A DNA stretch of 64,000 nt, taken from Desulfosporosinus sp. GTDB taxonomy: Bacteria > Bacillota > Desulfitobacteriia > Desulfitobacteriales > Desulfitobacteriaceae. The notes beneath the pieces were generated by a model. The model saw only the letters and a program-made list of their open reading frames with translations, was not told the origin of the DNA and searched no databases. Within the stretch, counting starts at the first letter, position 1, and every line of letters starts with the position of its first letter. Of the stretch, positions 1 to 64,000 are shown piece by piece. Both the position numbers and the translations under genes were made by a program. The stretch spans positions 1 to 64,000 of the forward strand of contig JARLHU010000016.1 in the NCBI GenBank assembly GCA_031292095.1. Direction: 5' to 3'.

Positions 1-214
1 CTAAAGTCAGGACTAATTGGTTAATCGTTGAATTAACAGGAATTGATATTAGGTTAAAACCCTGTGGTCCCAGTAAAATACCCGCCAGCAGATACAACAC
101 CACATCAGGAACCTTTATGTAATCTGCCAATTTGGCAAAAATTGCTCCTGTGATAAAAATGATAGAAAAATTTACTAAAATTTGATTGGCATTTTCAATG
201 GCGTAATTTTCCAA
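1..214 (-). CDS. Cation:proton antiporter (CPA2/KefB type), N-terminal part
   Basis: The reverse strand from position 214 reads without a stop to the window edge and gives about 71 residues. The segment contains a membrane span, then the patterns AKLADYIKVPDVVLYLLAGI and LLGPQGFN, which match the first two helices of the CPA2 monovalent cation:proton antiporter family (KefB/NapA-like). The family exchanges Na+ or K+ for protons across the cytoplasmic membrane. A TTG start at 214 is chosen because an AAGGGG ribosome binding site lies about 7 nt upstream (221-230). The rest of the gene, including any TrkA domain, lies outside the window, so ion specificity cannot be judged. The leader has an extended -10 promoter and a small hairpin. 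Confidence 0.75.
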   Translation of the reverse strand, partial: MENYAIENANQILVNFSIIFITGAIFAKLADYIKVPDVVLYLLAGILLGPQGFNLISIPVNSTINQLVLTL

Positions 215-321
215 TACTAAAACCCCTTATTTTTAAAAAATAAAATAGAGAAGTCTTGTTGAACAGACTCCTCCTAAAAAACCTTATTCAGATTTAATAA
301 CTGCAAAATCAATATATTTAC

Positions 322-330
322 ATTATAACA
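322..330 (-). promoter_or_regulatory. Extended -10 promoter for the antiporter gene
   Basis: On the reverse strand this reads TGTTATAAT, an extended -10 element (TG-N-TATAAT). It would give a leader of about 100 nt. In that leader a small hairpin (AGTCT pairing with AGACT, about 253-270) is followed by a T-rich stretch, possibly an attenuator. Confidence 0.45.
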
Positions 331-449
331 GGTTTATCATGTGGGTGCTATTTGATGGAAAATAACTTGGCTATTAATGCTCATCCCGCACAGCCTTGTT
401 CCAAAGTGCTGGATCATCTTAAAAAAGTTTAATCAGTTTAAATACTTTA

Positions 450-477
450 TTGATATCGATAATTATTGTAGTATACT
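450..477 (+). promoter_or_regulatory. Sigma-A-type promoter for truA
   Basis: A TTGATA -35 (450-455) and a TATACT -10 (472-477) are separated by 16 bp, 77 bp before the truA start. The stretch 215-449 holds the antiporter leader and no supported gene; a 25-codon ORF at 355-432 has no ribosome binding site. Confidence 0.6.
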
Positions 478-553
478 AACATGTATCCTAAATGGTCGTG
501 GTTAGTAACTAAGGTTAGGTCAGAGGTTGAAAAATAATTTAAAGGTGGCACTT

Positions 554-1291
554 ATGAGAAATTTAAAAATGATTATAGCGTACGATGGTTTCAAATACAA
601 AGGATGGCAAAAACAAAAAGATAATGATCTAACGATACAAGGGAAAATAGAAGCTGTATTATCTAAAATGACTGGAGAAGTTATACAGCTAGTGGGTTGC
701 GGAAGAACTGACGCGGGGGTGCATGCAGAAAACTACGTAGCAAATTTTCATACTAAGTGTTCTTTTAGTATAGATGCTATCTTGGATTATTTATATGAGT
801 TTTTACCGGAAGATATCGTCGTAAAAACCATTGAAAATGAAACTGAGCGATTTCATGCTAGATACAATGTAAAATCAAAAACGTACGTTTACAGAATAAA
901 TAACTCCAGATTCAGAGATGTGTTTAACCGAAAGTATACATATCACCTTGTGGAGAAACTAAATTTATCGGAAATGAGAAATGCTTCAGAGGTCTTACTT
1001 GGCAGTCATGATTTCCAGAGCTTTACTAACTCAAAAAACCGTGACAAATCTACGGTAAGAACGATTAATTATATCAATATAATTGAAAAGGATGGTCTAC
1101 TAACAATAGAAGTTAATGGAAATGGCTTCTTATTAAATATGGTAAGGATCATTGTCGGTACACTTATCGAAGTGGGTAATGGAAATTTCAAAACGAAAGA
1201 TGTTGAAAGGATATTGAAGGAAGAGAAACGTTGGGAAGCCGGACCCCTAGCTCAGGCAAAAGGCCTATGCTTAAGAGATGTCCAATATTAA
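554..1291 (+). CDS. truA: tRNA pseudouridine(38-40) synthase TruA
   Basis: TruA isomerises uridines 38-40 in the anticodon stem-loop of many tRNAs to pseudouridine. The 245-residue product has the family length. The catalytic motif GCGRTDAGVHA is present with the nucleophilic Asp at about residue 53, together with the N-terminal AYDGFKYKGWQ strand and the KTYVYRI motif near the middle. The ATG at 554 is preferred over an upstream in-frame TTG at 527 because AAAGGTGG lies 5 nt before it. The next gene starts 14 nt after the stop and carries its own AGGAGG, so the two may be co-transcribed although their functions are unrelated. Confidence 0.93.
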   Translation: MRNLKMIIAYDGFKYKGWQKQKDNDLTIQGKIEAVLSKMTGEVIQLVGCGRTDAGVHAENYVANFHTKCSFSIDAILDYLYEFLPEDIVVKTIENETERFHARYNVKSKTYVYRINNSRFRDVFNRKYTYHLVEKLNLSEMRNASEVLLGSHDFQSFTNSKNRDKSTVRTINYINIIEKDGLLTIEVNGNGFLLNMVRIIVGTLIEVGNGNFKTKDVERILKEEKRWEAGPLAQAKGLCLRDVQY

Positions 1292-1305
1292 GGAGGTTAT
1301 TGAGT

Positions 1306-2412
1306 ATGGAAAAATCAAAAGTCTATTTTACGGACTTCCACACGACGATGAAAGAAAATTTGCAGCAGAAGTTGACCCGTCTGATCAGAACAGCGGGATT
1401 TGATCAAATTGATTTTGACAAAAAATATGCCGCAATTAAGATTCATTTTGGTGAGCCGGGTAATTTGGCTTACCTGCGCCCCAATTATGCTAAAACAGTG
1501 GCGGATATTGTGACTGAGCTGGGAGGAAAACCGTTTCTGACTGATTGCAGTACTTTATATGTAGGTGGTAGAAAGAACGCACTTGACCATCTGAATACTG
1601 CTTATGTCAATGGCTTTTCTCCCTTTTCCACCGGTTGTCACGTGCTGATTGGCGATGGTTTGAAAGGTACCGATGAGGTTTTGGTTCCTGTCGAGGGCGG
1701 TGACTATGTAAAAGAGGCGAAAATCGGTCATGCGATTATGGATGCCGATATATTAATTTCTCTGACGCACTTCAAGGGACATGAACTGACAGGTTTTGGC
1801 GGTGTGTTAAAGAATATCGGTATGGGTTGCGGTTCCCGCGCAGGTAAGATGGAGATGCACAGCAGCGGAAAACCGAATGTATCCGATGAACAATGCGTAG
1901 GGTGCGGCATGTGCACTAAAATCTGCGCTCACAGTGCCATTACCTTGACAGAGCATAAGGCCTCTATTAATCATGAAAAATGTGTCGGCTGTGGTCGTTG
2001 TATTGGTATTTGTGCAATGGACGCTATACGACCGGCTTGGGATGCGTCTAATGAAATCTTGAATAAAAAAATTGCGGAATATACCTGGGCGGTACTGCAT
2101 GGACGCCCCAACTTCCACATCAGTTTGGTAGTGGATGTCTCTCCTTATTGCGACTGTCATTCGGAAAATGATGTACCGATTGTTCCAAATGTAGGGATGT
2201 TTGCGTCCTTTAATCCAGTTGCTCTAGATGTTGCGTGCGCGGATGCTGTAAACCGTCAGCCCGTCATGATCGGCAGCCTTCTAGAAAAAAGCGTCCGTGA
2301 GCACCATGATCATTTTACAGATGTTAGTCCAAATACCGACTGGAAAGTGGCAATCGACCATGCGGTAAAGTTGGGCTTAGGTAGCAAAGAATATGAGTTG
2401 ATTACGATTTAA
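1306..2412 (+). CDS. DUF362 protein with two 4Fe-4S clusters
   Basis: A 368-residue cytoplasmic protein with a DUF362 domain (residues 1-190 and about 250-368). Inserted in it is a bacterial-type ferredoxin module with two CxxCxxCxxxC motifs at residues 197-207 and 226-236, which should ligate two [4Fe-4S] clusters. DUF362 ferredoxins are common in anaerobes and are presumed electron carriers; no substrate is established. The ATG at 1306 follows a perfect AGGAGG (1291-1296); a longer reading frame from 1231 overlaps truA and is rejected. The stop overlaps the stop of the convergent SEC-C gene by a few bases, so transcription from both sides meets here without a visible terminator. Confidence 0.85.
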   Translation: MEKSKVYFTDFHTTMKENLQQKLTRLIRTAGFDQIDFDKKYAAIKIHFGEPGNLAYLRPNYAKTVADIVTELGGKPFLTDCSTLYVGGRKNALDHLNTAYVNGFSPFSTGCHVLIGDGLKGTDEVLVPVEGGDYVKEAKIGHAIMDADILISLTHFKGHELTGFGGVLKNIGMGCGSRAGKMEMHSSGKPNVSDEQCVGCGMCTKICAHSAITLTEHKASINHEKCVGCGRCIGICAMDAIRPAWDASNEILNKKIAEYTWAVLHGRPNFHISLVVDVSPYCDCHSENDVPIVPNVGMFASFNPVALDVACADAVNRQPVMIGSLLEKSVREHHDHFTDVSPNTDWKVAIDHAVKLGLGSKEYELITI

Positions 2413-3500
2413 CAAAGAAATTCGAAGTCTGAGGTATCTCCTCCTAAAATCCCGAGGAGAGTTAAAGCCGCTTCGTGGGTTGGATTATCAAAATTCTTCA
2501 TGGTGAGTAAGTCTGTCAGGACTTTAATGGCATCATCTTCTCGTCCATTGTTACTTAACATTAACGCGTAGCGGTAGCGACTTAAATAGAATGTCGGCAG
2601 AGAGGTAAAAAGATGTGTGTATTCAGCCTCTGCAGTCTCCATATTTCCCTTGCTGGCGAGGAAATCTGCCTTATCGCAGATTAGAGTTCCTTTGTCTTTC
2701 CCATCGGTCATTGAAATCAGATGATCCGCTGCTTTCAAATATTCTTGGGCAAGTTGCTCGCGGTTTTGACAAAAGAGCATATAATCTTGCCAAGCATTTT
2801 TCGAAAAATCCCTTCCCTGATAAGATTCGGCTTGGGCGATATTCTCTTTCAGGACGTTAACTGCACCGTCTAAGTCCTGATGGGTGTCCATATACTCAGC
2901 GATGTGATAGCGCGCTTCTAGTTGAAAAATTGGGTGGAGAGGATCCTCGATATTTGCGGGCGTATCAAAGATATAAGAACCAAATCCCAAGTCCATTCTT
3001 CCGGCGAGGGGGGAAACAATAAAGGCTTCCGCATAGGGCGAACAACAACGTTTAAACTTGGCACCGCTTCCGCATGGGCAGCGATCGTTGCGGCTAAGTT
3101 TGGCGATATCTGTTCCGATTAAACTAAGTCGACGAACAAAAGCTTCCTGGTCGAATGGTTGGTGCTCAGTTAATACTACCGAAAAATCATGCAGGAAGAC
3201 GTTGGCTATACAAGCCCGGGCTGCGTGTGGAGTAAGGTTTTCTTCTTTCTGTAATTTGGAATAAATCTCCTGCACGCCTACTTCGGTTTGCAGTTGGTTT
3301 TCAATAATTCCTTCAAATATGACATGAAGTACCGGATTTACCCCGTTAATCGTCAAAGTCTCTGGGTAACGATCCCTGCGTTCAAAAAGAGTCTTGACTT
3401 CAGGATGCTCATTGAGAACGGTGTTAAACCCTTTATTATCTTCCGTAAATGAAAATTCTCCCAGGTCTTCACCGTTAGAAAATGAAAATAGCTTGTGCAT
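2409..3500 (-). CDS. SEC-C motif protein with TPR-like C-terminus
   Basis: A 363-residue protein. Residues 1-120 resemble the DUF1841 fold (NPVLHVIFEGIIENQL pattern). Residues 136-153 are a SEC-C zinc-binding motif (RNDRCPCGSGAKFKRCC), as found at the end of SecA and in many stand-alone proteins. The C-terminal half is helical and looks like degenerate tetratricopeptide repeats, suggesting a protein-binding scaffold. The SEC-C motif binds zinc and often mediates contacts with proteins or the ribosome; the specific role here is unknown. The start follows a GGAGGAT ribosome binding site. The gene converges with the DUF362 gene. Two hairpins lie upstream of its start. Confidence 0.75.
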   Translation of the reverse strand: MHKLFSFSNGEDLGEFSFTEDNKGFNTVLNEHPEVKTLFERRDRYPETLTINGVNPVLHVIFEGIIENQLQTEVGVQEIYSKLQKEENLTPHAARACIANVFLHDFSVVLTEHQPFDQEAFVRRLSLIGTDIAKLSRNDRCPCGSGAKFKRCCSPYAEAFIVSPLAGRMDLGFGSYIFDTPANIEDPLHPIFQLEARYHIAEYMDTHQDLDGAVNVLKENIAQAESYQGRDFSKNAWQDYMLFCQNREQLAQEYLKAADHLISMTDGKDKGTLICDKADFLASKGNMETAEAEYTHLFTSLPTFYLSRYRYALMLSNNGREDDAIKVLTDLLTMKNFDNPTHEAALTLLGILGGDTSDFEFLC

Positions 3501-3545
3501 GACAATATCCTCCTTGACTGAAGTTAATAGTGGGATTAGAAAAAG

Positions 3546-3569
3546 ACTGCCGGGTATTCACCCGGCAGT
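3546..3569. terminator. Perfect 10-bp hairpin upstream of the SEC-C gene
   Basis: ACTGCCGGGT pairs with ACCCGGCAGT across a 4-nt loop. On the reverse strand it is followed by CTTTTTCT, so it could terminate or attenuate leftward transcription entering the SEC-C gene; the forward side has only a weak T tract. Confidence 0.55.
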
Positions 3570-3598
3570 TGTTTCTAAGGGCTACTCACTCTGACCAA

Positions 3599-3620
3599 AG
3601 GAGAGTATCTCCTGCTTTTT
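3599..3620 (+). terminator. Short hairpin with T tract
   Basis: AGGAGA and TCTCCT form a 6-bp stem with a 3-nt loop, followed by GCTTTTTCT. It may stop rightward transcription. The rest of 3621-3876 holds no supported gene; a 36-codon open stretch at about 3650-3760 lacks a start and may be a gene remnant. Confidence 0.35.
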
Positions 3621-3876
3621 CTAAGATTCCCTATTTAATAGAGTAACAGATTGTCCTTGTTACGGCAAGAGAAGACGCGAGACTAGCCAATGTTCGTCAG
3701 TTATTTTTCGCCGTGCAGATGCTATCGGGTTATGTGCTTAGGCGATCAAGGTGTTAAATAGGAATTAAGGAGCAAGTAAATTGCTTAATTAATAGATATA
3801 TATTTCCATAAATAGATGTATTAGCAGGATATTTCACCCGTCTGTCGAAGTGATGAGGTAGAAGGGAGGGATAAAG

Positions 3877-4071
3877 ATGCAATGCGAACTAACAAATAAG
3901 GACGTCCTAATTGACGTATGGAAAGAAATCAAAGACGCAAAGGATAACATTTTAAAAACAGTATATAAGTGTAGCGAATGTTACGTCGATATTACTGGTG
4001 GTAGAAAAATGTTTCAATATTGCGATAAAATGGGCGATCAAAAATGTTTATTAAAACCATATAATGATTAA
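3877..4071 (+). CDS. Small cysteine-containing protein, function unknown
   Basis: A 64-residue protein with a strong ribosome binding site (AAGGGAGGG) about 7 nt before the ATG and a clear terminator directly after the stop, so it is a convincing single-gene unit. It has five cysteines: Cys3, the CSEC pair near the middle, and two near the end (YCDKMGDQKC). A single metal (zinc) site is possible. No signal peptide or membrane segment is visible. I do not recognise the family. Confidence 0.6.
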   Translation: MQCELTNKDVLIDVWKEIKDAKDNILKTVYKCSECYVDITGGRKMFQYCDKMGDQKCLLKPYND

Positions 4072-4074
4072 GAG

Positions 4075-4097
4075 AGAGCCGAAAGGCTCTTTTTTTT
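4075..4097 (+). terminator. Rho-independent terminator
   Basis: AGAGCC, a GAAA tetraloop and GGCTCT are followed by seven T residues, three bases after the small cysteine-protein gene. Confidence 0.9.
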
Positions 4098-4126
4098 AAT
4101 CGTAATTAAACATGAGCGTAATTCTT

Positions 4127-4498
4127 CTAAATTTCTTCTGTTGGATCATCACTGACCTTATCATCCGAGGCAGCAATAGTACTAGTTTTTGTAAGAGCAC
4201 CATGACGTATCTCATAAACCAGTAGTTCCAGGTTACTAACTAAGCGTTTTCCTTTCTGAATCCAACTCTTACCGGTGTCAACCGTTACGTGAGTTTTGTC
4301 CTCAATATTTTGCCAAGCGCCTTGCGCCATGTCTTTAAGATCAAGAGCTCTGTCCCCCATTTTGTGGGCCTGACCAGCTAGATCTTGGCGCAATTCTTTT
4401 CCGCTCTTTGGAGCAAGAAGTAAGCCCATCGCAACTCCGACAAGACTTCCGAAAATAGCCGACTTAACCTTAATTCCCTTTTTGTTATTATTCATCAT
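4127..4498 (-). CDS. YtxH-domain protein
   Basis: A 123-residue protein with an N-terminal hydrophobic segment (about residues 13-27, GSLVGVAMGLLLAPKSGKEL), the hallmark of YtxH/gas-vesicle-like general stress proteins, followed by an amphipathic helical tail and an acidic C-terminus. In Bacillus, YtxH belongs to the general stress response; the biochemical role is unknown. AAAGGAG lies about 9 nt before the ATG. A second, shorter YtxH-domain gene lies at 15672-16004 on the same strand, so the window has two paralogues. Confidence 0.75.
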   Translation of the reverse strand: MMNNNKKGIKVKSAIFGSLVGVAMGLLLAPKSGKELRQDLAGQAHKMGDRALDLKDMAQGAWQNIEDKTHVTVDTGKSWIQKGKRLVSNLELLVYEIRHGALTKTSTIAASDDKVSDDPTEEI

Positions 4499-4655
4499 AT
4501 TTTACTACTCCTTTAAAATCATCTGGTTTTATTGACATGATATACTGCCTAGAAGATTATTTTGATGTGCAATTTATTATATGCTCTCCGCTGGAAAGTG
4601 CCTCTAGTGGCGGTAATAATTGATATGTTATAAGGTATTAAGCTCTGTTAATACA

Positions 4656-4664
4656 TGTTATAAT
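4656..4664 (+). promoter_or_regulatory. Extended -10 promoter
   Basis: TGTTATAAT matches an extended -10 element (TG-N-TATAAT), 55 bp upstream of the start of the small membrane protein. No good -35 is seen, which is typical of this promoter type. Confidence 0.5.
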
Positions 4665-4718
4665 AGGATAGAGCACTTGCTTCATACCAAGAATCTGTGG
4701 TTTAAGGAGGATTTTCTC

Positions 4719-4931
4719 ATGCCAAAACTATATAAAATTCTAATGTCCCTAGCGATGCTATTTATCATCGTCACAATTATAGTTTTTTCGTTTACGATCA
4801 TTCTAACGGGAGTAGCAATTGCAGGCTTATTTGGGGTTTATCGTTATTACTTCGCGAATATGAAAACAAAAAAGTTCAAAACAAAGTCGAAAGAGTACAC
4901 AACTGTCGAAGTGATCGATTTAATCAAGTGA
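4719..4931 (+). CDS. Small membrane protein, function unknown
   Basis: A 70-residue protein made mostly of one or two hydrophobic segments (about residues 5-45, rich in Ile, Val, Leu and Phe) with a basic tail containing four Lys-Thr/Lys-Phe type repeats. The start at 4719 follows TTAAGGAGG by 8 nt; an upstream in-frame start at 4620 overlaps the promoter and is rejected. The c-di-AMP riboswitch begins about 80 bp after the stop, so this gene ends upstream of that transcript's leader. Confidence 0.55.
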   Translation: MPKLYKILMSLAMLFIIVTIIVFSFTIILTGVAIAGLFGVYRYYFANMKTKKFKTKSKEYTTVEVIDLIK

Positions 4932-5011
4932 TAATGAAAACTTGACTAGCTCTTATATAAAGTGATAAACTTCACTACATGGTTTTGTAAATTGAGGACA
5001 ATTCAACTTAA

Positions 5012-5155
5012 TATCTCTCACTATCGCTTAATTCTACTTAGAAGCGGGGGAACCAATTTCTGGGGTGAATCCTTTACAAGCAAATGTTTGTGAGGGTAGG
5101 GTTACTTTTCGACCCGAATCCGTCAGCTAACTTCGTAAGCGTTGAAAGGGAGGAC
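5012..5155 (+). ncRNA. c-di-AMP riboswitch (ydaO/yuaA type)
   Basis: The leader contains the conserved blocks of the ydaO-type c-di-AMP aptamer in the right order: CGCTTAAT (5025), GCGGGGGAACC (5044), GGGGTGAATCC (5062), and CCGAATCCGTCAGCTAAC (5114) running into TCGTAAGCG. The outer helix pairs CGCTTA (5025-5030) with TAAGCG (5136-5141). In known members, c-di-AMP binding favours the downstream terminator and lowers expression. A terminator follows 59 bp later, just before the citrate synthase gene. Of the stretch 4932-5261, only 4932-5011 is unexplained. Confidence 0.93.
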
Positions 5156-5213
5156 AGGCTTGAGCATTCTGTAGCTTTGCTTTGCTGTTCTTTTGCTTTT
5201 TTCGTTAGCTGTG

Positions 5214-5246
5214 ACCCTAGACATTTTGTCTAGGGTATTTATTTTT
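5214..5246 (+). terminator. Terminator of the c-di-AMP riboswitch expression platform
   Basis: A perfect 9-bp stem (ACCCTAGAC with GTCTAGGGT, loop ATTTT) is followed by ATTTATTTTT. It ends 15 bp before the citrate synthase start, so it can only act as a leader attenuator for that gene. Confidence 0.88.
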
Positions 5247-5261
5247 AAGGGGGATATTTTG

Positions 5262-6635
5262 ATGGAAGATTACAACCCGGAACAGACTGAAGTGAAAATT
5301 CTTAACGAGTTGAGTAAGTTGGCTGAAAAAAGCAGCTTAATAAAACCTGAATTGTATAGCAAATATGCAGTTAAACGCGGGCTCCGAGATTTAGATGGGA
5401 AAGGTGTTCTCGTTGGTTTGACAGAGATTGGAGAAGTCCATTCCTATATTCTCGATGAAGGCGGAAAAATACCTATACCTGTACCTGGTCGCTTAATTTA
5501 CCGTGGTTACGATATTGTGGACCTTGTTAAAGGCTTTACAGTTGACGATCGCTTTGGGTTTGAGGAGGCTGCCTATTTGCTGCTTTTTGGACAGCTTCCG
5601 GATCCTAACTCGCAAAAGGATTTTCAACAACTTCTCGCCTCTTATCAACGGTTACCGGAGGATTTCGCTCGTGACATGATTTTAAAGGCACCCAGCAAGG
5701 ATATTATGAATACCCTGGCGAGAAGTGTTCTAGCGTTATATTCTTTTGATGACAATCCTGATGATACGTCAATGTTAAACGTTTTAAAACAATGCCTTCA
5801 GCTTATTGCCTGTTTTCCGTCCTTAGCAGTTTATGGCTATCAAGCGTTCTCTCATTATCATGGGAATCAAAGTCTGTATATTCATAGTCCGCAAGCGGAT
5901 TTAAGTATTGCTGAGAATATTCTCTCTATGTTGAGACCGGATAGCCAATACACTAAGCTGGAAGCTACCTTGCTTGATCTTGCGCTTGTGCTTCATGCCG
6001 AACATGGTGGTGGTAACAATTCATCCTTTGTGACCCATGTAGTCACTTCTACGGGTACAGATACTTACTCCGCTATGGCTGCGGCCATTGGTTCACTCAA
6101 GGGACCGCGGCATGGAGGGGCTAATATTAAGGTTGTACAAATGTTTGAAGATATTAAAGACAAGTTAAAGAACTGGGAGGACGATGAAGAAATAGAGCGC
6201 TACCTTACCCAGCTCCTTACGAAAGATGCCTTTGATCGGTCAGGTTTAATATATGGGATTGGTCACGCCGTCTACTCTATTTCGGATCCGAGGGCTGTCA
6301 TTCTGAAAGAGTATGTTGCCCAACTAGCCCGAGAAAAGGGGCTTGAAGATGAATTTAAACTCTACACCAACGTTGAAAGATTAGCTCCTCAGGTGATCGG
6401 TAAGTTCAACAAAATGTATAAGGGGGTTAGTGCCAACGTTGATTTCTATTCTGGTTTTGTTTATAGAATGCTCAATATACCCGTCGAAATGTTCACACCG
6501 ATTTTTGCCATTGCCAGAATCGTAGGCTGGAGTGCTCATCGCATTGAAGAAATTGTCAATGCTGGGAAAATCATAAGGCCTGCCTACAAGAGTGTCGCGC
6601 CCAGACGAGAATATCTTAAAATGATCGAAAGATAG
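5262..6635 (+). CDS. Citrate synthase (Si type)
   Basis: Condenses oxaloacetate with acetyl-CoA to citrate in the cytoplasm, the entry step of the TCA or glutamate-synthesis branch. The 457-residue product has the family hallmarks: AEHGGGNNSS at about 247-255, GPRHGGAN with the first catalytic His at about 284, GIGHAVY with the second at about 335, and NVDFYSG with the catalytic Asp at about 393. It is somewhat long at the N-terminus (about 60 residues before the core), as in some clostridial enzymes. A 2-methylcitrate synthase cannot be excluded by sequence. The ATG at 5262 follows AAGGGGG by 8 nt. The gene sits alone behind a c-di-AMP riboswitch and terminator. Confidence 0.9.
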   Translation: MEDYNPEQTEVKILNELSKLAEKSSLIKPELYSKYAVKRGLRDLDGKGVLVGLTEIGEVHSYILDEGGKIPIPVPGRLIYRGYDIVDLVKGFTVDDRFGFEEAAYLLLFGQLPDPNSQKDFQQLLASYQRLPEDFARDMILKAPSKDIMNTLARSVLALYSFDDNPDDTSMLNVLKQCLQLIACFPSLAVYGYQAFSHYHGNQSLYIHSPQADLSIAENILSMLRPDSQYTKLEATLLDLALVLHAEHGGGNNSSFVTHVVTSTGTDTYSAMAAAIGSLKGPRHGGANIKVVQMFEDIKDKLKNWEDDEEIERYLTQLLTKDAFDRSGLIYGIGHAVYSISDPRAVILKEYVAQLAREKGLEDEFKLYTNVERLAPQVIGKFNKMYKGVSANVDFYSGFVYRMLNIPVEMFTPIFAIARIVGWSAHRIEEIVNAGKIIRPAYKSVAPRREYLKMIER

Positions 6636-6717
6636 GTAAAATGCTACATAGACTTGTAGCATTGGTAGCACTATAAGTGATATGCTAATTGAAAACGTTA
6701 AATTGTTGGAGAAAAAA

Positions 6718-7620
6718 ATGATTAATTTTAAAGAAATAGAATTAAGTGACAAGACGTGGATAGACCTTCTTCTGGCGACAGCTGATCTGCGCGGTTGTCA
6801 TCAAAATTTCACAAACATATTTGCTTGGTCCAAAACTTATTACTATCGTGTTGCCCAAGTAAATAGTTATCTGGTGGTCAAAGGGGTTATCAATGATACT
6901 CCCTATTACTTTTATCCTGCCGGGACGGGTGATATCAAGACTGTCTTTGAGGTCATGCAGGAAGATGCCGCGTCCTGCGGTCATGACTTTGTATTAGCCG
7001 GAGTATCTCCTGAGGATAGGACAGTGATGAATCAAATGTATCTCGAACACTTCGAATATAAAGAGATGCGCGAGAGCTTTGATTATGTCTATCTGTTGGA
7101 CAAGCTGGTGTCGCTGGCAGGAAATAAACTTCACGCTAAACGCAATTATATCAACAGATTCCATAAGGAAAATCAAGACTGGAGTTTTGAACGGATCACT
7201 CCAGAAAACCTAGCTGAATGTTGGGAGATGAATCTGCGCTGGTGTCAAACCGCTCACTGTGAAAAGGATGAGATTGCCAAAGAAAGTTGCGCAGTGCGTC
7301 GTTGCTTTCAAAATTTTGCCGCTCTCGGTTTAGAGGGTGGACTTATTCGAGTAGAAGGCAAAGTGATCGCCTTTACGATGGGAGAAATATTAAGTTCTGA
7401 CACCTATGTCATTCATATTGAAAAAGCCTTTGCCAAGATAGAAGGTGCCTATCAAATGATCAATCGTGAATTCGCGGCGTTTATCCAAAAGAACTATCCT
7501 CAACTGATTTATGTGAACCGTGAAGAAGACATGGGCCTTGAGGGTTTAAGAAAGGCTAAGTTATCCTACCATCCGGATAAAATGGAGGTAAAATATCTAG
7601 CTACCTATTTCGAAGGTTAG
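6718..7620 (+). CDS. DUF2156 (LPG-synthase C-terminal-like) protein
   Basis: A 300-residue soluble protein of the DUF2156 family, which has a double GNAT fold related to the C-terminal aminoacyl-transferase domain of MprF. Visible signs are the FANIFAWS-like opening, KRNYINRF near residue 130, and the closing YVNREEDMGLEGLRKAKLSY pattern typical of the family. Stand-alone members are presumed acyl- or aminoacyl-transferases of unknown substrate. The ATG at 6718 follows TTGGAG by 7 nt; a start at 6682 lacks a ribosome binding site. The TAG stop at 7618-7620 is the first three bases of a MITE-like repeat. Confidence 0.75.
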   Translation: MINFKEIELSDKTWIDLLLATADLRGCHQNFTNIFAWSKTYYYRVAQVNSYLVVKGVINDTPYYFYPAGTGDIKTVFEVMQEDAASCGHDFVLAGVSPEDRTVMNQMYLEHFEYKEMRESFDYVYLLDKLVSLAGNKLHAKRNYINRFHKENQDWSFERITPENLAECWEMNLRWCQTAHCEKDEIAKESCAVRRCFQNFAALGLEGGLIRVEGKVIAFTMGEILSSDTYVIHIEKAFAKIEGAYQMINREFAAFIQKNYPQLIYVNREEDMGLEGLRKAKLSYHPDKMEVKYLATYFEG

Positions 7621-7777
7621 GCACATTCAAAAAAATAACGAGTCAGTATGCCAGTCTATTTTGCGCCATACTGCGTCTGTATATTCCCCTAATAGCCCCG
7701 CTATGAGGGGAATATACCTCCTTGTCTGACACAAAATATCCATGGCATCTTTGACTCGTTATTTTCTTTCATATGCC
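7620..7777. repeat. MITE-like element, family A copy 1
   Basis: A 158-bp element with GGCA/TGCC ends and about 26-bp imperfect terminal inverted repeats; the inner 14 bp (AAAATAACGAGTCA, 7632-7645, and its complement at 7752-7765) are perfect. It contains an internal 12-bp palindrome (GTATATTCCCCT at 7679 with AGGGGAATATAC ending at 7717) and codes for nothing. The left 35 bp recur almost unchanged at 16023 and 39281. Confidence 0.75.
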
Positions 7778-7822
7778 TTAAGGATATGCCAATCTAAACA
7801 ACAGATGGAGATTATAATTACG

Positions 7823-8710
7823 ATGCTTGAAGTCAGACTGGCCCAGAAGGGCGAGACGGTTCACCAAAAAGAGCTCTGGAAACGTTGTTTTGGTGACTCA
7901 GACAGATTTATCGATTTCTACTATGCCAATCGCTACAAAGAGGATGAAACGGCCGTATTACTTCACGATGGAGAGATTAAGGCAATGCTGACGATGATAC
8001 CGGTCAGAACAGTGATTCCTGATAACCGGAGCTTTAAGACAGCCATGCTTTACGCTATCGCAACTCATCCTAAATACCAGAATCTAGGTTTTGCTACTCA
8101 ATTGATGGATTTTAGCAACCAATATCTGAGTACTCGGCAGACTGAACTTTCTGTGCTAGCTCCAGCCAATGGCCAACTTTTTGACTATTATCGTAAACAA
8201 GGCTACCAGGATGGGTTTTATATTCGAGAGACGCGACTTTTCCGCGCTAGTGTAGAGAGCTTAGCAAGCGATTCAGCGTGCAAGTGTACGGTCTTAGCGA
8301 TAAATCCTCAAGAGTATAATCGTCGCCGGAATAAACAGCTTAACGGCCGACTCTTTATTGCCTACGACGATGAGGATATTGCCTATCAGAAAAAGCTGTC
8401 GCAACTGTCCGGAGCAGATATTTATGCTGTTGACATTGCTGAGATAGAGGGTTGTTTAGCGGTTGAAAGAATAACATCGGACAAGATTCTAATTAAAGAA
8501 ATACTACTGCCTGAGGTTCATATGAATCTGGCTCTCAAACAGATCGTCCTACAACTGCCGGCAAAGGAATATGTTATGCGCACACCCCCCTACTCAGCTG
8601 ATCACTTAGGAGGAAGACTTCGCCCGTTTGGGATGATTAGGGTAGATAGGGAAATTGATTGGATGATAACTCCAGAAGATTTAGGCTATCTGGGCTTTGC
8701 CTTCGATTAG
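7823..8710 (+). CDS. GNAT-family N-acetyltransferase (Eis-like)
   Basis: A 295-residue protein with an N-terminal GNAT domain followed by a second GNAT-like and sterol-carrier-like region, the Eis arrangement. The acetyl-CoA-binding segment is visible as IATHPKYQNLGFATQLM at about residues 88-105, followed by the VLAPANGQLFDYYRKQGY stretch characteristic of Eis-type proteins. Eis family enzymes acetylate amines, including aminoglycosides, but the substrate here is unknown. The start is uncertain: 7823 gives MLEVRLAQKG, while an ATG at 7805 is also in frame; starts further upstream fall inside the MITE-like element. A strong terminator follows. Confidence 0.7.
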   Translation: MLEVRLAQKGETVHQKELWKRCFGDSDRFIDFYYANRYKEDETAVLLHDGEIKAMLTMIPVRTVIPDNRSFKTAMLYAIATHPKYQNLGFATQLMDFSNQYLSTRQTELSVLAPANGQLFDYYRKQGYQDGFYIRETRLFRASVESLASDSACKCTVLAINPQEYNRRRNKQLNGRLFIAYDDEDIAYQKKLSQLSGADIYAVDIAEIEGCLAVERITSDKILIKEILLPEVHMNLALKQIVLQLPAKEYVMRTPPYSADHLGGRLRPFGMIRVDREIDWMITPEDLGYLGFAFD

Positions 8711-8740
8711 TCAGGTGGAAAATGGATAATGCTCGACGCG

Positions 8741-8788
8741 AAATCCGCTTCATTTTTTAATGATTGAAGCGGATTTTCTATATTTTTC
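8741..8788 (+). terminator. Rho-independent terminator
   Basis: A perfect 12-bp stem (AAATCCGCTTCA with TGAAGCGGATTT) is followed by TCTATATTTTTCC, 31 bp after the GNAT gene. Confidence 0.85.
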
Positions 8789-8825
8789 CTTGTAAATTTT
8801 TAAATTAAGGAGGAATATTTAGGAG

Positions 8826-8888
8826 GTGCGTCGAATAGCCGCAATAGAGAAGATTTCCACAACTGTTAAAAAAGAGAGAGAGGATTGA
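8826..8888 (+). CDS. Possible 20-codon leader ORF overlapping the next start
   Basis: GTG at 8826 opens a 20-residue basic peptide (MRRIAAIEKISTTVKKERED) behind AAGGAGG (8807-8813). Its TGA overlaps the ATG at 8888 as TGATG, the arrangement used for translational coupling. The spacing from the ribosome binding site is long (about 12 nt), so this is only a suggestion. Confidence 0.25.
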   Translation: MRRIAAIEKISTTVKKERED

Positions 8889-11125
8889 TGGCGGTGTTCT
8901 ACAGAAGTAGGAGGGGCACTTCAAAGCATTATTTTGCCATTTCGGGAGTTTTGGTTCTCCTGTGTCAGTTAATTATGCCAGGGGCTGTTTGGGCGGGAGG
9001 ACTTGGTCAGGTGGTTAGTAGTCCGCCGCAGAAAGAACTTGCTGTTACGTTGGAAAAGGCGATCAGTACTGTTAAGGAAAACTTTAACATTCCTCAAGCT
9101 TATACAAAATTTTCCTCAGGTCTAAACATGGATAATCAAAGACAGTCATGGTCGTTGAATTGGAGTCCCCCTGATCAGCAGGGCGGAAATTTTACTGCAC
9201 AAGTTGATGTCAACACGGGCGAAATTATAAACATGAATAGCTGGAAAAACACCCCACAGCCCGGTCCTACTGTACAAATTCCTTCGATTGCAGCGAGCGA
9301 CGCCAAAGAAATCGCTGTTAAGGTTGTGACGAACTTAGCGAGTAGCAAATTGGCTGAGCTCCAGCTTATGCCCATGGATGATACCAACATTCCCTTGAGC
9401 AACTATGGCCCGACGAGTTATGCTGTGCATTGGCAGCGCCTTGTGAACGACATTCCCTTTACGAACGATGGAATCACCGTGCAGGTGAATACCTTAGATG
9501 GAGAAATTCAGAGTTACTCTATGAATTGGACACCTTTAACACAGATCCCAGATGCAAAAGGAGTTATCTCGGCGAGTAAAGCCGCAGAGAGTTTTCTGAA
9601 TACCCAGATGTTTGAACTCCAGTATTTTACGCCGGACTTGATGAGACCCTTGATTTCAGGAGAGAAACAAGACGTAAAATTAGTTTATCAGATGAACAAC
9701 GCCTATCTTGGCGGAGCGATTGATGCCTTGACAGGAGAACCTCTTAAGGCTAACTATGGGGATTACTACGGTAGTGGTAAAGGTAGCTACGGTGGGATGC
9801 CGAGTGCTAGTCCCACAGCCCAGACTGATAACCAGGTTGTATTGACCCCTGCGGAGCAAACAGAAATTGATAAAAGTACTCAACTTATTAGCCAAGACGA
9901 GGCGGTTGCAGCAGTGAAACGTTGGATCAGTATTCCTGACACCCTCGTTTTGCGTGGTTCCAACTTGAGCATGGATGGGATCTCTGGAGAGAGTCGAGTT
10001 TGGAATTTGAACTGGAACGGGAGCGTGAGCAAACCGGAGGAGCAACCGCAGTATATGTCGGCCCGGATTGATGCAGCTACAGGAGAACTCTTGGGTTTCG
10101 ACCAGCCCTACATGGGAATTAGGACTGAGAAACCTGTGATCGACCGGAATCAGTCGCAAACGATTGCTGAGGATTTTATCAAACAGATTCAACCAAGTCA
10201 CTTTAAGGAAATCAAACTGTCCGACAACAATAATCTCATGTATAAAGGGTATAGTGGCAATGGGTCTCAAGGCTTTAACTATTACCGGGTTGTCAATGGT
10301 ATCCCTTATCGAGGTAATGGTATCAACATTACAGTTGACTCCATAAGCAAAAAGATCATAAGCTACAATCTTAGCTGGGCCAACCTTGAATTTCCAGTTG
10401 TGAGCGGTACCTTAGATGGCAAACAAGCGAGTACTACGTTGCTTCGAGCTGAACCTCTTAAATTAATGTACATTCAGATCTATAATCCAGAGCAAGCGGA
10501 CAACACTGCCAATATCCACTTAGTCTACCAACCGATGCCGGTGAGTGGCTCACTGATCAATAGTAATATCTTGGATGCCAAAACCGGCGAATTCCTAGAT
10601 GGGCAGGGCCAACCAGCATCCCAAATGCCCAGGGCTTACCATTTCACTGACATTGGGGATAATTTTGCTCAGAAAGAAATAGCCCTCCTCGGACAGGCCG
10701 GGATATTTGGCGAGTATCAGGACCTGTTCCACCCAGATGAGCAGATTACGGTGGCTTCCCTATTGAAAGCAATGCAGGCGGTGACGAACGGGTATGGGGC
10801 ACCAGTGCAAACAACTGAGGACATCATTAAAACTGCCCAACAGCAAGGCTGGCTTACGGAAGATCTGTCGCCTTCAGCTACATTAGATAGGGAAGATTTT
10901 ACGAAATTAATGATCCGCTATTTGAAGTTGGAGTCGGTGGCGAAATTACAGGACGTTTATCAAGCTTCCTATTCAGATGTGGATAAAGATTTTGTCGGTT
11001 ACGCTGCTTTGGCCCATGGGATCAGCATGTTCAAGATTGATGGCGCGACATTTGAACCAGGACATATTATGACAAGAGCCGAGGCAGCCTATGCGCTTAT
11101 CAATGCTTTGATGTTTCGACACTAA
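8888..11125 (+). CDS. Secreted YcdB/YcdC-type protein with SLH region
   Basis: A 745-residue exported protein. A signal peptide covers about residues 1-37 (hydrophobic SGVLVLLCQLIMPGAVWAG). The body has four or five repeats of a roughly 100-residue unit with the pattern WSLNWSPP...VDVNTGEI, resembling YcdB/YcdC (PepSY-like) domains. From about residue 580 the protein ends with S-layer-homology-like repeats (HFTDIGDNFAQKEIALLGQA, SYSDVDKDFVGYAALA, FEPGHIMTRAEAAYAL), which anchor proteins to secondary cell-wall polymer. A surface or peptidase-inhibitor role is plausible but unproven. The ATG at 8888 lies close behind GAGAGAGG; an in-frame TTG at 8885 also exists. Confidence 0.75.
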   Translation: MAVFYRSRRGTSKHYFAISGVLVLLCQLIMPGAVWAGGLGQVVSSPPQKELAVTLEKAISTVKENFNIPQAYTKFSSGLNMDNQRQSWSLNWSPPDQQGGNFTAQVDVNTGEIINMNSWKNTPQPGPTVQIPSIAASDAKEIAVKVVTNLASSKLAELQLMPMDDTNIPLSNYGPTSYAVHWQRLVNDIPFTNDGITVQVNTLDGEIQSYSMNWTPLTQIPDAKGVISASKAAESFLNTQMFELQYFTPDLMRPLISGEKQDVKLVYQMNNAYLGGAIDALTGEPLKANYGDYYGSGKGSYGGMPSASPTAQTDNQVVLTPAEQTEIDKSTQLISQDEAVAAVKRWISIPDTLVLRGSNLSMDGISGESRVWNLNWNGSVSKPEEQPQYMSARIDAATGELLGFDQPYMGIRTEKPVIDRNQSQTIAEDFIKQIQPSHFKEIKLSDNNNLMYKGYSGNGSQGFNYYRVVNGIPYRGNGINITVDSISKKIISYNLSWANLEFPVVSGTLDGKQASTTLLRAEPLKLMYIQIYNPEQADNTANIHLVYQPMPVSGSLINSNILDAKTGEFLDGQGQPASQMPRAYHFTDIGDNFAQKEIALLGQAGIFGEYQDLFHPDEQITVASLLKAMQAVTNGYGAPVQTTEDIIKTAQQQGWLTEDLSPSATLDREDFTKLMIRYLKLESVAKLQDVYQASYSDVDKDFVGYAALAHGISMFKIDGATFEPGHIMTRAEAAYALINALMFRH

Positions 11126-11169
11126 AAACAACAGGGGCAAGTAGCTTAACACACGTGACTTCACTTTGA

Positions 11170-11209
11170 AAGTGCCCAACAACTTGGCGCAAAGAGTTGT
11201 TGGGCACTT
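11170..11209 (+). terminator. Long perfect hairpin after the SLH gene
   Basis: A 15-bp perfect stem (AAGTGCCCAACAACT with AGTTGTTGGGCACTT) with a 10-nt loop. The T tract that follows is weak (GTCTATAACGTTTCTTTT). Confidence 0.75.
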
Positions 11210-11351
11210 GTCTATAACGTTTCTTTTGTGGTATATTATACTTATTAAGATATTTAATCATTAAGTAGTAAGGAAAATAGAATTAGTTAAGTCAAAAGAT
11301 AATTTGACCCTGCTTAATGATTAGATCAAGAATTATTGGGGAGGAAACTTT

Positions 11352-11846
11352 ATGAATAACCAAAAAACCTTAGATAATTTAATGGCAGCTTTTGCTGGGG
11401 AATCACAGGCTAATCGAAAGTATATCTCTTACTCAAAAAAAGCTGAAGCGGATGGTAAAAAGAATGCCGCCAAGCTTTTCAAAGCAGCTTCTGATGCCGA
11501 AACTATTCATGCCCTAAAGCATTTTGAGGTTGCGGGTAAGATTATGTCAACTGTTGAAAACTTAAACGATGCAGTAAATGGAGAAAATCACGAATATCAA
11601 AGTATGTATCCGGAGTTTTTGAAAGTAGCTCAAGAAGAAGAAAATCAAGCTGCAGTGAAAACTTTTACATACGCACTAAAGGCTGAAGAGGTCCACGCAA
11701 GGCTTTATAAAGAAGCGCTCGATAACCTAGACCAAGAAGAAGAAATATTTTACTATCTTTGTCCAATATGTGGAAACATTGAGCAAGTAGTGCCCGAAAA
11801 ATGTTTTATTTGCGGTACTTCGGGAACGAAATTCATAAAGTATTAG
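11352..11846 (+). CDS. Rubrerythrin
   Basis: A 164-residue cytoplasmic di-iron protein. The N-terminal ferritin-like four-helix domain (residues 1-130) carries the diiron ligand pattern (AGESQANRKY near residue 16, ETIHALKH near 50, and EEENQAA, KAEEVHARLY after 95). A C-terminal rubredoxin-like domain has two Cys pairs, CPICG and CFICG. Rubrerythrins reduce hydrogen peroxide with electrons from NADH-linked rubredoxin systems in anaerobes. The ATG follows GGGGAGG. The promoter is probably the TTGTCT/TATATT pair around 11208-11237, which overlaps the end of the preceding hairpin; no clear PerR box is seen. A strong terminator follows, so the gene is monocistronic. Confidence 0.93.
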   Translation: MNNQKTLDNLMAAFAGESQANRKYISYSKKAEADGKKNAAKLFKAASDAETIHALKHFEVAGKIMSTVENLNDAVNGENHEYQSMYPEFLKVAQEEENQAAVKTFTYALKAEEVHARLYKEALDNLDQEEEIFYYLCPICGNIEQVVPEKCFICGTSGTKFIKY

Positions 11847-11855
11847 AAATTTGAC

Positions 11856-11888
11856 ATCCCCACCTCTTGACTAGGTGGGGATCATTTT
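11856..11888 (+). terminator. Rubrerythrin terminator
   Basis: ATCCCCACCT and AGGTGGGGAT form a 10-bp stem followed by CATTTTTT, 10 bp after the stop codon. Confidence 0.92.
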
Positions 11889-11896
11889 TTACCAGT

Positions 11897-11915
11897 CAGA
11901 AAGTATAAGTTTCGG
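11897..11915. repeat. Repeat family B, fragment
   Basis: CAGAAAGTATAAG matches the left end of the dispersed repeat seen in full at 18441, 33016 and 56851. Only the first dozen bases are kept. It lies directly after the rubrerythrin terminator. Confidence 0.5.
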
Positions 11916-12039
11916 GATTAAGAGTGGGCATATCAACTGGATCTTAGCGAGCAATAAGAGTGGGTTAAAGACAAGTGCATTAACTTCAGGAAGTTGGATA
12001 AGTATAGAGTTAAATATTATATAATTGGAGCAAGTTAAC

Positions 12040-12669
12040 ATGCAAACATTTATTGAATTCGATGCCCATTTGATGAATGACAAAAAACCCTCTAATTACT
12101 TTCTGGAATTAAGCAAAACAGGAATATTCGAAGTGAAATACCCTTACACATTACTGGGTGACTTAATGAAAGTACCCCAATCTCCGAAACATCACCCAGA
12201 AGGTAGTGCCTGGAACCACACTATGTTAGTCCTTGATAATGCAGGGGAAATAAAACATCTTAGCCAAAATCCAAAGGTACTCATGTGGTCTGCTTTGCTT
12301 CATGATTTGGGTAAGGCATCCACTACGAAGCTAACAAAGGGGAGAATAACCTCCTATGATCATGATAAACTGGGAGAGAGGCTTGCTGAAAAATTTCTTA
12401 AGGAACTTACGGGTGATGACGAATTTATAAAGCAAGTTTCAAAAATGGTAAGGTGGCATATGCAAATACTCTTTGTTACCAAGGGATTACCTTTTGCAGA
12501 TATCCGAAAAATGGCTTCTGAGGTTTCCATCGACGAAGTAGCACTGCTTGGATTATGTGATCGGTTAGGTAGAGGAAATATGACCCTTGATAAAAGGCTG
12601 GAAGAGGAAAAAAGTATCGTGATTTTTTTAGAAAAATGTCACAAATATCTGGTTGAGGCAAAAACATAA
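12040..12669 (+). CDS. HD-domain phosphohydrolase
   Basis: A 209-residue protein with a canonical HD metal-dependent phosphohydrolase domain. Visible residues are His60 (HHPEGSAWNHTM), the HD pair at about 88-89 (ALLHDLGKASTT), a later His (YDHDKLGE), and VRWHM near residue 145. The closest known arrangement is the HD part of bacterial tRNA CCA-adding enzymes, but here no nucleotidyltransferase domain precedes it. Substrate unknown: 2',3'-cyclic phosphate or nucleotide phosphates are typical of the superfamily. The ATG at 12040 follows GGAG by 9 nt; an upstream TTG at 12025 would overlap that ribosome binding site. Confidence 0.75.
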   Translation: MQTFIEFDAHLMNDKKPSNYFLELSKTGIFEVKYPYTLLGDLMKVPQSPKHHPEGSAWNHTMLVLDNAGEIKHLSQNPKVLMWSALLHDLGKASTTKLTKGRITSYDHDKLGERLAEKFLKELTGDDEFIKQVSKMVRWHMQILFVTKGLPFADIRKMASEVSIDEVALLGLCDRLGRGNMTLDKRLEEEKSIVIFLEKCHKYLVEAKT

Positions 12670-12710
12670 TTTTGATGATTGTATCAATAGATTTCTAGCA
12701 GGGTCATTGA

Positions 12711-13283
12711 TTATTTAAAAGTAACCAGGCCATCTCTTATTGAGTCGATAATGGCCAAAGACTCTAGCTGAATGCCTCTTTCCTGGATCAGTTTTCTTCC
12801 ATCTTGAAATGTTTTTTCTATGACAATACCCGCTCCAGAAATCTCCGCGCCACTTTGAGATATTAAACTCACCAAACCCATGAGTGCACTTCCACTAGCT
12901 AGAAAATCGTCAATCAGCAATACTTTGTCCTTTGGGCCTAAGAATTGTTTTGATATTTTGATGGTATATTCCTGATCTTTAGTGTATGAATAAACCTTTG
13001 CTTCGTAAACATCTGGGTTCATATTGAGGCCCGCGTGTTTTTTTGCAAATACGACGGGTACATTATCAAAGTACTGAGCAGCTATACAGGCTATTGCGAT
13101 ACCGGAGGTTTCGACGGTTACTATTTTTGTTACCTCTTTGTTTGAAAACCTGCGTTTGAATTCCTTACCAATTTCATTAAACAAAGTAATATCTAGTTGG
13201 TGATTCAAGAAATTATCGACTTGGATGATTCGATTTTCGATTATTTTTGCGTCGGAACAAATTTTATCTTTTAAGAGTTGCAT
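12711..13283 (-). CDS. xpt: Xanthine phosphoribosyltransferase
   Basis: Salvages xanthine to XMP using PRPP. The 190-residue product has the type I phosphoribosyltransferase signature VLLIDDFLASGSAL (PRPP-binding loop) at about 121-134, the conserved opening LLKDKI, and the FAKKHAGLN segment seen in Bacillus Xpt. The start is preceded by AAAAAGGAG. In many Firmicutes xpt is controlled by a guanine riboswitch; here the leader carries a hairpin with a T-rich tail, but I cannot find the purine aptamer blocks. A uracil permease-type or pbuX partner gene is absent, so the gene is monocistronic. Confidence 0.93.
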   Translation of the reverse strand: MQLLKDKICSDAKIIENRIIQVDNFLNHQLDITLFNEIGKEFKRRFSNKEVTKIVTVETSGIAIACIAAQYFDNVPVVFAKKHAGLNMNPDVYEAKVYSYTKDQEYTIKISKQFLGPKDKVLLIDDFLASGSALMGLVSLISQSGAEISGAGIVIEKTFQDGRKLIQERGIQLESLAIIDSIRDGLVTFK

Positions 13284-13314
13284 GGTAATATTTCTCCTTT
13301 TTTTAAAATGAAAA

Positions 13315-13336
13315 CACTCCTAACCTTTCAGGAGTG
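13315..13336 (-). terminator. Attenuator-like hairpin in the xpt leader
   Basis: On the reverse strand CACTCCT, an 8-nt loop and AGGAGTG are followed by TTTTCATTTT, between the xpt promoter and its ribosome binding site. Position and form fit a leader terminator. Confidence 0.55.
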
Positions 13337-13364
13337 CCAGTAGATATGAAATGTAATGATAACA

Positions 13365-13393
13365 AGGATAACTTGAATATCGCAAAAAATCAA
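13365..13393 (-). promoter_or_regulatory. Promoter of xpt
   Basis: Reading leftward: TTGATT (13393-13388), a 17-bp spacer, then TATCCT (13370-13365). Transcription would begin about 75 nt before the start codon and include the hairpin at 13315-13336. Confidence 0.55.
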
Positions 13394-13444
13394 TAGTATT
13401 TTTCTATACTCGGTTTCTAAGAAGTCCAAAATGGAGGAATCGTC

Positions 13445-13615
13445 ATGGAAGAATTAGAAAAACATGTCCGTTTATTCAATCTAATTGCACCTGTTTACAA
13501 TCGTTTTTTCCACAGTCAGGTCCAGAGTTATCGATCGATCCTACAAAAATATGAAAATTTGCTGAATATCCCACCCGGTGGTAGAGTAAGATCCGTGCAA
13601 CCTAAGTGCTTCTGA
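13445..13615 (+). pseudogene. Truncated SAM-dependent methyltransferase
   Basis: An ATG with a TGGAGGA ribosome binding site opens a 56-residue frame. It has the typical start of class I methyltransferases: LFNLIAPVYNRFF followed by NIPPGGRV, exactly where VLDVGCGTG should come next. Instead the frame continues RSVQPKCF and stops. The SAM-binding motif and everything after it are gone, and a terminator follows 10 bp later. The likely origin is an internal deletion that fused the first 50 codons to the old 3' end. Confidence 0.65.
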
Positions 13616-13624
13616 TAATGACTA

Positions 13625-13670
13625 AAAGAACAAGGTGTTTGGCGTATTGACGCTCAGCACCTTGTTCTTT
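13625..13670. terminator. Bidirectional terminator
   Basis: A perfect 13-bp stem (AAAGAACAAGGTG with CACCTTGTTCTTT) with an inner GCG/CGC pair. It lies between the truncated methyltransferase and the convergent Fe-S protein gene and can serve both. Confidence 0.8.
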
Positions 13671-13698
13671 CATGAACTGCTCTTCTGTTAAAGGCGGA

Positions 13699-15318
13699 CT
13701 AATCTTCTTCTAAAAACTCCATAAAAGGTTTTTTCATACTTACAAGTGCATTGACCATAAGTTCAACTAAGCCACCATACTGAACATTAAATTTGGTGGT
13801 CGCTTCATAAAACTCCAGAATGTCCCGAATAGCTCCTTTACAATTAGAACAAGGAGCACACACATATTTAGGTATAGCAGCATTTTCCATGCTGTCCTGA
13901 AAGGCTCCAAGAATCTGGTTAAACTTCATGCGAGAACTGACCTTATTTCGCCATTCGTAAAAATTAAGGGAATTTGTTATGGCGAACCCCCCCCCACCAC
14001 CACAGCAGTAATTGTCGACTCCATGCGGAGTCATTTCCCTAAACTGAGGGCAAATTGCTTTTAAAACATGCCGTTGAGGTTCGACAATCCCCATGCCACG
14101 AACATAATTACAAGGATCATGGAGCGTGACAGGAAAATTATTTTTACTGGGATCGAACTTTAATTGTTTGCTCTTGACCATATCCCAAAGAAGAGGTAAA
14201 CAACTCTCTACAGGGACTTTAATATCTCCGGGTACCAAGCGATCTCCTACAATTGCTGAGGCTTTATGGGCATGTCCACACTCGGCAATGACAATGCGGT
14301 TGACACCTAAATCCTTGGCGACCTTCATCTGCAAATTAGCTAGTGTTTTTGCTTGGAAATCATCATACCAGATGCCGTAGTTGACATTGTCATAGCCCGC
14401 GATTTCACTACTGAGTGTCCAATTTAAGCCAGCCTCTTCAAAGAGAATGGCAAAAGCAATGGGGTTTTCCGGCCAGGCCATATACTCGCCTGCATTATGC
14501 AAGAGAAGGATATCGGCACCTTTTTTGTCCATCGGAAATTTAATCTTCAAGCCATACTTTTCTTCGATATCCTCTTCTAAAAATTCAATCGTATCTAAGA
14601 AAGCAGGTTTGCTGACTCCCGTAGACGAACCTGTATTTATCTGAAGGACCGTGCCTTTTGTATGCAGAGGAAGCGGAGCGATACCCATTTCTTGGCTGAA
14701 GATCTTGCGAATCTCCTTTGTTAGAATGGCGTTATCTAAGCCCAGCGGGCAAGTCTGAGCACAGCGACGGCATAGGTTACAACGGTAAGCCAATTCTCCC
14801 AGTCGAGCAATTGTCTCCCAGTTCACATCAAGATCTGCTCCGACGAAACCACCTAACAACCTTCCACTTGTCGTAAAGTACTTCTTGACGATTTTTCGTA
14901 GAACTTCAGAACGAAAAATGGGACGGTATAACTCGTTCTTCCCTGATGCTTCATAGATATGGCAGGCAGCTGAACACGTATCACATTTAGCACAGTATTC
15001 AAAGGACAATAAGAACGGTTGGAGTATGCCATTGTTGGCGTCAGAAAAGCTCTTTTCTAAGCCCCTGAGGAACATTCGGACAAATTCATCTTCTTCCGCT
15101 TTAGTTTTTGGGCGGGTTAAGGTATCGACGCCAACGTAGCCATCTAAAGATGTGCAAAATTTTTCTTGCCACGCAGGCTTAGGATCAGTTAAGGGGGGTT
15201 CCATTCCGGGTTTATCATAAGGCGGAAATAATAACATTAGCTGTTCAGGTTCGAGTTTGATCAGTTGTTCATCCGATCGTCCCATATCCCTTGGACGTAA
15301 ATCTTTTTGATTTATCAT
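13699..15318 (-). CDS. HdrD/DsrK-like Fe-S protein with CCG domains
   Basis: A 539-residue protein. A ferredoxin module has two 4Fe-4S motifs (CAKCDTCSAACHIY and CNLCRRCAQTCPLG, about residues 110-205). It is followed by two cysteine-rich CCG-type domains (the DPCNYVRG...CCGGGGG pattern around 400-450, and CAPCSNCKG near 490), which in heterodisulfide reductase bind a catalytic 4Fe-4S cluster. Similar proteins (HdrD, DsrK, TmcB) pass electrons from membrane quinones or carriers to thiol/disulfide or sulfite-reduction systems. No partner subunit is adjacent, so its specific partner is unknown. The ATG at 15318 follows AGGAGAG by 6 nt; an upstream GTG at 15339 is less likely. Confidence 0.82.
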   Translation of the reverse strand: MINQKDLRPRDMGRSDEQLIKLEPEQLMLLFPPYDKPGMEPPLTDPKPAWQEKFCTSLDGYVGVDTLTRPKTKAEEDEFVRMFLRGLEKSFSDANNGILQPFLLSFEYCAKCDTCSAACHIYEASGKNELYRPIFRSEVLRKIVKKYFTTSGRLLGGFVGADLDVNWETIARLGELAYRCNLCRRCAQTCPLGLDNAILTKEIRKIFSQEMGIAPLPLHTKGTVLQINTGSSTGVSKPAFLDTIEFLEEDIEEKYGLKIKFPMDKKGADILLLHNAGEYMAWPENPIAFAILFEEAGLNWTLSSEIAGYDNVNYGIWYDDFQAKTLANLQMKVAKDLGVNRIVIAECGHAHKASAIVGDRLVPGDIKVPVESCLPLLWDMVKSKQLKFDPSKNNFPVTLHDPCNYVRGMGIVEPQRHVLKAICPQFREMTPHGVDNYCCGGGGGFAITNSLNFYEWRNKVSSRMKFNQILGAFQDSMENAAIPKYVCAPCSNCKGAIRDILEFYEATTKFNVQYGGLVELMVNALVSMKKPFMEFLEED

Positions 15319-15517
15319 ACTCAGCTCTCCTCTTTCCACAAAGTAACTCGCAAAAAAATGTAGTTATTCCTTGGGGCGCTTTGTTTGCTTCACTATGAAG
15401 GAAGTAAATAAAAAGATGTGATTTACGGTTAAATGTATAGTGAAAATAATAGCAAACTTAAAAAATAAATTTTAACTTAATTAAGTATAACTTTTTAGGT
15501 ATCAAATTGCAATATAA

Positions 15518-15538
15518 AAAGGGTGCAAAGCACCCTTT
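15518..15538 (-). terminator. Leftward terminator
   Basis: AAAGGGTGC and GCACCCTTT form a 9-bp stem with a 3-nt loop; on the reverse strand it continues TTTATATTG. It is the second of two hairpins after the 15672-16004 gene. The remaining bases of 15319-15517 show nothing else beyond the promoter region of the Fe-S gene. Confidence 0.6.
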
Positions 15539-15584
15539 GATAAATCCTGTATTACCATTGCAAAATCTTGTGCAAGGGAAAAAG

Positions 15585-15617
15585 AAGCCCCAGGTCGTGT
15601 AATACAACCTTGGGCTC
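15585..15617 (-). terminator. Terminator of the second YtxH gene
   Basis: On the reverse strand GAGCCC...GGGGCTTC forms an imperfect stem of about 12 bp (one mismatch, one G-T pair) followed by TTTTTCCC. Confidence 0.7.
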
Positions 15618-15671
15618 CGTAGCTTTCATTAGGTAATAATTAAGTAGTGTAAGTTTCTATTTCAGGTTTGG

Positions 15672-16004
15672 TTAGAGAAAGGTTTCTTCTGAGTCAGATT
15701 GAGTGATGTCGATGTAACCCGGTTTTTTTAGTTTTAAGTCCTGAATAAATAGTTGGATATCTGCTTTTAATTTTTTGCCTTTATTAGCAAGGTCAGTGCT
15801 CCTCTGCTTGATGGCCTCGGCCCGTTGGAACGTGGTGCCTTCAACTTGTTCGATGAAGACTTCGGTCTTATTCTGAATATCTTGACGTAATGCTTTCCCA
15901 CCTTTGAATGCGAACAATAAGCTGACAAAGCCTCCTGAAGCTCCTCCGATGAGCGCCGCAAGGGCAACGGTGCATAGACTAGTGTTTTTTTGCTCTCTGG
16001 ACAT
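15672..16004 (-). CDS. YtxH-domain protein, second copy
   Basis: A 110-residue paralogue of the protein at 4127-4498: a short polar N-terminus, a glycine-rich hydrophobic segment (about 12-32, ALAALIGGASGGFVSLLFA) followed by KGGKALRQDI, the typical YtxH GKELR-like boundary, then a long amphipathic helix and an acidic end. A general-stress or envelope role is assumed from the family only. AAGGAGATG precedes the ATG by a few bases. A family A repeat starts 19 bp upstream of the start codon, in its promoter region. Confidence 0.7.
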   Translation of the reverse strand: MSREQKNTSLCTVALAALIGGASGGFVSLLFAFKGGKALRQDIQNKTEVFIEQVEGTTFQRAEAIKQRSTDLANKGKKLKADIQLFIQDLKLKKPGYIDITQSDSEETFL

Positions 16005-16022
16005 TTAATTCATCTCCTTCCT

Positions 16023-16095
16023 TAGGCACATTCAAGAAAATAACCAGTCAGTATGCCAGTCTATTGTGAGTCATACTGGATTGGTTATATATGCC
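16023..16095. repeat. MITE-like element, family A copy 2 (short form)
   Basis: The 35-bp left end matches copy 1 with two differences. The right end is TGCC at 16092-16095. A near-palindrome joins ATAACCAGTCAGTATG (16040-16055) to its imperfect complement ending at 16088. The internal palindrome of copy 1 is missing. It lies between the divergent YtxH and arginase genes. Confidence 0.65.
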
Positions 16096-16241
16096 GTAGC
16101 AATTTTATGCATAGTATTATATTCAAATAGAACTTTGAGGTGTTGCCAAATATTTGGTAAAAATAACTTCAAAAAGCCGGATAATAAATTTAATTTGTAT
16201 CAAAATATTATAGAATAATAAGATATAAAGGAGATACTATT

Positions 16242-17150
16242 GTGAATGTTGATGTTATAGGTGTTCCTATTGATTTGGGAGCCAATAGAAGAGGGGTTGA
16301 TCTGGGACCAAGTGCCATAAGATATGGTGGCTTGAAAAAAGCTATCACCAACCTCAATATAGCTTATCAAGATCTAGGTAACATTGATGTGCCTATTCCG
16401 GAAAGTTATGATGAGTATGAAGATGAGCGGCTTAAGCATCTTGATGAAATAGCATATGTTAATCAAACCTTGGCTACCTTAGTAAGTAAAAGTCTCTTAG
16501 ACGGGAATTTTCCAATTGTCCTCGGTGGCGATCATAGTATTGCTGCTGGAAGTATCTTAGGCACTCAGAGTGTATTAGGAAATATCGGTGTGATTTGGAT
16601 CGATGCGCATGGTGACTTTAATACCAGAGAAACTACTTTGTCGGGTAATTTACATGGAATGTCACTAGCAGCGGCAGCAGGTTTTGGTGCCTTGGAAATG
16701 GTTAAATTTAAAGCTAAGGACGTTAACTACGTGAACCCGAAAAAAATTGTCTTAGTGGGTGCTAGGGATATTGATGACCAGGAAGCAAAATTAATAAAAG
16801 AATCAGGAATTACAGTCTTTACAATCGCTGATGTTGATGAGTATGGGATAAAAGAGGTTATGCTTCGAGCATTAGAAATTGTAAGCACCGATACCGAAGG
16901 TTTTCATATTAGTTTTGATATTGATGTCATTAATCCTAATGAAGCTCCAGGCGTGGGAACTCCTGTCGATGGGGGTCTTACCTACAGAGAGGCACATTTG
17001 GCAGCAGAATTGATAGCAAATAACAAGAAATTGCGTTCTTTAGAAATCGTTGAAGTTAACCCTATTTTTGATCATATGAATCAAACTGGGAAGTTAGCGG
17101 TCTCCCTTATTTGTTCAATGATTGGCAAAAGAATTCTAGGTTCACATTGA
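16242..17150 (+). CDS. rocF: Arginase
   Basis: Hydrolyses arginine to ornithine and urea using a binuclear manganese centre. The 302-residue protein has all metal-ligand motifs: GGDHS (His98), DAHGDFN (Asp121, His123, Asp125) and SFDIDVINP (two Asp near 228-230), plus the arginase-type loop SGNLHGMSLAAAAG that discriminates arginase from agmatinase, and the opening GVPIDLGANRRGVDLGPSAIR. GTG at 16242 follows AAAGGAG by 7 nt. Convergent with it lies an ornithine-cyclodeaminase-family gene, so arginine could be taken through ornithine to proline. The upstream 140 bp contain a repeat copy and an AT-rich promoter region. Confidence 0.92.
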   Translation: MNVDVIGVPIDLGANRRGVDLGPSAIRYGGLKKAITNLNIAYQDLGNIDVPIPESYDEYEDERLKHLDEIAYVNQTLATLVSKSLLDGNFPIVLGGDHSIAAGSILGTQSVLGNIGVIWIDAHGDFNTRETTLSGNLHGMSLAAAAGFGALEMVKFKAKDVNYVNPKKIVLVGARDIDDQEAKLIKESGITVFTIADVDEYGIKEVMLRALEIVSTDTEGFHISFDIDVINPNEAPGVGTPVDGGLTYREAHLAAELIANNKKLRSLEIVEVNPIFDHMNQTGKLAVSLICSMIGKRILGSH

Positions 17151-17164
17151 AGTTTCGATAATTA

Positions 17165-17210
17165 TTGAAAAGACTTATAAGTGAAAACTTTGAGTCTTTT
17201 CAATTTTTTT
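17165..17210 (+). terminator. Arginase terminator
   Basis: TTGAAAAGACT and AGTCTTTTCAA form an 11-bp perfect stem followed by seven T residues, 15 bp before the end of the convergent gene. Confidence 0.9.
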
Positions 17211-17224
17211 AGTGGAGAAAAAAG

Positions 17225-18310
17225 TTAGCGTAAATTTCTGTCCAGATTTACCAGGAAATCCTGAATATTCGTGACGATCGATGTAACCTCAAGCGTCCCC
17301 CGATCTCTTAATTTATTGACCACAAATTCCGATATATCGACACCATAAATAAATACGGGCCTTATCTTACCATTGATCACTTGATAGGAGGGCGTCATAT
17401 TACCTACTGCGATTGTATGAAGTTGTGTTGCCAACCCTAAGACGGTTGTAGCTTTTTTAGTATATTCTCTCATCATATCTTGAGCATCATAGGCATTGGG
17501 AATAACTTCAGGTAATGGACCGTCATCTCTAATTGAGCCTGCTAAGATCAGCGGAACGTTATTTTCAAGGCAAGCATAAACAATACCATCGCGAATTTGC
17601 TCCTGTAATACAAATTCTTCTAGAGATGCGTATTGGCGGGCTCTATTGATGACGTCAATATGATGATAGTGACCTTTCGAAATGGGTACCTGTGTATAGA
17701 CATCCTGTCCGAGGGCAGTCTTAAATAATTCACTCTCTAAATCATGAGTGGCTAAAGCATTTCCAGCAAGAACTGCGTGAACATAGCCTTTCTCAATTAG
17801 AGAAATCATGGCTTGCTTCGAATCGTGATCAAAAGTAACGGCAGGTCCTAATACGAACACAATAAAGCCATGACTTTTCTCATAGCTTAGTAACTCATAC
17901 AATCTGTCATAGTCCCTGGAAAAAGACGTTTCCCGTGATCTTCCGGATCTAAAAACAAAGGTTTCCTCTGACGGCTGCTTACTTTTAAAACCATTGGTAT
18001 GAACATAGATGCCTTGGGTAGCATCTTCAGTTCTTCCTACGACAACTCTCTCGCCGACTATCAATTTTCTAAACGCTTTTACCTCTAAGCTCCCGTTATC
18101 TTTTACGACGACTACGCAGTCCATCCGACTTTTAGGCACCAGAGTCCATTTGTCATTCATTTTAAAGTATTCAGGAAAAATTGTTGTGGCATGAAAATTT
18201 TCTGGAGCGACACCACTTTTTACAACGACTTCGGTAAGTACATTTGGACTGGATTTTAAAGCATCTGACTCAAAATCCGGCTCCGTATATTCTGGTAAAA
18301 TAAAATCCAT
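17225..18310 (-). CDS. TIGR00300/LOR-SDH family protein, probable ornithine cyclodeaminase
   Basis: A 361-residue protein of the TIGR00300 family (LOR/SDH bifunctional-enzyme conserved domain in residues 1-110, then a Rossmann-like C-terminal domain). Archaeal members act as NAD-dependent ornithine cyclodeaminases giving proline and ammonia, and the same domain forms the C-terminus of cyanobacterial ArgZ/AgrE. Recognisable stretches are LPEYTEPDFESDAL, VVGRTEDATQGIYVHTNGF, AVLAGNALATHDLESE and SIRDDGPLPEV. Ornithine is a product of the neighbouring convergent arginase, which supports this assignment. GAGGGAGGA precedes the ATG. The assignment to the family is firm; the reaction is inferred. 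Confidence 0.75.
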   Translation of the reverse strand: MDFILPEYTEPDFESDALKSSPNVLTEVVVKSGVAPENFHATTIFPEYFKMNDKWTLVPKSRMDCVVVVKDNGSLEVKAFRKLIVGERVVVGRTEDATQGIYVHTNGFKSKQPSEETFVFRSGRSRETSFSRDYDRLYELLSYEKSHGFIVFVLGPAVTFDHDSKQAMISLIEKGYVHAVLAGNALATHDLESELFKTALGQDVYTQVPISKGHYHHIDVINRARQYASLEEFVLQEQIRDGIVYACLENNVPLILAGSIRDDGPLPEVIPNAYDAQDMMREYTKKATTVLGLATQLHTIAVGNMTPSYQVINGKIRPVFIYGVDISEFVVNKLRDRGTLEVTSIVTNIQDFLVNLDRNLR

Positions 18311-18440
18311 CTAAAATCCTCCCTCTAATCTTAATACCATATTTCTACTTCCTTGCTAAATTATACATTTATTAAGATTTGTATTACATGAGAGAATTAT
18401 ACCTAAGGAGTGCGCATCTCTCCTTTCTTTGTTTTACTAT

Positions 18441-18623
18441 CAGAAAGTATAAACTAGCGTTATATACTTTCTAAGCATAAGAGCAACTAGACTGCCGCTG
18501 GCCATGGATGGCCGAGTGTCCCTGTAGCCAAGGATGGCGAGAAGGGACCGCCTTCGCTAAGGCTGCAAGAAGGCTAATTCGTGCGAAGACAGTGTCTTCG
18601 GGCGCCAGTCAAGTTTTCTTTAT
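18441..18623 (+). repeat. Repeat family B, longest copy
   Basis: A 183-bp non-coding element. It starts with a 10-bp stem hairpin (AGAAAGTATA at 18442-18451 with TATACTTTCT at 18463-18472) and ends GCGCCAG...AAGTTTTCTTTAT. Compared with the copy at 33016-33106 (opposite orientation) it contains roughly 90 extra bp in the middle that include GGCCATGGATGGCC-like palindromes. It occupies much of the 468-bp gap 18311-18778; the rest of that gap holds the promoter region of the SQR-like gene. Confidence 0.6.
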
Positions 18624-18778
18624 CGAAGACACTCATGATTTTAAGAATTAGATGCATTATCTATTGCATTACTTGCATACTAAAGATAGCTATATGATTA
18701 AAGTGGTAGCGATTGCTTGTTTTCGGAGATCAGAGAATGGTCGGAAGACTAATGGTTGAAAACTGAGGGGGAAAAGCA

Positions 18779-19981
18779 GTGGCTAAAATAATCGTAGTAG
18801 GTGGTAACTTTGCTGGTCTCACTAGTGCCTTAGAACTTAGGAGAAAATTAGGTCATGACCATGAGGTTATCATGATTTCAAAGTCACCTAACTTTTTGTT
18901 CGTTCCTTCCTTAATCTGGGTGCCCTTTGGGAAAAGGGACCTCAAAGATATTACGGTACCATTAAAACCCGTTGCGACCAAAGCTGGGTTGAAATTTATT
19001 TGTGCAGAAATCCTAGAAATATTAGCGGAAGATAAGGTTATCCGCTGCAAGGACAAAGACTTTAAGTATGATTATTTAATCATCGCAACCGGTCCTGAAT
19101 GGATCTTTGACCAAATCGCAGGCTTAGGTGTAAACAGTAAAGTGTCGTTTATTGTCACGCCTGAAACAGCGTTGGAAACCCGTAAACGTTGGTTAGAATT
19201 TATTAGGGATCCGGGTCCCGTCGTGATCGGTGCAGCGCCAGGTTCTCAGTGTACTGGGCCCACTTACGAATTTCTGTTTAACTTAGAGAAGCAATGTCGA
19301 GATCACGGGATCCGTAAGAAAGTGGACATCACGTTCATTACCCCTGAGCCTTTTCTAGGGCACTTAGGCGTAGGGGGTATTACCGGAAGTAACTTCATTC
19401 TGAAAAAAATGTTACGCATGTTCAGGATTAACTACTTAACAAATGTGGAAATCTATGAGGTTTCCAGCGAAACTATTGTACTTAAAAGCGGACAAAGCTT
19501 CCCATATAAATTTTCGATGATAATGCCTAGCTTTAAAGGTGCTAAGGTCGTTCGAGATTCGACTGGGTTGGGAACTGAAGATGCCTTTATACCGGTTCAC
19601 AATACGTATCAACATAAACACTATCCAAGTATTTTTGGAGTTGGTATGGCAGCGGATCTGCCTATTAAGTTTAGAACTCCAGTGCCGATTGGCGTGCCAA
19701 AGACGGGATATGCCGCCGATGAATCTGGCAAAACTGCTGCCGAAAACATTGTGAGATTGCTAAACGGGAATAATAAGCTTGAAGCGAAGCCGATGGGTAA
19801 GATCCCGGACCTATGTATAATGGATGCCGGTGACAAAGAAATGCTAAGTATAACGGATAGTTTACTTAAACCACGCAGGTTTTCCATTGTGTTACCTAAC
19901 CCTTTTTACGATCTTAGCAAACTAATGTTTGAAAAATATTATCTTTGGAAAGTAAGACATGGGTATAGCCGGCTACCTTAA
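18779..19981 (+). CDS. Sulfide:quinone oxidoreductase-like flavoprotein
   Basis: A 400-residue FAD protein of the SQR/FCSD branch of the pyridine nucleotide-disulfide reductase superfamily. Residues 4-13 form the FAD-binding VVGGNFAGL motif and ATGPEW (about 103-108) is the second FAD contact. Cys158 (GSQCTGP) and Cys346 (PDLCIMD) sit where the two redox cysteines of SQR are expected; the third cysteine of type I enzymes is not obvious. The C-terminal YDLSKLMFEKYYLWKVRHGY resembles the amphipathic membrane anchor. It would oxidise sulfide (or a related thiol) and reduce menaquinone at the inner face of the membrane. GTG at 18779 follows GAGGGGG. Monocistronic. Confidence 0.75.
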   Translation: MAKIIVVGGNFAGLTSALELRRKLGHDHEVIMISKSPNFLFVPSLIWVPFGKRDLKDITVPLKPVATKAGLKFICAEILEILAEDKVIRCKDKDFKYDYLIIATGPEWIFDQIAGLGVNSKVSFIVTPETALETRKRWLEFIRDPGPVVIGAAPGSQCTGPTYEFLFNLEKQCRDHGIRKKVDITFITPEPFLGHLGVGGITGSNFILKKMLRMFRINYLTNVEIYEVSSETIVLKSGQSFPYKFSMIMPSFKGAKVVRDSTGLGTEDAFIPVHNTYQHKHYPSIFGVGMAADLPIKFRTPVPIGVPKTGYAADESGKTAAENIVRLLNGNNKLEAKPMGKIPDLCIMDAGDKEMLSITDSLLKPRRFSIVLPNPFYDLSKLMFEKYYLWKVRHGYSRLP

Positions 19982-20103
19982 GCCGACTTTCCGCTTTGAG
20001 GTTCCCACTTGAGCGATAGGGACAAACTCATTTTTATAACAGCTATTCATATCGAGGGATTCTTGGCTATATTTATTGATCCAATAATGCAAACTTGAAC
20101 CGA

Positions 20104-20202
20104 TTAGTTTGTTTTGCTATCAAATTTCAAAGAACGGACTCCTTGAGTGGATACATTCATTGCAGCAGTTCCTCCTAACTCTTGACTTACCTTAACGGAC
20201 AT
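20104..20202 (-). CDS. Possible 32-residue ORF
   Basis: A reverse-strand frame from an ATG within one of three ATGTCCGYTAA repeats to a TAA. There is no convincing ribosome binding site and no recognised family. It may be a gene remnant in the 19982-20306 gap, which otherwise holds only the three short repeats and the operator of the toxin-antitoxin pair. Confidence 0.15.
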   Translation of the reverse strand: MSVKVSQELGGTAAMNVSTQGVRSLKFDSKTN

Positions 20203-20267
20203 GGTAATTTTATCTTAGCCGAACCCTTAGCGGACATCAAGATTTATTTTTAGGCACGGGTTATAAC

Positions 20268-20286
20268 CGCTAATCTATATTAGCGG
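20268..20286 (+). promoter_or_regulatory. Palindromic operator before the toxin-antitoxin operon
   Basis: CCGCTAA and TTAGCGG form a 7-bp inverted repeat with a 5-nt gap, 20 bp before the antitoxin start codon. The right arm belongs to TTAGCGGACAT, which also occurs at 20227-20237 and, with one change, at 20192-20202. Toxin-antitoxin operons are commonly autoregulated through such palindromes. Confidence 0.45.
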
Positions 20287-20306
20287 ACATTAGAGGTGGG
20301 ATTTTC

Positions 20307-20558
20307 ATGGCTATCAGTAATGACGATATATTTAAGTTGGTCAATATACTTCCAGAAGAAGCCAAGCAAACAGCCTATGATTTTTTAAAATCTTTAACGA
20401 TAGGTCATACACGGCCAGATTGGGACGAAATTGAACAAATGGAACCGGATGATATACCTTTATCCGATGAAGAGCTTCGCCAACTCAATAGTGATGCTGG
20501 TTTTGTTACGGGGGAGGAAGCTAAGCGTGAGTTCGGATTACAGGTTGATCTACCATAA
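20307..20558 (+). CDS. Antitoxin-like protein of a RelE-type TA pair
   Basis: An 83-residue acidic protein with an opening ISNDDIFKLVNILPEEAKQTAYDFLKSL, a short amphipathic dimerisation-like helix, and a strongly acidic C-terminal half (DWDEIEQMEPDDIPLSDEELRQL), typical of antitoxins that wrap around a RelE/ParE toxin. AGAGGTGGG precedes the ATG. The downstream gene overlaps its 3' end by 32 bp, so the two are translated as a unit. A palindrome upstream may be its operator. The exact antitoxin family is not clear from sequence. Confidence 0.7.
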   Translation: MAISNDDIFKLVNILPEEAKQTAYDFLKSLTIGHTRPDWDEIEQMEPDDIPLSDEELRQLNSDAGFVTGEEAKREFGLQVDLP

Positions 20559-20787
20559 GGACGCGATCAAATTTATTGCCAAGCAGGAAAGAGTTGCTCA
20601 AGAACGTATTCGCAAAGCATTAACGGGTCTATCTATTCGTCCACCGATTGGTGATATTAGGCCTCTTAAAGGCCAAGGGAAGATAATGCGTTTACGAGTT
20701 GGCACATACAGAGTTATTTTTGAGGTTAGTCATACGGAACAATTTGTATATATATTAACTATTGACAATCGTGGTGATGTCTATTAA
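20527..20787 (+). CDS. RelE/ParE-family toxin
   Basis: An 86-residue basic protein with the RelE/ParE fold pattern: YRLIYHKDAIKFIAKQ at the start, IRPPIGDIRPLKGQGKIMRLRVGTYRVIFEV (the LKG...RLRVGxYRVIF core) and the closing YILTIDNRGDVY. RelE-type members cleave ribosome-bound mRNA; ParE types poison gyrase; sequence favours the RelE branch (mRNA interferase) because of the RxGxYRV core and C-terminal DNRGDVY. GTG at 20527 follows GGGGGAGGAAG by 7 nt and overlaps the antitoxin gene; a longer frame from 20431 has no ribosome binding site. A perfect terminator follows. Confidence 0.82.
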   Translation: MSSDYRLIYHKDAIKFIAKQERVAQERIRKALTGLSIRPPIGDIRPLKGQGKIMRLRVGTYRVIFEVSHTEQFVYILTIDNRGDVY

Positions 20788-20800
20788 AAAAGATGCAACA

Positions 20801-20843
20801 CAAAAGCCGGTTTTTTCTTAGAGTAAGGAAAAACCGGCTTTTG
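20801..20843. terminator. Terminator after the TA operon
   Basis: A 15-bp stem (CAAAAGCCGGTTTTT with AAAAACCGGCTTTTG) plus an inner CTT/AAG pair. It is symmetrical enough to serve the convergent ABC exporter gene as well. Confidence 0.8.
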
Positions 20844-20970
20844 CTTCCATAATATGTCTTAGTGTATATTTTCGTTAAAATGTTGGCGGGACCCCAAATA
20901 TCCCAAGTGCCTAATCCGCAACGCCAAAACATCACCAAATCTGAATTGCAAAAAGAGTGGGTCCAAACTC

Positions 20971-22707
20971 CTATTCCAAACCTTCAAATTGCATATTATA
21001 GTAATGAGCATAGATGCCGTTATTTTCGATCAACTGTTTGTGATTGCCTCTTTCCTGGATGCCGACATCGGTCACGACGACGATTTCGTCTGAATTTTTG
21101 ATCGTGCTCAATCTGTGGGCAATCACGATGGTGGTTCTGTTTTTAGAGAGCTTTTCCAGTGATTTTTGAATGTATTGTTCACTTTCATTATCGAGAGCAG
21201 AGGTTGCCTCGTCTAAGATTAAGATGGGAGGATTCTTTAAAAACACCCTGGCAATCGAAAGGCGTTGTTTTTGACCGCCGGAAAGTCTGACTCCCCGTTC
21301 TCCGACATAGGTGTTGTAACCTTCGTCAAGAGTCATAATAAACTCATGAATGTTGGCATTTTGAGCTGCCTCAATAATTTCAGCATCGGTAGCGTCTGCT
21401 TTACCGTACGCGATATTTTTCTTGATCGAGCCGTCAAATAGATAGACATCCTGTTGTACGATGCCAATCGTGTTTCGTAAAGACTCAAGCGTAAGATCCC
21501 GGATATCCTTGCCATCGATGGTTACCGATCCGGCGGTTACGTCATAAAATCTCGGCAGGAGGGAACATAAGGTTGTTTTTCCCCCGCCAGACGGCCCGAC
21601 CAAGGCAATTGTTTTTCCTGCTCTTATCGTTAGGTTGACATTATCTAAAACACTGTAATCATCGTTATAGCGAAACGAGACTGCGTTATATTTAATCTCT
21701 CCTAAAACATCGGTAAGGGGTTTAGCATCTATTTTGTCCACGATATCCGGCTGAGTATCGACCACTTCCATAAATCGTTTGAATCCAGCGTAGCCTTTTT
21801 GAAACTGTTCTGTAAAGTTAATCAGCACCTCAATCGGATTGATAAAGATGTTAATATAGAGAACATAGATGGCCAGATCGGTAATTTTTAACGAGCCTTG
21901 GGCAATAAACACTCCTCCGGAGACAATGACCACAACATAGAGCAGACCTTCAAAAAAGGTATTCCAGGCGTAAAAATTACCCATGGTTTTGTAAGTATCG
22001 ATTTTGGATAATAAGAACGCATGATTACTTGTACTGAATTTTTCACTTTCTACACCTTCATTAGCGAAGGACTTAACCACTCTAATTCCCGAGAGACTAT
22101 CCTGCACGCTGGAATTCACAGCAGCAATTTTTACACGGTTATCCGTAAAAATGGGTGCCATTTTAATGTTTTTATAAACCGTGAAGAGTACCATAATGCC
22201 AGTGACTAATAACAAAATTAAGGTCATTTCCAAATTGATCATCATTAAAATAAGGAAAGAACCGATGATTTTTAAAGCGGAGATAAAGAGGTTCTCTGGC
22301 CCGTGATGAGCAAGCTCCGAAATATCAAACAAATCGGCGACCAGTTTGGACATCATTTCCCCAGTGTTGTTTTTATCATAATACGAAAAAGATAATCTCT
22401 GATAATGATTGAACAGATCGTTCCTCATTGCGGTTTCCATTCGAGCACCCATAATGTGTCCCCAGGAAATAATAAAGTACTGGCAAAAATACTTTATCAC
22501 GTACATGGCTAATAAGGCTATGCCGACAAAAACCAGAGCATGCAGGATCGTCGCCTTATCTTGGGTGAACAGGTTTTTGGAAAGATAACTAAGGATTTGA
22601 GGAAAGGCTAGATCAATGATGGATACGAGCACTGCACAAAACATGTCGGTGTAAAAAAGAAATTTATGAGGTTTATAATACTTGATAAATTGCTTCAGAA
22701 TATTCAT
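20971..22707 (-). CDS. ABC exporter, fused permease-ATPase
   Basis: A 578-residue type IV (MsbA/LmrA-like) half-transporter that dimerises to export lipids, peptides or drugs. Six membrane helices lie in residues 15-310, including the coupling region NTGEMMSKLVADL. The ATPase domain follows, with Walker A GPSGGGKTT (about 364-372), Q-loop VQQDVYLF, signature LSGGQKQR, Walker B ILILDEATSALD and the switch His in VIAHRLSTI. Length is normal for the family. It lies 34 bp downstream of the MFS gene on the same strand and is probably co-transcribed with it, making an efflux unit. Substrate unknown. Confidence 0.9.
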   Translation of the reverse strand: MNILKQFIKYYKPHKFLFYTDMFCAVLVSIIDLAFPQILSYLSKNLFTQDKATILHALVFVGIALLAMYVIKYFCQYFIISWGHIMGARMETAMRNDLFNHYQRLSFSYYDKNNTGEMMSKLVADLFDISELAHHGPENLFISALKIIGSFLILMMINLEMTLILLLVTGIMVLFTVYKNIKMAPIFTDNRVKIAAVNSSVQDSLSGIRVVKSFANEGVESEKFSTSNHAFLLSKIDTYKTMGNFYAWNTFFEGLLYVVVIVSGGVFIAQGSLKITDLAIYVLYINIFINPIEVLINFTEQFQKGYAGFKRFMEVVDTQPDIVDKIDAKPLTDVLGEIKYNAVSFRYNDDYSVLDNVNLTIRAGKTIALVGPSGGGKTTLCSLLPRFYDVTAGSVTIDGKDIRDLTLESLRNTIGIVQQDVYLFDGSIKKNIAYGKADATDAEIIEAAQNANIHEFIMTLDEGYNTYVGERGVRLSGGQKQRLSIARVFLKNPPILILDEATSALDNESEQYIQKSLEKLSKNRTTIVIAHRLSTIKNSDEIVVVTDVGIQERGNHKQLIENNGIYAHYYNMQFEGLE

Positions 22708-22741
22708 CAGTGTGATAGGGTCTCCTCTCAGAGTTTAATGT

Positions 22742-23935
22742 TCATTGTAAAACATCGAGCGCAATTGTGCTTAAGCGAATGGACAGTACAAAAGCGAGTA
22801 ACAAGAAACCTAAGATTAAGCTGATGACACCACCCCAGCCAAACGCCGACCATAGGGTACCACCAGCTGTGCCCCCGATGCTTGAACCAGCATAGTAAAA
22901 GAAAAGATAGAGGGACGAGGCTTGCGCTTTGTCATGAATCGCCCAGTGAGCAACCCAACTGCTGGCCAGCGAATGACTGCCAAAAAATCCAAAAGTAAAA
23001 ATTGCGATACCTAAGATTTTGAGCACTAACGGAGCACTTAAAGTAATAGCTGCGCCGGAGGCCATGGTGACTAGCGCGATCCATAGTATATGGCGACGAC
23101 CATGTTTGTCTGCCAAGCGGCCCATCCAAGTTGAGCTAAACGTGCCGACGAAATAGATCAAGAAAATCCAGCCGACAATCGTTTGACTGAGCGAATAGGG
23201 GGGCGCAATTAATTGGAAGCCGATGTAGTTAAAGAGTGTGACAAAACTGCCCATTAGAAAGAAGCCAATGCCATATAAGCATAGCAATCCAGGGTCTTTA
23301 AGATGGTTAGTCATTGATTTTAGCAATTTTCCAACATCCAACGAGCGTGGTTGAAAGTGTTTCGAATCTGGGAGCAGGTACCAAAATAGCAAGCTGGCAA
23401 GGATACTTAAAATACCGATACTACCCAGAGCCACCCGCCAATTGAAGAAATCACTGAGCATTCCAATAATTATCCGCCCGCTCATACCGCCGACCGAGTT
23501 TCCGCTGATGTAAAGTCCCATCGCTATTCCCAAACTAGCAGGTTCAATTTCTTCACTGAGGTAAGCCATCGCCACAGCGGGTAAACCTGCTAAGACAAGT
23601 CCCTGAAGGATACGGAAGAGCAAAAGAAAATGGAAGTTGGGCGCAAAAGCAGTAAGAACCGCCAGAAGAGATGCCGAGAAAAGAGAAAATATCATGAGGG
23701 GCTTTCGTCCCTTGACTTCCGACCATGAACCGACAACTAACATGCTGACAGACAAGGCAATCGTCGTTACGGAAAGGGACAAGCTGGCTATCGTGGGAGA
23801 AATGTGAAACTCTCGGGAAAACTCTGGTAACAGGGGTTGTGTGCTGTACATGATTGCAAATGTAGTGAAACCACCAAAAAATAACGCTATGCAGGTTTTG
23901 TGAAAGGCCACGGTTCCTTTTTGAATATAACTCAT
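22742..23935 (-). CDS. MFS transporter (YnfM-like exporter)
   Basis: A 397-residue major facilitator protein with 12 predicted membrane spans. The signature motif A loop is GSWSEVKGRKPLMIFSL between helices 2 and 3, with a second copy (GRLADKHGRRHILW) between helices 8 and 9. The opening IMYSTQPLLPEFSREFHISPT matches the YnfM/drug:H+ antiporter-1 branch, which includes arabinose and drug exporters. GGGGTGAT lies 7 nt before the ATG at 23935; an upstream TTG at 23962 is less likely. It heads a likely two-gene operon with the ABC exporter. Confidence 0.85.
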   Translation of the reverse strand: MSYIQKGTVAFHKTCIALFFGGFTTFAIMYSTQPLLPEFSREFHISPTIASLSLSVTTIALSVSMLVVGSWSEVKGRKPLMIFSLFSASLLAVLTAFAPNFHFLLLFRILQGLVLAGLPAVAMAYLSEEIEPASLGIAMGLYISGNSVGGMSGRIIIGMLSDFFNWRVALGSIGILSILASLLFWYLLPDSKHFQPRSLDVGKLLKSMTNHLKDPGLLCLYGIGFFLMGSFVTLFNYIGFQLIAPPYSLSQTIVGWIFLIYFVGTFSSTWMGRLADKHGRRHILWIALVTMASGAAITLSAPLVLKILGIAIFTFGFFGSHSLASSWVAHWAIHDKAQASSLYLFFYYAGSSIGGTAGGTLWSAFGWGGVISLILGFLLLAFVLSIRLSTIALDVLQ

Positions 23936-24010
23936 AGTATGATCACCCCAAATTTTATCCAATCGACGAGACGCCCACTTCCTTAAGTGGGTTCCCCCAA
24001 TTCAATAGAG

Positions 24011-24042
24011 AAGAAGAGCGAAACAATTGTTACGCTCTTCTT
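24011..24042 (-). terminator. Hairpin after the D,D-carboxypeptidase gene
   Basis: AAGAAGAGCG pairs with CGCTCTTCTT (10 bp, 12-nt loop), 23 bp beyond the stop of the leftward gene; the T tract is interrupted (TTCTTCTCTATT). Confidence 0.6.
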
Positions 24043-24064
24043 GGTTTAGGACAAAGCGGTCAAC

Positions 24065-25312
24065 CTAATATCTAAAAAGTCGCCATAAAAGTCCAGGGGA
24101 ATTAATTGGTTGTGTATTTTGAAGAGGAACAGTCTGGATTTCTTGACCCGATTGGATGCTTAAGGTGGCAATGTTTTTATTGGCAGAAATAGGTAGTTGA
24201 GGATTATTAAGCTTAATAGAATACGCTACTTTCATGCCCGGATAGCCAAAAATTTGTAAAGGTTGAGTGGTTTTTAACTCACTATTGCTGTTCCAGGCAC
24301 TTGATAATTGACCAAAACCTGTACTAGGCTGAGTTATTGGATATAATTTAAATTCCGATCGTACCTGGTCTAAAATCTTGACGTTTTCATCCAGTGCGCT
24401 TTTAAGAGATTGAACGCTCTGCTGACCCAACACCACCGCAATGATATAATGCGTTTTGTCCCCGACAACTACCGGTGTCGCCGAAACAAAATTACCGCCG
24501 GCTTTTGAGGTGGATCCGGTTTTAATTCCTACAACCCCATGTTTGCCAAGCATCCCATTAACATTAAATACTGTACCCGCTACGGGGAGGGTTGCTTGTG
24601 GCATCGCAACTATTTCACGGAAGACCGGGTCTTCCATTGCTGCTTGAGCAATTTTAATTTGATCCACTGCGTTGCTCACGGTTGTTTGACTGACACCACT
24701 GGCGTCAGCATAGTTCGTAACGGTCATACCAAGAGATTTAGCAGTGTCATTCATCTTTGTCACAAAAGCGGCATTTGAGCCAGCTACCCACCGGCCTAAC
24801 TTGTCCGCGATGTTATCACCAGACGGTAATAATAAACCCTCCAGAAGTTGCCTTTCAGTTAGGCTTTCTCCTTGAGAAACTTTTAATACAGAATAGCCAT
24901 TATTTAAGGCGTCTTGGTACTCATTAAAATCTTGCGCATCCATAGTTAAGCTGGGTCCATCCTGTCCCAACTGCAAAGGGTGAGCCTTTAATACCAAATA
25001 AGCCGTCATTATTTTTGCTACACTGGCAATTGGGACCGGAGTTTTGACGGCAGAGGAAGCAATCAAGCCGAGGTTTTCCGTACCCACGGCGGATTCACCT
25101 TGTTCAGGAAAGGTAACCGAAAAACTACCTGGTAAAGTAGTACTCTGAGACGTTGCTTTTGCCTCGACTGTTGGATACGGACGATTAAACTGAACAATTC
25201 CCCCGATAATAAGTAAAAGGGCAAGGAACAAAATTAATATTCCTTTGAAGTTCGAAGGGTTCGAATACTTAGAAGACTTAGAAGACCTTGAAGAATTTAA
25301 AGACCCAGACAT
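24065..25312 (-). CDS. D-alanyl-D-alanine carboxypeptidase (peptidase S11)
   Basis: A penicillin-binding protein that trims the terminal D-Ala of peptidoglycan stem peptides outside the cell. 415 residues: a Ser-rich cytoplasmic start, one membrane segment (about 24-42), then the S11 catalytic domain with SVAK (Ser97, Lys100), SGDN (164-167) and KTG (264-266). A small C-terminal beta domain follows. The form is that of DacF/DacA, but with an N-terminal signal-anchor and no obvious C-terminal amphipathic anchor. GGGAGG precedes the ATG. The ferredoxin gene lies 123 bp upstream on the same strand. Confidence 0.9.
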   Translation of the reverse strand: MSGSLNSSRSSKSSKYSNPSNFKGILILFLALLLIIGGIVQFNRPYPTVEAKATSQSTTLPGSFSVTFPEQGESAVGTENLGLIASSAVKTPVPIASVAKIMTAYLVLKAHPLQLGQDGPSLTMDAQDFNEYQDALNNGYSVLKVSQGESLTERQLLEGLLLPSGDNIADKLGRWVAGSNAAFVTKMNDTAKSLGMTVTNYADASGVSQTTVSNAVDQIKIAQAAMEDPVFREIVAMPQATLPVAGTVFNVNGMLGKHGVVGIKTGSTSKAGGNFVSATPVVVGDKTHYIIAVVLGQQSVQSLKSALDENVKILDQVRSEFKLYPITQPSTGFGQLSSAWNSNSELKTTQPLQIFGYPGMKVAYSIKLNNPQLPISANKNIATLSIQSGQEIQTVPLQNTQPINSPGLLWRLFRY

Positions 25313-25435
25313 AATAACCTCCCTGAAAATATTCTTTAGCTACAGCTCCATTGTACAGGAAGTTGAAGGATTCGACAAGAAAAGGGGAGTAATTTGCTCA
25401 CCACTATACGTTACTATTCGTTCGGGGGTTTTACT

Positions 25436-25621
25436 TTACTCCACAATAATGGCTGCTACTGGGCAACTTTTAGCTGCTAGTTGAGTTGATTCCTCGGCAT
25501 TTTGAGGGACCGGATTTAGGTAAGCTTCGGCAATCTCGTAGCTATTTATTCTGAAAACTTGAGGACAAATTGCTTCACAGGCACCGCACCCAATGCAATC
25601 TGTAGTTACAGCAGCAAACAT
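25436..25621 (-). CDS. Single-cluster 4Fe-4S ferredoxin
   Basis: A 61-residue ferredoxin with CIGCGACEAICP providing three cysteines plus a fourth in KSCPVAA near the C-terminus, so it binds one [4Fe-4S] cluster. Thermotoga- and Desulfovibrio-type single-cluster ferredoxins have this length and spacing. It is a soluble low-potential electron carrier. AAAGGAGC precedes the ATG by 7 nt. No partner oxidoreductase is adjacent. Confidence 0.9.
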   Translation of the reverse strand: MFAAVTTDCIGCGACEAICPQVFRINSYEIAEAYLNPVPQNAEESTQLAAKSCPVAAIIVE

Positions 25622-25742
25622 AGCTTTAGCTCCTTTCCTTATTCAGCAAAACTAGGGATAGTGTCGTAAACTCACCTTAACTAATGGTTAGACAAAGTTA
25701 GAATTTTAACATACAATTAGTCTTAGAGTTATTACTTATAGG

Positions 25743-26051
25743 ATGCCAAATTGCTCTAAATTTCAAAATGTTTGCAACTCAAATAAAAAACTATGGAAAG
25801 AAGATGGTTTTATAATAAGATACGTTTTGGTGGTTTTACTCTTGGCAGTTTCCTTTATACTTCAAAACTGGATAGCTCGATACTTTGAATATCAATGCAG
25901 AAAGTGCGAAGGGAAATTCAGTCTACCAATTTTGAAAGCGATTTTATCTATTCATATCATGGGAAGCAAATATGTAAAATGTCCGAAATGCGGTAAGTGG
26001 GGTTGGGTCAGTTCGGTACCTAAGGATAACGAAATAATAGGGACAAAATAA
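25743..26051 (+). CDS. Small membrane protein with zinc-ribbon ends
   Basis: A 102-residue protein with one membrane segment (about residues 26-46, RYVLVVLLLAVSFILQNWIA) and a C-terminal domain with two CxxC knuckles (CRKC about 53-56 and CPKC about 80-83), probably a zinc ribbon on the cytoplasmic side. Upstream, TTAGAC and TACAAT with an 18-bp spacer form a plausible promoter at about 25688-25717, but the start codon has no strong ribosome binding site, so the exact start is uncertain. Function unknown. Confidence 0.5.
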   Translation: MPNCSKFQNVCNSNKKLWKEDGFIIRYVLVVLLLAVSFILQNWIARYFEYQCRKCEGKFSLPILKAILSIHIMGSKYVKCPKCGKWGWVSSVPKDNEIIGTK

Positions 26052-26079
26052 GATCATCAATCAGATGATATACATGAGA

Positions 26080-26115
26080 TAAAATCCACGATACAATTTT
26101 GTATGGTGGATTTTA
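26080..26115. terminator. Bidirectional terminator
   Basis: TAAAATCCAC and GTGGATTTTA plus inner ATAC/GTAT form a long stem between two convergent genes. Confidence 0.8.
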
Positions 26116-26117
26116 AT

Positions 26118-26435
26118 TTACAAATTGTCACGCATCTTTATAAACTCAGCCGAACTCAAGTTTCCACTTGCATATCTTTCTTTGAGAACTAATATGGCCG
26201 GATCATCGGAATCCTCGTCTTCTAAATTGGACTTTATTTCATAGTAATGATTTTTATTGATTTCACTTTTTGAGTACCGAGCATTGAGAATATCTATAAT
26301 TCGTTCATGTTCAGACGGGTTTTTTTTAAATGAATTAACGATTAAAAAGATGCCGATAATTGCTGCAATAAGGAATCCTATCATAAAGAATAGTGAATAA
26401 CCCAGATGTAGTCCATAATAGCTCCAATACCTCAT
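26118..26435 (-). CDS. Membrane protein with two SHOCT motifs
   Basis: A 105-residue protein. Residues 8-33 form a membrane segment. The rest holds two copies of the short C-terminal (SHOCT) helical-hairpin motif, ILNARYSKSEINKNHYYEIK and LKERYASGNLSSAEFIKMRD. SHOCT motifs usually sit at the ends of membrane or oligomerising proteins; having two in tandem after a single membrane span is a known but less common arrangement. Function unknown. A ribosome binding site (AAAGGAGTG) lies before the ATG. Confidence 0.65.
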   Translation of the reverse strand: MRYWSYYGLHLGYSLFFMIGFLIAAIIGIFLIVNSFKKNPSEHERIIDILNARYSKSEINKNHYYEIKSNLEDEDSDDPAILVLKERYASGNLSSAEFIKMRDNL

Positions 26436-26563
26436 ACCTATTCACTCCTTTGTATTTTTATATATGGAAGATCATCTTTACACAATTATATGATTTGTCC
26501 ATAGGAGAAGCAAGGTTTCAAAAAGGAAAAGCCTCATTATATTAAGGAAGCTGAAAAATTAAA

Positions 26564-26599
26564 AATACCCCCCACGATGATTAATCGTTGAAGGGTATT
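26564..26599 (-). terminator. Leftward terminator
   Basis: On the reverse strand AATACCC...GGGTATT with inner pairing is followed by TTTAATTTTT, just after the 26609-26884 gene. Confidence 0.75.
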
Positions 26600-26608
26600 A
26601 GTTAGCTG

Positions 26609-26884
26609 TCAAGACTGTGAGTAATTCTCGAGATCATTATGAACACCGTACTGAACCTGAATTTCATTGACTCGCGGGACCCATTCACGCATTCTGTCAT
26701 GAACCTCCCTATCACTTACTTGATCGACAACCAACACTTCATCTTCACTTAACTGCACTGCAATTTTATATTGATTATTTTTATCAGCGCTGATTAGAAT
26801 TCCTTCATAGGGTTCTTTAGTGTACGGAACATTATTATCGAGGAAAGCAGCTTTGCTCATTACTTTGCCTTTGACACGGTCCAT
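26609..26884 (-). CDS. Small conserved-looking protein, function unknown
   Basis: A 91-residue soluble protein with no cysteines or membrane segment and a central stretch YKIAVQLSEDEVLVVDQVSD that looks like a small beta domain. GAGGAGATTG precedes the ATG and a good terminator follows the stop, which supports expression. I do not recognise the family. Confidence 0.5.
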   Translation of the reverse strand: MDRVKGKVMSKAAFLDNNVPYTKEPYEGILISADKNNQYKIAVQLSEDEVLVVDQVSDREVHDRMREWVPRVNEIQVQYGVHNDLENYSQS

Positions 26885-27081
26885 TTCAAATCAATCTCCT
26901 CTACAGTATTATGCTAAAGATATAGTTCCCAGATACGCAATTATTATGTAATAGATATGCTTCTTCATTCAATCTGAAGGGAATTCTTTGAAAGTAGAAT
27001 ATTCCGACTTGACAATGTGTACTAGAATATAGTAGAACGGTATGAGTAAGGAAAATATTAGGAAAAAAGATTAATGGAAGG

Positions 27082-28143
27082 ATGATGGTATTGAACAATA
27101 CTACAATCTCGATTTTAGGGGATGAAGCCCAAGATTTGTTAGAACACAAATGTACGACGATTCCCAAGGAGCTTATTCATTTACCAGGTTCGGATTTTAT
27201 TAGTAGGGTTATGGAAATGTCAGATCGATCCAATAGTGTCTTGAGGAATTTAGCGACACTTTTTAACCATGGCCGTTTAGCGAGTAGTGGTTATCTATCC
27301 CTCTTACCTGTGGACCAAGGCGTGGAACACTCTGCAGCGGCATCCTTCGCGCCGAATCCTATTTATTTTGATCCGGAGAATATTGTTAAATTGGCAATTG
27401 AAGGCGGATGTAATGGCGTCACGTCAACTTTAGGTGTTCTAGGAGCGGTCTCCCGCAAATATGCGCATAAAATCCCCTTCATTTTAAAAATTAATCATAA
27501 TGAATTACTTACTTATCCGAATTCCTTTGATCAAAAGCTTTTTGCCTCCGTGGAACAGGGCTTTCAGATGGGAGCAGTGGGGATTGGAGCTACGATATAT
27601 TATGGTTCTCAGGAGTCACGCCGACAAATTGAAGAGGTTAGCGCTGCGTTTAAACGTGCTCATGAATTAGGCATGTTTACTGTGCTTTGGTGTTATTTAC
27701 GCAACGATGGGTTCAAAAAAGACAAAGTTAACTACGATGCCGCTGCTGATTTGACAGGTCAGGCCAATCATTTAGGAGTGACTATCGAAGCGGACATTAT
27801 CAAACAAAAACAGGCGACGAATAACGGAGGATATCTTGCCTTGAACTTTGGCAAAACCAGTCCGCTTGTTTACGAGAAATTGACATCTCCACACCTGATT
27901 GATTTAACTCGCTATCAAGTGGCTAATTGTTATATGGGGAGAGCGGGATTGATTAATTCTGGAGGTCCTTCAGGGGAAAACGACTTGCAACAAGCCGTTA
28001 TAACGGCGGTCATCAATAAAAGAGCTGGTGGAATGGGCATGATCTCGGGCAGGAAGGCCTTTCAAAAACCAATGGGTGAGGGGATTGGATTGCTTAATGC
28101 CATCCAAAATGTGTATCTAGACATAGATATTGACATAGCCTAA
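27082..28143 (+). CDS. Class I fructose-bisphosphate aldolase (FbaB/DhnA family)
   Basis: Cleaves fructose 1,6-bisphosphate to dihydroxyacetone phosphate and glyceraldehyde 3-phosphate through a Schiff-base lysine. About 353 residues, with the DhnA-family pattern [20 protein letters not shown] at about 75-95, [28 protein letters not shown] and the phosphate-binding end [10 protein letters not shown]. The length is that of bacterial DhnA-type aldolases of about 340-350 residues. The start may be the ATG at 27082 or the TTG at 27091, which has better spacing from GGAAGG (27076-27081). A TTGACA lies at 27009. A perfect palindrome lies just after the gene. Confidence 0.88.
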
Positions 28144-28154
28144 TCCTAGGTTAC

Positions 28155-28182
28155 GTAGGGGCAATTCAAGAATTGCCCCTAC
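28155..28182. repeat. Perfect palindrome GTAGGGGCAATTC type
   Basis: A 13-bp stem with a 2-nt loop (GTAGGGGCAATTC then its complement), 12 bp after the aldolase stop. This sequence type is a widespread intergenic palindrome in Firmicutes. It has no T tract. The following 28183-28328 is rich in short imperfect repeats around GGGAATGCAAGTT and AGTTGCA, with AAGAACCGTCCCC as known from REP-like elements, and no gene. Confidence 0.5.
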
Positions 28183-28328
28183 AATGTATGTGGGAATGCG
28201 AGTAGCGACAGCGCTTGCTTGAACGCAAGTTGGGAATGCAAGTTGAGTTGCATTAAGAACCGTCCCCAGTTGCATTTTTCAGTTGCATTTTGTCCAATGC
28301 GAGTCACAAAAGCAGCGAATAGTCGCTG

Positions 28329-28655
28329 TTAGTCACTCACAATATAATTTGCGATTGCTTGAATTTGACCAGCACTCAATTTACCTTTAAAACTGGGCAT
28401 GCGTCCTTTACCACTATTTACGACGTTGGTAATTTGTTGAAGGCTTTTTGTAGGGGGAGGAGATTCATGACAAGTAGCACAATTTTGAGTATAAGCGGCT
28501 TCTCCCGCAGAACTTGACGCAGAACCTGACGAGGAACTTGACGAGGAACTTGGGGGGGACGTCGTACTTTGTTGAGTATTTCCACACCCAGCAATGAAAG
28601 AGACGGAAAACACTATTAAAGTAATAAATGGCCAAAATTTCAATCCTTTTTTCAT
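28329..28655 (-). CDS. One-haem c-type cytochrome lipoprotein
   Basis: A 108-residue exported lipoprotein. The signal peptide ends at a lipobox IAGC with Cys24. A Ser/Gly-rich linker (about 31-50) follows, then a small class I cytochrome c domain: haem-binding CATCH at 59-63 and the axial-ligand Met86 in RMPSF. It would sit on the outside of the membrane and take electrons from a membrane donor. It stands alone, without a biogenesis or oxidase gene nearby. The ribosome binding site is GGGGGCAAC. Anaerobic Firmicutes of the Desulfitobacterium group have similar proteins. Confidence 0.85.
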   Translation of the reverse strand: MKKGLKFWPFITLIVFSVSFIAGCGNTQQSTTSPPSSSSSSSSGSASSSAGEAAYTQNCATCHESPPPTKSLQQITNVVNSGKGRMPSFKGKLSAGQIQAIANYIVSD

Positions 28656-28757
28656 TTATTGTTGCCCCCTTGTAATATTTCACTAAACTAAATTATATCA
28701 GCAATTGATTATAATTCCTATGGTTTAGAAATCATATCAATAAAACTAAAATAGTTA

Positions 28758-28785
28758 TTGACATATGTTCAAAATAAAGTATACT
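28758..28785 (+). promoter_or_regulatory. Promoter of the DUF134 gene
   Basis: TTGACA (28758-28763), a 16-bp spacer, TATACT (28780-28785), 48 bp upstream of the start codon. Confidence 0.6.
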
Positions 28786-28832
28786 AGAAATAGCAAAGGC
28801 CATAAAGGGGTCAAAGACGGGGAGAACGAATT

Positions 28833-29216
28833 ATGCCAAGGCCAAGAAAATGGAGAAAAGTATGTTGCTTGCCTGAAAACAAACGTTTTGGGCCACTTAA
28901 CGCCTCAATTAACGAAGAACATTTTGTTATTATGACGGTTGATGAATATGAAACGATACGACTAATTGACTTAGAAGGGTTTACACAGGAAGAGTGTGCA
29001 GACCAAATGAATATCGCTCGCACAACGGTTCAACGTATGTATAATGATGCGAGAATTAAACTTGCAGAGTCTCTAGTCAACGGAAAAGCGCTAATAATTG
29101 AGGGCGGAGATTACAAGCTATGTGACGGCCTTGAAAAATCATGTCGAAGTGGTGGTTGTCGCAGACATAGATGTGAGAGAGGCAATATGGAAGACACTGA
29201 AAAAAGTAAAGATTAA
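28833..29216 (+). CDS. DUF134 DNA-binding protein
   Basis: A 127-residue regulator of the DUF134/HTH_37 type: opening [20 protein letters not shown], then a sigma-70 region-4-like helix-turn-helix ([37 protein letters not shown]), and a Cys/His-rich tail ([18 protein letters not shown]) that may bind metal or a cluster. DUF134 genes are usually followed by a NifX/NifB-like dinitrogenase cofactor protein gene. Here only the first 13 codons of such a gene remain. GGGGAG precedes the ATG. The regulated genes are unknown. Confidence 0.85.
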
Positions 29217-29242
29217 ATTTTAACAATTTAGAGGAAAGAAAA

Positions 29243-29284
29243 ATGAAGATTGCAGTGGCAAGTGAACATAAGACAACAGAATAA
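29243..29284 (+). pseudogene. 13-codon remnant of a NifX-like (dinitrogenase FeMo-cofactor) gene
   Basis: Behind GAGGAAAG, an ATG opens MKIAVASEHKTTE and then stops. MKIAVASE is the classic opening of the NifX/NifB FeMo-cofactor-binding family that normally follows DUF134. The stop codon lies at the start of the terminator at 29284, so the body of the gene appears to have been deleted and its start joined to the terminator. Confidence 0.5.
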
Positions 29285-29318
29285 AAAGGGGGCACCAGAT
29301 GAACTGGTGCCTCCTTTT
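29284..29318 (+). terminator. Terminator after the DUF134 region
   Basis: GGCACCAG and CTGGTGCC form a strong stem extended by AAAAGG and CCTTTT, with the T run on the 3' side. Confidence 0.85.
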
Positions 29319-29445
29319 CACTCTGTACCTTTTTATCTTTTGGGTATAAAATGCTTGGGGAGTGTAGGATATAAAATGTAGAAACACCGCAAAAATGGCA
29401 AAAAGATGGGATTGAATCTAACAAAACAAAAGGGGGTCCAAGCAA

Positions 29446-30471
29446 ATGTACAGTTTTAAAAATGACTACAGCGAAGGAGCACATCCTAGAATATTGAACG
29501 CCTTGCTCGAAACGAATTTTGAACAGGTCGACGGCTATGGAGAGGATTGCTATACACAGAAGGCTGTTGAATTGTTAAAGCAGAAAATCGGTAGAAACGA
29601 CCTCGATATTCACTTGCTCTCAGGCGGAACGCAAACAAATCTAACCGCCATTTCGGCCTTTTTAAGGCCCCATGAAGCCGTAATTTCAGCCAACACTGGT
29701 CATATACTGGTACACGAGACAGGATCGATAGAGGCCACTGGGCATAAAATCATATCAATAGAAGTCGGTGATGGGAAACTAAATAAGTCGCATCTCAAGG
29801 CTGCACTTGATTCACATACTGACGAACATATGGTGAAGCCTAAGTTGGTGTATATTTCAAATCCAACAGAAATCGGCTCAATCTATTATAAGGACGAACT
29901 GGAACAGCTAAGCCGGTTCTGCAAAGAAAACAAGCTCTTTTTATTCATGGATGGTGCTCGATTGGGTTCGGCTTTGTGTTCCGAAGAAAACAACCTAGAA
30001 CTCTCCGATCTGGCAACCCTCGTTGATGCCTTCTATATCGGAGGAACCAAGAATGGAGCACTCATGGGTGAAGCGCTAGTGATCTGCAGTGAGTCGCTCA
30101 AGGAGGACTTTCGATTTCATATGAAGCAAAAAGGAGCACTCCTTGCCAAAGGGAGACTCCTAGGCATCCAGTTTCTTGAGCTTTTCAAAGACAACTTGTA
30201 CTTCGATATGGCAACACACGCCAATCTGATGGCGGGTTTGATCAGGGATGAAATCAGCAAAGCAGGTCTTAGGTTCCTGGTGCATTCTCCATCAAACCAA
30301 ATATTCCCTATACTACCCAATCGCTTGATCGCAGAGCTTCTGAAGAATTATTCATTTTATGTCTGGTCTCAGGTTGATGCAGATAATTCAGCGGTTCGCC
30401 TTGTCACTTCCTGGGCAACGAAAGAGGAAGCCGTATTAGCCTTTATTGAGGATATGAAAAATGCACTTTGA
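29446..30471 (+). CDS. Threonine aldolase family PLP enzyme
   Basis: A 341-residue fold-type I PLP enzyme of the beta-eliminating lyase/low-specificity threonine aldolase family, which cleaves L-threonine or L-allo-threonine to glycine and acetaldehyde. Visible residues are HLLSGGTQTNLTAI (cofactor phosphate binding), Asp169 in FMDGARLGSAL, and the PLP lysine Lys202 in GGTKNGAL. The start ATG at 29446 follows AAGGGGG. The stop is 7 bp from the end of the convergent methyltransferase gene. It could also be a related phenylserine aldolase. Confidence 0.82.
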   Translation: MYSFKNDYSEGAHPRILNALLETNFEQVDGYGEDCYTQKAVELLKQKIGRNDLDIHLLSGGTQTNLTAISAFLRPHEAVISANTGHILVHETGSIEATGHKIISIEVGDGKLNKSHLKAALDSHTDEHMVKPKLVYISNPTEIGSIYYKDELEQLSRFCKENKLFLFMDGARLGSALCSEENNLELSDLATLVDAFYIGGTKNGALMGEALVICSESLKEDFRFHMKQKGALLAKGRLLGIQFLELFKDNLYFDMATHANLMAGLIRDEISKAGLRFLVHSPSNQIFPILPNRLIAELLKNYSFYVWSQVDADNSAVRLVTSWATKEEAVLAFIEDMKNAL

Positions 30472-30478
30472 GAACTGG

Positions 30479-31411
30479 TTAGGTGCACACCGCAGTAATG
30501 ATCTGACGACCAGCCACCTCGTTTAATTGAACATTTTGGAACCCGGCACCGGTCAGCCATTCGGTATACTGGTTTAAGGTCCAGGTGCCGCCGTTGGCAG
30601 TACTGACCAGCATATTCACTCCAAAGACAGCCGCAAAGGGATTAGTTCCGCGCACCATATCAACAATAGCAATGCGTGCGCCAATATCCAATACTTGGCG
30701 CACCTTTTTAAACAATTCTCGGTTTTCTGCCTCACCAAAAATATGACAGATACTTCCAAGGTATGCCAGATCAAAGGGTCCAGGGGGTAACCCCAAATTA
30801 AAGTCCCCAGGGAACATGGCGATACCGGCTTCTTCTGCCTTCTTCTGCATTAATTGCACCACAGGAGGCAGATCCAGCACGGTTACTTTGGCCCCACGAG
30901 CACTAAAGGCACTGCCATAGATCAGTGGCCCACCCCCGATATCCAACACCCGCACTCCCTTGTCAGTGTTCGTTAGGAGAAAATCCGCGATGACCGGAGC
31001 ACTCTTTTCTGCGCCATGACGCATGGCCTCCATAAAATAGCGAGTGTTTTCCGGGTCCTGGTCCCGGGACGCCGGTTGACCACTGGCCATAACATCGGGC
31101 AATTGAACCCAGGACCGGATTATATTATAACGATGCATAAAGGCAAATCCTACATAATTGGGTGCTGCCGGGTCATAGATCATTTTTCGAGTTTCTTCTG
31201 ACAGAGTAACTGTTTCCCCCTGTCTAGTCACATAACCAAGATCGGCCAAAGCTTCTAGCACCATCCAAACGGCACGGGGGTTCAGGTTTAATTTTTCGGC
31301 AAGACTAGCACAAGTAGTGTCTTGGCGTAAAGCCTCGACCATTCCGGTTTTTACTGCCGCACCTAGGATTAAGAGCTCCTGGGGTAAAGCGATAAGTTTA
31401 TCATCCGGCAT
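30479..31411 (-). CDS. SAM-dependent methyltransferase (O-methyltransferase-like)
   Basis: A 310-residue enzyme with an N-terminal winged-helix dimerisation region (about 1-85, like O-methyltransferase family 2: ASLAEKLNLNPRAVWMVLEALADLGYVTRQGETVTLS) followed by a class I SAM-binding fold (VRVLDIGGGPLIYGSAFSARG at about 152-172). It closely resembles ubiquinone/polyketide O-methyltransferases; the substrate is unknown. GAGGTGG precedes the ATG. Its stop is 7 bp from that of the convergent PLP enzyme, and no terminator separates them. Confidence 0.8.
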   Translation of the reverse strand: MPDDKLIALPQELLILGAAVKTGMVEALRQDTTCASLAEKLNLNPRAVWMVLEALADLGYVTRQGETVTLSEETRKMIYDPAAPNYVGFAFMHRYNIIRSWVQLPDVMASGQPASRDQDPENTRYFMEAMRHGAEKSAPVIADFLLTNTDKGVRVLDIGGGPLIYGSAFSARGAKVTVLDLPPVVQLMQKKAEEAGIAMFPGDFNLGLPPGPFDLAYLGSICHIFGEAENRELFKKVRQVLDIGARIAIVDMVRGTNPFAAVFGVNMLVSTANGGTWTLNQYTEWLTGAGFQNVQLNEVAGRQIITAVCT

Positions 31412-31601
31412 CGGTGACCACCTCTTCCATTTTTAATTAGTTTATCAAGTTCCTCAGCTATTGCCTATACCTATCTAATATTAAATAATCTTTCCTGCTT
31501 GTTTAAACTTCTTTTAGTTTCTTTGGTATATAATATGTATAAACTAAGAACGGTAATGGTTTTCAGTTATTAATGCGACTTATAGAAAGAGACGTTTAAG
31601 A

Positions 31602-32687
31602 ATGAATAAGGAATCTATTTATGGCTTGACATTTGATCAACTGGTCGCTTGGCTAATGGAACATGGGCACAAAAAATCTAGGGCTTCACAAGTCTGGGAT
31701 TGGCTTTATAGGAAGCGGGTGTCGCACTTCTCAGAAATGATTGATGTCAATCAAGAGTGTCTCCAATTATTAGCCGATCATTTTGTCCTCCAATCATTAA
31801 ACGAACACTTTAGGCAAGAATCCGTTGATGGCACGATTAAGTTCCTGTTTAGGTTGAAAGATGACAATTTGATTGAAACTGTATTGATGAGACATAAATT
31901 CGGTTTATCGGTTTGTGTCACAACTCAAGTAGGCTGTAATATGGGATGTAGTTTTTGTGCGAGTGGGTTATTAAGCAAAAAACGTGATTTATCCAGTGGC
32001 GAAATTGTGGAACAAATAATGAAAGTTCAGCTTCAGCTGGATGCAGGGAGACAAGAGCAAAAAGTGAGTCACGTCGTGGTGATGGGGATCGGCGAACCTT
32101 TGGATAATTATAAAAACCTAGTAGACACATTACGGATTATTAAAGATCATAAAGGGCTAGCCATTGCCGAAAGACGTATTACAGTATCAACCAGCGGTCT
32201 TGCGGATATGATTTATGAATTCACGGATAATAATTTGCAGGTAAACCTAGCGATTTCCTTACATGCGCCAACTAACGAACTTCGAACCCAAATCATGAAA
32301 ATAAATCGAGTCTTTCCGCTCGAAAAATTAATGTCAGCCGTGGATTACTATTTGAGAAAAACGAAACGAAGGATTACGCTAGAATATATTCTGTTAAAGG
32401 ATTTGAATGACAGTAGGCAACATGCGCTTCAACTAGCCGACCTGATTGGTGATAAGCGACATCTAACAAATGTTAATTTAATTCCCTATAATCCAGTGGA
32501 TGAACATAATCAATATCAAAGAAGTGAGCATGAGTCAATGCGAGCATTTTATGATACGTTGAAAAAACAAGGGATTAATTGTAGTATTCGTCTTGAACAT
32601 GGCACAGATATTGATGCCGCTTGTGGGCAATTAAGAAGCAAACAAAGCAAAGATACCCTTAATAATGAGGACCAAAAATTTCAGTGA
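31602..32687 (+). CDS. rlmN: 23S rRNA (adenine2503-C2)-methyltransferase RlmN
   Basis: A radical-SAM enzyme that methylates C2 of A2503 in 23S rRNA and A37 in some tRNAs. The 361-residue product has the cluster motif CNMGCSFC (Cys112, 116, 119), the preceding [17 protein letters not shown], and the methyl-carrying cysteine at about 341 in [10 protein letters not shown]. The body follows Bacillus RlmN closely (KDGTIKFLF-like and IETVLMRH stretches), so it is RlmN and not the resistance enzyme Cfr. The start follows a weak GAGACG site. A small hypothetical gene follows 46 bp later. Confidence 0.93.
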
Positions 32688-32733
32688 TTAATCAATTTAA
32701 AGTCGATAAAGACTAGTAAAGGAGCGGTTCATT

Positions 32734-33018
32734 ATGGAATGGGTAAAGATGCAGACACTCTATGACTCTGAGAAGAAAGCGTCAAAAATTGCTAGTATTG
32801 TTGCTACCACAGAAGCACGGTTAGCCAATCAGCAAAGTGGGCCTCAGTATGAAGTGGAAACCCGTATAGAGCAAGAAGGAGAAAAATGGCAAGTGTTTTG
32901 GCGCAAAGTATTTGTTGGCAATAAAACTGGCTGTGGTGGAGGCTGTGAATCGTGCCACGACATTTTACCTCGAAAAAACTTAGGCAAGATTTTACCTTTT
33001 AAACGACCATCTGTATAA
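32734..33018 (+). CDS. Small protein with GCGGGCESCH motif, function unknown
   Basis: A 94-residue soluble protein. Residues 1-60 look like a small mixed alpha/beta domain; near 67-76 it carries KTGCGGGCESCH, three cysteines and a histidine that could bind a metal or cluster. AAAGGAG precedes the ATG. It may be co-transcribed with rlmN. I do not recognise the family. Its stop codon overlaps the end of a family B repeat. Confidence 0.55.
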   Translation: MEWVKMQTLYDSEKKASKIASIVATTEARLANQQSGPQYEVETRIEQEGEKWQVFWRKVFVGNKTGCGGGCESCHDILPRKNLGKILPFKRPSV

Positions 33019-33106
33019 AGAAAACTTAGCTGGCGCTAAGCCTTAGCGAAGGCGGCAGCCTAGTTGCACTGCTTAGAAAGTATATAACGTAAGTTTATAC
33101 TTTCTG
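33016..33106 (-). repeat. Repeat family B, reverse-orientation copy
   Basis: A 91-bp copy in the opposite direction to the one at 18441. It contains the hairpin AGAAAGTATA (33075-33084)/TATACTTTCT (33096-33105) and the shared blocks GCGCCAGCTAAG, GCCTTCGCTAAGGC and AAGCAGTGCAACTAG, read on the reverse strand. No coding capacity. Confidence 0.65.
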
Positions 33107-33186
33107 ACAGTATAAAAAAATCCTTGAATCCAAAAGCTATAAGGTGAACAGCTAACTGTTTGAAGTTTATTGGAGGTGTTTACCTT

Positions 33187-33366
33187 ATGAGAAAATGGGA
33201 AACTTTAACCAAAGATGAGAAAGAGATCATTACAATGATGAAAATGCAGGAGATCGGACCTGATGAACTAATCCAAAGAATGCGCAACTCTGGGAAAATG
33301 AATGAACAAGCTATTGAAGGGTTAAGAAAAGCGCTAGAAGATGTAAACCAGTTTCTAGTACATTAA
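33187..33366 (+). CDS. Small helical protein, function unknown
   Basis: A 59-residue charged, mainly helical protein (LTKDEKEIITMMKMQEIGPD...). The ATG at 33187 follows TGGAGGTG and a terminator lies right after the stop, which supports a genuine short gene. No known family recognised. Confidence 0.5.
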   Translation: MRKWETLTKDEKEIITMMKMQEIGPDELIQRMRNSGKMNEQAIEGLRKALEDVNQFLVH

Positions 33367-33373
33367 GGCTTGC

Positions 33374-33414
33374 TAAAAAAACCATACACCGCTTAACGTG
33401 GTGTGTGGTTTTTT
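33374..33414 (+). terminator. Rho-independent terminator
   Basis: AACCATACACC pairs with GGTGTGTGGTT (one G-T pair), followed by TTTTTTG; A tract on the 5' side. Confidence 0.88.
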
Positions 33415-33590
33415 GTTATTTTCCTTTTGTATGTTAATATACAGTTAACGTAACTAATTAACCAAAAAATACCTTGTTGAAAGTCCAGTCTAGTAGTCTC
33501 AAATTATTCCATTGTTTGTTTTATAGCTCTCTGGTAGTCTAACTAAGTAGAAGTCTGTCGTGAGCTTAGTTAAGCTAAGGGGGTAAAAAA

Positions 33591-34820
33591 GTGCAAGTTT
33601 TGTCAAGCAAAACGTTCAGCAAAAAAGGAGTTTTAACCATTCGGCGCATATTTTTGGGCATTCTTTTGCCAATTTTGATTTGTTCTTCTATTCACCCTGT
33701 GTCTGCGGCTACAATTGAGGATAACCTCAGTACTTTTATGAATTCTTCTAGTTCTCTTCAAGATCAGGCAAATATGCAGCAACAACTAGAAGCGTCAGCG
33801 GTCAGTCAGTCGGAATCGATCCAAGAATCAATTGATGTTTTGAAAAGTACAATTGATCAGGATAACACAGTAATAGCTCAGCACAAAGAAACCATAGCCA
33901 ATTTAGATGCAGAGCAGCAAAAATTAGTTGAACAGCATAAACAAGACACTGAAACACTAGAAAATTACGTTAAAAATCAGTACACAGGTGGGGATACTCC
34001 CTATTTAACGTATGTAAGTTGGTTAGTTAGTTCGACAAGCTTCTCAGACTTACTCAAACGATCTAGTTATGTTGATACGATTCTTAGCTTCTATCATGAT
34101 CTTAGTGTTAAGATATCGGCAAATTCTGAGGTCATCGAGGGCAAGCGTAGCTTGGAACAAGCTGAAACAAAAAAACTAACGGATGAGGTACAGTCTAATC
34201 AGCAACTCATAGACGGTCTCAGCGTAGCACAGGCAAAGCAGACTGAATTAATAAATTCGATTACCACGGATGAAGCTCAGACGATGCAAGAACAAAGCCG
34301 AGGGCAGAATACGATGAGCGAAACTGAGCGCTTAGTTGCTACCGAACAAATGCAGACTCAACTAGCGACACAAGCAAAATACCAGCAGATTCTCGCGTCT
34401 CAGTTGAAAGCAGATAGTATACTGGGAAGCTTTAGCGCCCCTATTAAATTAAATGGACAGGTAGGGCAGTTACTTTCGTTCGCCTCTACGTTTCTAGGTG
34501 TCCCTTATACGTGGGGCGGAACTTATCCCCAATTTGATTGTTCAAGTTTTGTACAGTATGTTTATGGACACTTTGATGTCAAACTGAGTAGGGTGACTTG
34601 GGATCAATATAATGAAGGTCAGAGCGTAGCGAGAGATAACTTAAAGACCGGGGACTTAGTTTTCTTTTCAACGTATCAGGCCGGCCCTTCTCACGTCGGC
34701 ATTTATGTAGGAAATGGCCTAATGATTGACTCCTCAAATAGTGGAGTTTCCTATGCCAGCATAAACAGTGACTATTGGTCTAGTAGGTATTATGGTGCAA
34801 GACGCGTGATTGCACAGTAA
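33591..34820 (+). CDS. Secreted NlpC/P60 peptidoglycan hydrolase
   Basis: A 409-residue exported cell-wall hydrolase. A signal peptide (about 1-40) ends near VSAATI. A coiled-coil region (about 42-290, heptad-like, rich in Gln and Glu) resembles the PcsB/CwlO-type N-terminal domain. The NlpC/P60 domain occupies the last 115 residues: catalytic Cys317 (FDCSSF), His368 (GPSHVGIYVG), with a Ser/Asn at about 378-380 in the third position. It would cut the D-Glu-DAP peptide bond; the coiled coil suggests activation by FtsEX-like partners. GTG at 33591 follows AAGGGGG. Confidence 0.85.
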   Translation: MQVLSSKTFSKKGVLTIRRIFLGILLPILICSSIHPVSAATIEDNLSTFMNSSSSLQDQANMQQQLEASAVSQSESIQESIDVLKSTIDQDNTVIAQHKETIANLDAEQQKLVEQHKQDTETLENYVKNQYTGGDTPYLTYVSWLVSSTSFSDLLKRSSYVDTILSFYHDLSVKISANSEVIEGKRSLEQAETKKLTDEVQSNQQLIDGLSVAQAKQTELINSITTDEAQTMQEQSRGQNTMSETERLVATEQMQTQLATQAKYQQILASQLKADSILGSFSAPIKLNGQVGQLLSFASTFLGVPYTWGGTYPQFDCSSFVQYVYGHFDVKLSRVTWDQYNEGQSVARDNLKTGDLVFFSTYQAGPSHVGIYVGNGLMIDSSNSGVSYASINSDYWSSRYYGARRVIAQ

Positions 34821-34821
34821 G

Positions 34822-35850
34822 TTATTTTTCGGAATATTTAACAGAAATGATCTCAGCTAGAATACTTATCGCAATTTCGGACGGTGTTTGAGCGTTTATA
34901 TTTATACCGATAGGCGCTCTTAGACGTGCTAGATTTTGCGAAGTATACCCTTCCGCTTGCAAGTGTTTTACAATTGTGGTTACTTTTTTTGTACTGCCCA
35001 GCATACCTACGTATTTGGTCGAAAAGTTAAGGACATCTTTTAGACATTCTGCATCTGTCTGATGACTCCAGGTCGCAATGACAACATAGGTATCGCAATT
35101 GGGTTTATAATTCTGAATACCTCTCCTAAAATCGCTGCAAATAACCGCAGAAGCCCAAGGAAAGAACTCCGAACGAGCATAAGCTACACGATCATCCAGA
35201 ACAGTCACTTGAAAATCAAGCGGCCTGGCATAATAAGCAACTTCTCGGGCCACATGGCCCGCTCCTAATATTAATAACCGCTGTGTTTTTGAAATCGGTT
35301 CCACTAGCCAACGTAATTTTTCATTAATGTCAATTACTTCCGTATGCCTGCCTGTGTAAATTCCTTGTAGTTTTTCATTAGGGAACAACTCTGTTTGAGG
35401 TTGCCCCCCTAGGACATGGCCTGTAGAATCAAAAATACTCTTCGGATAAGGGGGAACTAAGGAAGTTACTATCATTGCATCTTTTCCGCTGATTTGTAGA
35501 TCCAGCGCAAATTGCCAGAGGGTCTTTTCCTGAACTCGCTCTAAGAGTACATCCATATTGGCTCCGCAACCTGCTAACCGAGCCGGATCGGTCTCTTGAT
35601 TAATCTCTAGGCGTTGTATTTCAGCTTGAACGTCACTGTCAACAGTCAAAAGTGCCAGTGCTCTTTTAGAAATAAGGGCTTCCGTAGTTCCCCCTCCGAT
35701 GGTTCCTATTATTTGACCCGTTGCCATGACTAACATTTGGGTACCCAGATCACGGGGGGTAGAGCCCTCCGTGCGAATAATAGTAGCAAGGACACTTTTT
35801 ACTTGTGTATTTTGGAGATTTAAAATGGCCTGAATAATCGTTTCATCCAA
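34822..35850 (-). CDS. XdhC/CoxI family molybdenum-hydroxylase maturation protein
   Basis: XdhC binds molybdenum cofactor, promotes its sulfuration and delivers it to xanthine dehydrogenase-type enzymes. The 342-residue protein has the N-terminal XdhC/CoxI domain (AT-IIRTEGSTPRDLGTQML, about 20-40; GGGTTEALISKRA; GCGANMDVLLE with the conserved Cys) and the C-terminal Rossmann domain (LLILGAGHVAREVAYYA at about 192-208, VLDDR). No molybdenum hydroxylase large subunit is nearby; a related FAD subunit gene lies at 54339. Its stop is 1 bp after the stop of the NlpC gene (convergent). Confidence 0.87.
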   Translation of the reverse strand: MDETIIQAILNLQNTQVKSVLATIIRTEGSTPRDLGTQMLVMATGQIIGTIGGGTTEALISKRALALLTVDSDVQAEIQRLEINQETDPARLAGCGANMDVLLERVQEKTLWQFALDLQISGKDAMIVTSLVPPYPKSIFDSTGHVLGGQPQTELFPNEKLQGIYTGRHTEVIDINEKLRWLVEPISKTQRLLILGAGHVAREVAYYARPLDFQVTVLDDRVAYARSEFFPWASAVICSDFRRGIQNYKPNCDTYVVIATWSHQTDAECLKDVLNFSTKYVGMLGSTKKVTTIVKHLQAEGYTSQNLARLRAPIGININAQTPSEIAISILAEIISVKYSEK

Positions 35851-35918
35851 GGAAAGCCCTCCTGAAAATCTTTAGTTTTTTGCTAATAAAATCATTCTTT
35901 TTAATAATTGTCAATGCC

Positions 35919-37043
35919 TCAGTGTTGGCGCTGTAGGGATTCTTTAGCTTTATCGAAATCATAGCCTGTAGTGAGTTTGGATATTTCTTTCATCTTTGTT
36001 TCTGCAGGGACGTTTGCCGGGATCTTAAATTTTATGTAGAACTCCTTGAGGTCAGTCTTCGTTGATTCAGCTGCTTCCTTAATGCTCATATACCCTTTGA
36101 CTTCGTCATAATTAATGGACTCTCCCTTTTGTAGTTGGGTTGGAGTTAGATTATATATCCCAGCAGCTTGTGCAGCAAATATTGAGCCAAAGAACACTAT
36201 CATTACCAAGACTATCAAGGTAAATGGTCTAATAATTTTTTTGCCTTCCATGCTATCAATAGCGCCTGGCTTAGGGCAATTTAAGACACAGGTCTGACAA
36301 TTAATGCACTCTGCAGAGGTAACCTTCAAACTGTGCTGTACATCAATATTCATCGGACAGCCCTTACTACACTTTCCACAATTGATACACATAGTTTCAT
36401 TTCTGACTACTTTAAACGAGCTTAGTTTACCAATAATTCCGTAAAGTGCCCCCATCGGACAAAGGTATTTACAAAAAAATCTGTCATAGAAAAGTGAGCC
36501 CAGAACAGTAATAAGCAGAACAATTAGACCAACCGGAGAATCCTTCCATACGCGCTCCAATCCTTCTGAAAGATGTCCATAAGCTGACCATGGATCATAG
36601 GGCGCCATCCATAGTCCAGCAGTCTTCCACGCATAAAATACTGTAATGACTAAGACTACATATTTAAAATATCTGAAAGGTTTATCAATTTTAGCAGGCA
36701 TGATTAGCTTTCTATTGAAAATTTTCTGACCAAGTTTTGCAAAGAACTCTTGAATCCCTCCAAAAGGACAAATCAAACCGCAAAAACTACGTTTGAAAAG
36801 AATAGCGACTACTAGAGTGATGACAAACAGGGTCATTGTTCCTGCAAATATTTTGCCGATAAAGCTTCCTGTTGTAAAGACCTGGTAAAGACTCTCCAGC
36901 CCTCCAAAGGGACACAGTGCGTGGATTGAAGGCGCCTTTGCTCCTCCTAATACCTGATGGAGATAGGCGGCAAAGCTCACAAGCACTACGAATAATGCTA
37001 ACAGACCCCATCTTAAATACATTACCAGCTTATTTCTCGTCAT
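35919..37043 (-). CDS. NapH/MauN-like membrane ferredoxin
   Basis: A 374-residue integral membrane electron carrier with about five spans. CPFGGLESLYQ, CGLICPFGGIQEFF and CKYLCPMGALYG are the NapH-type CxxxCP motifs; then two cytoplasmic 4Fe-4S motifs CINCGKCSKGCP and CINCQTCVLNCP. A soluble C-terminal extension follows the last span (about residues 295-374). NapH-type proteins connect the quinol pool to a reductase; no reductase is adjacent. The ATG at 37043 follows AAGGAG by 8 nt. The promoter region carries a direct-repeat box shared with the secreted Gly/Gln-rich gene. Confidence 0.83.
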   Translation of the reverse strand: MTRNKLVMYLRWGLLALFVVLVSFAAYLHQVLGGAKAPSIHALCPFGGLESLYQVFTTGSFIGKIFAGTMTLFVITLVVAILFKRSFCGLICPFGGIQEFFAKLGQKIFNRKLIMPAKIDKPFRYFKYVVLVITVFYAWKTAGLWMAPYDPWSAYGHLSEGLERVWKDSPVGLIVLLITVLGSLFYDRFFCKYLCPMGALYGIIGKLSSFKVVRNETMCINCGKCSKGCPMNIDVQHSLKVTSAECINCQTCVLNCPKPGAIDSMEGKKIIRPFTLIVLVMIVFFGSIFAAQAAGIYNLTPTQLQKGESINYDEVKGYMSIKEAAESTKTDLKEFYIKFKIPANVPAETKMKEISKLTTGYDFDKAKESLQRQH

Positions 37044-37081
37044 CAAAAGCAACTCCTTTTTGACTACATAATATAAGGAGA

Positions 37082-37112
37082 TTGTGGCAAAAATATGGCA
37101 AAACTTTGAACC
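37082..37112 (-). promoter_or_regulatory. Putative response-regulator box upstream of the NapH-like gene
   Basis: A 31-bp block with two GGCAAAA half-sites 11 bp apart (37086 and 37097), ending TTTGAACC. It matches 27 of 31 positions at 39857-39887, upstream of the gene next to the OmpR-type regulator. The 11-bp spacing is that of OmpR/PhoB-family tandem sites. It lies 39 bp upstream of the start codon, over the -35 region. Confidence 0.55.
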
Positions 37113-37190
37113 GACTTTATTGTTTCTTATCCGACGTATTATGCGCCTGAAGTTGTTGCTAGCTATAGAAACTTGTCATTAAAAATGATA

Positions 37191-37220
37191 TTGTATATCA
37201 AGTAAGTATATGGTATATTC
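37191..37220 (+). promoter_or_regulatory. Promoter of the c-di-GMP riboswitch transcript
   Basis: TTGTAT (37191-37196), 18-bp spacer, TATATT (37215-37220), 28 bp before the aptamer. Confidence 0.5.
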
Positions 37221-37247
37221 CATACATATAGATTGAATTTAATACCT

Positions 37248-37336
37248 AGCGATAAAGGCAAACTCAGTGAAAACTGAGGACGCAAAGCCACGGGTCTCCT
37301 ACGTTATCGTAGGGAAGATAGCCGGGTTACCGACCC
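37248..37336 (+). ncRNA. c-di-GMP-I (GEMM) riboswitch
   Basis: The conserved GEMM-I blocks are all present: GATAAAGGCAAAC, the first stem-loop (CTCAGTGAAAACTGAG), GGACGCAAAGCCACGGG, the second stem (CCTACGTTATCGTAGG) and GATAGCCGGGTTACC. A terminator follows 13 bp later, and then the chemoreceptor gene. The 37044-37247 stretch holds the two divergent promoter regions. Whether c-di-GMP turns expression on or off is not decided by sequence alone. Confidence 0.95.
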
Positions 37337-37348
37337 CCAAGAATTGTC

Positions 37349-37380
37349 GCCGATCTCTGATTTCGGCGTTTTTTGTTTTA
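37349..37380 (+). terminator. Terminator of the c-di-GMP riboswitch
   Basis: CGCCGA and TCGGCG form the stem, followed by TTTTTTGTTTT, 50 bp before the chemoreceptor start. It is the likely expression platform. Confidence 0.85.
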
Positions 37381-37429
37381 TAAAAGAGAATTTGAATGGA
37401 AATCATTAATTTATTGGGAGTGATAATAG

Positions 37430-39178
37430 ATGGACGAAAAGGTAAATACTGCAAATACTCTGAAATCTGAGGCAAGCTTCGGAATACGAATTAAACTACT
37501 GCTCGGTTTTTTTGTTGTTCTACTCCTTACTCTGTTGGTTGGAGGCGTAGGTTATTACGGCGTTCATAAGATCATTTTGAGTACGGAGGATCTGGGGGGG
37601 CATTGGAGTCCAGCAAATATAAAGTTGGCGCAGGTGTTGACGGATACAGAAGACACGCGGCGCACTCTTTTGTTAGGGTTTACTATGCGGGCAGATGCGC
37701 AAGAGTTCCAGGCTGACAAAGCAAATTTCGCTAACTTTAAAACCAAATGGGATAAAGATTTTTCGGCATATATGCCATATGTAACAAGTGAGTCTGGGAA
37801 AGTAAGGACCGCAGAAATGCAGAAATTATTTACTAGCTACCTAGCAGATGCTGATCAGGTGTGGAATTTAACATCAGCTGGTAAGGATGTCGAGGCCCGC
37901 CCCATTTTAACTCAAAAAAGCAAAGCGAGCTTTGAGCAGGTCATAAAAGTTATGAATGATCAAATGGGTTTTCAGGATCAAGCAGGGTCCCAAGCCCTAG
38001 TAGATGCTCATAATACACAAAATTCTGTCTTGATGCTGCTGATTATAATCATTGTCATTGCCTTGATCGTGGGGGCTATTTTGGCGGTTATGCTAGCTCA
38101 ACATATCAGTCGGCCTCTTGTTGAGGTGACGAAGGTCGCTCAGGCTGTGGCTGACGGGGACTTAAACATTAAAATGCCTGTTATTAAAAATAGAGATGAA
38201 ATCGGACTTTTATCCCGAGCAGTAGGTCAGATGCTCGGCTCGTTACGGGAAGTCATCGGAGAAGTTTTAGTTCAGTCTGAGAATGTAGCGGCAACTAGCC
38301 AAGAGTTATCGGCTGCGGCAGAGCAAGCGACTGCTGCCAGTGGGCAGGTTTCAGACACTATCGCTCAACTTGCGGCTGGTGCAACCGATCAAGCAATATC
38401 CGTCGGAGAGACTGTTAGAGTCATTGAACAGCTGGCGGCAAGTGCCCAGCAGGTGGCAGCGAATGCAGAAATCGTTAGCCAAAGTAGTGGTAAGGCAGCA
38501 CAAGCTGCTGAATTGGGGGCTCATCAGGCTGAAAATGCTGTGCAAAAAATTGAAGAAATACGGCTGGTTTCAGCCCAAACTGCTGAAGTAATTTCTCAAT
38601 TGGGAGATCAATCAAATCAGATTGGGCAAATTGTTGATGTAATAAAGGGAATTGCCGATCAAACTAATTTGTTAGCTTTAAATGCAGCGATTGAAGCGGC
38701 ACGGGCTGGCGAACAAGGTCGAGGATTTGCAGTTGTGGCAGAAGAGGTAAGAAAGTTGGCGGAACAATCGTCGACCTCAGCAGCGCAAATTGCTACCCTA
38801 ATCGGTAATATTCAACGGGAGACAGAACGTGCCGTTGGAGTTATGGAGAAAGGGAAGGTTGAAGTGGCCGCTGGAGTCGAAGCCGTTAATTTAGCCGGCA
38901 ATTCCTTCCGAACCATTGTTATAGAGGTTAATACTGTGGTTGAGCAGATTCGTATGGTGACAGTAGCTTCACAACAAATGGCCAGTGGAACCGCCCAAAC
39001 CGTTAATTCTGTCGAAAGTATTGGGGTTGTAGCAGAACAAACCGCTGCCAGTTCGCAAGAGGTTTCCGCAGTTTCGGAGGAACAAGCTGCCACAATGGTT
39101 TCGGTGAGCCAATCCGCTGAAGCCTTGGCTAAACTCGGGGAAACTCTATCACTGGCAGTCAACAAATTTAAAGTTTAA
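37430..39178 (+). CDS. Methyl-accepting chemotaxis protein
   Basis: A 582-residue receptor. Membrane span 1 lies at about 22-46; a sensor region of about 150 residues outside the membrane resembles the four-helix-bundle MCP sensor; span 2 is at about 200-224; a HAMP domain follows ([22 protein letters not shown]), then the signalling domain with the conserved hairpin tip [20 protein letters not shown]. The C-terminus has no CheB/CheR pentapeptide. GGGAGTG precedes the ATG. The gene is controlled by the c-di-GMP riboswitch directly upstream, which links receptor level to the motile/sessile switch. Confidence 0.93.
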
Positions 39179-39230
39179 TTATGTTAGTAAGTTAAAGGGT
39201 TAAATGTCCCACGGTCAGTAAGGTTAAATA

Positions 39231-39282
39231 TAGCAATAAGATCGGGATGCCTTAAACACAAGGCATCCCGATCTTATTGCTA
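39231..39282 (+). terminator. Perfect 23-bp hairpin after the chemoreceptor gene
   Basis: Positions 39231-39253 pair without a mismatch with 39260-39282 around a 6-nt loop (AAACAC). There is no T tract. The last two bases of the stem are also the first two of the family A repeat fragment that follows. Confidence 0.6.
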
Positions 39283-39315
39283 GGCACACTCAAGAAAATA
39301 ACAAGTCAGTATGCC
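39281..39315 (+). repeat. Family A repeat, left-end fragment
   Basis: The 35 bp starting TAGGCACA match copies 1 and 2 (33 of 35 identical to copy 2); after AGTCAGTATGCC the sequence becomes unrelated. A solo left end. Confidence 0.65.
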
Positions 39316-39349
39316 TTATGATAACGTCTATGTGTTTTTGGGAATAATA

Positions 39350-39793
39350 CTATTGACCCAGTCTCATTCCACTTCTCATTCCAGCCCCATGTCGCCCCAT
39401 ACCTCGCCCCTGACCCTGACCAGCTCCAGTACCCAACCCCAGACCCAGACAGGCACTTCCAGTTCCAGCGCAAGTTATCTGATTGGACTCGATGGATTTA
39501 TAGATTCCATCTGCTTGGGTCTGGGTTAATTGGCCATTTGCTACTCTTTGAGAGAGAATTGCCTTTTGCTGTTCTAACATTTGAGTTTGAAATTCAGTTA
39601 GTTTGCCAGCCTCTTGAGCGATTGCTCCATAAGTCTTGCCCGCAGCTCTTTCCTGATTTACCGCGGCAATCGTTTTGCCTGTCACACTTGCTGCAATATC
39701 TGCAGGGGTTGTAACTGCAGCATAGGCAGTTCCTACTATCCCGAGGGTGCCAATAATGGTTGCAGATACAATCATTTTTTTGATATTTTTCAT
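39350..39793 (-). CDS. Secreted Gly/Gln/Met-rich protein (DUF2680-like)
   Basis: A 147-residue exported protein. A signal peptide ends near residue 25 (GTAYA-AVTT). A helical middle (about 30-105) resembles small secreted DUF2680/Spy-like domains (TGKTIAAVNQERAAGKTYGAIAQEAGK, GQLTQTQADGIYKSIE). The tail (about 112-147) is low-complexity: GTGAGQGQGRGMGRHGAGMR, with Met, His and Arg between glycines, which could bind metal. The sensor kinase encoded 0.9 kb away has the same kind of Gly/Gln repeat outside the membrane, and the start lies divergent from the two-component operon. Envelope-stress or metal role inferred only. Confidence 0.6.
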   Translation of the reverse strand: MKNIKKMIVSATIIGTLGIVGTAYAAVTTPADIAASVTGKTIAAVNQERAAGKTYGAIAQEAGKLTEFQTQMLEQQKAILSQRVANGQLTQTQADGIYKSIESNQITCAGTGSACLGLGLGTGAGQGQGRGMGRHGAGMRSGMRLGQ

Positions 39794-39856
39794 AAAATTA
39801 ACACTTCCTTCTCTAATTGATTTGGTTTACCTTAATGACTTTATACTATGGAGAAT

Positions 39857-39887
39857 TTGTGGCAAAAGTATGACAAAAATTCGAACC
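39857..39887 (-). promoter_or_regulatory. Putative response-regulator box upstream of the secreted Gly/Gln-rich gene
   Basis: A 31-bp block with GGCAAAA (39861) and GACAAAA (39872) half-sites 11 bp apart, ending TTCGAACC; 27 of 31 positions match the block at 37082-37112. It lies 64 bp upstream of the leftward gene and 90 bp before the two-component operon. Confidence 0.55.
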
Positions 39888-39976
39888 AATTATGTCATTT
39901 TTAGAATTGCCATAAATATGTCACAAACATTCTTAGCATTAATGATAAAATGAAAAGAGGTGAGGGAGGGGCGTTA

Positions 39977-40669
39977 TTGAACAAGTATCTACTAATTGCA
40001 GATGACAATGAAGGCATTCTCGATATATTGAAAACCTATGTTTCCAAAGCAGGATTTACAGCGATCATTGCGCACGATGGTGAAGAGGCCTTGCAGAAAT
40101 TTATGGAATTTAGACCATCGCTTGTGCTCTTAGATGTTATGATGCCCAAAAAAGACGGTTTTACGGTTTGCCGGGAAATCCGGCAATCTTCAAATGTACC
40201 CATTATCATGGTTACGGCCAAAGGAGAAGATGGGGATCGCATAATGGGACTGGACATCGGTGCGGATGATTATATTGTGAAACCCTTCAGCCCTGGAGAA
40301 GTCATGGCCCGAATTCGTGCTGTCTTAAGGCGCCTCGATATCTCAGAAGAGCAAAGCAAAGACATTGTTTGCCACCCCGGCTTGAGAATTAATATTGCTG
40401 ACTATGAAGTGATAATTGAGAAGCAACCTATCAATCTTACTAAGAAAGAAATTGAGATTTTATGGATTTTGGCCTCCAACCCAGGAAAGGTTTTCTCACG
40501 AGACAACCTGTTAAACAGTGTGTGGGGCTATGAGTATTTTGGCGATGCTCGTACAGTAGATACACATATCAAACGGCTCAGATCAAAAATAAACATTTCT
40601 GAAACCTTTAGCTGGGATATCAAAACCATTTGGGGCGTGGGGTACAAATTTGAGGTAAAGCATGTTTAA
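39977..40669 (+). CDS. OmpR-family response regulator
   Basis: A 230-residue transcription factor: receiver domain (residues 1-120) with the acidic pocket ADDNEG, phospho-Asp in LVLLDVMMPKKDG (about residue 53), Thr/Lys switch residues (MVTAKG, YIVKPF), and a winged-helix DNA-binding domain (about 130-230) with the recognition part SRDNLLNSVWGYEYFGDARTVDTHI. TTG at 39977 is preferred because GAGGGAGGGG lies 5 nt before it; an ATG at 39950 is in frame but has no ribosome binding site. The sensor gene overlaps its end by 8 bp, so the two form an operon. Confidence 0.88.
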   Translation: MNKYLLIADDNEGILDILKTYVSKAGFTAIIAHDGEEALQKFMEFRPSLVLLDVMMPKKDGFTVCREIRQSSNVPIIMVTAKGEDGDRIMGLDIGADDYIVKPFSPGEVMARIRAVLRRLDISEEQSKDIVCHPGLRINIADYEVIIEKQPINLTKKEIEILWILASNPGKVFSRDNLLNSVWGYEYFGDARTVDTHIKRLRSKINISETFSWDIKTIWGVGYKFEVKHV

Positions 40670-42554
40670 GAATAGAATTGCTTTCAAATTATCGGCGGGT
40701 TTCGTAGTCATTGTACTGGTCTCGATGATGACTATCGGACTAGTCTTTATGCAAATGTTTAGGCAATATGCCTTTGCAAGTCGTGAGCAATCGATGTTAT
40801 CCTATGCACGAAGCATCTCTGTGGTCGTGGCCGAGTACTCTCAAAGTAATGGCCAGATGCAGGGGTTCGGGGGATACATGCATTCTCTGGATACACTCAC
40901 TGAGTCAAAAGTTTGGATAACTGACAGCCAAGGAAAGCTCCTGCCTCTAATATCTGGTATGGGTCATGGAAATGGTCAGGGTCAGGGTCAGGGTATGGGA
41001 TCGGGTCAGGGTTTAGGTCAAGGTAAGGGGCAAGGTCAAGGGCAAGGTATGGGACAGGGGTCCTTTAAAAACTCAGATCCTCTGCCCAAGGAAGCTGAAA
41101 ACGTAATTCTAGAGGTACTTGCAGGGAAAGAATCGATCAGCGAAAGTTTTAGTAGCATCTATAACGAAGCGACAATAACAGTGGGGGTCCCGGTTGTTGC
41201 TTCCAACCATGCAATTATTGGCTCAGTGCTTCTCCATTCTCCAGTGACAGGGGTTACCGAAACATTGAACAGAGCCGTGCGTATTCTGGCTATCAGTCTT
41301 CTTTTGGCACTGATTCTCGCAGTGGCCTTGGGAATTTTCTACTCCTTACTCTTCACCCGTCCTTTAAAAGCAATGAACCGCGCCGCGCAGGAAATAACGC
41401 GGGGAAATTATTTGGCAAGAACAGGAGTCAAACGCCAAGATGAATTGGGACAACTAGGGGATTCACTCGACCTTCTGGCTTCAAAGCTGGGCTCTACAAT
41501 TAATCAGCTTTTCCAAGAGAAAGGAAAACTCAATGACATTATAGCGAGTATCTCTGAAGGGATCGTTGCCTTTGATTCCAGCCTGACGCCAGTCAGTGTT
41601 AATGCCGCTCTCTCGGAGATTATGAACAGACCAAATCCATATTTGTCAGAAGATATAAAAATAGACCTTAACAAATTAGAAATTGAAGCCCAGCTAACGA
41701 AAGTAATGGAAGAAAAGAAACCCTCACAAATATTGAAAGAATGGTTGGGCAAAAAGCTAATGTTTACCTTTTCACCCATTGTGGACAACCAAGGAACTGT
41801 CACAGGTAGCGTGGCGTTGGTTCAGGATATCAGTGAAAGCGTGCGTCTTGAACAACTACGTCTGGATTTTGTAGCCAATGTGTCTCATGAATTCCGAACT
41901 CCACTGACAGTTATTCGTGGTTCCCTTGAAGCGATGGTGGATGGTACCGTCGAAAAAAGCGACGAGATTAGGCACTACCACGAAAGGATGCTTGCAGAAA
42001 CGCGAGGGTTGGAACGATTGGTAGGAGACCTTTTAGAACTTTCCCGCCTTCAATCGGGTAAAACCACCATCAATAAAGAAATGCTTCATATCCCCAGCCT
42101 GCTTGCGGACACTGTCAGGAGTCTTCAGACAATCGCAGAAAAAAAGGGGATTACAATCGAATATCTTCCTGAACAAGACGTTCCTCTTTTTCTTGGTGAT
42201 TATGACCGTTTGCGCCAACTGTTGGTTATCTTTTTAGATAATGCCGTCAAATATTCCCCGCCGAACACCAGGGTGTCCGTAGAAACAAACCTGTTGGAGC
42301 TAAATATGCTTGCGATCATCATTCGCGATCAAGGGCAAGGTATTGCTGCAGATGAACTACCCCATATCTGGACTCGTTTTTACAAAATTGAAAAATCTCG
42401 CAAAGGGGAGGGTACCGGGTTGGGCCTAGCTATTGCTAAACATTTGCTAGAGCTTCATAATGGACAGGTTTCAGTCCAGAGTGAGCTGAATAAGGGTACT
42501 GTTATTGAAATCAAGTTGCCTTTAGATAAAATTAGATACAAGGAAGGTGAATAA
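40662..42554 (+). CDS. Sensor histidine kinase with extracellular Gly/Gln repeat
   Basis: A 630-residue membrane kinase. Span 1 lies at about 10-32 and span 2 at about 207-230. The external domain between them holds a low-complexity stretch at residues 99-133 (GHGNGQGQGQGMGSGQGLGQ and on). Then HAMP (about 231-285), PAS (about 290-395), HisKA with phospho-acceptor His409 (VANVSHEFRTPL), and the ATPase domain (N box FLDNAVKYSP, G boxes DQGQGI and GEGTGLGLA). It phosphorylates the OmpR-type partner encoded just upstream. The repeat DNA is a (GGTCAG)-type hexanucleotide array that could change length. Confidence 0.9.
   Translation: MFKNRIAFKLSAGFVVIVLVSMMTIGLVFMQMFRQYAFASREQSMLSYARSISVVVAEYSQSNGQMQGFGGYMHSLDTLTESKVWITDSQGKLLPLISGMGHGNGQGQGQGMGSGQGLGQGKGQGQGQGMGQGSFKNSDPLPKEAENVILEVLAGKESISESFSSIYNEATITVGVPVVASNHAIIGSVLLHSPVTGVTETLNRAVRILAISLLLALILAVALGIFYSLLFTRPLKAMNRAAQEITRGNYLARTGVKRQDELGQLGDSLDLLASKLGSTINQLFQEKGKLNDIIASISEGIVAFDSSLTPVSVNAALSEIMNRPNPYLSEDIKIDLNKLEIEAQLTKVMEEKKPSQILKEWLGKKLMFTFSPIVDNQGTVTGSVALVQDISESVRLEQLRLDFVANVSHEFRTPLTVIRGSLEAMVDGTVEKSDEIRHYHERMLAETRGLERLVGDLLELSRLQSGKTTINKEMLHIPSLLADTVRSLQTIAEKKGITIEYLPEQDVPLFLGDYDRLRQLLVIFLDNAVKYSPPNTRVSVETNLLELNMLAIIIRDQGQGIAADELPHIWTRFYKIEKSRKGEGTGLGLAIAKHLLELHNGQVSVQSELNKGTVIEIKLPLDKIRYKEGE
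40975..41058 (+). repeat. Hexanucleotide (GGTCAG/GGTCAA) array inside the sensor gene
   Basis: About 14 imperfect repeats of a six-base unit coding for Gly-Gln or Gly-Met pairs. The array is in frame, so gain or loss of units changes the external domain by two residues at a time without breaking the gene. Confidence 0.7.
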
Positions 42555-42555
42555 A

Positions 42556-44250
42556 ATGAAGTTCAGCGAGTTTATGTACAAAAGGCCGAATCTTCCAGAG
42601 CTGGAAACCGAGTTTTCTGAGCTCCTGGCAAAGTTTGATCAGGCTGAGGTTTTCGAGCAACAGGATGTTTTGATGGTGGCGGTGAATGGGCTAAGAAGCG
42701 AATTTGAGACGATGGAGCAACTTGTGGTCATTCGCCATACCATGGATACGAATGACCCTTTTTACGAGGAGGAACAGACCTATTTTGACGAAGTCACGCC
42801 GATTTATCAGGGCTTGATTTCTAAGTATTATCAGTCATTGGTCAACTCCAAGTTCAGGCGGGCCTTAGAAGAAAAGTGGGGGAAGCAGCTTTTTACTCAA
42901 GCTGATCTGACCCTTAAAACCTTTGCACCGGAGATCATTGCAGACTTACAACAGGAAAATAAACTGTCCACCGAATATACTAAGCTCATTGCATCGGCCA
43001 AGATTATGTTTGAGGGAGAAGAGCGAAATCTACCCGGCTTGGTTCCGTTCCAGTTATCGACCGATCGAGCCATGAGGAAACGGGCCAATGAGGCCAAATA
43101 TGCGTTTTTTACTGCCCATGAAGCGAAGTTTGATGAAATCTATGACGGTTTGGTCAAAGTGCGGGCACGTATTGCCAAGATGTTAGGTTATGCAAATTTC
43201 ATTGAGCTTGGGTATGCGAGGATGCTTCGCTCAGACTACAATCCGGCCATGGTGGCAAATTTCCGCCAGCAGGTATTGGACTCAATTGTTCCTGTGGCTA
43301 GTAAATTGCGGGAAAGACAGAAGAGACGACTGGGGTCGGCGGTTCTACCCTATTATGATGAAAAGTTTGAGTTCCAAACGGGCAACGCTACGCCTAAGGG
43401 GGATCCAGAGTGGATTGTTGCCAACGGACTGACTATGTATAACGAGTTGTCAGCTGAGACAGGCGAATTTTTCAAATCCATGGTGGAGAATCAGCTGATG
43501 GATTTAGTCGCTAAAAAGGGGAAAGCCGGTGGTGGCTATTGTACCTATATTGACAAGTATCAGGTGCCTTTTATCTTCTCTAATTTTAACGGTACCTCTG
43601 GAGATATTGATGTTTTGACACATGAGGCAGGGCATGCTTTTCAAGTTTATTGCAGCAAAGATTATCAAATTCCAGAATATCATTGGCCAACCTATGAGGC
43701 CTGTGAGATCCATTCGATGAGCATGGAATTCTTCACTTGGCCTTGGATGGAACTATTTTTTAAAGATGATACCGCGAAATACAAGTTCGTCCACTTGAGT
43801 TCAGCCTTACTTTTCATTCCTTACGGGGTTACTGTTGATGAATTCCAGCATTTCGTCTATGCTCACCCAGAGGCTTCTCCACAGGATAGGAAAGTAGCCT
43901 GGAGAGAGATTGAAAAGAAATACCTACCCCATCGCGATTATGAGGACAACGACTATTTGGAACACGGTGGTTACTGGCATCAACAAGGGCATATTTTTGG
44001 CGATCCATTTTATTACATAGACTATACCTTAGCCCAAATTTGCGCCTTCCAGTTCTGGAAAAGGTCCCGCGAAAATCGCGAAACGGCCTGGGCTGATTAC
44101 CTGAGGCTGTGTCAAGCGGGAGGGAGTCAGTCTTTTCTGGAACTGGTCAAGTTAGCCAATTTAATTTCTCCCTTTGAAGACGGTTGCATCTCTTCCGTAG
44201 TGAAGGTGATCGAAGAATGGCTTGATGAGGTAGTAGATCTTAAGTTATAA
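42556..44250 (+). CDS. M3-family oligoendopeptidase
   Basis: A 564-residue zinc metallopeptidase related to oligoendopeptidase F, which cuts short peptides in the cytoplasm. The metal site is HEAGH at 356-360 with the third ligand Glu at about 384 (YEACEIHSMSMEF). The C-terminal part has the M3 pattern LFIPYGVTVDEFQHFVYAHPE and GGYWHQQGHIFGDPFYYIDYTLAQ. The ATG at 42556 lies one base after the kinase stop and 7 nt after AGGAAGGTG, so it is the third gene of the two-component operon, although a functional link is not obvious. A hairpin follows. Confidence 0.9.
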   Translation: MKFSEFMYKRPNLPELETEFSELLAKFDQAEVFEQQDVLMVAVNGLRSEFETMEQLVVIRHTMDTNDPFYEEEQTYFDEVTPIYQGLISKYYQSLVNSKFRRALEEKWGKQLFTQADLTLKTFAPEIIADLQQENKLSTEYTKLIASAKIMFEGEERNLPGLVPFQLSTDRAMRKRANEAKYAFFTAHEAKFDEIYDGLVKVRARIAKMLGYANFIELGYARMLRSDYNPAMVANFRQQVLDSIVPVASKLRERQKRRLGSAVLPYYDEKFEFQTGNATPKGDPEWIVANGLTMYNELSAETGEFFKSMVENQLMDLVAKKGKAGGGYCTYIDKYQVPFIFSNFNGTSGDIDVLTHEAGHAFQVYCSKDYQIPEYHWPTYEACEIHSMSMEFFTWPWMELFFKDDTAKYKFVHLSSALLFIPYGVTVDEFQHFVYAHPEASPQDRKVAWREIEKKYLPHRDYEDNDYLEHGGYWHQQGHIFGDPFYYIDYTLAQICAFQFWKRSRENRETAWADYLRLCQAGGSQSFLELVKLANLISPFEDGCISSVVKVIEEWLDEVVDLKL

Positions 44251-44277
44251 CAAGTTGTAACTATGTAAAAAGTAATT

Positions 44278-44305
44278 GGATTTATGGAATTATTTCCATA
44301 AATCC
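44278..44305. terminator. Hairpin after the M3 peptidase gene
   Basis: GGATTTATGGAA and TTCCATAAATCC form a 12-bp perfect stem with a 4-nt loop; only a weak T tract follows. Confidence 0.6.
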
Positions 44306-44475
44306 CCTTAAGGAGATTTTAATAAATCTATGAGCAGTATATAATAGAGAATAACGAAAGTGCAGATGTGGAATTTTTGGATAAAGATGTTTATTGGATC
44401 TAATGGCATGGAGAGCATGTAATAAATTTTAGTTGGATATTGTTAAGAGATAGTAATGAGAAGTAGGGATTTAAG

Positions 44476-45684
44476 ATGCTGAGATTAGAATTGCTGGAAA
44501 TTATTCGCAATGGAGAAGGGTCTGGAATTGAATTTAAGCGTGATGACATTAGAGCAGAGACATTGGCTAAAGAGATTGTGGCGTTAGCCAATTTTAAAGG
44601 CGGCAGAATTATACTTGGCGTGGAAGATAGTGGCGTTATATCGGGTATTACTAAACCTAACTTGGAAGAGTGGGTAATGAACATCTGTGCAAATAATGTC
44701 CATCCCCGTCTTATTCCTTATTACGAAGAAGTTGAGATAGATCAACGTAAAGTTGCCATTATTTCTCTTGATATGGGAATTTCCAAACCTTATGTAGTAA
44801 GGCACAATAATAGAGAAGACATTTATGTGCGTATTGGCTCAACATCAAGGATAGCAACAAGGGAGGAACAAGCAAGGTTGTTTCAAGCAGGAGGGATTCT
44901 CCATGTCGAAACTCTCCCAGTTCCACGTACATCCTTTGTCAACTTGGATAAGAGGAGACTGGAGGATTATTTCGGCAGGATTCGAGGAATAAGCGACTTG
45001 CCGAATAGGGATGTAGAATGGGTTCAACTCCTAATAAATATGGAATTAATGGTGGAGACCAAATTTTCAGAAGAAGTATGTACTATTGCTGGACTTATTC
45101 TTTTTGGAAGAGAACCAAAAAGATTTCTTACTCAAGCAGGAATGGAATGGGTTGTTTTCCCCGGTGTCGAGAAAGATTATGACACGAGGGATAGAGCGAC
45201 ACTTGACGCACCTTTAGTTGCCTTGTGGAATAGAACTGGGGAACAAATAGAAGGCGGCCTGCTAGATCTCTTGATAAGTAAAGTTCGTCAACATGCTTCA
45301 CGGGAAGAACTAGCGGAAGATCATCTCACAAGAAGGATTAAATGGGATTTTGCTCCTGAGGCAGTGCGAGAAGGAATTATTAATGCCTTTGTCCATAGGG
45401 ATTGGACGCGGCCCACAGATATTGAGGTTTGTCTATATAAGGATCGATTGGAAATTGTCAGTCCGGGGTCATTGCCTAACAATGTAACTGTGGAAAGAAT
45501 GAAGTTAGGTTTGCGGGTCCCCCGTAATCCCATCTTAATACAGACTTTGCGTGATTACGGGTATGTCGAACATATGGGAATGGGAGTACGAAATAAAATA
45601 ATAAAGGGAATGCTCGAACACAACGGAAAAGAACCGACCTTTATTGTTGACGAAGATAGAGTTGCAGTTAAACTTTGGCGCTAG
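44476..45684 (+). CDS. AlbA_2 (Schlafen AAA_4)-domain regulator-like protein
   Basis: A 402-residue protein. Residues 10-130 form an AlbA_2/Schlafen-like DNA-binding domain (GEGSGIEFKRDDIRAETLAKEIVALANFKGGRIILGVED). The C-terminal part (about 270-400) has the histidine-kinase-like ATPase/HTH region often called an ATP-dependent DNA helicase-like domain (EAVREGIINAFVHRDW, LEIVSPGSLPNNVTVE, RNPILIQTLRDYGYVEHMGMG). Such proteins are widespread putative transcriptional regulators, sometimes in defence or mobile loci. No ribosome binding site stands out. Monocistronic, ended by a 17-bp hairpin. Confidence 0.8.
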   Translation: MLRLELLEIIRNGEGSGIEFKRDDIRAETLAKEIVALANFKGGRIILGVEDSGVISGITKPNLEEWVMNICANNVHPRLIPYYEEVEIDQRKVAIISLDMGISKPYVVRHNNREDIYVRIGSTSRIATREEQARLFQAGGILHVETLPVPRTSFVNLDKRRLEDYFGRIRGISDLPNRDVEWVQLLINMELMVETKFSEEVCTIAGLILFGREPKRFLTQAGMEWVVFPGVEKDYDTRDRATLDAPLVALWNRTGEQIEGGLLDLLISKVRQHASREELAEDHLTRRIKWDFAPEAVREGIINAFVHRDWTRPTDIEVCLYKDRLEIVSPGSLPNNVTVERMKLGLRVPRNPILIQTLRDYGYVEHMGMGVRNKIIKGMLEHNGKEPTFIVDEDRVAVKLWR

Positions 45685-45725
45685 TGCTAACCAGTCACAT
45701 GAAAGCCGATCAAGGGGAAAACTAA

Positions 45726-45764
45726 CAAAATAGGTTGCCACTGGCATAGTGGCAACCTATTTTG
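45726..45764. terminator. Perfect 17-bp hairpin after the AlbA_2 gene
   Basis: CAAAATAGGTTGCCACT pairs fully with AGTGGCAACCTATTTTG around a 5-nt loop; short T run within the 3' arm. Confidence 0.8.
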
Positions 45765-45771
45765 TACTAGT

Positions 45772-45812
45772 CAGAAAGTATAAACTGAAGTTTATATACA
45801 ATTCAACTATGC
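45772..45812 (+). repeat. Repeat family B, partial copy
   Basis: CAGAAAGTATAAAC and a following TATATAC-like arm match the left end of the copy at 18441; it lacks the CCTTCGCTAAGG part. Confidence 0.5.
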
Positions 45813-45833
45813 AATTAGAAAGTATTGGTGAAT

Positions 45834-46175
45834 ATGGGCAGAGTTATTATTGTAGAAGGAAAAACCGATAAACAACGATTGGAACAGCTTTTGGATGAAC
45901 CAGTGGAGATCGCTTGCACCTATGGAACCTTGGGGCTGGATAAGTTGGAACAGTTAATCTTAGAGTATAGTGATGATGAGGTTTGCGTTCTCCTGGATGC
46001 TGATCATGCTGGCGACAAAGCCCGACGCTTATTTAAGCAAGAGTTCCCTAACGTTCGTCACTTATACACCCACAGAATGTACCGTGAGGTGGCGACCACT
46101 CCGTTAATAGTATTGGCACAGATCCTTGAGGGTGCCCATTTTACAGTAAAGATTCCAGACGAGGAAAACCGCTGA
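45834..46175 (+). CDS. Small Toprim-domain protein
   Basis: A 113-residue single-domain Toprim protein, similar to the Toprim core of RNase M5 and small OLD-like proteins. The signature residues are the Glu in VIIVEGKTDKQRLEQLL and the acidic pair in VCVLLDADHAGDKARRLF, which chelate the metal used for phosphodiester chemistry. RNase M5 proper is about 180 residues, so this is a shorter relative; substrate unknown. The ATG at 45834 has only a weak TTGGTG site; an in-frame TTG at 45825 is possible. Confidence 0.75.
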   Translation: MGRVIIVEGKTDKQRLEQLLDEPVEIACTYGTLGLDKLEQLILEYSDDEVCVLLDADHAGDKARRLFKQEFPNVRHLYTHRMYREVATTPLIVLAQILEGAHFTVKIPDEENR

Positions 46176-46387
46176 GCATTTTATTATACGATCTCTCATC
46201 TCTGCTATATCATTTAGTTCATGCCATTAAAAGAGTACTTACAACCAGACTGTATGATCAAATCAGGTACTGGTAAAGTGAAGACGGCGGGATTTTTTAT
46301 GTTGAGCAGGATTATACGGATTTCGTAACGAATATACAAGGGATATAAGATTGGTGGCTACTGCCCTGAGATTAGAGAGGTGAGATC

Positions 46388-47356
46388 ATGGTCAAAAGAG
46401 AAGAGAGAATAGTGATTTTAGCCTACATAGCGGTTTGCATTATATGGGGTTCAACGTATTTAGCTATTAGAATTGGAGTAAGCGATTTTCCACCGGAATT
46501 GTTTGCAGGTATTAGGTTCTTGATTGCAGGGTCTTTAGTGTTATTATTTGCTTATTTTAAAGGATACAAGTTTCCGGAAAATGTTACCGACGTAAAGAGA
46601 CAAGCAATTGTAGGTTTATTTTTATTGATGGGTGGCAATGGGATCGTCGTTTGGGCGGAACAGTGGGTTTATTCAGGTGTTACTTCACTCCTTATGGCCA
46701 TAGTCCCGCTGTTTAATGCGATTCTAGAGTTGTTCCTGCCCAATGGCCCAAGGATCGGCTGGAAGGGATGGCTCGGTTTGATCTTAGGGTTTAGCGGGGT
46801 GGCCCTTTTGGTATTAGTCGGTTCTGAAGCTAAAATAGTTGATGTTTCAGGGGGAATCTTACTATTGTTGGCGGCTTTTTTATGGTCACTAGGTTCGGTC
46901 TATTCGAAGACCTTTAAAGCATCGGGATCTACTGTGGCTAATATTGGGATTCAGATGTTTGCTGGAGGAATTGGCTTGACAATAATCGGGCTGTTGCTGG
47001 GAGAAGCAGGCAAGATCCATCTGACGGGCAAGGGTATAGGGGCAATGGCCTATTTGGTCTTGGGCGGTTCCATCCTTGGGTACAGTTCGTATATTTATAT
47101 TTTACAGAAATGGCCGGCGTCAAAAGCTGGCACCTATGCTTATATAAATCCTGTTGTCGGAGTTTTCTTAGGTGCGGTGATACTTAGTGAGCCCGTTTCT
47201 CCTTATGTGTTCATATCCGCGATCATTATTTTAGGCGGGGTCTTATTAGTTCAATTGTCGAAAACAAGCAAAAAGGTTGAACAGGTGTCGGCTGAGAATC
47301 CAAATCCGAATTCAGATTTAAACTCAAATTCGAAGAAACTTATCAGGAGTACCTGA
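46388..47356 (+). CDS. EamA/DMT-family transporter
   Basis: A 322-residue membrane protein with ten spans arranged as two EamA repeats (about 9-140 and 155-290). The opening IAVCIIWGSTYLAIRIGVSDFPPELFAGIRF is the classic DMT motif; the second repeat has the WPASKAGTYAYINPVVGVFLGAVILSEP pattern of YedA-like exporters. It probably exports small metabolites or amino acids. The C-terminal tail is Asn/Ser-rich. GAGAGGTGAG precedes the ATG. The 212-bp gap upstream (46176-46387) shows no gene. A terminator lies 80 bp downstream. Confidence 0.85.
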   Translation: MVKREERIVILAYIAVCIIWGSTYLAIRIGVSDFPPELFAGIRFLIAGSLVLLFAYFKGYKFPENVTDVKRQAIVGLFLLMGGNGIVVWAEQWVYSGVTSLLMAIVPLFNAILELFLPNGPRIGWKGWLGLILGFSGVALLVLVGSEAKIVDVSGGILLLLAAFLWSLGSVYSKTFKASGSTVANIGIQMFAGGIGLTIIGLLLGEAGKIHLTGKGIGAMAYLVLGGSILGYSSYIYILQKWPASKAGTYAYINPVVGVFLGAVILSEPVSPYVFISAIIILGGVLLVQLSKTSKKVEQVSAENPNPNSDLNSNSKKLIRST

Positions 47357-47438
47357 CTTAGGACCCACCTCTAATCTAATAGGAAATTATTCATATAAAG
47401 AAAACTAATGGCGTAAGCTCAACCTGAATGAACTCATG

Positions 47439-47485
47439 ACAAAGCCTCTTTTCCTTTTTCAGAAGGAATAGAGGCTTTGTTTATT
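47439..47485 (+). terminator. Terminator after the EamA gene
   Basis: ACAAAGCCTCT and AGAGGCTTTGT with inner TTCCTT/AAGGAA form a long stem followed by TTATT. Confidence 0.75.
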
Positions 47486-47612
47486 GTGAATTGAGTAAAA
47501 CACTATGGAAGATGTTGGAATATCATGGAAGTGTAAGGTATGAAAGTTTGTAAAGTGTGGCAGTAATTGAGAATTTAGGTAGCATACAAGTTAAAGAAGG
47601 AGCGCAGTTTTA

Positions 47613-48965
47613 GTGCTTGAACAAACATTGCGGCATTTTCGCCGTTATCAAGAGATCATATCCGTGCTCATCCGGAATGGATTTGGGTATATCCTGCTTG
47701 AGCATATGGGTCGAGGGGGAAAAGTAACCTTTGCTGATACAGACTTGGTTCAACTGGGGAAGCGCATCCGACAAGCTTTAGCTGAATTAGGGCCGACGTT
47801 TATTAAAATCGGACAATTTGCCAGTACGCGCCCGGATATCATTCCTAAGCAGGTACGACGGGAGTTGGAATATCTTCAGGATAGAGCACCCCTGATCCGA
47901 TATGAAGACGTTCGACGGACGGTTGAACGGGAGCTGGGCGCTCCAATTACAAAACTTTTTAAAAAGTTTGATCCATCTCCTCTGGCCGCAGCGTCGATCG
48001 GTCAAGTTCATTACGCGGAACTGCACACGGGTGAAGCTGTCGTGGTGAAGGTGCAACGCCCCAATATTGCGACGGTTATTCAAACGGATCTAGAAATCAT
48101 GAAGGATATTGTGACCTTGATTGAGCAACGTCGTCCTAGAGCTAAGGATTATGAACTTCATGGGATGCTGCGGGAATTTTCTGGATGGCTGGAAAAAGAA
48201 CTAGATTACACTGCCGAAGGGAAAAATGCGGAAAAAATTGCCCGAGGGTTTGAGGGCGATCCCCAGGTGGTAATTCCTCGTATCTTCTGGGAATATACAA
48301 CGAGGCGTGTTCTGACTATGACCTATATCGAGGGAGTTAAACTCAATGATCGGCAAAAAATTGCAGCCCTTCATTATGATGAGAAAATGATTGCCGCACG
48401 CCTTAGTAAAGCCTTGTTGCAACAAATCTTAAGGGACGGTTTTTTCCATGGAGACCCTCATCCAGGAAACGTTTTTGTTTTATCAGGGGGGAGGATCGCC
48501 TTAGTTGATTTTGGGATTGTCGGAACTCTAACCCCGGAAATGAAACGAAGGTTTGCCAATTTGATACACGCCATGACACGTCGCAATACGAAGTCTATGC
48601 TAAAGGCAATGCTAGAACTCGGAATGGTGCCCAAAAATGTTGATTTAGACCATCTTAGTCAGGATCTGGACGGAATTCGCAGGAAACATTTAGAGGTTCC
48701 CATCGCCCAAACCTCCCTTTCTGAGCTAGTCAATGACCTTTCAGCAATGACATTTAATCACCATCTTGAAATACCCTCTGATTTTCTTTTATTAGGGAAG
48801 TCCCTATTAACCCTTCAAGGGATTGTTCATGAGTTTGACCCTACCATCAGTCTTGCGGATCTAGCGAAACCGTTCCGCTTTCAGTTTATGAAAGAGCGGT
48901 TTTTGATTATAAAATGGGTAAACAAATTCGCAGGAAGAAGTCTGTCCCTAAAACAAAAGGGATAA
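47613..48965 (+). CDS. AarF/UbiB (ABC1) family atypical kinase
   Basis: A 450-residue atypical protein-kinase-like protein of the ABC1/UbiB family, which in other bacteria and mitochondria supports quinone biosynthesis or lipid transport. Family motifs are present: LGPTFIKIGQFASTRPD (KxGQ motif, about 57-73), AAASIGQVH (A-rich loop, about 127-135), VVVKVQRP with the ATP-binding Lys, HGDPHPGNVFV and LVDFGIVG (catalytic and metal-binding Asp). C-terminal membrane helices are weak or absent. GTG at 47613 follows AGAAGGAG. A direct role in menaquinone metabolism is inferred from the family only. The ABC exporter genes begin 32 bp downstream. Confidence 0.87.
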   Translation: MLEQTLRHFRRYQEIISVLIRNGFGYILLEHMGRGGKVTFADTDLVQLGKRIRQALAELGPTFIKIGQFASTRPDIIPKQVRRELEYLQDRAPLIRYEDVRRTVERELGAPITKLFKKFDPSPLAAASIGQVHYAELHTGEAVVVKVQRPNIATVIQTDLEIMKDIVTLIEQRRPRAKDYELHGMLREFSGWLEKELDYTAEGKNAEKIARGFEGDPQVVIPRIFWEYTTRRVLTMTYIEGVKLNDRQKIAALHYDEKMIAARLSKALLQQILRDGFFHGDPHPGNVFVLSGGRIALVDFGIVGTLTPEMKRRFANLIHAMTRRNTKSMLKAMLELGMVPKNVDLDHLSQDLDGIRRKHLEVPIAQTSLSELVNDLSAMTFNHHLEIPSDFLLLGKSLLTLQGIVHEFDPTISLADLAKPFRFQFMKERFLIIKWVNKFAGRSLSLKQKG

Positions 48966-48997
48966 CGTTATCAAGAATTCAAGGGTGGAGAAAAAAG

Positions 48998-49951
48998 ATG
49001 ATTAATGTCGAAGGAATAACAAAGCTCTATCCAAAAGAGAGTAGTAGAAAAAGAGGAAAAGAAGCCGTTGATATTTGTGGGCTCAAAGAGATATCGTTCC
49101 GAGTGAATGAGGGAGAAGTATTTGGCTTTTTGGGTCCCAATGGAGCGGGAAAGACGACCATGATTCGTCATCTTATGGGTTTTATAAAACCGGATGCTGG
49201 GTTTGCTCAGATTAAAGGATTGGATTGTTGGCAAAATTCCAGGGAGGTCAAGTCGTTGGTGAGTTATCTTCCGGGAGAAATGAATTTTCTCGAGCAAATG
49301 TCTGGCCTAGAGTTTTTAAAATTAATGTCAGGTATGCATGGGGATCGACCGATTTACCAGCAGCGCAGAGATGTCCTCATCGAAAGACTGGAGCTCAACC
49401 TTAAACAACCTATTAAAAAAATGTCCAAAGGAATGAAACAAAAATTAGGAATCATTTACGCTCTGATGTTGGATTCTGAGGTTCTGATTTTGGATGAACC
49501 GACTTCAGGTTTAGACCCGCTCATGCAAAAAGTTTTTATTGATTTAGTGCTGGAAGAAAAATTTCAGGGCAAGACTATTTTTATTTCCTCGCATATGTTT
49601 CCTGAGGTGGAACGGACCTGTGATCGGGTGGGGATTATTCGCGACGGAAAATTGGCTACTGTAGAAGGGATCCAAGCACTTCGACAGGCGCAACAGCGGA
49701 CCTTTGAAATAACTGTGGATGACGAGGGACAAGTTCAACTTCTTCGTGAGTGCGGCTTAGCGATTGTTGCTGTCGATGGAACTAGTCTAACCATTGAAAT
49801 ACAGGGTGATTTAAACCCGCTCTTAAGCGGACTCGCCCAAGTGAACGTTAAGGCGTTTGCTCAGAAAACGACAGAATTGGAAGAAGCATTCATGCACTTT
49901 TATGAAGGGAGGAACATTTCTGAACAGGGCATTATATCGGACAATGTTTAA
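48998..49951 (+). CDS. ABC exporter ATP-binding subunit
   Basis: A 317-residue ATPase of the ABC-2 (drug/polyketide antibiotic) type. Walker A GPNGAGKTTM lies at about 51-60, signature MSKGMKQKLG (degenerate LSGGQ), Walker B VLILDEPTSGLDPL, switch His in SSHMFPE. A C-terminal domain of about 80 residues follows the ATPase. The ATG at 48998 follows GGTGGAG; a longer frame from 48914 overlaps the UbiB gene and has no ribosome binding site. It is followed by two related permease genes, the first overlapping its 3' end. Confidence 0.9.
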   Translation: MINVEGITKLYPKESSRKRGKEAVDICGLKEISFRVNEGEVFGFLGPNGAGKTTMIRHLMGFIKPDAGFAQIKGLDCWQNSREVKSLVSYLPGEMNFLEQMSGLEFLKLMSGMHGDRPIYQQRRDVLIERLELNLKQPIKKMSKGMKQKLGIIYALMLDSEVLILDEPTSGLDPLMQKVFIDLVLEEKFQGKTIFISSHMFPEVERTCDRVGIIRDGKLATVEGIQALRQAQQRTFEITVDDEGQVQLLRECGLAIVAVDGTSLTIEIQGDLNPLLSGLAQVNVKAFAQKTTELEEAFMHFYEGRNISEQGIISDNV

Positions 49952-50723
49952 GCAACAGGGTAAGAAAGCGATAAACTACGCAACTGGGCTTACGCTCTAT
50001 AACCTGCTCTTGATTGGAGTGTACCCTACAATTTCTCAGTCTCTGGAAGTGGCAGAGTTAGCCGAGAATTTGCCGAACTCCGTCAAACGTGTCTTTGGTG
50101 TTACTTCAGGCAGTGGCCTAGATCGCTGCGAGGCCTATATTTCAAACCAATGCTTTGGACGGGTTTGGTTACTTGTGACGGGAATATACACGATTAGTAC
50201 TGCCGATGCTTTAATCGCTAAATTAGTTGATCAGGGAGCGATGGCCTACCTAATTTCCTCACCGGTAGGGCGTTGGGAGGTGTTATCAACTCAAGTAGCT
50301 GTCTTAATCAGCGGACTGGCCTTGATGGTAGGACTAACTGGGTTAGGCATTTGGGGGGGAATGGCGTTTTTTGATATCCGGATCGAAGTTTGGTCATATG
50401 TTCGTTTGCTGGTTCTGGAGTTTGCTCTTTTTTTAGCGGTTGGCGCCTACAGCTTGTTCTTTTCAGCCTTATTTAATGAGGAAGAGTCTACAATTCTTAG
50501 TGCAGCTAGTCTTACCTTTCTCTGTTATGCTCTGGAGGTATTTTCAGAGCTCAATGATCGCTTTTCAGGGGTTAAAAACTTAACTATCTTTGGCTGGGTT
50601 CAACCACAAGAAATATTAAATGGTGAGACGCCCACTCTTCAAACGTTCGGCTTAATTGGGCTTTCGACCATTTTTATTCTGGTTGCCGGCTATATTTTCA
50701 GCAAGAAAGATATTCATGTTTGA
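49920..50723 (+). CDS. ABC-2 permease 1, probable CTG start
   Basis: A 267-residue permease with six predicted spans. The start is inferred as CTG at 49920: GAAGGGAGG lies 7 nt upstream, and the sequence LNRALYRTMFKQQGKKAINY then lines up residue by residue with the start of the second permease, MNDTLYWVMLKQKGKKILGY. No ATG, GTG or TTG in frame has a usable ribosome binding site; the ATG at 49944 would drop eight aligned residues. It overlaps the ATPase gene by 32 bp. It is one of a tandem duplicate pair that would form a heterodimeric membrane channel. Confidence 0.75.
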   Translation: MNRALYRTMFKQQGKKAINYATGLTLYNLLLIGVYPTISQSLEVAELAENLPNSVKRVFGVTSGSGLDRCEAYISNQCFGRVWLLVTGIYTISTADALIAKLVDQGAMAYLISSPVGRWEVLSTQVAVLISGLALMVGLTGLGIWGGMAFFDIRIEVWSYVRLLVLEFALFLAVGAYSLFFSALFNEEESTILSAASLTFLCYALEVFSELNDRFSGVKNLTIFGWVQPQEILNGETPTLQTFGLIGLSTIFILVAGYIFSKKDIHV

Positions 50724-50744
50724 GAAAAGTGCAGGGATTAAAGT

Positions 50745-51554
50745 ATGAATGACACTTTATATTGGGTTATGCTCAAACAAAAGGGCAAAAAAATCCTCGG
50801 GTACTCGATGGGGTTGGTTCTTTACGAATGGATTATTACTTGGATTTACCCCATCATTATCCAATCACCGGCTATTGAGGAAATCCCGAGAAGTTTACCC
50901 TCCGCCGTTACACGAGCGTTCGGCGTTTCCACGGGAAAAGAAGTCGACCTGTCTTATGAGGCCTATATCTCGGCGCAACTGTTTGGGCGGTTATGGACAT
51001 TGATCATCTCTTTTTATAGTATAAACTCAGCCAATGCTTTGCTGGCACAACCAGTAGAACAGGGCTTTATGGCCTATCCCTTATCTGCGCCTGTTTCGCG
51101 AGCCGAGATTCTAAACACCCAAATAGGAGTGCTTTTGACGGAGTTAGCCCTGGTGACCGGCACCACGCTGGGCGGGATCTATACCTCGACAGCACACTTT
51201 GAGATAACGATTGATAAGTGGCAATACTTTCGACTGGGAATCATCGCCTTTAGCTTAGGTACAGCGATCAGTGCTTACAGTCTGTTATTGGCGTTACTCT
51301 TCGATACGGTGGAGGAGTCGGAGCGCTATGCGAGCGCCTTAACCTTTGCGTTTTATGGGCTGGATGTGGTAGCAAGTCTGAGTGATCGCTTTTCTGGACT
51401 AAAACATCTCACTCCGTTTGGGTTATTTCGCCCACAGGAAGTTCTTCAAGGTAAAATTATGCCAACGAAGGGGTTTGTAGTTTTAGGTGTGATCTCTACG
51501 CTGACTTTGGTTATAGCCAGAATTTTGTTTTCACGAAAGGATCTGGTGGTCTGA
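50745..51554 (+). CDS. ABC-2 permease 2 (tandem paralogue)
   Basis: A 269-residue permease similar along its length to permease 1: shared landmarks are the KQ.GKK opening, PSAVTRAFGVSTG versus PNSVKRVFGVTSG, SYEAYISAQLFGRLW, SANALLAQPVEQGFMAYPLSAP, and GLFRPQEVLQG near the end. Six membrane spans. AAAGTATG precedes the ATG, a weaker site than for the other two genes. With the ATPase it forms an exporter of the kind used for polyketide-type antibiotics or lipids; substrate unknown. A terminator lies 60 bp after the stop. Confidence 0.85.
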   Translation: MNDTLYWVMLKQKGKKILGYSMGLVLYEWIITWIYPIIIQSPAIEEIPRSLPSAVTRAFGVSTGKEVDLSYEAYISAQLFGRLWTLIISFYSINSANALLAQPVEQGFMAYPLSAPVSRAEILNTQIGVLLTELALVTGTTLGGIYTSTAHFEITIDKWQYFRLGIIAFSLGTAISAYSLLLALLFDTVEESERYASALTFAFYGLDVVASLSDRFSGLKHLTPFGLFRPQEVLQGKIMPTKGFVVLGVISTLTLVIARILFSRKDLVV

Positions 51555-51617
51555 TTCCGAGTTTTGTTGAGCTACGATCGACGATAGAATATATTTGAAG
51601 ACATTTTAGGGGATTAT

Positions 51618-51660
51618 AAGCTGGTATTCCTTACTTAAGGATTATCAGCTTTTTGTTCTT
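51618..51660 (+). terminator. Terminator of the ABC-2 exporter operon
   Basis: AAGCTG...CAGCTT with inner imperfect pairing, followed by TTTTGTTCTTTT. Confidence 0.7.
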
Positions 51661-51764
51661 TTGAATTATAACAATCAATGCAAAAAGGAATCACAAACTC
51701 TTTGTCGAAACTAGTAATTATGATTTAAAGAAATAATAAAATAGAGTAGGAGTGTCGAGATTAA

Positions 51765-52745
51765 ATGAAACGTTTCAGGTTTAGTATTTTGAGTATTGTC
51801 CTTTGTCTAGTCATTGTGATTTCCGGTTGCTCAGCAACTAAGACCCCTGATAAAAATCAACCAACCAAGAGCGCAGGAAAAACGGTAAAAATTGGGGTAT
51901 TGCCTATCGAAGATAATTTACCGTTCTATGTTGCGGAAAAAGACGGCCTCTTTGCTAAAGAAGGAGTTCAAGTTGAACTGGTTAGCTTTGCGAGTGCCCT
52001 AGAACGAGATACAGCCTTGCAAGCAGGACAAATTGATGGAGAAGTAGCGGATTTAGTAGCCGTGGCGTTGTTAAAGAAAATCGGTACCGATGTAAAGATT
52101 GCTTCTATCGGTCTTGGGGCAACTCCTAAAGAAGGCCGTTTTGCGATTCTGTCCTCCCCTAAGTCGAGTATTAAAGATCTGGCAGGATTAAAAGGAGCGA
52201 CCTTAGGGATATCCCAGAACTCGATTATCGATTATGTCAGCGATCAAATGCTCCTAGATAAAGGGGTTATATTAAACGATGTGAAGAAGATGTCGATCCC
52301 TAAAATGCCGGTGCGCTTAGATATGTTGTTATCGGACCAAATCAATGCCGCTTGTCTTCCAGATCCTCTTGCTTCCCTGGCTCAGGCCAAGGGCGCCCAT
52401 CTGATTATGGATGATACCTACCGGAATATTTCCCAGACCGTCTTATTATTTCGAACCAAAAGTATCCAGGAGAACCCCGAGGGAATTAAAGCTACCGTAC
52501 GAGTTTATGGCTCTGCTGGACAAGCGTTAAGTAAAAATCCTGATCAATATCGCAGTCTTTTTTTAGAAAAAGCTCAAATTCCGGCTGAGTTAAAGGAAAG
52601 TTACAAAACTCCGACTTTCTCGAAACTTCAGCTGCCAACAGAGGAAGAAGTCAATAGTGTTATGAAATGGATGGTCGATAAAAAGCTCATTCCCCAAGCT
52701 TACGCCTATCAAGATTTAGTAGATTCCAATCTAAGGGGAGAATAA
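51765..52745 (+). CDS. ABC substrate-binding lipoprotein (NMT1/SsuA type)
   Basis: A 326-residue extracytoplasmic binding protein. The signal peptide ends at the lipobox VISGC with Cys22. The mature part follows the NMT1/SsuA fold (VKIGVLPIEDNLPFYVAEKDGLFAKEGVQVELV, about 41-75; GLKGATLGISQNSIIDYVSDQMLLDKGV). Family members bind aliphatic sulfonates, nitrate, taurine or thiamine precursors; sequence alone does not decide. GTAGGAGTG precedes the ATG. The ATPase gene follows after 3 bp and the permease overlaps that by 4 bp, making a compact three-gene importer. Confidence 0.88.
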   Translation: MKRFRFSILSIVLCLVIVISGCSATKTPDKNQPTKSAGKTVKIGVLPIEDNLPFYVAEKDGLFAKEGVQVELVSFASALERDTALQAGQIDGEVADLVAVALLKKIGTDVKIASIGLGATPKEGRFAILSSPKSSIKDLAGLKGATLGISQNSIIDYVSDQMLLDKGVILNDVKKMSIPKMPVRLDMLLSDQINAACLPDPLASLAQAKGAHLIMDDTYRNISQTVLLFRTKSIQENPEGIKATVRVYGSAGQALSKNPDQYRSLFLEKAQIPAELKESYKTPTFSKLQLPTEEEVNSVMKWMVDKKLIPQAYAYQDLVDSNLRGE

Positions 52746-52748
52746 CCT

Positions 52749-53504
52749 GTGATCGAAGTTTCTCATTGTGACCTGGCTTATATTCAAGGAGCGTCACAGG
52801 TCAAAGTCTATGACGATTTTAGTTTGAAGGTTGAACCTGGAGAAAGCTTAGTTCTCATAGGTCCGTCAGGCTGCGGTAAAAGCACTCTTCTCTATTTATT
52901 AGCCGGGTTGTTGCAGCCAACGGGCGGTGAGATCAGGGTTTGGGATGAGAGGTTGACGGGTACCCGCCAGCAAACTGGCTTTATTCTGCAAGAATATGGG
53001 CTCTTTCCTTGGCTGAATGTGGAGCAAAATGTTAGTTTAGGTTTGCGAGTTCGGCATATGCCTAAGCGGATGTATCAGGACGCAGTCGAAGAAGTGATCC
53101 GTAAAATGGGCTTGTGGGAAGTGAAACATCATTTTCCTAGTCAGTTGAGTGGAGGGCAAAGACAGAGAGTGGCTTTGGCTCGAGTGTTAACGTTACATCC
53201 GGATCTACTTTTAATGGATGAGCCTTTATCGGCCCTAGATGCTTTGACCCGGGAACGACTGCAAAAACTTTTATTAGAAATCTGGCAAGAACAGAAATTA
53301 ACGACTGTTTTAGTGACTCACAGTATTGAAGAGGCCGTATTTCTAGGCAGTCGGATCTTAGTGCTGGCGGATGGGCGCCCCACTCATGTCATAGGCGAAA
53401 TCCTTAACCCACTTGTCGGACAAAGTGGTTATCGTCAAACCTCAGAATTCTTCCAGCAGACGAGTTATGTCCGTTCTCTTTTGGAAGGGGGCATGGGTGG
53501 ATGA
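52749..53504 (+). CDS. SsuB/NrtD-type importer ATPase
   Basis: A 251-residue ABC ATPase with Walker A GPSGCGKST (about 38-46), Q-loop LQEYGLFPWLNVEQNV typical of the nitrate/sulfonate/taurine group, signature LSGGQRQR, Walker B LLLMDEPLSALD and VTHSIEEAVFLGSRI. GTG at 52749 follows AAGGGGAG. It energises the permease encoded next, whose ATG overlaps its stop (ATGA). Confidence 0.9.
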   Translation: MIEVSHCDLAYIQGASQVKVYDDFSLKVEPGESLVLIGPSGCGKSTLLYLLAGLLQPTGGEIRVWDERLTGTRQQTGFILQEYGLFPWLNVEQNVSLGLRVRHMPKRMYQDAVEEVIRKMGLWEVKHHFPSQLSGGQRQRVALARVLTLHPDLLLMDEPLSALDALTRERLQKLLLEIWQEQKLTTVLVTHSIEEAVFLGSRILVLADGRPTHVIGEILNPLVGQSGYRQTSEFFQQTSYVRSLLEGGMGG

Positions 53505-54274
53505 TCCAACCAAGTAGAGGATTTCAGAGGGCGGTCTGTGGGTATGTTGGAGCTGCGTTATTTTTGTTAGCACTTTGGCAGTATGCAGCCTGGAGCCTTA
53601 ATACTCCTCTATTACCGACCCCTCAAGCAGCTATAAGCGCTACTTCTCGATTGCTGTTCGAAGCGAGCCTCGGGAGACACCTTTGGGTCAGCACGTATCG
53701 AGTCGTTCTATCCACATTACTATCGCTACTTCTTGGTCTTCCGCTAGGCTTGATTATGGGGCATGAGCAACCCATTGACCGATTTTTAGCCCCTTTGGTT
53801 TATATTACCTATCCGATTCCAAAGATTGTTTTTCTTCCCTTAATCCTCTTGTTTCTCGGACTAGGAGACGGATCAAAGATATTTCTCATTACCTTCATTG
53901 TCTTTTTTCAAATTCTAGTGACGACACGTGATGCTGTTCGCAAAATACCGGTTGAAACGATTTCGTCCCTGCGTTCTTTGGGCGGTAACCGAGCTCAAGT
54001 TTACCGGTACGTGCTTTTACCTGCGAGTTTACCCGATGTTTTGACTTCTCTTCGGTTGAGCATGGGCACTGCGATTGCTGTTTTGTTCTTTGTCGAATCG
54101 TTTGCCACGACTGAAGGATTAGGTTATTTTATTATGGATTCGTGGAGCCGCGCGGCTCCGGATGAGATGTTTGCTGGAATCATTATGATGGCCCTACTCG
54201 GTGTGGGTTTATTTATTGTCGTGGATATCTTGGAAACGATCCTTTGCCGCTGGCAGCATGTCAAAGGGAACTGA
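53501..54274 (+). CDS. SsuC-type importer permease
   Basis: A 257-residue permease with six predicted spans. The EAA coupling loop is seen as ETISSLRSLGGNRAQVYRYVLLPASLPDVLTSLRLSMG, and GLPLGLIMGHEQPIDRFLAPLVYITYPIPKIVFLPLI is typical of the sulfonate/nitrate/taurine permease group. The start overlaps the ATPase stop by 4 bp. An FAD-protein gene and a sigma-54 activator gene follow on the same strand. Confidence 0.9.
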   Translation: MIQPSRGFQRAVCGYVGAALFLLALWQYAAWSLNTPLLPTPQAAISATSRLLFEASLGRHLWVSTYRVVLSTLLSLLLGLPLGLIMGHEQPIDRFLAPLVYITYPIPKIVFLPLILLFLGLGDGSKIFLITFIVFFQILVTTRDAVRKIPVETISSLRSLGGNRAQVYRYVLLPASLPDVLTSLRLSMGTAIAVLFFVESFATTEGLGYFIMDSWSRAAPDEMFAGIIMMALLGVGLFIVVDILETILCRWQHVKGN

Positions 54275-54338
54275 GTGTTGGCGCTGAAACTAGGATCGGT
54301 AAATTCAGCCTTGATGGTTAGGAGGGGAATGAATCAGG

Positions 54339-55226
54339 ATGCCAAAATTTAAGTTTGCCTGTCCAATGAGTATAGCGGAAGTTATGGAGACCCTTTCTCA
54401 AAGTCAGGAAGAGGTAGCTTTTATCAGCGGAGGCACAGATCTTGTCATTCAGTTAAATAGTGGTCAGATTAAACCAGCTTGGCTCATTGACCTTTCTCAA
54501 ATTGCGGAGCTTAATTATATAAAGGAAGTAGAAGGTAGGCTAAGAATTGGAAGTGCCACAACCTTCACCCAGATCAGTGAGAGCAGCCTTATCTGGGAGA
54601 AGGCTCGATGTCTGGGGCAAGCCGCATCTCAGGTGGGTTCCACTCAAATTCGTAATCGAGCAACCCTAGGCGGAAATATTGCCAAAGCTTCACCAGCCGG
54701 AGATAGTCTACCCGCTTTATTGGTTCTGGAAGCTTGGGTAAGTATACTTGGTCCACAAGGCTTAAGGAGAGTATCATTTGCTCAGCTACAAGCAGGAGAT
54801 GGCGCAGGTTTACAGGCTAAAGAATTGATAACGGAGGTCGATTTTCCTTCCTGGCAATCACAGATAGAAACACAAATCGTCAGCGGCTTTGCCAAAGTGG
54901 GCAGTCGTTCTACAGTGACAATCGCCCGTTTGAACATGGCGGTCAAAGTTGAAATGGACTTAGGAATTGGAAAGATTAGGGGTGCGAGGTGGGCCGTCGG
55001 CGCTTTAGGGCGGACCCCATTTCGTCTTGAGGAGCTAGAGCTGGAATTACAAGGCAAGACAATGAATCAAGATCTGGCGCAGGAGATTGCTGATCGTCTA
55101 ACCGAAGCCGTCGATCGGGCGATCCCGGGCAGGTCTTCGCAGGAGTATAAACGCCAAGCTATTCAGGGCTTAGGTTATGATCTTCTGAATGATTTGTTTT
55201 CAGAGCAGATGGGGGTTGGGAGGTAG
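54339..55226 (+). CDS. FAD-binding subunit of a molybdenum hydroxylase (XdhB/CoxM type), orphan
   Basis: A 295-residue FAD protein of the molybdopterin-dehydrogenase FAD-binding family, the medium subunit of xanthine dehydrogenase or CO dehydrogenase. FAD motifs are ISGGTDLVIQLNSG (about 29-42), IGSATTFTQI, and QIRNRATLGGNIAKASPAGDSLPALL (about 99-124). The molybdenum (large) and [2Fe-2S] (small) subunits are not encoded anywhere in the window. GGAGGGG precedes the ATG. It sits between the SsuABC-type importer and a sigma-54 activator, which suggests that the importer brings in a substrate oxidised by the complex, with partners elsewhere. Confidence 0.85.
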   Translation: MPKFKFACPMSIAEVMETLSQSQEEVAFISGGTDLVIQLNSGQIKPAWLIDLSQIAELNYIKEVEGRLRIGSATTFTQISESSLIWEKARCLGQAASQVGSTQIRNRATLGGNIAKASPAGDSLPALLVLEAWVSILGPQGLRRVSFAQLQAGDGAGLQAKELITEVDFPSWQSQIETQIVSGFAKVGSRSTVTIARLNMAVKVEMDLGIGKIRGARWAVGALGRTPFRLEELELELQGKTMNQDLAQEIADRLTEAVDRAIPGRSSQEYKRQAIQGLGYDLLNDLFSEQMGVGR

Positions 55227-55232
55227 CGCATT

Positions 55233-56633
55233 ATGCCTGGTGATGTTTTGGTCTTAGCTTTAAGGCAGCTCTTTAATTCGATTGAAGAAGGGGTTATAGT
55301 TACTGACCCAGAAGGTAAAATAATTTTTTATAATTCCGAGATGGCTAAATTAGAAGACTTATTACCCGAAAATGTCGTGGGACGATATTTAGCTGAAGTA
55401 TATGATGCAGTTACGCTAGAGAGCAGTGAACATTTAAGGGTTGTTCTAACCGGAAAGCCTATTTTGGAAAAGCATAAAACTTACTTCACAAACAAGGGTA
55501 AAGAGGTCAACATTGTAGCGAGTACTTTTCCCGTACTAGAGAACAGTGAGGTTGTAGCAGTATACTCGGTGTGTAAAAATATTACCAGGTTTAAAGAACT
55601 GTTGACTAAAACCCTGCAATTGCACGATCAAATTGGGCTCGAGGGATATCGTGATAATGGTACGCGCTATACATTTGAATCAATCAATTATGCTAGCTCC
55701 ACGATGCAAAGTCTGCTTCTTTCTGCGAAGAAAGCGGCAATAGTGGATGGTTTTATTTTAATTTTTGGGGAAACAGGAACAGGTAAAGAGTTATTGGTTC
55801 AAGCAATTCATAATCATAGCGCCCGTAAAAAGGAACCTTTCGTAGCGATTAATTGTGCTGCGATTCCGGAAACTTTGTTGGAAAGCATCCTTTTTGGTAC
55901 AGCCAAAGGGGCGTTTACAGGAGCAGTGGAATCTAAGGGTCTGTTTCAACAAGCTGGAAACGGGACCTTGTTTTTGGACGAGCTGAATTCTCTGAGTATT
56001 GCCCTCCAGGCTAAACTCCTGCGAGTCCTCCAGGAAAAAATGGTGAGGCGGGTTGGTGGGACGATGGAAATTCCAGTTCAATGTAGGATTATCAGTTCCA
56101 CCAATGTCGATCCCTGGGAATCGGTTAATAACGGTTCCTTGCGCAAAGATCTTTTTTATCGGTTGGCTGTGATCACTCTCTATGTTCCTCCCTTAAAAGA
56201 CCGGAAGGAAGATATTGAGGCCTTAATCTCTTTTTTTCTGAACAAATATCAAAGAATTTATGGCTTAGGGAGTGTCCTAATTGGCAATGAGGTAAAGGCC
56301 TTCTTTGCTAGATATCCATGGCCAGGTAATGTTCGTGAATTAGAACACACTATTGAAAGTGCCATGAGTATGCTGGATGGTCGAAACGTCTTGACAATTG
56401 AGCATTTGCCACATTACATAAAATCAAAGTTTCTCAGTCAGGATGGTGCCTTCTCCGAATTATACAATAAGGGTTCCCGTACCTTAGCTCATGTCTTGCG
56501 TGAGGTGGAAAGGCAAGTTCTTTGGGAAGCCTTGAAGAACCACAATGGAAATATCACCAAAGCTGCTGATTCCATCGGGATAGCTCGGCAAAATCTCCAA
56601 TATCGTATGAAGAAATTAGGACTGGGGATTTAA
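55233..56633 (+). CDS. Sigma-54-dependent activator with PAS domain
   Basis: A 466-residue enhancer-binding protein. A PAS sensor domain (about 7-120), a short linker, the AAA+ domain (about 150-385) with Walker A GETGTGKE (179-186), the sigma-54 contact loop GAFTGA (226-231) and Walker B in LFLDELNSL, and a C-terminal Fis-type HTH (NHNGNITKAADSIGIARQNLQYRM). It starts 6 bp after the FAD-protein gene, so it may belong to the same operon. The only clear -24/-12 promoter in the window lies 420 bp downstream, before the OpuC-type importer; that is its most likely target. Confidence 0.9.
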   Translation: MPGDVLVLALRQLFNSIEEGVIVTDPEGKIIFYNSEMAKLEDLLPENVVGRYLAEVYDAVTLESSEHLRVVLTGKPILEKHKTYFTNKGKEVNIVASTFPVLENSEVVAVYSVCKNITRFKELLTKTLQLHDQIGLEGYRDNGTRYTFESINYASSTMQSLLLSAKKAAIVDGFILIFGETGTGKELLVQAIHNHSARKKEPFVAINCAAIPETLLESILFGTAKGAFTGAVESKGLFQQAGNGTLFLDELNSLSIALQAKLLRVLQEKMVRRVGGTMEIPVQCRIISSTNVDPWESVNNGSLRKDLFYRLAVITLYVPPLKDRKEDIEALISFFLNKYQRIYGLGSVLIGNEVKAFFARYPWPGNVRELEHTIESAMSMLDGRNVLTIEHLPHYIKSKFLSQDGAFSELYNKGSRTLAHVLREVERQVLWEALKNHNGNITKAADSIGIARQNLQYRMKKLGLGI

Positions 56634-56850
56634 GCAGTCCGTCTCCACATTGAAAAGATGCACATTTATTTGGCAGCAAATTTTATTGGCACTTACCAAG
56701 AAATATACTGTTCAAGCATCATGTAAACTTCGCGGAGCAAAAATTTTATGCGCCTCTGCCTATAGAGAAGCTGCTTTGTACCCGGCCATGGGCATTGAGG
56801 CCAGTCTTTGCTTGAACTTACTCTACGCAAAATTTATACCTTTTGACGGG

Positions 56851-56946
56851 GATAAAGTAAACCCGGCTTCGCCGAGCCTTGGCGAAGGTGAAACCGTTGG
56901 TTGCACTTATGCTTGGAAAGTATATAACGTAAGTTTATACTTTCTG
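56851..56946 (-). repeat. Repeat family B, reverse-orientation copy
   Basis: Read on the reverse strand: CAGAAAGTATAAAC, GTTATATACTTTCC, AAGCATAAGTGCAACC, CCTTCGCCAAGG, ending GTTTACTTTATC. It is in the 540-bp gap 56634-57173, of which 56634-56850 shows no supported gene. Confidence 0.6.
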
Positions 56947-56949
56947 CCC

Positions 56950-56969
56950 TGAAATAAGATGTTATTTCA
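56950..56969. promoter_or_regulatory. Possible upstream activator site
   Basis: TGAAATAA and TTATTTCA form an 8-bp inverted repeat with a 4-nt gap, about 87 bp upstream of the -24 element, a usual distance for an enhancer site of a sigma-54 activator. Confidence 0.35.
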
Positions 56970-57055
56970 TTCATCAGTGGTGCCGCGCAGTGGCATGGGG
57001 GTCTGATAGTATAAGACAAACTGCAAGGTCCTTAGGTTACAAATAATCTGAAAAA

Positions 57056-57071
57056 TGGCATGATTTTTGCA
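57056..57071 (+). promoter_or_regulatory. Sigma-54 (-24/-12) promoter
   Basis: TGGCATGATTTTTGCA matches the -24 TGGCA and -12 TTGCA elements with the correct spacing (GG to GC 10 bp). It lies about 100 bp before the OpuC-type operon and directly after the gene of a sigma-54 activator. Confidence 0.8.
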
Positions 57072-57173
57072 ACGACTTTAATTAGGACGAGGTTCAACTT
57101 CTGCGAGAGGGCTCTTTGATGAATTACCGAAAAATCCAAAGTAGATAAAACAGGGAAAGAGGGCTGATGGCGA

Positions 57174-57830
57174 GTGACCTTAGAGGACTTTAGCAATTTT
57201 CTAACTAAGAATACTGGGACGATTATGGAATATACCGGAAATCACTTTACGCTCGTCTTGTTAGCAGTGACTATTTCGTTGGTGATCTGGGTACCTGTCG
57301 GTTTATTGTTGACAAAAAACGATAAATGGGCAAGGCGTGTTCTAGGTTTGGCTAATACTATTTTTTGTATTCCAAGTTTGTCTATGTTTGCTATTCTGGT
57401 GGCCATCCCCTTCTTCGGTTTAGGACGGAAGTCAGCTTTGTTTGCTTTGGTTCTCTATGCGATGATGCCCTTGATTCGAAATGTTTACGATGGGGTTAAA
57501 AACGTCGATCGTAATGTTATAGAAGCAGCCAAAGGGATGGGCATGAGTTCCGGGAGGATTATGCGAGAAATTCTCGTGCCTTTAGGTATGCCAATTATCT
57601 TTGCTGGTTTTCGGATCACCGTGGTAATGACTACGGGCATCGCCGCCATAGCCACCTATATAGGGGAACGCAACTTAGGGCGTTTTATTTCGGAAGGTCT
57701 TGTTCGTTCCAATACTCCCATGATGGTCACAGGCGCACTGCTTATTTCTGTGATTGCTATAGGGTTAGACACAATCCTGGGGGCGATTGAGAAAAGGATT
57801 GTTCCCCGCGGTTTAAGAATTAACCGCTAG
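57174..57830 (+). CDS. OpuC/ProW-type permease 1
   Basis: A 218-residue permease with about six spans, of the OpuB/OpuC family that imports glycine betaine, carnitine, choline or similar quaternary amines. FTLVLLAVTISLVIWVPVGLLLT opens the first span and EAAKGMGMSSGRIMREILVPLGMPIIFAGFRITVVM is the EAA loop and following helix. GTG at 57174 follows AGAGGG. The operon order is permease, ATPase, permease, binding protein. Its control by sigma-54 instead of an osmotic promoter suggests use as a nutrient or methyl donor rather than only as osmoprotectant. Confidence 0.87.
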   Translation: MTLEDFSNFLTKNTGTIMEYTGNHFTLVLLAVTISLVIWVPVGLLLTKNDKWARRVLGLANTIFCIPSLSMFAILVAIPFFGLGRKSALFALVLYAMMPLIRNVYDGVKNVDRNVIEAAKGMGMSSGRIMREILVPLGMPIIFAGFRITVVMTTGIAAIATYIGERNLGRFISEGLVRSNTPMMVTGALLISVIAIGLDTILGAIEKRIVPRGLRINR

Positions 57831-57889
57831 CTCCTCTTCAAATAGGTATTCTAAATGAGACAGGATCAAAGTGGTCAGAGGAGGATCTT

Positions 57890-59005
57890 ATGATTGAATT
57901 AATACAAATTACGAAACAGTATCCTGGTCAAACAATGTTAGCAGTGGACCAATTATCTCTTTCCATACCTGAGGGAGAAATTTGTGTCTTAGTCGGCCCC
58001 TCAGGATGTGGAAAAAGTACCATCCTGCGCATGATTAACCGAATGATCGAACCAACCTCTGGGGAGATCAAAATTAACGGAAAAGATGTCATGAATACGG
58101 ACCCGGATCAGCTGAGAATGGGTATCGGCTATGTGATTCAGCAGATAGGCCTTCTGCCGCACCGAACGATTGCCGAGAACATTGCCATTGTTCCTCGGTT
58201 ATATAAATGGCCGAAAGATAAGATTAAGAAACGTGTCGAAGAGCTCATAGTGATGATGGGGCTGGACCTGGAAAAGACCTGGGGTAAATATCCATCCCAG
58301 CTTAGTGGTGGGCAAATGCAAAGGGTCGGCGTAGCCCGAGCTATGGCAGTTGATCCTCCTATCATGCTCATGGATGAGCCCTTCGGCGCAGTTGATCCTA
58401 TAGCACGTACCCATTTACAAGATGAACTCCTGCGTCTGCAAAGGGAGATTAAGAAGACCATTGTTTTTGTGACGCATGACATTAATGAAGCAATTAAGAT
58501 GGGGGACAAAATTGCCATCTTCGACGCTGGAAAGTTGGTTCAATTTGGAACTCCGGAAGAGATTCTAACGAGTCCGATCAATGATTTTGTCGAGAACTTT
58601 ATTGGTCATGATCGGGTTGTAAAAAAATTGAACTTGTATCAGGTTGAAGAAGCGATGCAACCCGTAGGGTGTATTGTAATGGAAAACGAATTGCACACTG
58701 CCGCCGAGAAGATGAAGCAGGTCGGGGTTGAGGTGGCGTTTCTCTTGAATGAAGCGGGTAAGACTTACGGACATATCACGTTGACCGATTTTAAGGCTTG
58801 CAGGGATAATTTGGAGGGTTTAAAGAAAATGGTTCAGCGCACGAAGAAGGCTTTCGTTCAATCGACGACCTCTCTACCGGATGCGCTTTCACTGTTGCTA
58901 GAATATGATGTTGATTATCTTGGGATTCTTAAAGGTGAAAAACTACTGGGTATGCTCTCCTTTAAAGATATTCGCAAACATGTTTACAGGAAAGAGGGTG
59001 AATAA
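57890..59005 (+). CDS. OpuC/ProV-type ATPase with CBS domains
   Basis: A 371-residue ATPase: Walker A GPSGCGKST (about 36-44), Q-loop IQQIGLLPHRTIAENI, signature LSGGQMQR, Walker B IMLMDEPFGAVDPIAR, then a pair of CBS domains (about 250-368) as in OpuA/OpuC ATPases, where they sense ionic strength or bind c-di-AMP. The CBS part has no obvious unusual motif. GGAGGAT precedes the ATG. The next permease gene starts one base after the stop. Confidence 0.9.
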   Translation: MIELIQITKQYPGQTMLAVDQLSLSIPEGEICVLVGPSGCGKSTILRMINRMIEPTSGEIKINGKDVMNTDPDQLRMGIGYVIQQIGLLPHRTIAENIAIVPRLYKWPKDKIKKRVEELIVMMGLDLEKTWGKYPSQLSGGQMQRVGVARAMAVDPPIMLMDEPFGAVDPIARTHLQDELLRLQREIKKTIVFVTHDINEAIKMGDKIAIFDAGKLVQFGTPEEILTSPINDFVENFIGHDRVVKKLNLYQVEEAMQPVGCIVMENELHTAAEKMKQVGVEVAFLLNEAGKTYGHITLTDFKACRDNLEGLKKMVQRTKKAFVQSTTSLPDALSLLLEYDVDYLGILKGEKLLGMLSFKDIRKHVYRKEGE

Positions 59006-59641
59006 ATGACTTGGGAGAATTTCAGGTTTGCTCTTTTCGAAAAAGCACCGGGAGCTCTACTCGAGCATTCGATGATCGTTCTGATCACTATAACCCTAGC
59101 AATTCTGATCTCTGTACCGCTCGGAATCTTCTTGACCCGACCAAAATTCAAGAAGTTTGGCTTAGTTACCCTTAATCTACTTAATATTTTACAAGCTATT
59201 CCAGGACTTGCTATCATAGCTCTGGCTTTACCTATCTTGGGGTTGGGAATGAAACCCGCTGTGCTTGCTTTGCTATTTCAGAGTCTGTTGCCGATCGTCA
59301 GAAATACAATCGCTGGTTTAATCGGGGTTAGTCCTAATCTGAAGGAAGCAGCATCAGGTATGGGGATGTCTCGAGGGAAGATTCTTTTAGAAGTAGAAAT
59401 TCCTTTGGCGATGCCTATTATTCTCAGTGGAATTCGAACGGCCACTGTTTATGTCGTCAGTATGGGTACCCTGGCGTCACTGATCGGGGCAGGGGGTTTG
59501 GGTAATTTAATCATGGGTGGCTTGGCTCTCTTTCGGCCAGAATATTTGATTGTTGGAGCAGGACTCGGGGCTATCATGGCCATCCTCTTGGATCGGATGA
59601 TAGGTTACCTCGAGTTTCGAATCACTCCACCTGGCATGTGA
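59006..59641 (+). CDS. OpuC/ProW-type permease 2
   Basis: A 211-residue permease paralogous to permease 1 (LEHSMIVLITITLAILISVPLGIFLTRP; EAASGMGMSRGKILLEVEIPLAMPIILSGIRTATV). AGAGGGTG precedes the ATG, which lies directly after the stop of the ATPase gene. The binding-protein gene starts 114 bp later and is the last of the operon. Confidence 0.88.
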   Translation: MTWENFRFALFEKAPGALLEHSMIVLITITLAILISVPLGIFLTRPKFKKFGLVTLNLLNILQAIPGLAIIALALPILGLGMKPAVLALLFQSLLPIVRNTIAGLIGVSPNLKEAASGMGMSRGKILLEVEIPLAMPIILSGIRTATVYVVSMGTLASLIGAGGLGNLIMGGLALFRPEYLIVGAGLGAIMAILLDRMIGYLEFRITPPGM

Positions 59642-59755
59642 GTGGAATAATATGACCAGGCAATGAATTGAAAGGAGGGGATTAACCGGATAAAGAAGAT
59701 GAAAGGTTAGCAAAAGGAGATATTAAATTAAACTTAGAGAAGGAGGAGTAGGTGC

Positions 59756-60700
59756 ATGAAGAAAAGATCATTTTTTGGCCTCGTTGCAATCCTGTCCCTG
59801 GTACTAGCTTTGGGGGGGGTTGTGGGCTGCAGTTCACAGACGAAGCCGAGCACTAGCGCTGATACGGTCAAAAAAGGACCCACTATTAAGATTTCTTCCA
59901 AGACGTTTACGGAAGCTTCACTCTTGGGGACGCTTAGCTTGCAGTATCTGCAGGGTCTAGGATATCCAGTGGAAAACAAGATGGGACTAGGAGAGCTGGC
60001 AGTAATCCGCCCAGCCCTGACATCCGGGCAAATCGACCTTTACTGGGAGTATACTGGCACAGGTGTGATTAACTTAATGAAACATGATCCTGTGTATGAT
60101 GCAAAAGAAAGCTACACGCTTATTAAAGACTGGGATGCTAAAAACGGAATTGAGTGGTTGGATTACGCACCATTGGATGATACTTATGGAATTGTGGTCC
60201 GCGCTGATGTCGCTGAAAAGTATAAACTAAAAACGATATCGGACTATGTTGCCCAAGTTAAAAAAGGTGTAAATCTGAAATTCGTCAGCTTCCCTGAATG
60301 GGATGGCAGAGCGGATGGGTTGCCAGCTTTTGAAAAAGCCTACGATTTTAAAATGCCGAAAGATGCTCTTGTCGACGTCGCCATTGGACTGAACTATGAT
60401 ACCCTGAAAGCGAAAAAAGGGGATTTAGCGCTGGCCTTTACTACAGAACCAAGGATTATTGCGGATAAGCTCGTTATGCTCCAAGATGATAAAAAGGCTT
60501 TTCCAGTCTATAACGCTTGCCCGGTGGTAAGAAAGCAAATTGTGGATGCTTATCCTAATTTGCCAGCAGATCTTAAAAAGCTGAGTGCTCTTCTGGATAC
60601 CAAGACAATCACAGAATTGAACATGCAGGCAGATATTGAGAAGAAGTCCATCGAAGAGGTATCTACTACGTTTTTGAAGAGCAAGGGTTTATTGAAGTAA
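59756..60700 (+). CDS. OpuC-type substrate-binding lipoprotein
   Basis: A 314-residue lipoprotein: signal peptide with lipobox VVGC (Cys25), then the type 2 periplasmic-binding fold of OpuBC/OsmX (TIKISSKTFTEASLLGTLSLQYL; LYWEYTGTGVINLM; WLDYAPLDDTYGIVVR). Aromatic residues in WEYTGTG and around WDGRADG are the kind that form the cation-pi cage for trimethylammonium groups. Ligand could be glycine betaine, carnitine or choline. AGAAGGAGGAG precedes the ATG. A strong terminator follows. Confidence 0.9.
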   Translation: MKKRSFFGLVAILSLVLALGGVVGCSSQTKPSTSADTVKKGPTIKISSKTFTEASLLGTLSLQYLQGLGYPVENKMGLGELAVIRPALTSGQIDLYWEYTGTGVINLMKHDPVYDAKESYTLIKDWDAKNGIEWLDYAPLDDTYGIVVRADVAEKYKLKTISDYVAQVKKGVNLKFVSFPEWDGRADGLPAFEKAYDFKMPKDALVDVAIGLNYDTLKAKKGDLALAFTTEPRIIADKLVMLQDDKKAFPVYNACPVVRKQIVDAYPNLPADLKKLSALLDTKTITELNMQADIEKKSIEEVSTTFLKSKGLLK

Positions 60701-60719
60701 GTTGCACTTAACTAATAAT

Positions 60720-60759
60720 ACCTCCTCGATCAACAGTGTGAACGAGGAGGTGTTTTTTT
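60720..60759 (+). terminator. Terminator of the OpuC operon
   Basis: ACCTCCTCG and CGAGGAGGT form a 9-bp stem followed by GTTTTTTT. Confidence 0.92.
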
Positions 60760-60768
60760 ATTCCAGGA

Positions 60769-61704
60769 TTACCACCAGAAGTCGGACATGGTGACACCGC
60801 CAATAGCAGTTACGACAGCCGCTGGATCCAGCCTGCTTCTCGTACTAACAGATGCAATTGTACCGCTTCCATTAGGTTCAGTCAGAAGAATAGGTGCATT
60901 GTACATAGCTGCCAGGGGGGATGCGACGAGAGAGTCAACCAAGTGCGCGTCTGTACCGTTGGCAACGTAGACATGGTTATAGCTATAAGTAAAGGCATTG
61001 AGCACTGCCTGATTCGTAGCGAAACGATCTGCGCCAAAGATGCGAGTAGCACCTGGGATGTTATCTACGAGAGTAGGTCCGCCGATGATGTAGGTGTTAG
61101 CGCCTTTGTAGGCAGTTTCCGAAGCAGGTAAGGTTCCATCAGGGTTAGCCAATAAGATTGAGTAGTTGTTAGCAGCAGCATAGGACGCTATTGATAGGGC
61201 ATCAGGCAAAGCACTGTAACCAATGACAAAGGATCCCGCAGGATTGATAAGTTTTGACGCTATTGCTGCCGCTGTATCCGTACGATCGGCACCTTTGAGT
61301 ACGATAGCGGTTACACCACTCATCGCGTTCACTTGGTCAACGACTGTTTGGTCGATAGAACCTACCACATATACATTTTTTACACCCAGCTTGACCAATT
61401 CAGCTTGGGTAGCGGCACTCAGCCAGTTTTTGTCTGTCAATAGAATAGGAGATGCTTTACCAGCCAAAGGTGCTGCCTCTAATGCATAAATCATGTTAGC
61501 ATCGTCTGCGGGAGCTAAGATGGCCGTGTTAGTAACAGTCCAGCCAGTATTTGCAACAGCAACAGCGGTTCCAAATCTGTCCGCCCCGAAAATTCGTGCA
61601 CTAGTTACCTGGGAGTCTGCAAGGGCATTAAACGGAGTCATGGCCATTGCCATACATGCGAGAGCTAAAGTAGCCAAAGTTTTTCTAGTTGTATTTCTTT
61701 TCAT
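60769..61704 (-). CDS. Secreted protein made of three cell-wall-binding repeats (CWB2)
   Basis: A 311-residue exported protein. A signal peptide (about 1-29, ALACMAMAMTPFNALA) is followed by three PF04122 cell-wall-binding-2 repeats (RIFGADRFGTAVAVAN; VLKGADRTDTAAAIAS; RIFGADRFATNQAVLN), each with the VYVVGS/TYIIGG pattern. In clostridia, three such repeats bind anionic wall polymer and anchor catalytic domains; here no other domain follows, so it is a stand-alone surface layer-type protein. The ATG at 61704 follows GAGAGGGGAAT; a longer frame starting at 61746 is less likely. A conserved 21-bp promoter element lies at 61771-61791. Confidence 0.85.
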   Translation of the reverse strand: MKRNTTRKTLATLALACMAMAMTPFNALADSQVTSARIFGADRFGTAVAVANTGWTVTNTAILAPADDANMIYALEAAPLAGKASPILLTDKNWLSAATQAELVKLGVKNVYVVGSIDQTVVDQVNAMSGVTAIVLKGADRTDTAAAIASKLINPAGSFVIGYSALPDALSIASYAAANNYSILLANPDGTLPASETAYKGANTYIIGGPTLVDNIPGATRIFGADRFATNQAVLNAFTYSYNHVYVANGTDAHLVDSLVASPLAAMYNAPILLTEPNGSGTIASVSTRSRLDPAAVVTAIGGVTMSDFWW

Positions 61705-61770
61705 TTTAGAATTCCCCTCTCTTATACTTGTATCGGTTCTCAGCACCTTAATAGTGCCTTCTTCCTTACT

Positions 61771-61791
61771 TCTCTATTTAAGATGATAACA
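61771..61791 (-). promoter_or_regulatory. Shared promoter element of the CWB2 gene
   Basis: A 21-bp sequence (reverse strand begins TGTTATCATCTTAAAT) identical to 61980-62000 on the forward strand. It contains an extended -10 (TG-T-TATCAT), so both divergent genes share promoter and start region. The 188 bp between them show no gene. Confidence 0.5.
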
Positions 61792-61979
61792 TAATAAAAT
61801 GCCAATATTATGACATTTGTCTTGTATTTAGGCGGTATATTCAATATCCAAGCCCGTTGATTCCGGGTGGGATCCAAACTGGGTGTGAAGCATTGCTAAT
61901 AAAGAAGTTGACTAGATTAATCTTGTGAATAAATGGCGCCTGAATAAAAGAATATTGCCACGATAATGCAATTTTTTCC

Positions 61980-62000
61980 TGTTATCATCTTAAATAGAGA
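61980..62000 (+). promoter_or_regulatory. Shared promoter element of the small ORF
   Basis: The forward-strand twin of 61771-61791, 61 bp upstream of the small gene; see that entry. Confidence 0.5.
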
Positions 62001-62061
62001 GAAAAGCATACCAGTGACTAAATAATCCTAAAATGAATAGAACGAAAGGAGAACGAATCTT

Positions 62062-62193
62062 ATGAAGCGTTTTTTGAAAGTACTGACAGGTTTGTCCATT
62101 ATTTTACTTGGGTTTGGTTTATTGAGTGTGGTAATACTGCAACAACTGGTGTTAATACAAGAACAAGTTCTAGTTATAGCGCAATTAATATAG
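62062..62193 (+). CDS. Small hydrophobic protein, possibly a frameshifted lipoprotein
   Basis: A 43-residue frame with an AAAGGAG site. The first 22 residues look like an export signal (MKRFLKVLTGLSIILLGFGL). In this frame the tail is LQQLVLIQEQVLV, but one frame over the same DNA gives CGNTATTGVNTRTSSSYSAI, a Cys followed by a Thr/Ser/Asn-rich tail typical of lipoproteins, open to 62260. A one-base change around 62128-62134 would join them. It may be an intact small membrane protein or a frameshifted lipoprotein. Confidence 0.4.
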   Translation: MKRFLKVLTGLSIILLGFGLLSVVILQQLVLIQEQVLVIAQLI

Positions 62194-62259
62194 GTGAACT
62201 TATGCGAATATCTAAGATACTAAAATACTATAATAATTATAATAAGCAGAAAAACAACT

Positions 62260-62291
62260 AAGGCCAGGGCAGATAATTCTACCGTGGCCTT
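62260..62291 (+). terminator. Rightward hairpin
   Basis: AAGGCCA and TGGCCTT with weak inner pairing, followed by TGATATG; downstream of the small ORF. Confidence 0.5.
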
Positions 62292-62307
62292 TGATATGTG
62301 ATGATAT

Positions 62308-62348
62308 ATTTAAGCCATTTAGATCAAGATGATCTAAATGGCTTAAAT
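62308..62348 (-). terminator. Terminator of the HPr/PTS operon
   Basis: A perfect 18-bp stem (62308-62325 with 62331-62348), 9 bp beyond the HPr stop; the A/T-rich foot gives a T tract on the reverse strand. Confidence 0.8.
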
Positions 62349-62356
62349 AGTTTACA

Positions 62357-62620
62357 CTATTCTCTGAAGTTTCCAGCAAATAATGCTTGGATCTTACGTT
62401 CAATCTCCACTTCGTCCAGACCGTCAATCCTGACCAAAAGATCATCCCCTTTCTGAGCCCCTAGACTAAGAACACCCAGAATACTCTTGGCATTATATTC
62501 TTTTTCCTTTTTAATAAGTGTGACCTCAGACTTGCCTTCACTAGCCACTTGAACCAACAAACTGGCGGGACGGGCATGGAGGCCCAGCAAATTATTTAAC
62601 CTATATTCTTTTTGAATCAT
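62357..62620 (-). CDS. HPr-family phosphocarrier protein
   Basis: An 87-residue HPr. It accepts phosphate from PEP via Enzyme I at His15 (LGLHARPAS) and passes it to EIIA; Ser46 (AKSILGVLSLG) is the HPr-kinase site used in carbon catabolite control of Firmicutes. The last residues (FAGNFRE) are slightly longer than Bacillus HPr. A ribosome binding site AAGGGAG lies before the ATG. It is 47 bp from the EIIA gene, so HPr is probably produced together with this PTS; the Enzyme I gene is not in the window. Confidence 0.9.
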   Translation of the reverse strand: MIQKEYRLNNLLGLHARPASLLVQVASEGKSEVTLIKKEKEYNAKSILGVLSLGAQKGDDLLVRIDGLDEVEIERKIQALFAGNFRE

Positions 62621-62667
62621 ATTTTCAACTCCCTTGGCATCCTTTTTACCTTTGTCGCTAAATTCTG

Positions 62668-63012
62668 TTATAGAGCGGATTTCTTTTCTAACTCATAAAC
62701 TCTTTGATAAAGCGCAATTTGCCGTTTGATAAGGTTCTTCTCAGCAAGAGCGGTCATGAGCTGATCTTGGGCGTGAATGATTAGAAAATTAGGCACGGCA
62801 TCTTTTTCTAACTGACCTTGAATCAACAAATTCTGGAATACATGGCCTTCATAAAATTCCTGATCTGCGTCTTCAAGCTTCTTTTCGGCTTGTTTAAAAT
62901 CTCCCTCTTCGGCTGCATCGATTGCTTCGTAGGCTAGGCCGCGAGCATTTCCGCCATGCAGGATCAGATTGAGTACGATTTTTTCAAGGTCCAATTTGAT
63001 TTCACTATTCAC
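62668..63012 (-). CDS. PTS lactose/cellobiose-type EIIA
   Basis: A 114-residue trimeric EIIA of the lactose/cellobiose class. The phospho-accepting His is at about 80 in NFLIIHAQDQLM; the opening LNLILHGGNARGLAYEAIDAAEEGDF matches the family. GTG at 63012 is chosen because AGGAGG lies 6 nt before it; a frame starting at 63054 would overlap the EIIC stop region without a site. It receives phosphate from HPr and gives it to EIIB, which is not in the visible part. Confidence 0.88.
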   Translation of the reverse strand: MNSEIKLDLEKIVLNLILHGGNARGLAYEAIDAAEEGDFKQAEKKLEDADQEFYEGHVFQNLLIQGQLEKDAVPNFLIIHAQDQLMTALAEKNLIKRQIALYQRVYELEKKSAL

Positions 63013-63057
63013 AATAATTCCTCCTCTAGATTTAGCTTTGATTTTATCAATCATCGC

Positions 63058-64000
63058 TTAGGCTGCAGCTGGAGCGGGAGCTGTAGCTAGTTCCGCTGCA
63101 GTTTCGTTCTGGACCAGTTCTTTTTCAAATACTTTGAAAAAAGGATAGTAGATGACTGCAGCGACAATTAAGTTGACTAACTGGAGAGCAGCACCTTGCC
63201 AATACCCTCCTGTAGCAACAATGCCCCCTAGGAATACTGGGGTTGTGAAGGCGGGCTGGATAACGATTTTTGGTACAAGCTGTAAGGCAAAGGCAGCATA
63301 GTTAACGGTCACTGCCGCAACCGGGGCCAGAATTAGAGGAATAAACATGATCGGATTCAAGACAAGTGGAGCACCAAAGAGAAGTGGCTCATTAATATTA
63401 AAGATAGCTGGGATGATTTCTGTCTTACCAATCCCCTTTAGTTGTTTGGAGGCGGACAGAAGGAACATGATCGTGAGAGGCCAGGTCAATCCTGAACCAC
63501 CAATGTGGGTAAACATATGAAAGAACGGTTCCGTAACGATCCCAGGAAGCGGTAGACCAGATTTAAGCGCAGCATCATTGGCAGCCAGTTGAGTCATCCA
63601 GAAAGGATAGGCCACAGAGGAGACAACATTCATACCATGAATGCCTAATGACCATAAAAGCATCATCAGGATGATTTCTGCTAATGCAGCCGGATAGCTA
63701 TCGGACACAGCAACTAAGGGTTTGAAGATTTCAAGGACTAATTGTGGTACCGTGATTTGCAGATGGGACCAGACGATCCATTCTAAAGCCCAAGAGAAGG
63801 TGATCATGAAGAAGAATGGAACGAGAGCTGTGAATGTTCTCACAACATAGGGCGGAACTCCGGCCGGCATTGTTATGACGAAGCCCTTTTGGGTAAATAA
63901 CTTCATTACTTTGGCCGTCATAATCCCGATTAGAATAGCTACGAATAGACCTTGTCCACCTAAATAGTTTAAGATATCTCCGAAGGAGACTTTGGTCAGA
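63058..64000 (-). CDS. PTS lactose/cellobiose-type EIIC, C-terminal part
   Basis: The reverse strand is open through the window edge, so the gene is cut; the visible 314 residues lack the N-terminus. Multiple membrane spans and the conserved stretches WSLGIHGMNVV, HIGGSGLTWPL, and IFNINEPLLFGAPLVLNPIMFIPLI (the sugar-binding glutamate region) mark an EIIC of the lactose/cellobiose/chitobiose group (CelB/LicC). The C-terminus ends in an Ala/Pro-rich tail. An ATG at 63921 is internal, because the frame continues upstream with LTKVSFGDILNYLGGQGLFV. Confidence 0.85.
   Translation of the reverse strand, partial: LTKVSFGDILNYLGGQGLFVAILIGIMTAKVMKLFTQKGFVITMPAGVPPYVVRTFTALVPFFFMITFSWALEWIVWSHLQITVPQLVLEIFKPLVAVSDSYPAALAEIILMMLLWSLGIHGMNVVSSVAYPFWMTQLAANDAALKSGLPLPGIVTEPFFHMFTHIGGSGLTWPLTIMFLLSASKQLKGIGKTEIIPAIFNINEPLLFGAPLVLNPIMFIPLILAPVAAVTVNYAAFALQLVPKIVIQPAFTTPVFLGGIVATGGYWQGAALQLVNLIVAAVIYYPFFKVFEKELVQNETAAELATAPAPAAA

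Follow-up and report, generated by a model that had tools for sequence, protein, structure and literature searches.

The conversion of arginine to proline by way of ornithine, through an arginase and an ornithine cyclodeaminase, has been on record for Ti plasmids since 1987, according to the accessible portion of PMC4575208. In the cyanobacterium Anabaena, the TIGR00300-related protein AgrE is reported to take arginine to proline (PMC8262935, in the part available), and the archaeal enzyme MMP1218 is reported to convert ornithine to proline (PMC10809761, likewise an excerpt). The available section of PMC9815643 describes proline formed from ornithine as something that gut clostridia ferment. 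As far as these partial texts go, the reactions, the two-gene arrangement (Ti plasmids) and the enzyme type (archaea and cyanobacteria) are already known, and the original prediction for the locus studied here went too far in presenting a two-enzyme route to proline as not widely described in this kind of organism (route reported for Ti plasmids, PMC4575208, and for AgrE, PMC8262935).

One family of this enzyme type, NF052526, bears the NCBI name "putative NPN-dependent ornithine cyclodeaminase", NPN being the nickel-pincer nucleotide. It is named only as "putative" although it occurs in several bacterial phyla, and the gene contexts in which it is found bear on its substrate. Our literature searches turned up no assay of an NF052526 protein and, in what were mostly titles and abstract openings, no mention of the family in work on arginase and ornithine cyclodeaminase, on Desulfosporosinus arginase or on Paraclostridium ornithine and proline metabolism.

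In this work we analysed a stretch of 64,000 nucleotides from the sulfate-reducing bacterium Desulfosporosinus sp. (contig JARLHU010000016.1; hereafter the window), in which an NF052526 gene lies tail to tail with an arginase gene. Based on sequence, the two neighbours probably form a two-step path from arginine to proline, with substrate, product, cofactor and physiological role as we infer them below. What is new here is the corrected family of the second gene, evidence that the pair recurs and has moved laterally, the racemase-like partner that arginases have in other lineages, and counts that question a general need for NPN in the wider family. The features of the locus are the following:

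16242..17150, + strand: arginase, 302 aa, GTG start (TIGR01229, Pfam, structure relative, motifs)
17164..17204, no strand assigned: stem-loop between both stop codons
17225..18310, - strand: stand-alone ornithine cyclodeaminase-like protein, family NF052526, 361 aa, ATG start

Results

Identity of the two genes

The protein of 16242-17150 reads as an arginase by all the tests made. It scores 289.5 bits on the TIGR01229 profile (cut-off 227.6, E 3e-86), carries the Pfam Arginase domain (8.8e-74), has the arginase 1cev as its top solved relative (3.7e-85) and, in a sequence scan, contains all of the motifs GGDHS, DAHGD, SFDID and EVNP, which supply Mn and substrate ligands in arginases; the first three fit the metal-ligand patterns GGDHS, DAHxD and SxDxD.

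The 361-aa protein matches the NF052526 profile over its full length with 594.4 bits (cut-off 440, 6.4e-179). On the TIGR00300 profile it reaches 258.1 bits, under the cut-off of 410.8, with an alignment that begins at model position 81 and leaves the N-terminal region of the model absent; since it falls below this cut-off, its profile scores place it in NF052526, a sister family of TIGR00300, and not in TIGR00300 proper. Pfam finds the domains ArgZ-like_C_1st and ArgZ-like_C_2nd and no PF02423 (mu-crystallin type) match in it. The solved relatives are ArgZ (6juy), MMP1218 (3c2q) and AgrE (6lrf/6lrh). An AlphaFold model (pLDDT 88.5, pTM 0.87), searched with Foldseek, resembles 3c2q (TM 0.79) and AgrE with ornithine and NAD+ (6lrg; TM 0.56, 33% identity), and its far matches include the NAD enzyme deoxyhypusine synthase (TM about 0.43). 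The original prediction of an arginase facing a cyclodeaminase-type gene is thus borne out for both open reading frames (ORFs) in coordinates, strands and strong family matches, and so is its statement that the second protein is not of the mu-crystallin type. Its assignment to the TIGR00300 type survives as kinship with the archaeal and cyanobacterial enzymes, with the family itself now corrected to NF052526.

The two stop codons are 74 bp apart. The stem-loop between them folds with -18.6 kcal/mol on the + strand and -14.2 on the - strand (z -5.6 and -5.5), a value matched by none of 200 shuffles on either strand, and is followed by a T-run on the + strand. It is probably a shared two-way terminator, although a simple consensus scan did not have it in its list; in the consensus scan for promoter-like sites there was no excess (3 sites, where shuffled sequence gave 8.8 on average). 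Because the genes converge, they do not form one transcript.

Conserved positions of the two cyclodeaminase families

Aligning 81 NF052526-type proteins with TIGR00300-type ones from the phylum (13 of 14 retrieved; two of the 13 scored on the model, with 507 and 543 bits) shows a common core formed by GNAxAxHDxE, GHxxH, GSIRDDGPxP, LHxIAxGNxxP and VxKLxDRG, each position being conserved at 90% or more in both sets. The families differ systematically at other places: NF052526 has F160 and D163 where the TIGR00300-type has H and G (FDxDS versus typically IHTG, (I/V)H(T/S)G), a loop with a conserved R317 inserted after GNMTP, and E328, F329 and N332 where the TIGR00300-type has P, A and T. To judge from the alignment, the NF052526-specific positions probably lie in the cofactor-binding half, and such differences at conserved positions mean that substrate or cofactor may have shifted between the families.

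Occurrence of the pair

The window genome holds one match for each of the two genes. Within its class, NF052526 exceeds the cut-off in 19 of 82 genomes, and in 14 of the 19 corresponding stretches (18 relatives plus the window, four of them short) the gene converges with glnS, named from a reading of the sequence, either adjoining it or one small ORF apart (cluster c2). Among these stretches an arginase lies near the NF052526 gene only in the window genome and in Desulfosporosinus sp. SbF1 (G012).

We also considered named loci chosen by likeness to the window protein and its class relatives, namely the best 80 of at least 571 relatives, which are 56-91% identical and count as NF052526-type by likeness rather than by individual model scores; the ORF picker missed the NF052526-type gene in nine of them. 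By tblastn on all 80, 11 have an arginase no further than 1.5 kb from the gene, and 69 have none in the stretch examined, 16 loci having less than 1.5 kb on one side. Seven of the 11 pairs are immediate and tail to tail, a further tail-facing pair (L072) has two ORFs between its genes, L075 has both genes on the same strand, and L097 and L113 are divergent. The pair therefore recurs in differing surroundings and in three orientations, and the result that would have told against the original prediction, namely a pair confined to this genome, was not obtained.

Descent of the pair

In a quick tree of the cyclodeaminases (81 rows, SH-aLRT support), in which the NF052526-type genes come from several bacterial phyla, the window protein groups with those of SbF1 (91% identical) and Petroclostridium sp. 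X23 (84%) at a support of 100, and seven other Desulfosporosinus proteins form a clade of their own (99). A single cyclodeaminase clade for the genus is rejected (p-AU 8e-133, 34-row subset). The arginase tree has the same group of window, SbF1 and Petroclostridium (100/99), and here too a single clade for the genus is rejected (p-AU 4e-6, with the long-branched L075 omitted). Additionally, a 100/100 branch separates the 12 paired arginases from 27 others; as the 27 all come from the window's class, sampling may account in part for this single paired clade. Since the pair groups with Petroclostridium, apart from the other Desulfosporosinus, the trees point to a horizontal move of both genes together across genera, and the arginase-NF052526 pair seems to have been transferred between genera as a unit.

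Association with ornithine metabolism

The two genes tend to be found in the same genomes. An arginase over the cut-off is present in 14 of 14 genomes of the genus with NF052526 versus 4 of 15 without (Fisher 5e-5), and in 16 of 19 genomes of the class versus 13 of 63 (8e-7), both values being inflated by kinship and drawn from few lineages.

Arginases of the class often have another partner, a gene of some 355 codons which we had considered as a mu-crystallin cyclodeaminase and rejected as such. The six proteins scanned contain Ala_racemase_N and score 406-438 bits on the ornithine racemase model Orr, under its cut-off of 480, so that we call them racemase-like only. Of the 29 loci in the class whose arginase exceeds the cut-off, 11 have this gene directly upstream of the arginase; within about 1.5 kb on each side of the arginase, it was found in 11 of 13 genomes without NF052526 versus none of 16 with it (2.3e-6), a count confounded by kinship and drawn from few lineages, with two of the 11 in the window's genus.

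Further arrangements were met in more distant genomes. A Spirochaetales MAG (L132:3696-7074) has, in a one-strand row with gaps of some 20-30 bp, an arginine deiminase (NF002381 462 bits, over 414; TIGR01078 469.7, under 489.1), an ornithine carbamoyltransferase (TIGR00658 420.6, cut-off 280.85) and an NF052526-type gene. At L185:3736-5960, from genome G144 of the phylum, an arginase gene (281.6 bits) comes after that of a genuine TIGR00300 enzyme (507 bits), both on one strand. In a Glassbacteria MAG (L142:7974-10297), an ornithine-racemase-like gene (Orr 237 bits, cut-off 480) comes directly after the NF052526-type gene, an arrangement that could involve D-ornithine. As a point against a link of the family to ornithine, the unpaired NF052526-type genes have no recurrent neighbour, no family being seen more than four times among 92 of the 95 neighbours at 49 loci (a survey that omitted 31 loci, 11 of them paired and 20 from Desulfitobacteriaceae or close kin of kept loci). 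The metabolite that the separate arrangements share is ornithine, and these gene contexts tie NF052526 to ornithine as its predicted substrate and give concrete reasons to expect it.

The cofactor of the cyclodeaminase

In the NCBI naming, TIGR00300 is NPN-dependent and NF052526 putatively so, which makes both cyclodeaminases candidate additional users of the nickel-pincer cofactor. Our literature searches found no paper tying NPN to ornithine cyclodeaminase, and a text search of two NPN papers gave no mention of ornithine. In the part available, a Haloferax paper says only that an enzyme using the nickel-pincer cofactor may exist (PMC8305020), and a genome survey, likewise seen as an excerpt, finds larB, larC and larE without larA in about 15% of the genomes analysed and suspects other users of this cofactor (PMC11796402).

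Genes for larC, larE and LarA-type proteins are all present in the window genome, so that NPN could be available. In the class, 78 of 82 genomes have larC over the cut-off and 76 have larE (TIGR00268, which we take to be LarE), among them 18 and 17, respectively, of the 19 genomes that have NF052526; being near-universal, the two genes make co-occurrence in the class uninformative on NPN. For the phylum we sampled 398 genomes (completeness of at least 95% requested, the window genome excepted), of which 24 match NF052526 at E<=0.001 and, with the fragments G171 and G360 dropped, 22 remain: five over the NF052526 cut-off and 17 below it, taken as TIGR00300-type. Among the 22, larC occurs in nine, versus 241 of 398 overall (Fisher p 0.07), and larE (sought in 24 genomes, including G012 and G056 of the class) exceeds the cut-off in the same nine. 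Both are missing from 12 of the 17 TIGR00300-type genomes and one of the five NF052526 genomes (G111), where for 10 of these 13 the absence of larC means that it is not among the matches listed. Eleven of the 13 keep a LarA-type (Lar_N) match, so that salvage of NPN or an unseen route is possible; the two without it, G194 and G222, are TIGR00300-type. A strong Lar_N with no detectable larC or larE is seen in G099, G111, G122, G136, G155, G176, G182, G200, G227 and G304. As for the controls, Methanocaldococcus jannaschii and Haloferax volcanii, the two with a match, have larC and no Lar_N, as NPN use predicts, and Synechococcus elongatus and Corynebacterium glutamicum have larC, no Lar_N and no match.

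NPN dependence may thus not be general in the wider TIGR00300/NF052526 family, and for NF052526 itself the counts say little. The AgrE structure 6lrg was, by its title, solved with NAD+, and we lean towards a nicotinamide cofactor for the cyclodeaminase reaction, NPN being a further candidate.

Proline supply and surroundings in the window genome

In the window genome, a draft that is 92.58% complete, no proB exceeds the cut-off and no proA was found. Since the draft is incomplete, and since the sister genome G012 has the same pair together with a proB of 424 bits (77 of the 82 class genomes have proB), proB and proA may equally well have been lost or have fallen into a gap of the assembly, and a replacement of the glutamate route by the pair is no more than one possible reading. 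If proB and proA were truly lacking, the pair would be the only proline route detected among those searched.

Adjoining the pair, an intergenic palindromic stretch (18501-18537, GCCATGGATGGC...) occurs in one copy in the window; its 11-base core is also present in L028, L051 and L053, from two other Desulfosporosinus genomes, and may be a dispersed repeat or chance, 11 bases being few. Next in the window, 18779-19981 encodes a flavoprotein that is far kin of the selenoprotein-type type III sulfide:quinone reductase (118.6 bits, cut-off 525). On the other side, 13699-15339 encodes a DsrK-like iron-sulfur protein (378.1 bits, DsrK cut-off 400), with no other dsr gene in nine further ORFs scanned near it. 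At 55233-56633 there is a sigma-54 regulator that resembles PrdR, the regulator of proline reductase, best of all (358 bits, cut-off 795).

Discussion

We consider it likely that the pair is a mobile arginine-to-proline unit, a two-gene counterpart of the fused cyanobacterial AgrE. In favour of this are the family matches and shared core motifs, the return of the pair at other loci, its descent apart from the genus and the ornithine-related neighbours of the family; the 69 of 80 loci without an arginase, the glnS neighbour in most Desulfosporosinus relatives and the deviating conserved positions of NF052526 count against it. In the proposed mechanism, the arginase would split arginine into ornithine and urea, and the NF052526 protein would convert ornithine, by deamination and cyclisation, to proline and ammonia, most likely with a bound nicotinamide-type cofactor that takes up a hydride for a time and gives it back, as in AgrE. 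The unit would use arginine as a source of nitrogen and proline, with urea, ammonia and proline as the compounds formed.

A more far-reaching version, which we put forward tentatively and think rather doubtful, would make NF052526 a third, separate kind of ornithine cyclodeaminase, one whose cofactor pocket has changed and which has no need for nickel-pincer; in these anaerobes it would be swapped with an ornithine racemase as the partner of arginase. If so, arginine would go to proline or to D-ornithine depending on the partner held in the lineage.

It is unlikely that NF052526 uses ornithine without making L-proline from it, or works preferentially on D-ornithine with D-proline as the product, the pair then feeding a fermentative branch instead of proline supply. 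The racemase-like gene that directly follows the NF052526-type gene in the Glassbacteria MAG, the racemase-like partner that arginases of the class otherwise often have, and the systematic differences between NF052526 and TIGR00300-type proteins are what such a reading would lead one to see; nevertheless, the core motifs are common to the two families, a racemase neighbour in one of 80 loci is thin, and no racemase was found among the scanned ORFs beside the window's pair.

Less probable again is that the arginase serves urea production or the balance of pH or nitrogen, its neighbour being a mere ornithine sink or unrelated and the adjacency a by-product of joint transfer. The convergence of the genes onto a terminator-like stem in the 74-bp gap fits this, as does the fact that most class relatives keep their arginase and NF052526 genes apart, and a role of the urea cycle is discussed, in the available part of PMC8982180, for an acidophilic sulfate reducer whose arginase went undetected in the proteome. 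The recurrence of the pair in differing surroundings and three orientations speaks against it, however, and the co-occurrence and the racemase pattern point to a shared metabolism.

A lysine-oxoglutarate reductase/saccharopine-dehydrogenase-like activity of NF052526, which the 3c2q title ("conserved putative LOR/SDH protein") might suggest, is highly improbable, given that proline formation is reported for MMP1218 and AgrE (PMC10809761 and PMC8262935, as excerpted) and that the TIGR00300 match lacks the N-terminal region of the model, before position 81.

Comparison with known systems

The arginine-to-proline unit that we favour may be set beside four described systems. With the two genes of the Agrobacterium Ti plasmids it would share the same two reactions, although the second enzyme there is, in the accessible text of PMC4575208, of pfam02423 and unrelated to that of the window. 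The archaeal TIGR00300 enzyme (MMP1218, 3c2q) is alike in fold (TM 0.79) and core motifs and differs in the first 80 model positions, which the window protein does not have, in FDxDS and in the insert after GNMTP. From the NF052526 family, which the window protein matches at full length over the cut-off, no difference was found. The cyclodeaminase region of AgrE/ArgZ (NF052231) corresponds to the window protein, residues 24-360 of the query falling on positions 365-692 of 696 with about 33% identity (Foldseek), and the net chemistry from arginine to proline would be that reported for AgrE; nevertheless, the 361-aa protein has no fused arginine dihydrolase domain (NF052231 score 232.7, cut-off 1025), and where the fused dihydrolase removes the guanidine group as CO2 and ammonia, the separate arginase of this pair would yield urea.

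Follow-up and report, generated by a model that had tools for sequence, protein, structure and literature searches.

In E. coli, Pho boxes (CTGTCAT) are composed of two 11-nt units (PMC4415409). PhoB binds at sites that overlap the -35 region (PMC3348028). Two other described systems are relevant to the genes discussed here. Cpx (CpxRA with CpxP/Spy) is a two-component system that controls a small secreted protein, and the NapH/MauN proteins are ferredoxin-type membrane proteins with 4Fe-4S motifs. A search of the literature on DUF2680 and on Desulfosporosinus two-component regulons found no description of the system presented below.

The DNA analyzed is a stretch of 64,000 nt from Desulfosporosinus sp., referred to as the window. 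It contains an OmpR/PhoB-type response regulator gene, a sensor histidine kinase gene, a gene for a secreted DUF2680 protein and a gene for a NapH-like membrane protein (Table 1). The comparisons described here indicate, with a probability of about 0.88, that a repeated box in front of these genes is the operator of the adjacent regulator, and that this regulator controls a local regulon made up of its own two-component system, the DUF2680 gene and the NapH-like gene.

Results

Box sequences and promoter geometry

The sequences at positions 37082–37112 and 39857–39887 (+ strand) are identical at 27 of 31 positions, as described in an earlier note on this DNA. In dinucleotide-shuffled copies of both intergenic regions (n = 60), the best 31-bp match has a mean of 19.7 and a maximum of 22 identical positions. 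The note also placed both boxes upstream of leftward genes, and this is correct: the first box is 38 bp from the ATG of the NapH-like gene (position 37043) and the second is 63 bp from the ATG of the DUF2680 gene (position 39793). Oriented with transcription, the core sequence is TTTTGYCATANTTTTGCCACAA, with an 11-bp spacing between half-sites that agrees with the direct repeats proposed previously. The core consists of two units with an 11-bp period at both promoters, TTTTGCCATAT TTTTGCCACAA at the NapH-like promoter and TTTTGTCATAC TTTTGCCACAA at the DUF2680 promoter. The other bases of the 31-bp box, GGTTCRAA, keep this 11-bp register and form a third, weaker unit. Relatives have an additional upstream unit (TGACATA), which the DUF2680 promoter of the window carries as a fourth unit (TGACATAA). 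When up to three mismatches are allowed, the window contains two copies of the core, against 0.04 expected. The boxes thus have the tandem direct repeats of 11-bp period that characterize OmpR/PhoB-family operators.

Two classes of site can be distinguished by their distance to the -10 element. In class-a sites (DUF2680/NapH type, n = 37), a TATAAT-like hexamer starts exactly 10 bp past the proximal GNCAC; these sites were picked by core match, so that conservation of the core is partly built in, but the -10 spacing is not. Positions A2 and T6 of the 37 hexamers are invariant, and class-a promoters have no TTGACA-like -35 at the usual distance. In class-b sites, which are those of regulator promoters (n = 24), the distance to an extended -10 is exactly 21 bp, i.e., the class-a spacing plus one 11-bp unit, and TGnTA is invariant. 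The fixed distance to the -10, with overlap of the -35 region, is also a property of OmpR/PhoB-family operators. Both position and phase of the sites are consistent with an activator that substitutes for the -35 contact.

Table 1. Positions of genes, boxes and predicted promoter elements in the window
Feature	Position	Strand	Sequence or basis
NapH-like membrane protein with 4Fe-4S binding motifs (predicted target)	35919..37043	-	domain match and family scores
Predicted -10 (TATTAT), NapH-like promoter, exactly 10 bp from proximal half-site	37068..37073	-	sequence; spacing conserved in 37 promoters
Class-a box 1 (two 11-bp half-sites), NapH-like promoter	37082..37103	-	TTTTGCCATATTTTTGCCACAA
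Degenerate third 11-bp unit of box 1 (GGTTCAAAG)	37104..37112	-	shuffle comparison and unit register
c-di-GMP-I-GGC riboswitch (72 bits) of chemoreceptor gene 37430-39178; outside the regulon	37248..37335	+	
Secreted DUF2680 protein with Gly/Gln/Met-rich tail (predicted target)	39350..39793	-	domain match
Predicted -10 (TAGTAT), DUF2680 promoter, exactly 10 bp from proximal half-site	39843..39848	-	sequence; conserved spacing
Class-a box 2, DUF2680 promoter	39857..39878	-	TTTTGTCATACTTTTGCCACAA
Two extra units in 11-bp register (GGTTCGAA, TGACATAA), DUF2680 promoter	39879..39897	-	unit register
Class-b box 3, regulator promoter	39905..39926	+	AATTGCCATAAATATGTCACAA
Extended -10 (TGATAAAAT), regulator promoter; hexamer 21 bp from proximal half-site	39943..39951	+	TGnTA invariant in 24 regulator promoters
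Response regulator of OmpR/PhoB type, predicted box-binding protein; probable TTG start at 39977	39977..40669	+	domains and family scores
Sensor histidine kinase; Gly/Met/Gln-rich insert in sensor region, conserved in orthologs	40662..42554	+	domain hits; ortholog comparison

Occurrence in the genome

A search of the 4.59-Mb genome with the relaxed pattern TGYCAHANHTHTGYCACAA shows exactly three mismatch-free matches, all at the locus studied. The earlier note had missed the third of these, a + strand match at 39908–39926 that precedes the OmpR-type regulator gene and has conserved counterparts upstream of the regulator gene in relatives. The presence of a box at the regulator's own promoter makes it likely that the regulator autoregulates its gene. 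Matches with one or two mismatches are found elsewhere in the genome, but these are mostly intragenic or lack a promoter context, and a larger regulon in this genome was rejected on the basis of these pattern searches and of selected stretches. The earlier note had suggested a genome-wide scan, in which many random sites, including sites inside genes, would have spoken against its reading. The scan places the three perfect copies at the three local promoters, and at the informative threshold the box is rare and tied to promoters.

Conservation in relatives

Thirty genomes of the same genus were searched, with the backwards pattern as control. There are 18 perfect pattern matches compared with none for the control, and they are situated at regulator, DUF2680 or NapH promoters; one represents a regulator-type box that adjoins a second DUF2680 copy. 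A weight matrix built only from the three sites of the window was scored in regions chosen around genes of interest. It gives 58 hits with scores of at least 16 in 39 regions and none in the reversed sequence, a figure that measures site placement within preselected regions. These hits are mostly before regulator, DUF2680 or NapH genes. The pattern search alone, genome-wide with at most one mismatch, locates a DUF2680 gene distant from the regulator in nine genomes (G002, G004, G006, G007, G011, G014, G020, G021 and G022), where the box is 37–63 bp upstream of DUF2680. For 21 of the 22 DUF2680 genes with a recognised start, a site with a score of 16 or more is present within 250 bp. The exception, from G029, is downstream in a same-strand gene run that is itself led by a box. 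The box arrangement extends to distant Firmicutes, e.g., Enterococcus aquimarinus, Megamonas, an Anaerotruncus MAG and others, where the box and the same 10-bp spacing precede genes of secreted proteins that adjoin orthologous regulators.

The two-component system is present in 24 of the 30 congeners, a count that includes G001, in which the kinase ortholog is found and the regulator is frame-broken in the assembly. An intact DUF2680 gene is found in 21 of the 24 genomes with the system and in none of the six without an intact system (Fisher one-sided p = 1.4e-4), a p-value that, like the site counts, is inflated by the common descent of the genomes. DUF2680 was not found in three system-bearing genomes, G003 (a single contig) and G013 and G016 (both incomplete). 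G019 retains only fragments of regulator and kinase, and its remnant of DUF2680 has no box. Thus the targets are absent or broken where the two-component system is absent or broken.

Several individual loci may be mentioned. The gene run in G029 (L187:4059-7300) encodes an ABC ATPase, a MacB-like permease, a secreted protein and two successive DUF2680 proteins; the combination of a MacB-like ABC transporter with two DUF2680 proteins gives a hint of envelope stress or export. G020 has two identical boxes facing apart with 48 bp between them (L159:4613-4681); no target gene is recognisable there, and the pair may be left over from a copy of the locus that was lost. The second DUF2680 locus copies in G002 and G014 (L248 and L239) retain a regulator-type box. 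In G002 the sequence downstream of the second copy resembles part of a histidine kinase, which suggests that this second locus is a duplicated system in decay.

Regulator, kinase and target proteins

The protein encoded next to one of the boxes has Response_reg and Trans_reg_C domains, i.e., the receiver and winged helix of the OmpR family, which bears out its earlier assignment as an OmpR-type regulator. Its scores are below the NCBIfam PhoB cut-offs (214 vs 296, 207 vs 270 and 163 vs 471 bits) and under every equivalog cut-off among the matches listed. The closest solved chains are RegX3 and MtrA. The Gly/Met/Gln-rich insert in the sensor region is present in all kinase orthologs examined and resembles the DUF2680 tail. 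A fold model of the kinase sensor region has a pLDDT of 41, too low for the model to be used.

The secreted protein matches DUF2680 only and is not matched by the Spy/CpxP (LTXXQ) family. Its fold model is helical, a low-confidence single-sequence model (pLDDT 62) with no significant PDB match, and no Spy/CpxP-like fold is assigned to it. The NapH-like protein scores 89.8 bits, far below the NapH family cut-off of 213 bits. In several relatives DUF2680 and NapH form a single box-led cluster. Where the two genes are neighbours (e.g., G035, G038, G042 and G058), NapH is downstream of DUF2680 on the same strand, and one box can therefore serve both. In the window they are separated by the chemoreceptor gene and its c-di-GMP riboswitch, and a separate box precedes NapH. 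A close NapH homolog is lacking in more than half of the congeners. The window also contains a c-di-AMP riboswitch (ydaO/yuaA leader, 105 bits) at positions 5015–5157.

Discussion

The earlier note proposed that the NapH-like gene and the secreted-protein gene are co-regulated by the neighboring two-component system. This can now be upheld as a strong comparative prediction: a box is present at the regulator promoter, the box follows DUF2680 to unlinked loci, DUF2680 and NapH cluster, and the components are lost together. Very probably the regulator switches on its own gene together with the DUF2680 and NapH-like genes, as in many relatives. Binding by the adjacent regulator, activation rather than repression, and autoregulation are what we infer from these comparisons.

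The proposed mechanism is as follows. The kinase (40662–42554) would sense an extracytoplasmic signal and phosphorylate the regulator, whose dimers would bind head to tail on direct repeats of 11 bp (TGYCAYA). The two proximal repeats of the NapH-like and DUF2680 promoters would take the place of the -35 and end exactly 10 bp before the -10, a geometry that points to recruitment of RNA polymerase by the regulator at both target promoters in the manner of PhoB. The regulator's own promoter has an extended -10 and its repeats are shifted upstream by one 11-bp unit, an arrangement that may provide basal expression together with positive autoregulation. The predicted output comprises the two-component system along with two target proteins, secreted DUF2680 and the NapH-like iron-sulfur protein of the membrane. 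As a guess, the role of the system could be an envelope or extracytoplasmic redox response.

That the likeness of the two 31-bp stretches is due to chance, or to a functionless duplicated promoter, has a negligible probability. Both stretches are AT-rich, but the shuffled copies reach at most 22 identities against the 27 of 31 observed, and the box is kept across genus, family and order and at unlinked loci. A more specific alternative is that the box is a Pho box bound by the PhoB/PhoP ortholog of the genome, with the genes belonging to the phosphate regulon. The 11-bp TGYCAYA repeats do resemble the E. coli Pho box of two 11-nt CTGTCAT units (PMC4415409), and pst promoters were scored because of this resemblance. 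A weaker copy, ATTTGTCTTCATCTTGTCACAA, is found in the same genome about 154 bp before the pstS start (L295:5288-5309, C242; score 17.3), and a degenerate site precedes pst in G029 (score 13.5). However, scores of less than 10 were obtained for 20 of the 23 congeneric pst promoters examined, and about half of the pst promoters carry another 11-bp repeat, like ATTTAACACAAACTTTACACAG, with a different half-site. The box tracks DUF2680 and the local two-component system and not pst, and the regulator falls below the PhoB cut-offs. The regulator is accordingly not assigned as a PhoB ortholog, and membership in the Pho regulon is very improbable. The pstS site, absent from most congeneric pst promoters, may mean that another regulator recognises a similar sequence, and cross-talk with phosphate control is possible.

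It is also unlikely, if less so, that binding of the regulator to the boxes serves mainly to repress the targets, or that the regulator represses its own gene. The sites cover the -35 region, and the sign of regulation is not derivable from sequence alone. Yet the class-a promoters have no TTGACA-like -35 at the usual distance, and the rigid 10-bp spacing to the -10 is that expected of an activator replacing the -35 contact; PhoB sites likewise overlap the -35 (PMC3348028). Activation by the adjacent regulator is therefore the preferred reading.

The Gly/Met/Gln-rich stretch common to kinase and secreted protein raises a more tentative idea: the secreted protein might bind to the sensor, or compete with the sensor for a ligand such as a metal ion, although we consider this doubtful. 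If true, membrane electron transfer via the NapH-like protein would be under the control of an extracellular feedback loop that is widespread in Firmicutes. The analysis provides a defined predicted operator, a promoter geometry and a target list for a system without a description in the literature searched. It places DUF2680, a family of no known function, and a NapH-like iron-sulfur protein in one predicted regulatory unit, and the function of DUF2680 therefore becomes testable via the regulator.

The closest likeness is to PhoB and the Pho box of E. coli, which share tandem 11-bp direct repeats with a TGTCA core overlapping the -35 (PMC4415409, PMC3348028). The present system differs in that its regulator is below the NCBIfam PhoB cut-offs, its targets are not known phosphate genes, and pst promoters of the genus are mostly without the box. 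MtrA, RegX3, WalR/YycF and RpaB resemble the regulator in having receiver and winged-helix domains, but it is below the listed equivalog cut-offs; the half-site TTTGYCAYA also differs from the sites of these regulators. As in Cpx, a two-component system is associated with a small secreted protein, here a divergent neighbor under predicted control. Unlike in Cpx, this protein matches DUF2680 and not the Spy/CpxP family in sequence. The helical model, of low confidence, gives no significant match in the PDB. The membrane protein has 4Fe-4S motifs like the NapH/MauN proteins, but it is far below the cut-off for NapH proper, and in several relatives its gene adjoins DUF2680. The predicted regulon is new, and it is of a known kind, the OmpR/PhoB-type autoregulated two-component system.
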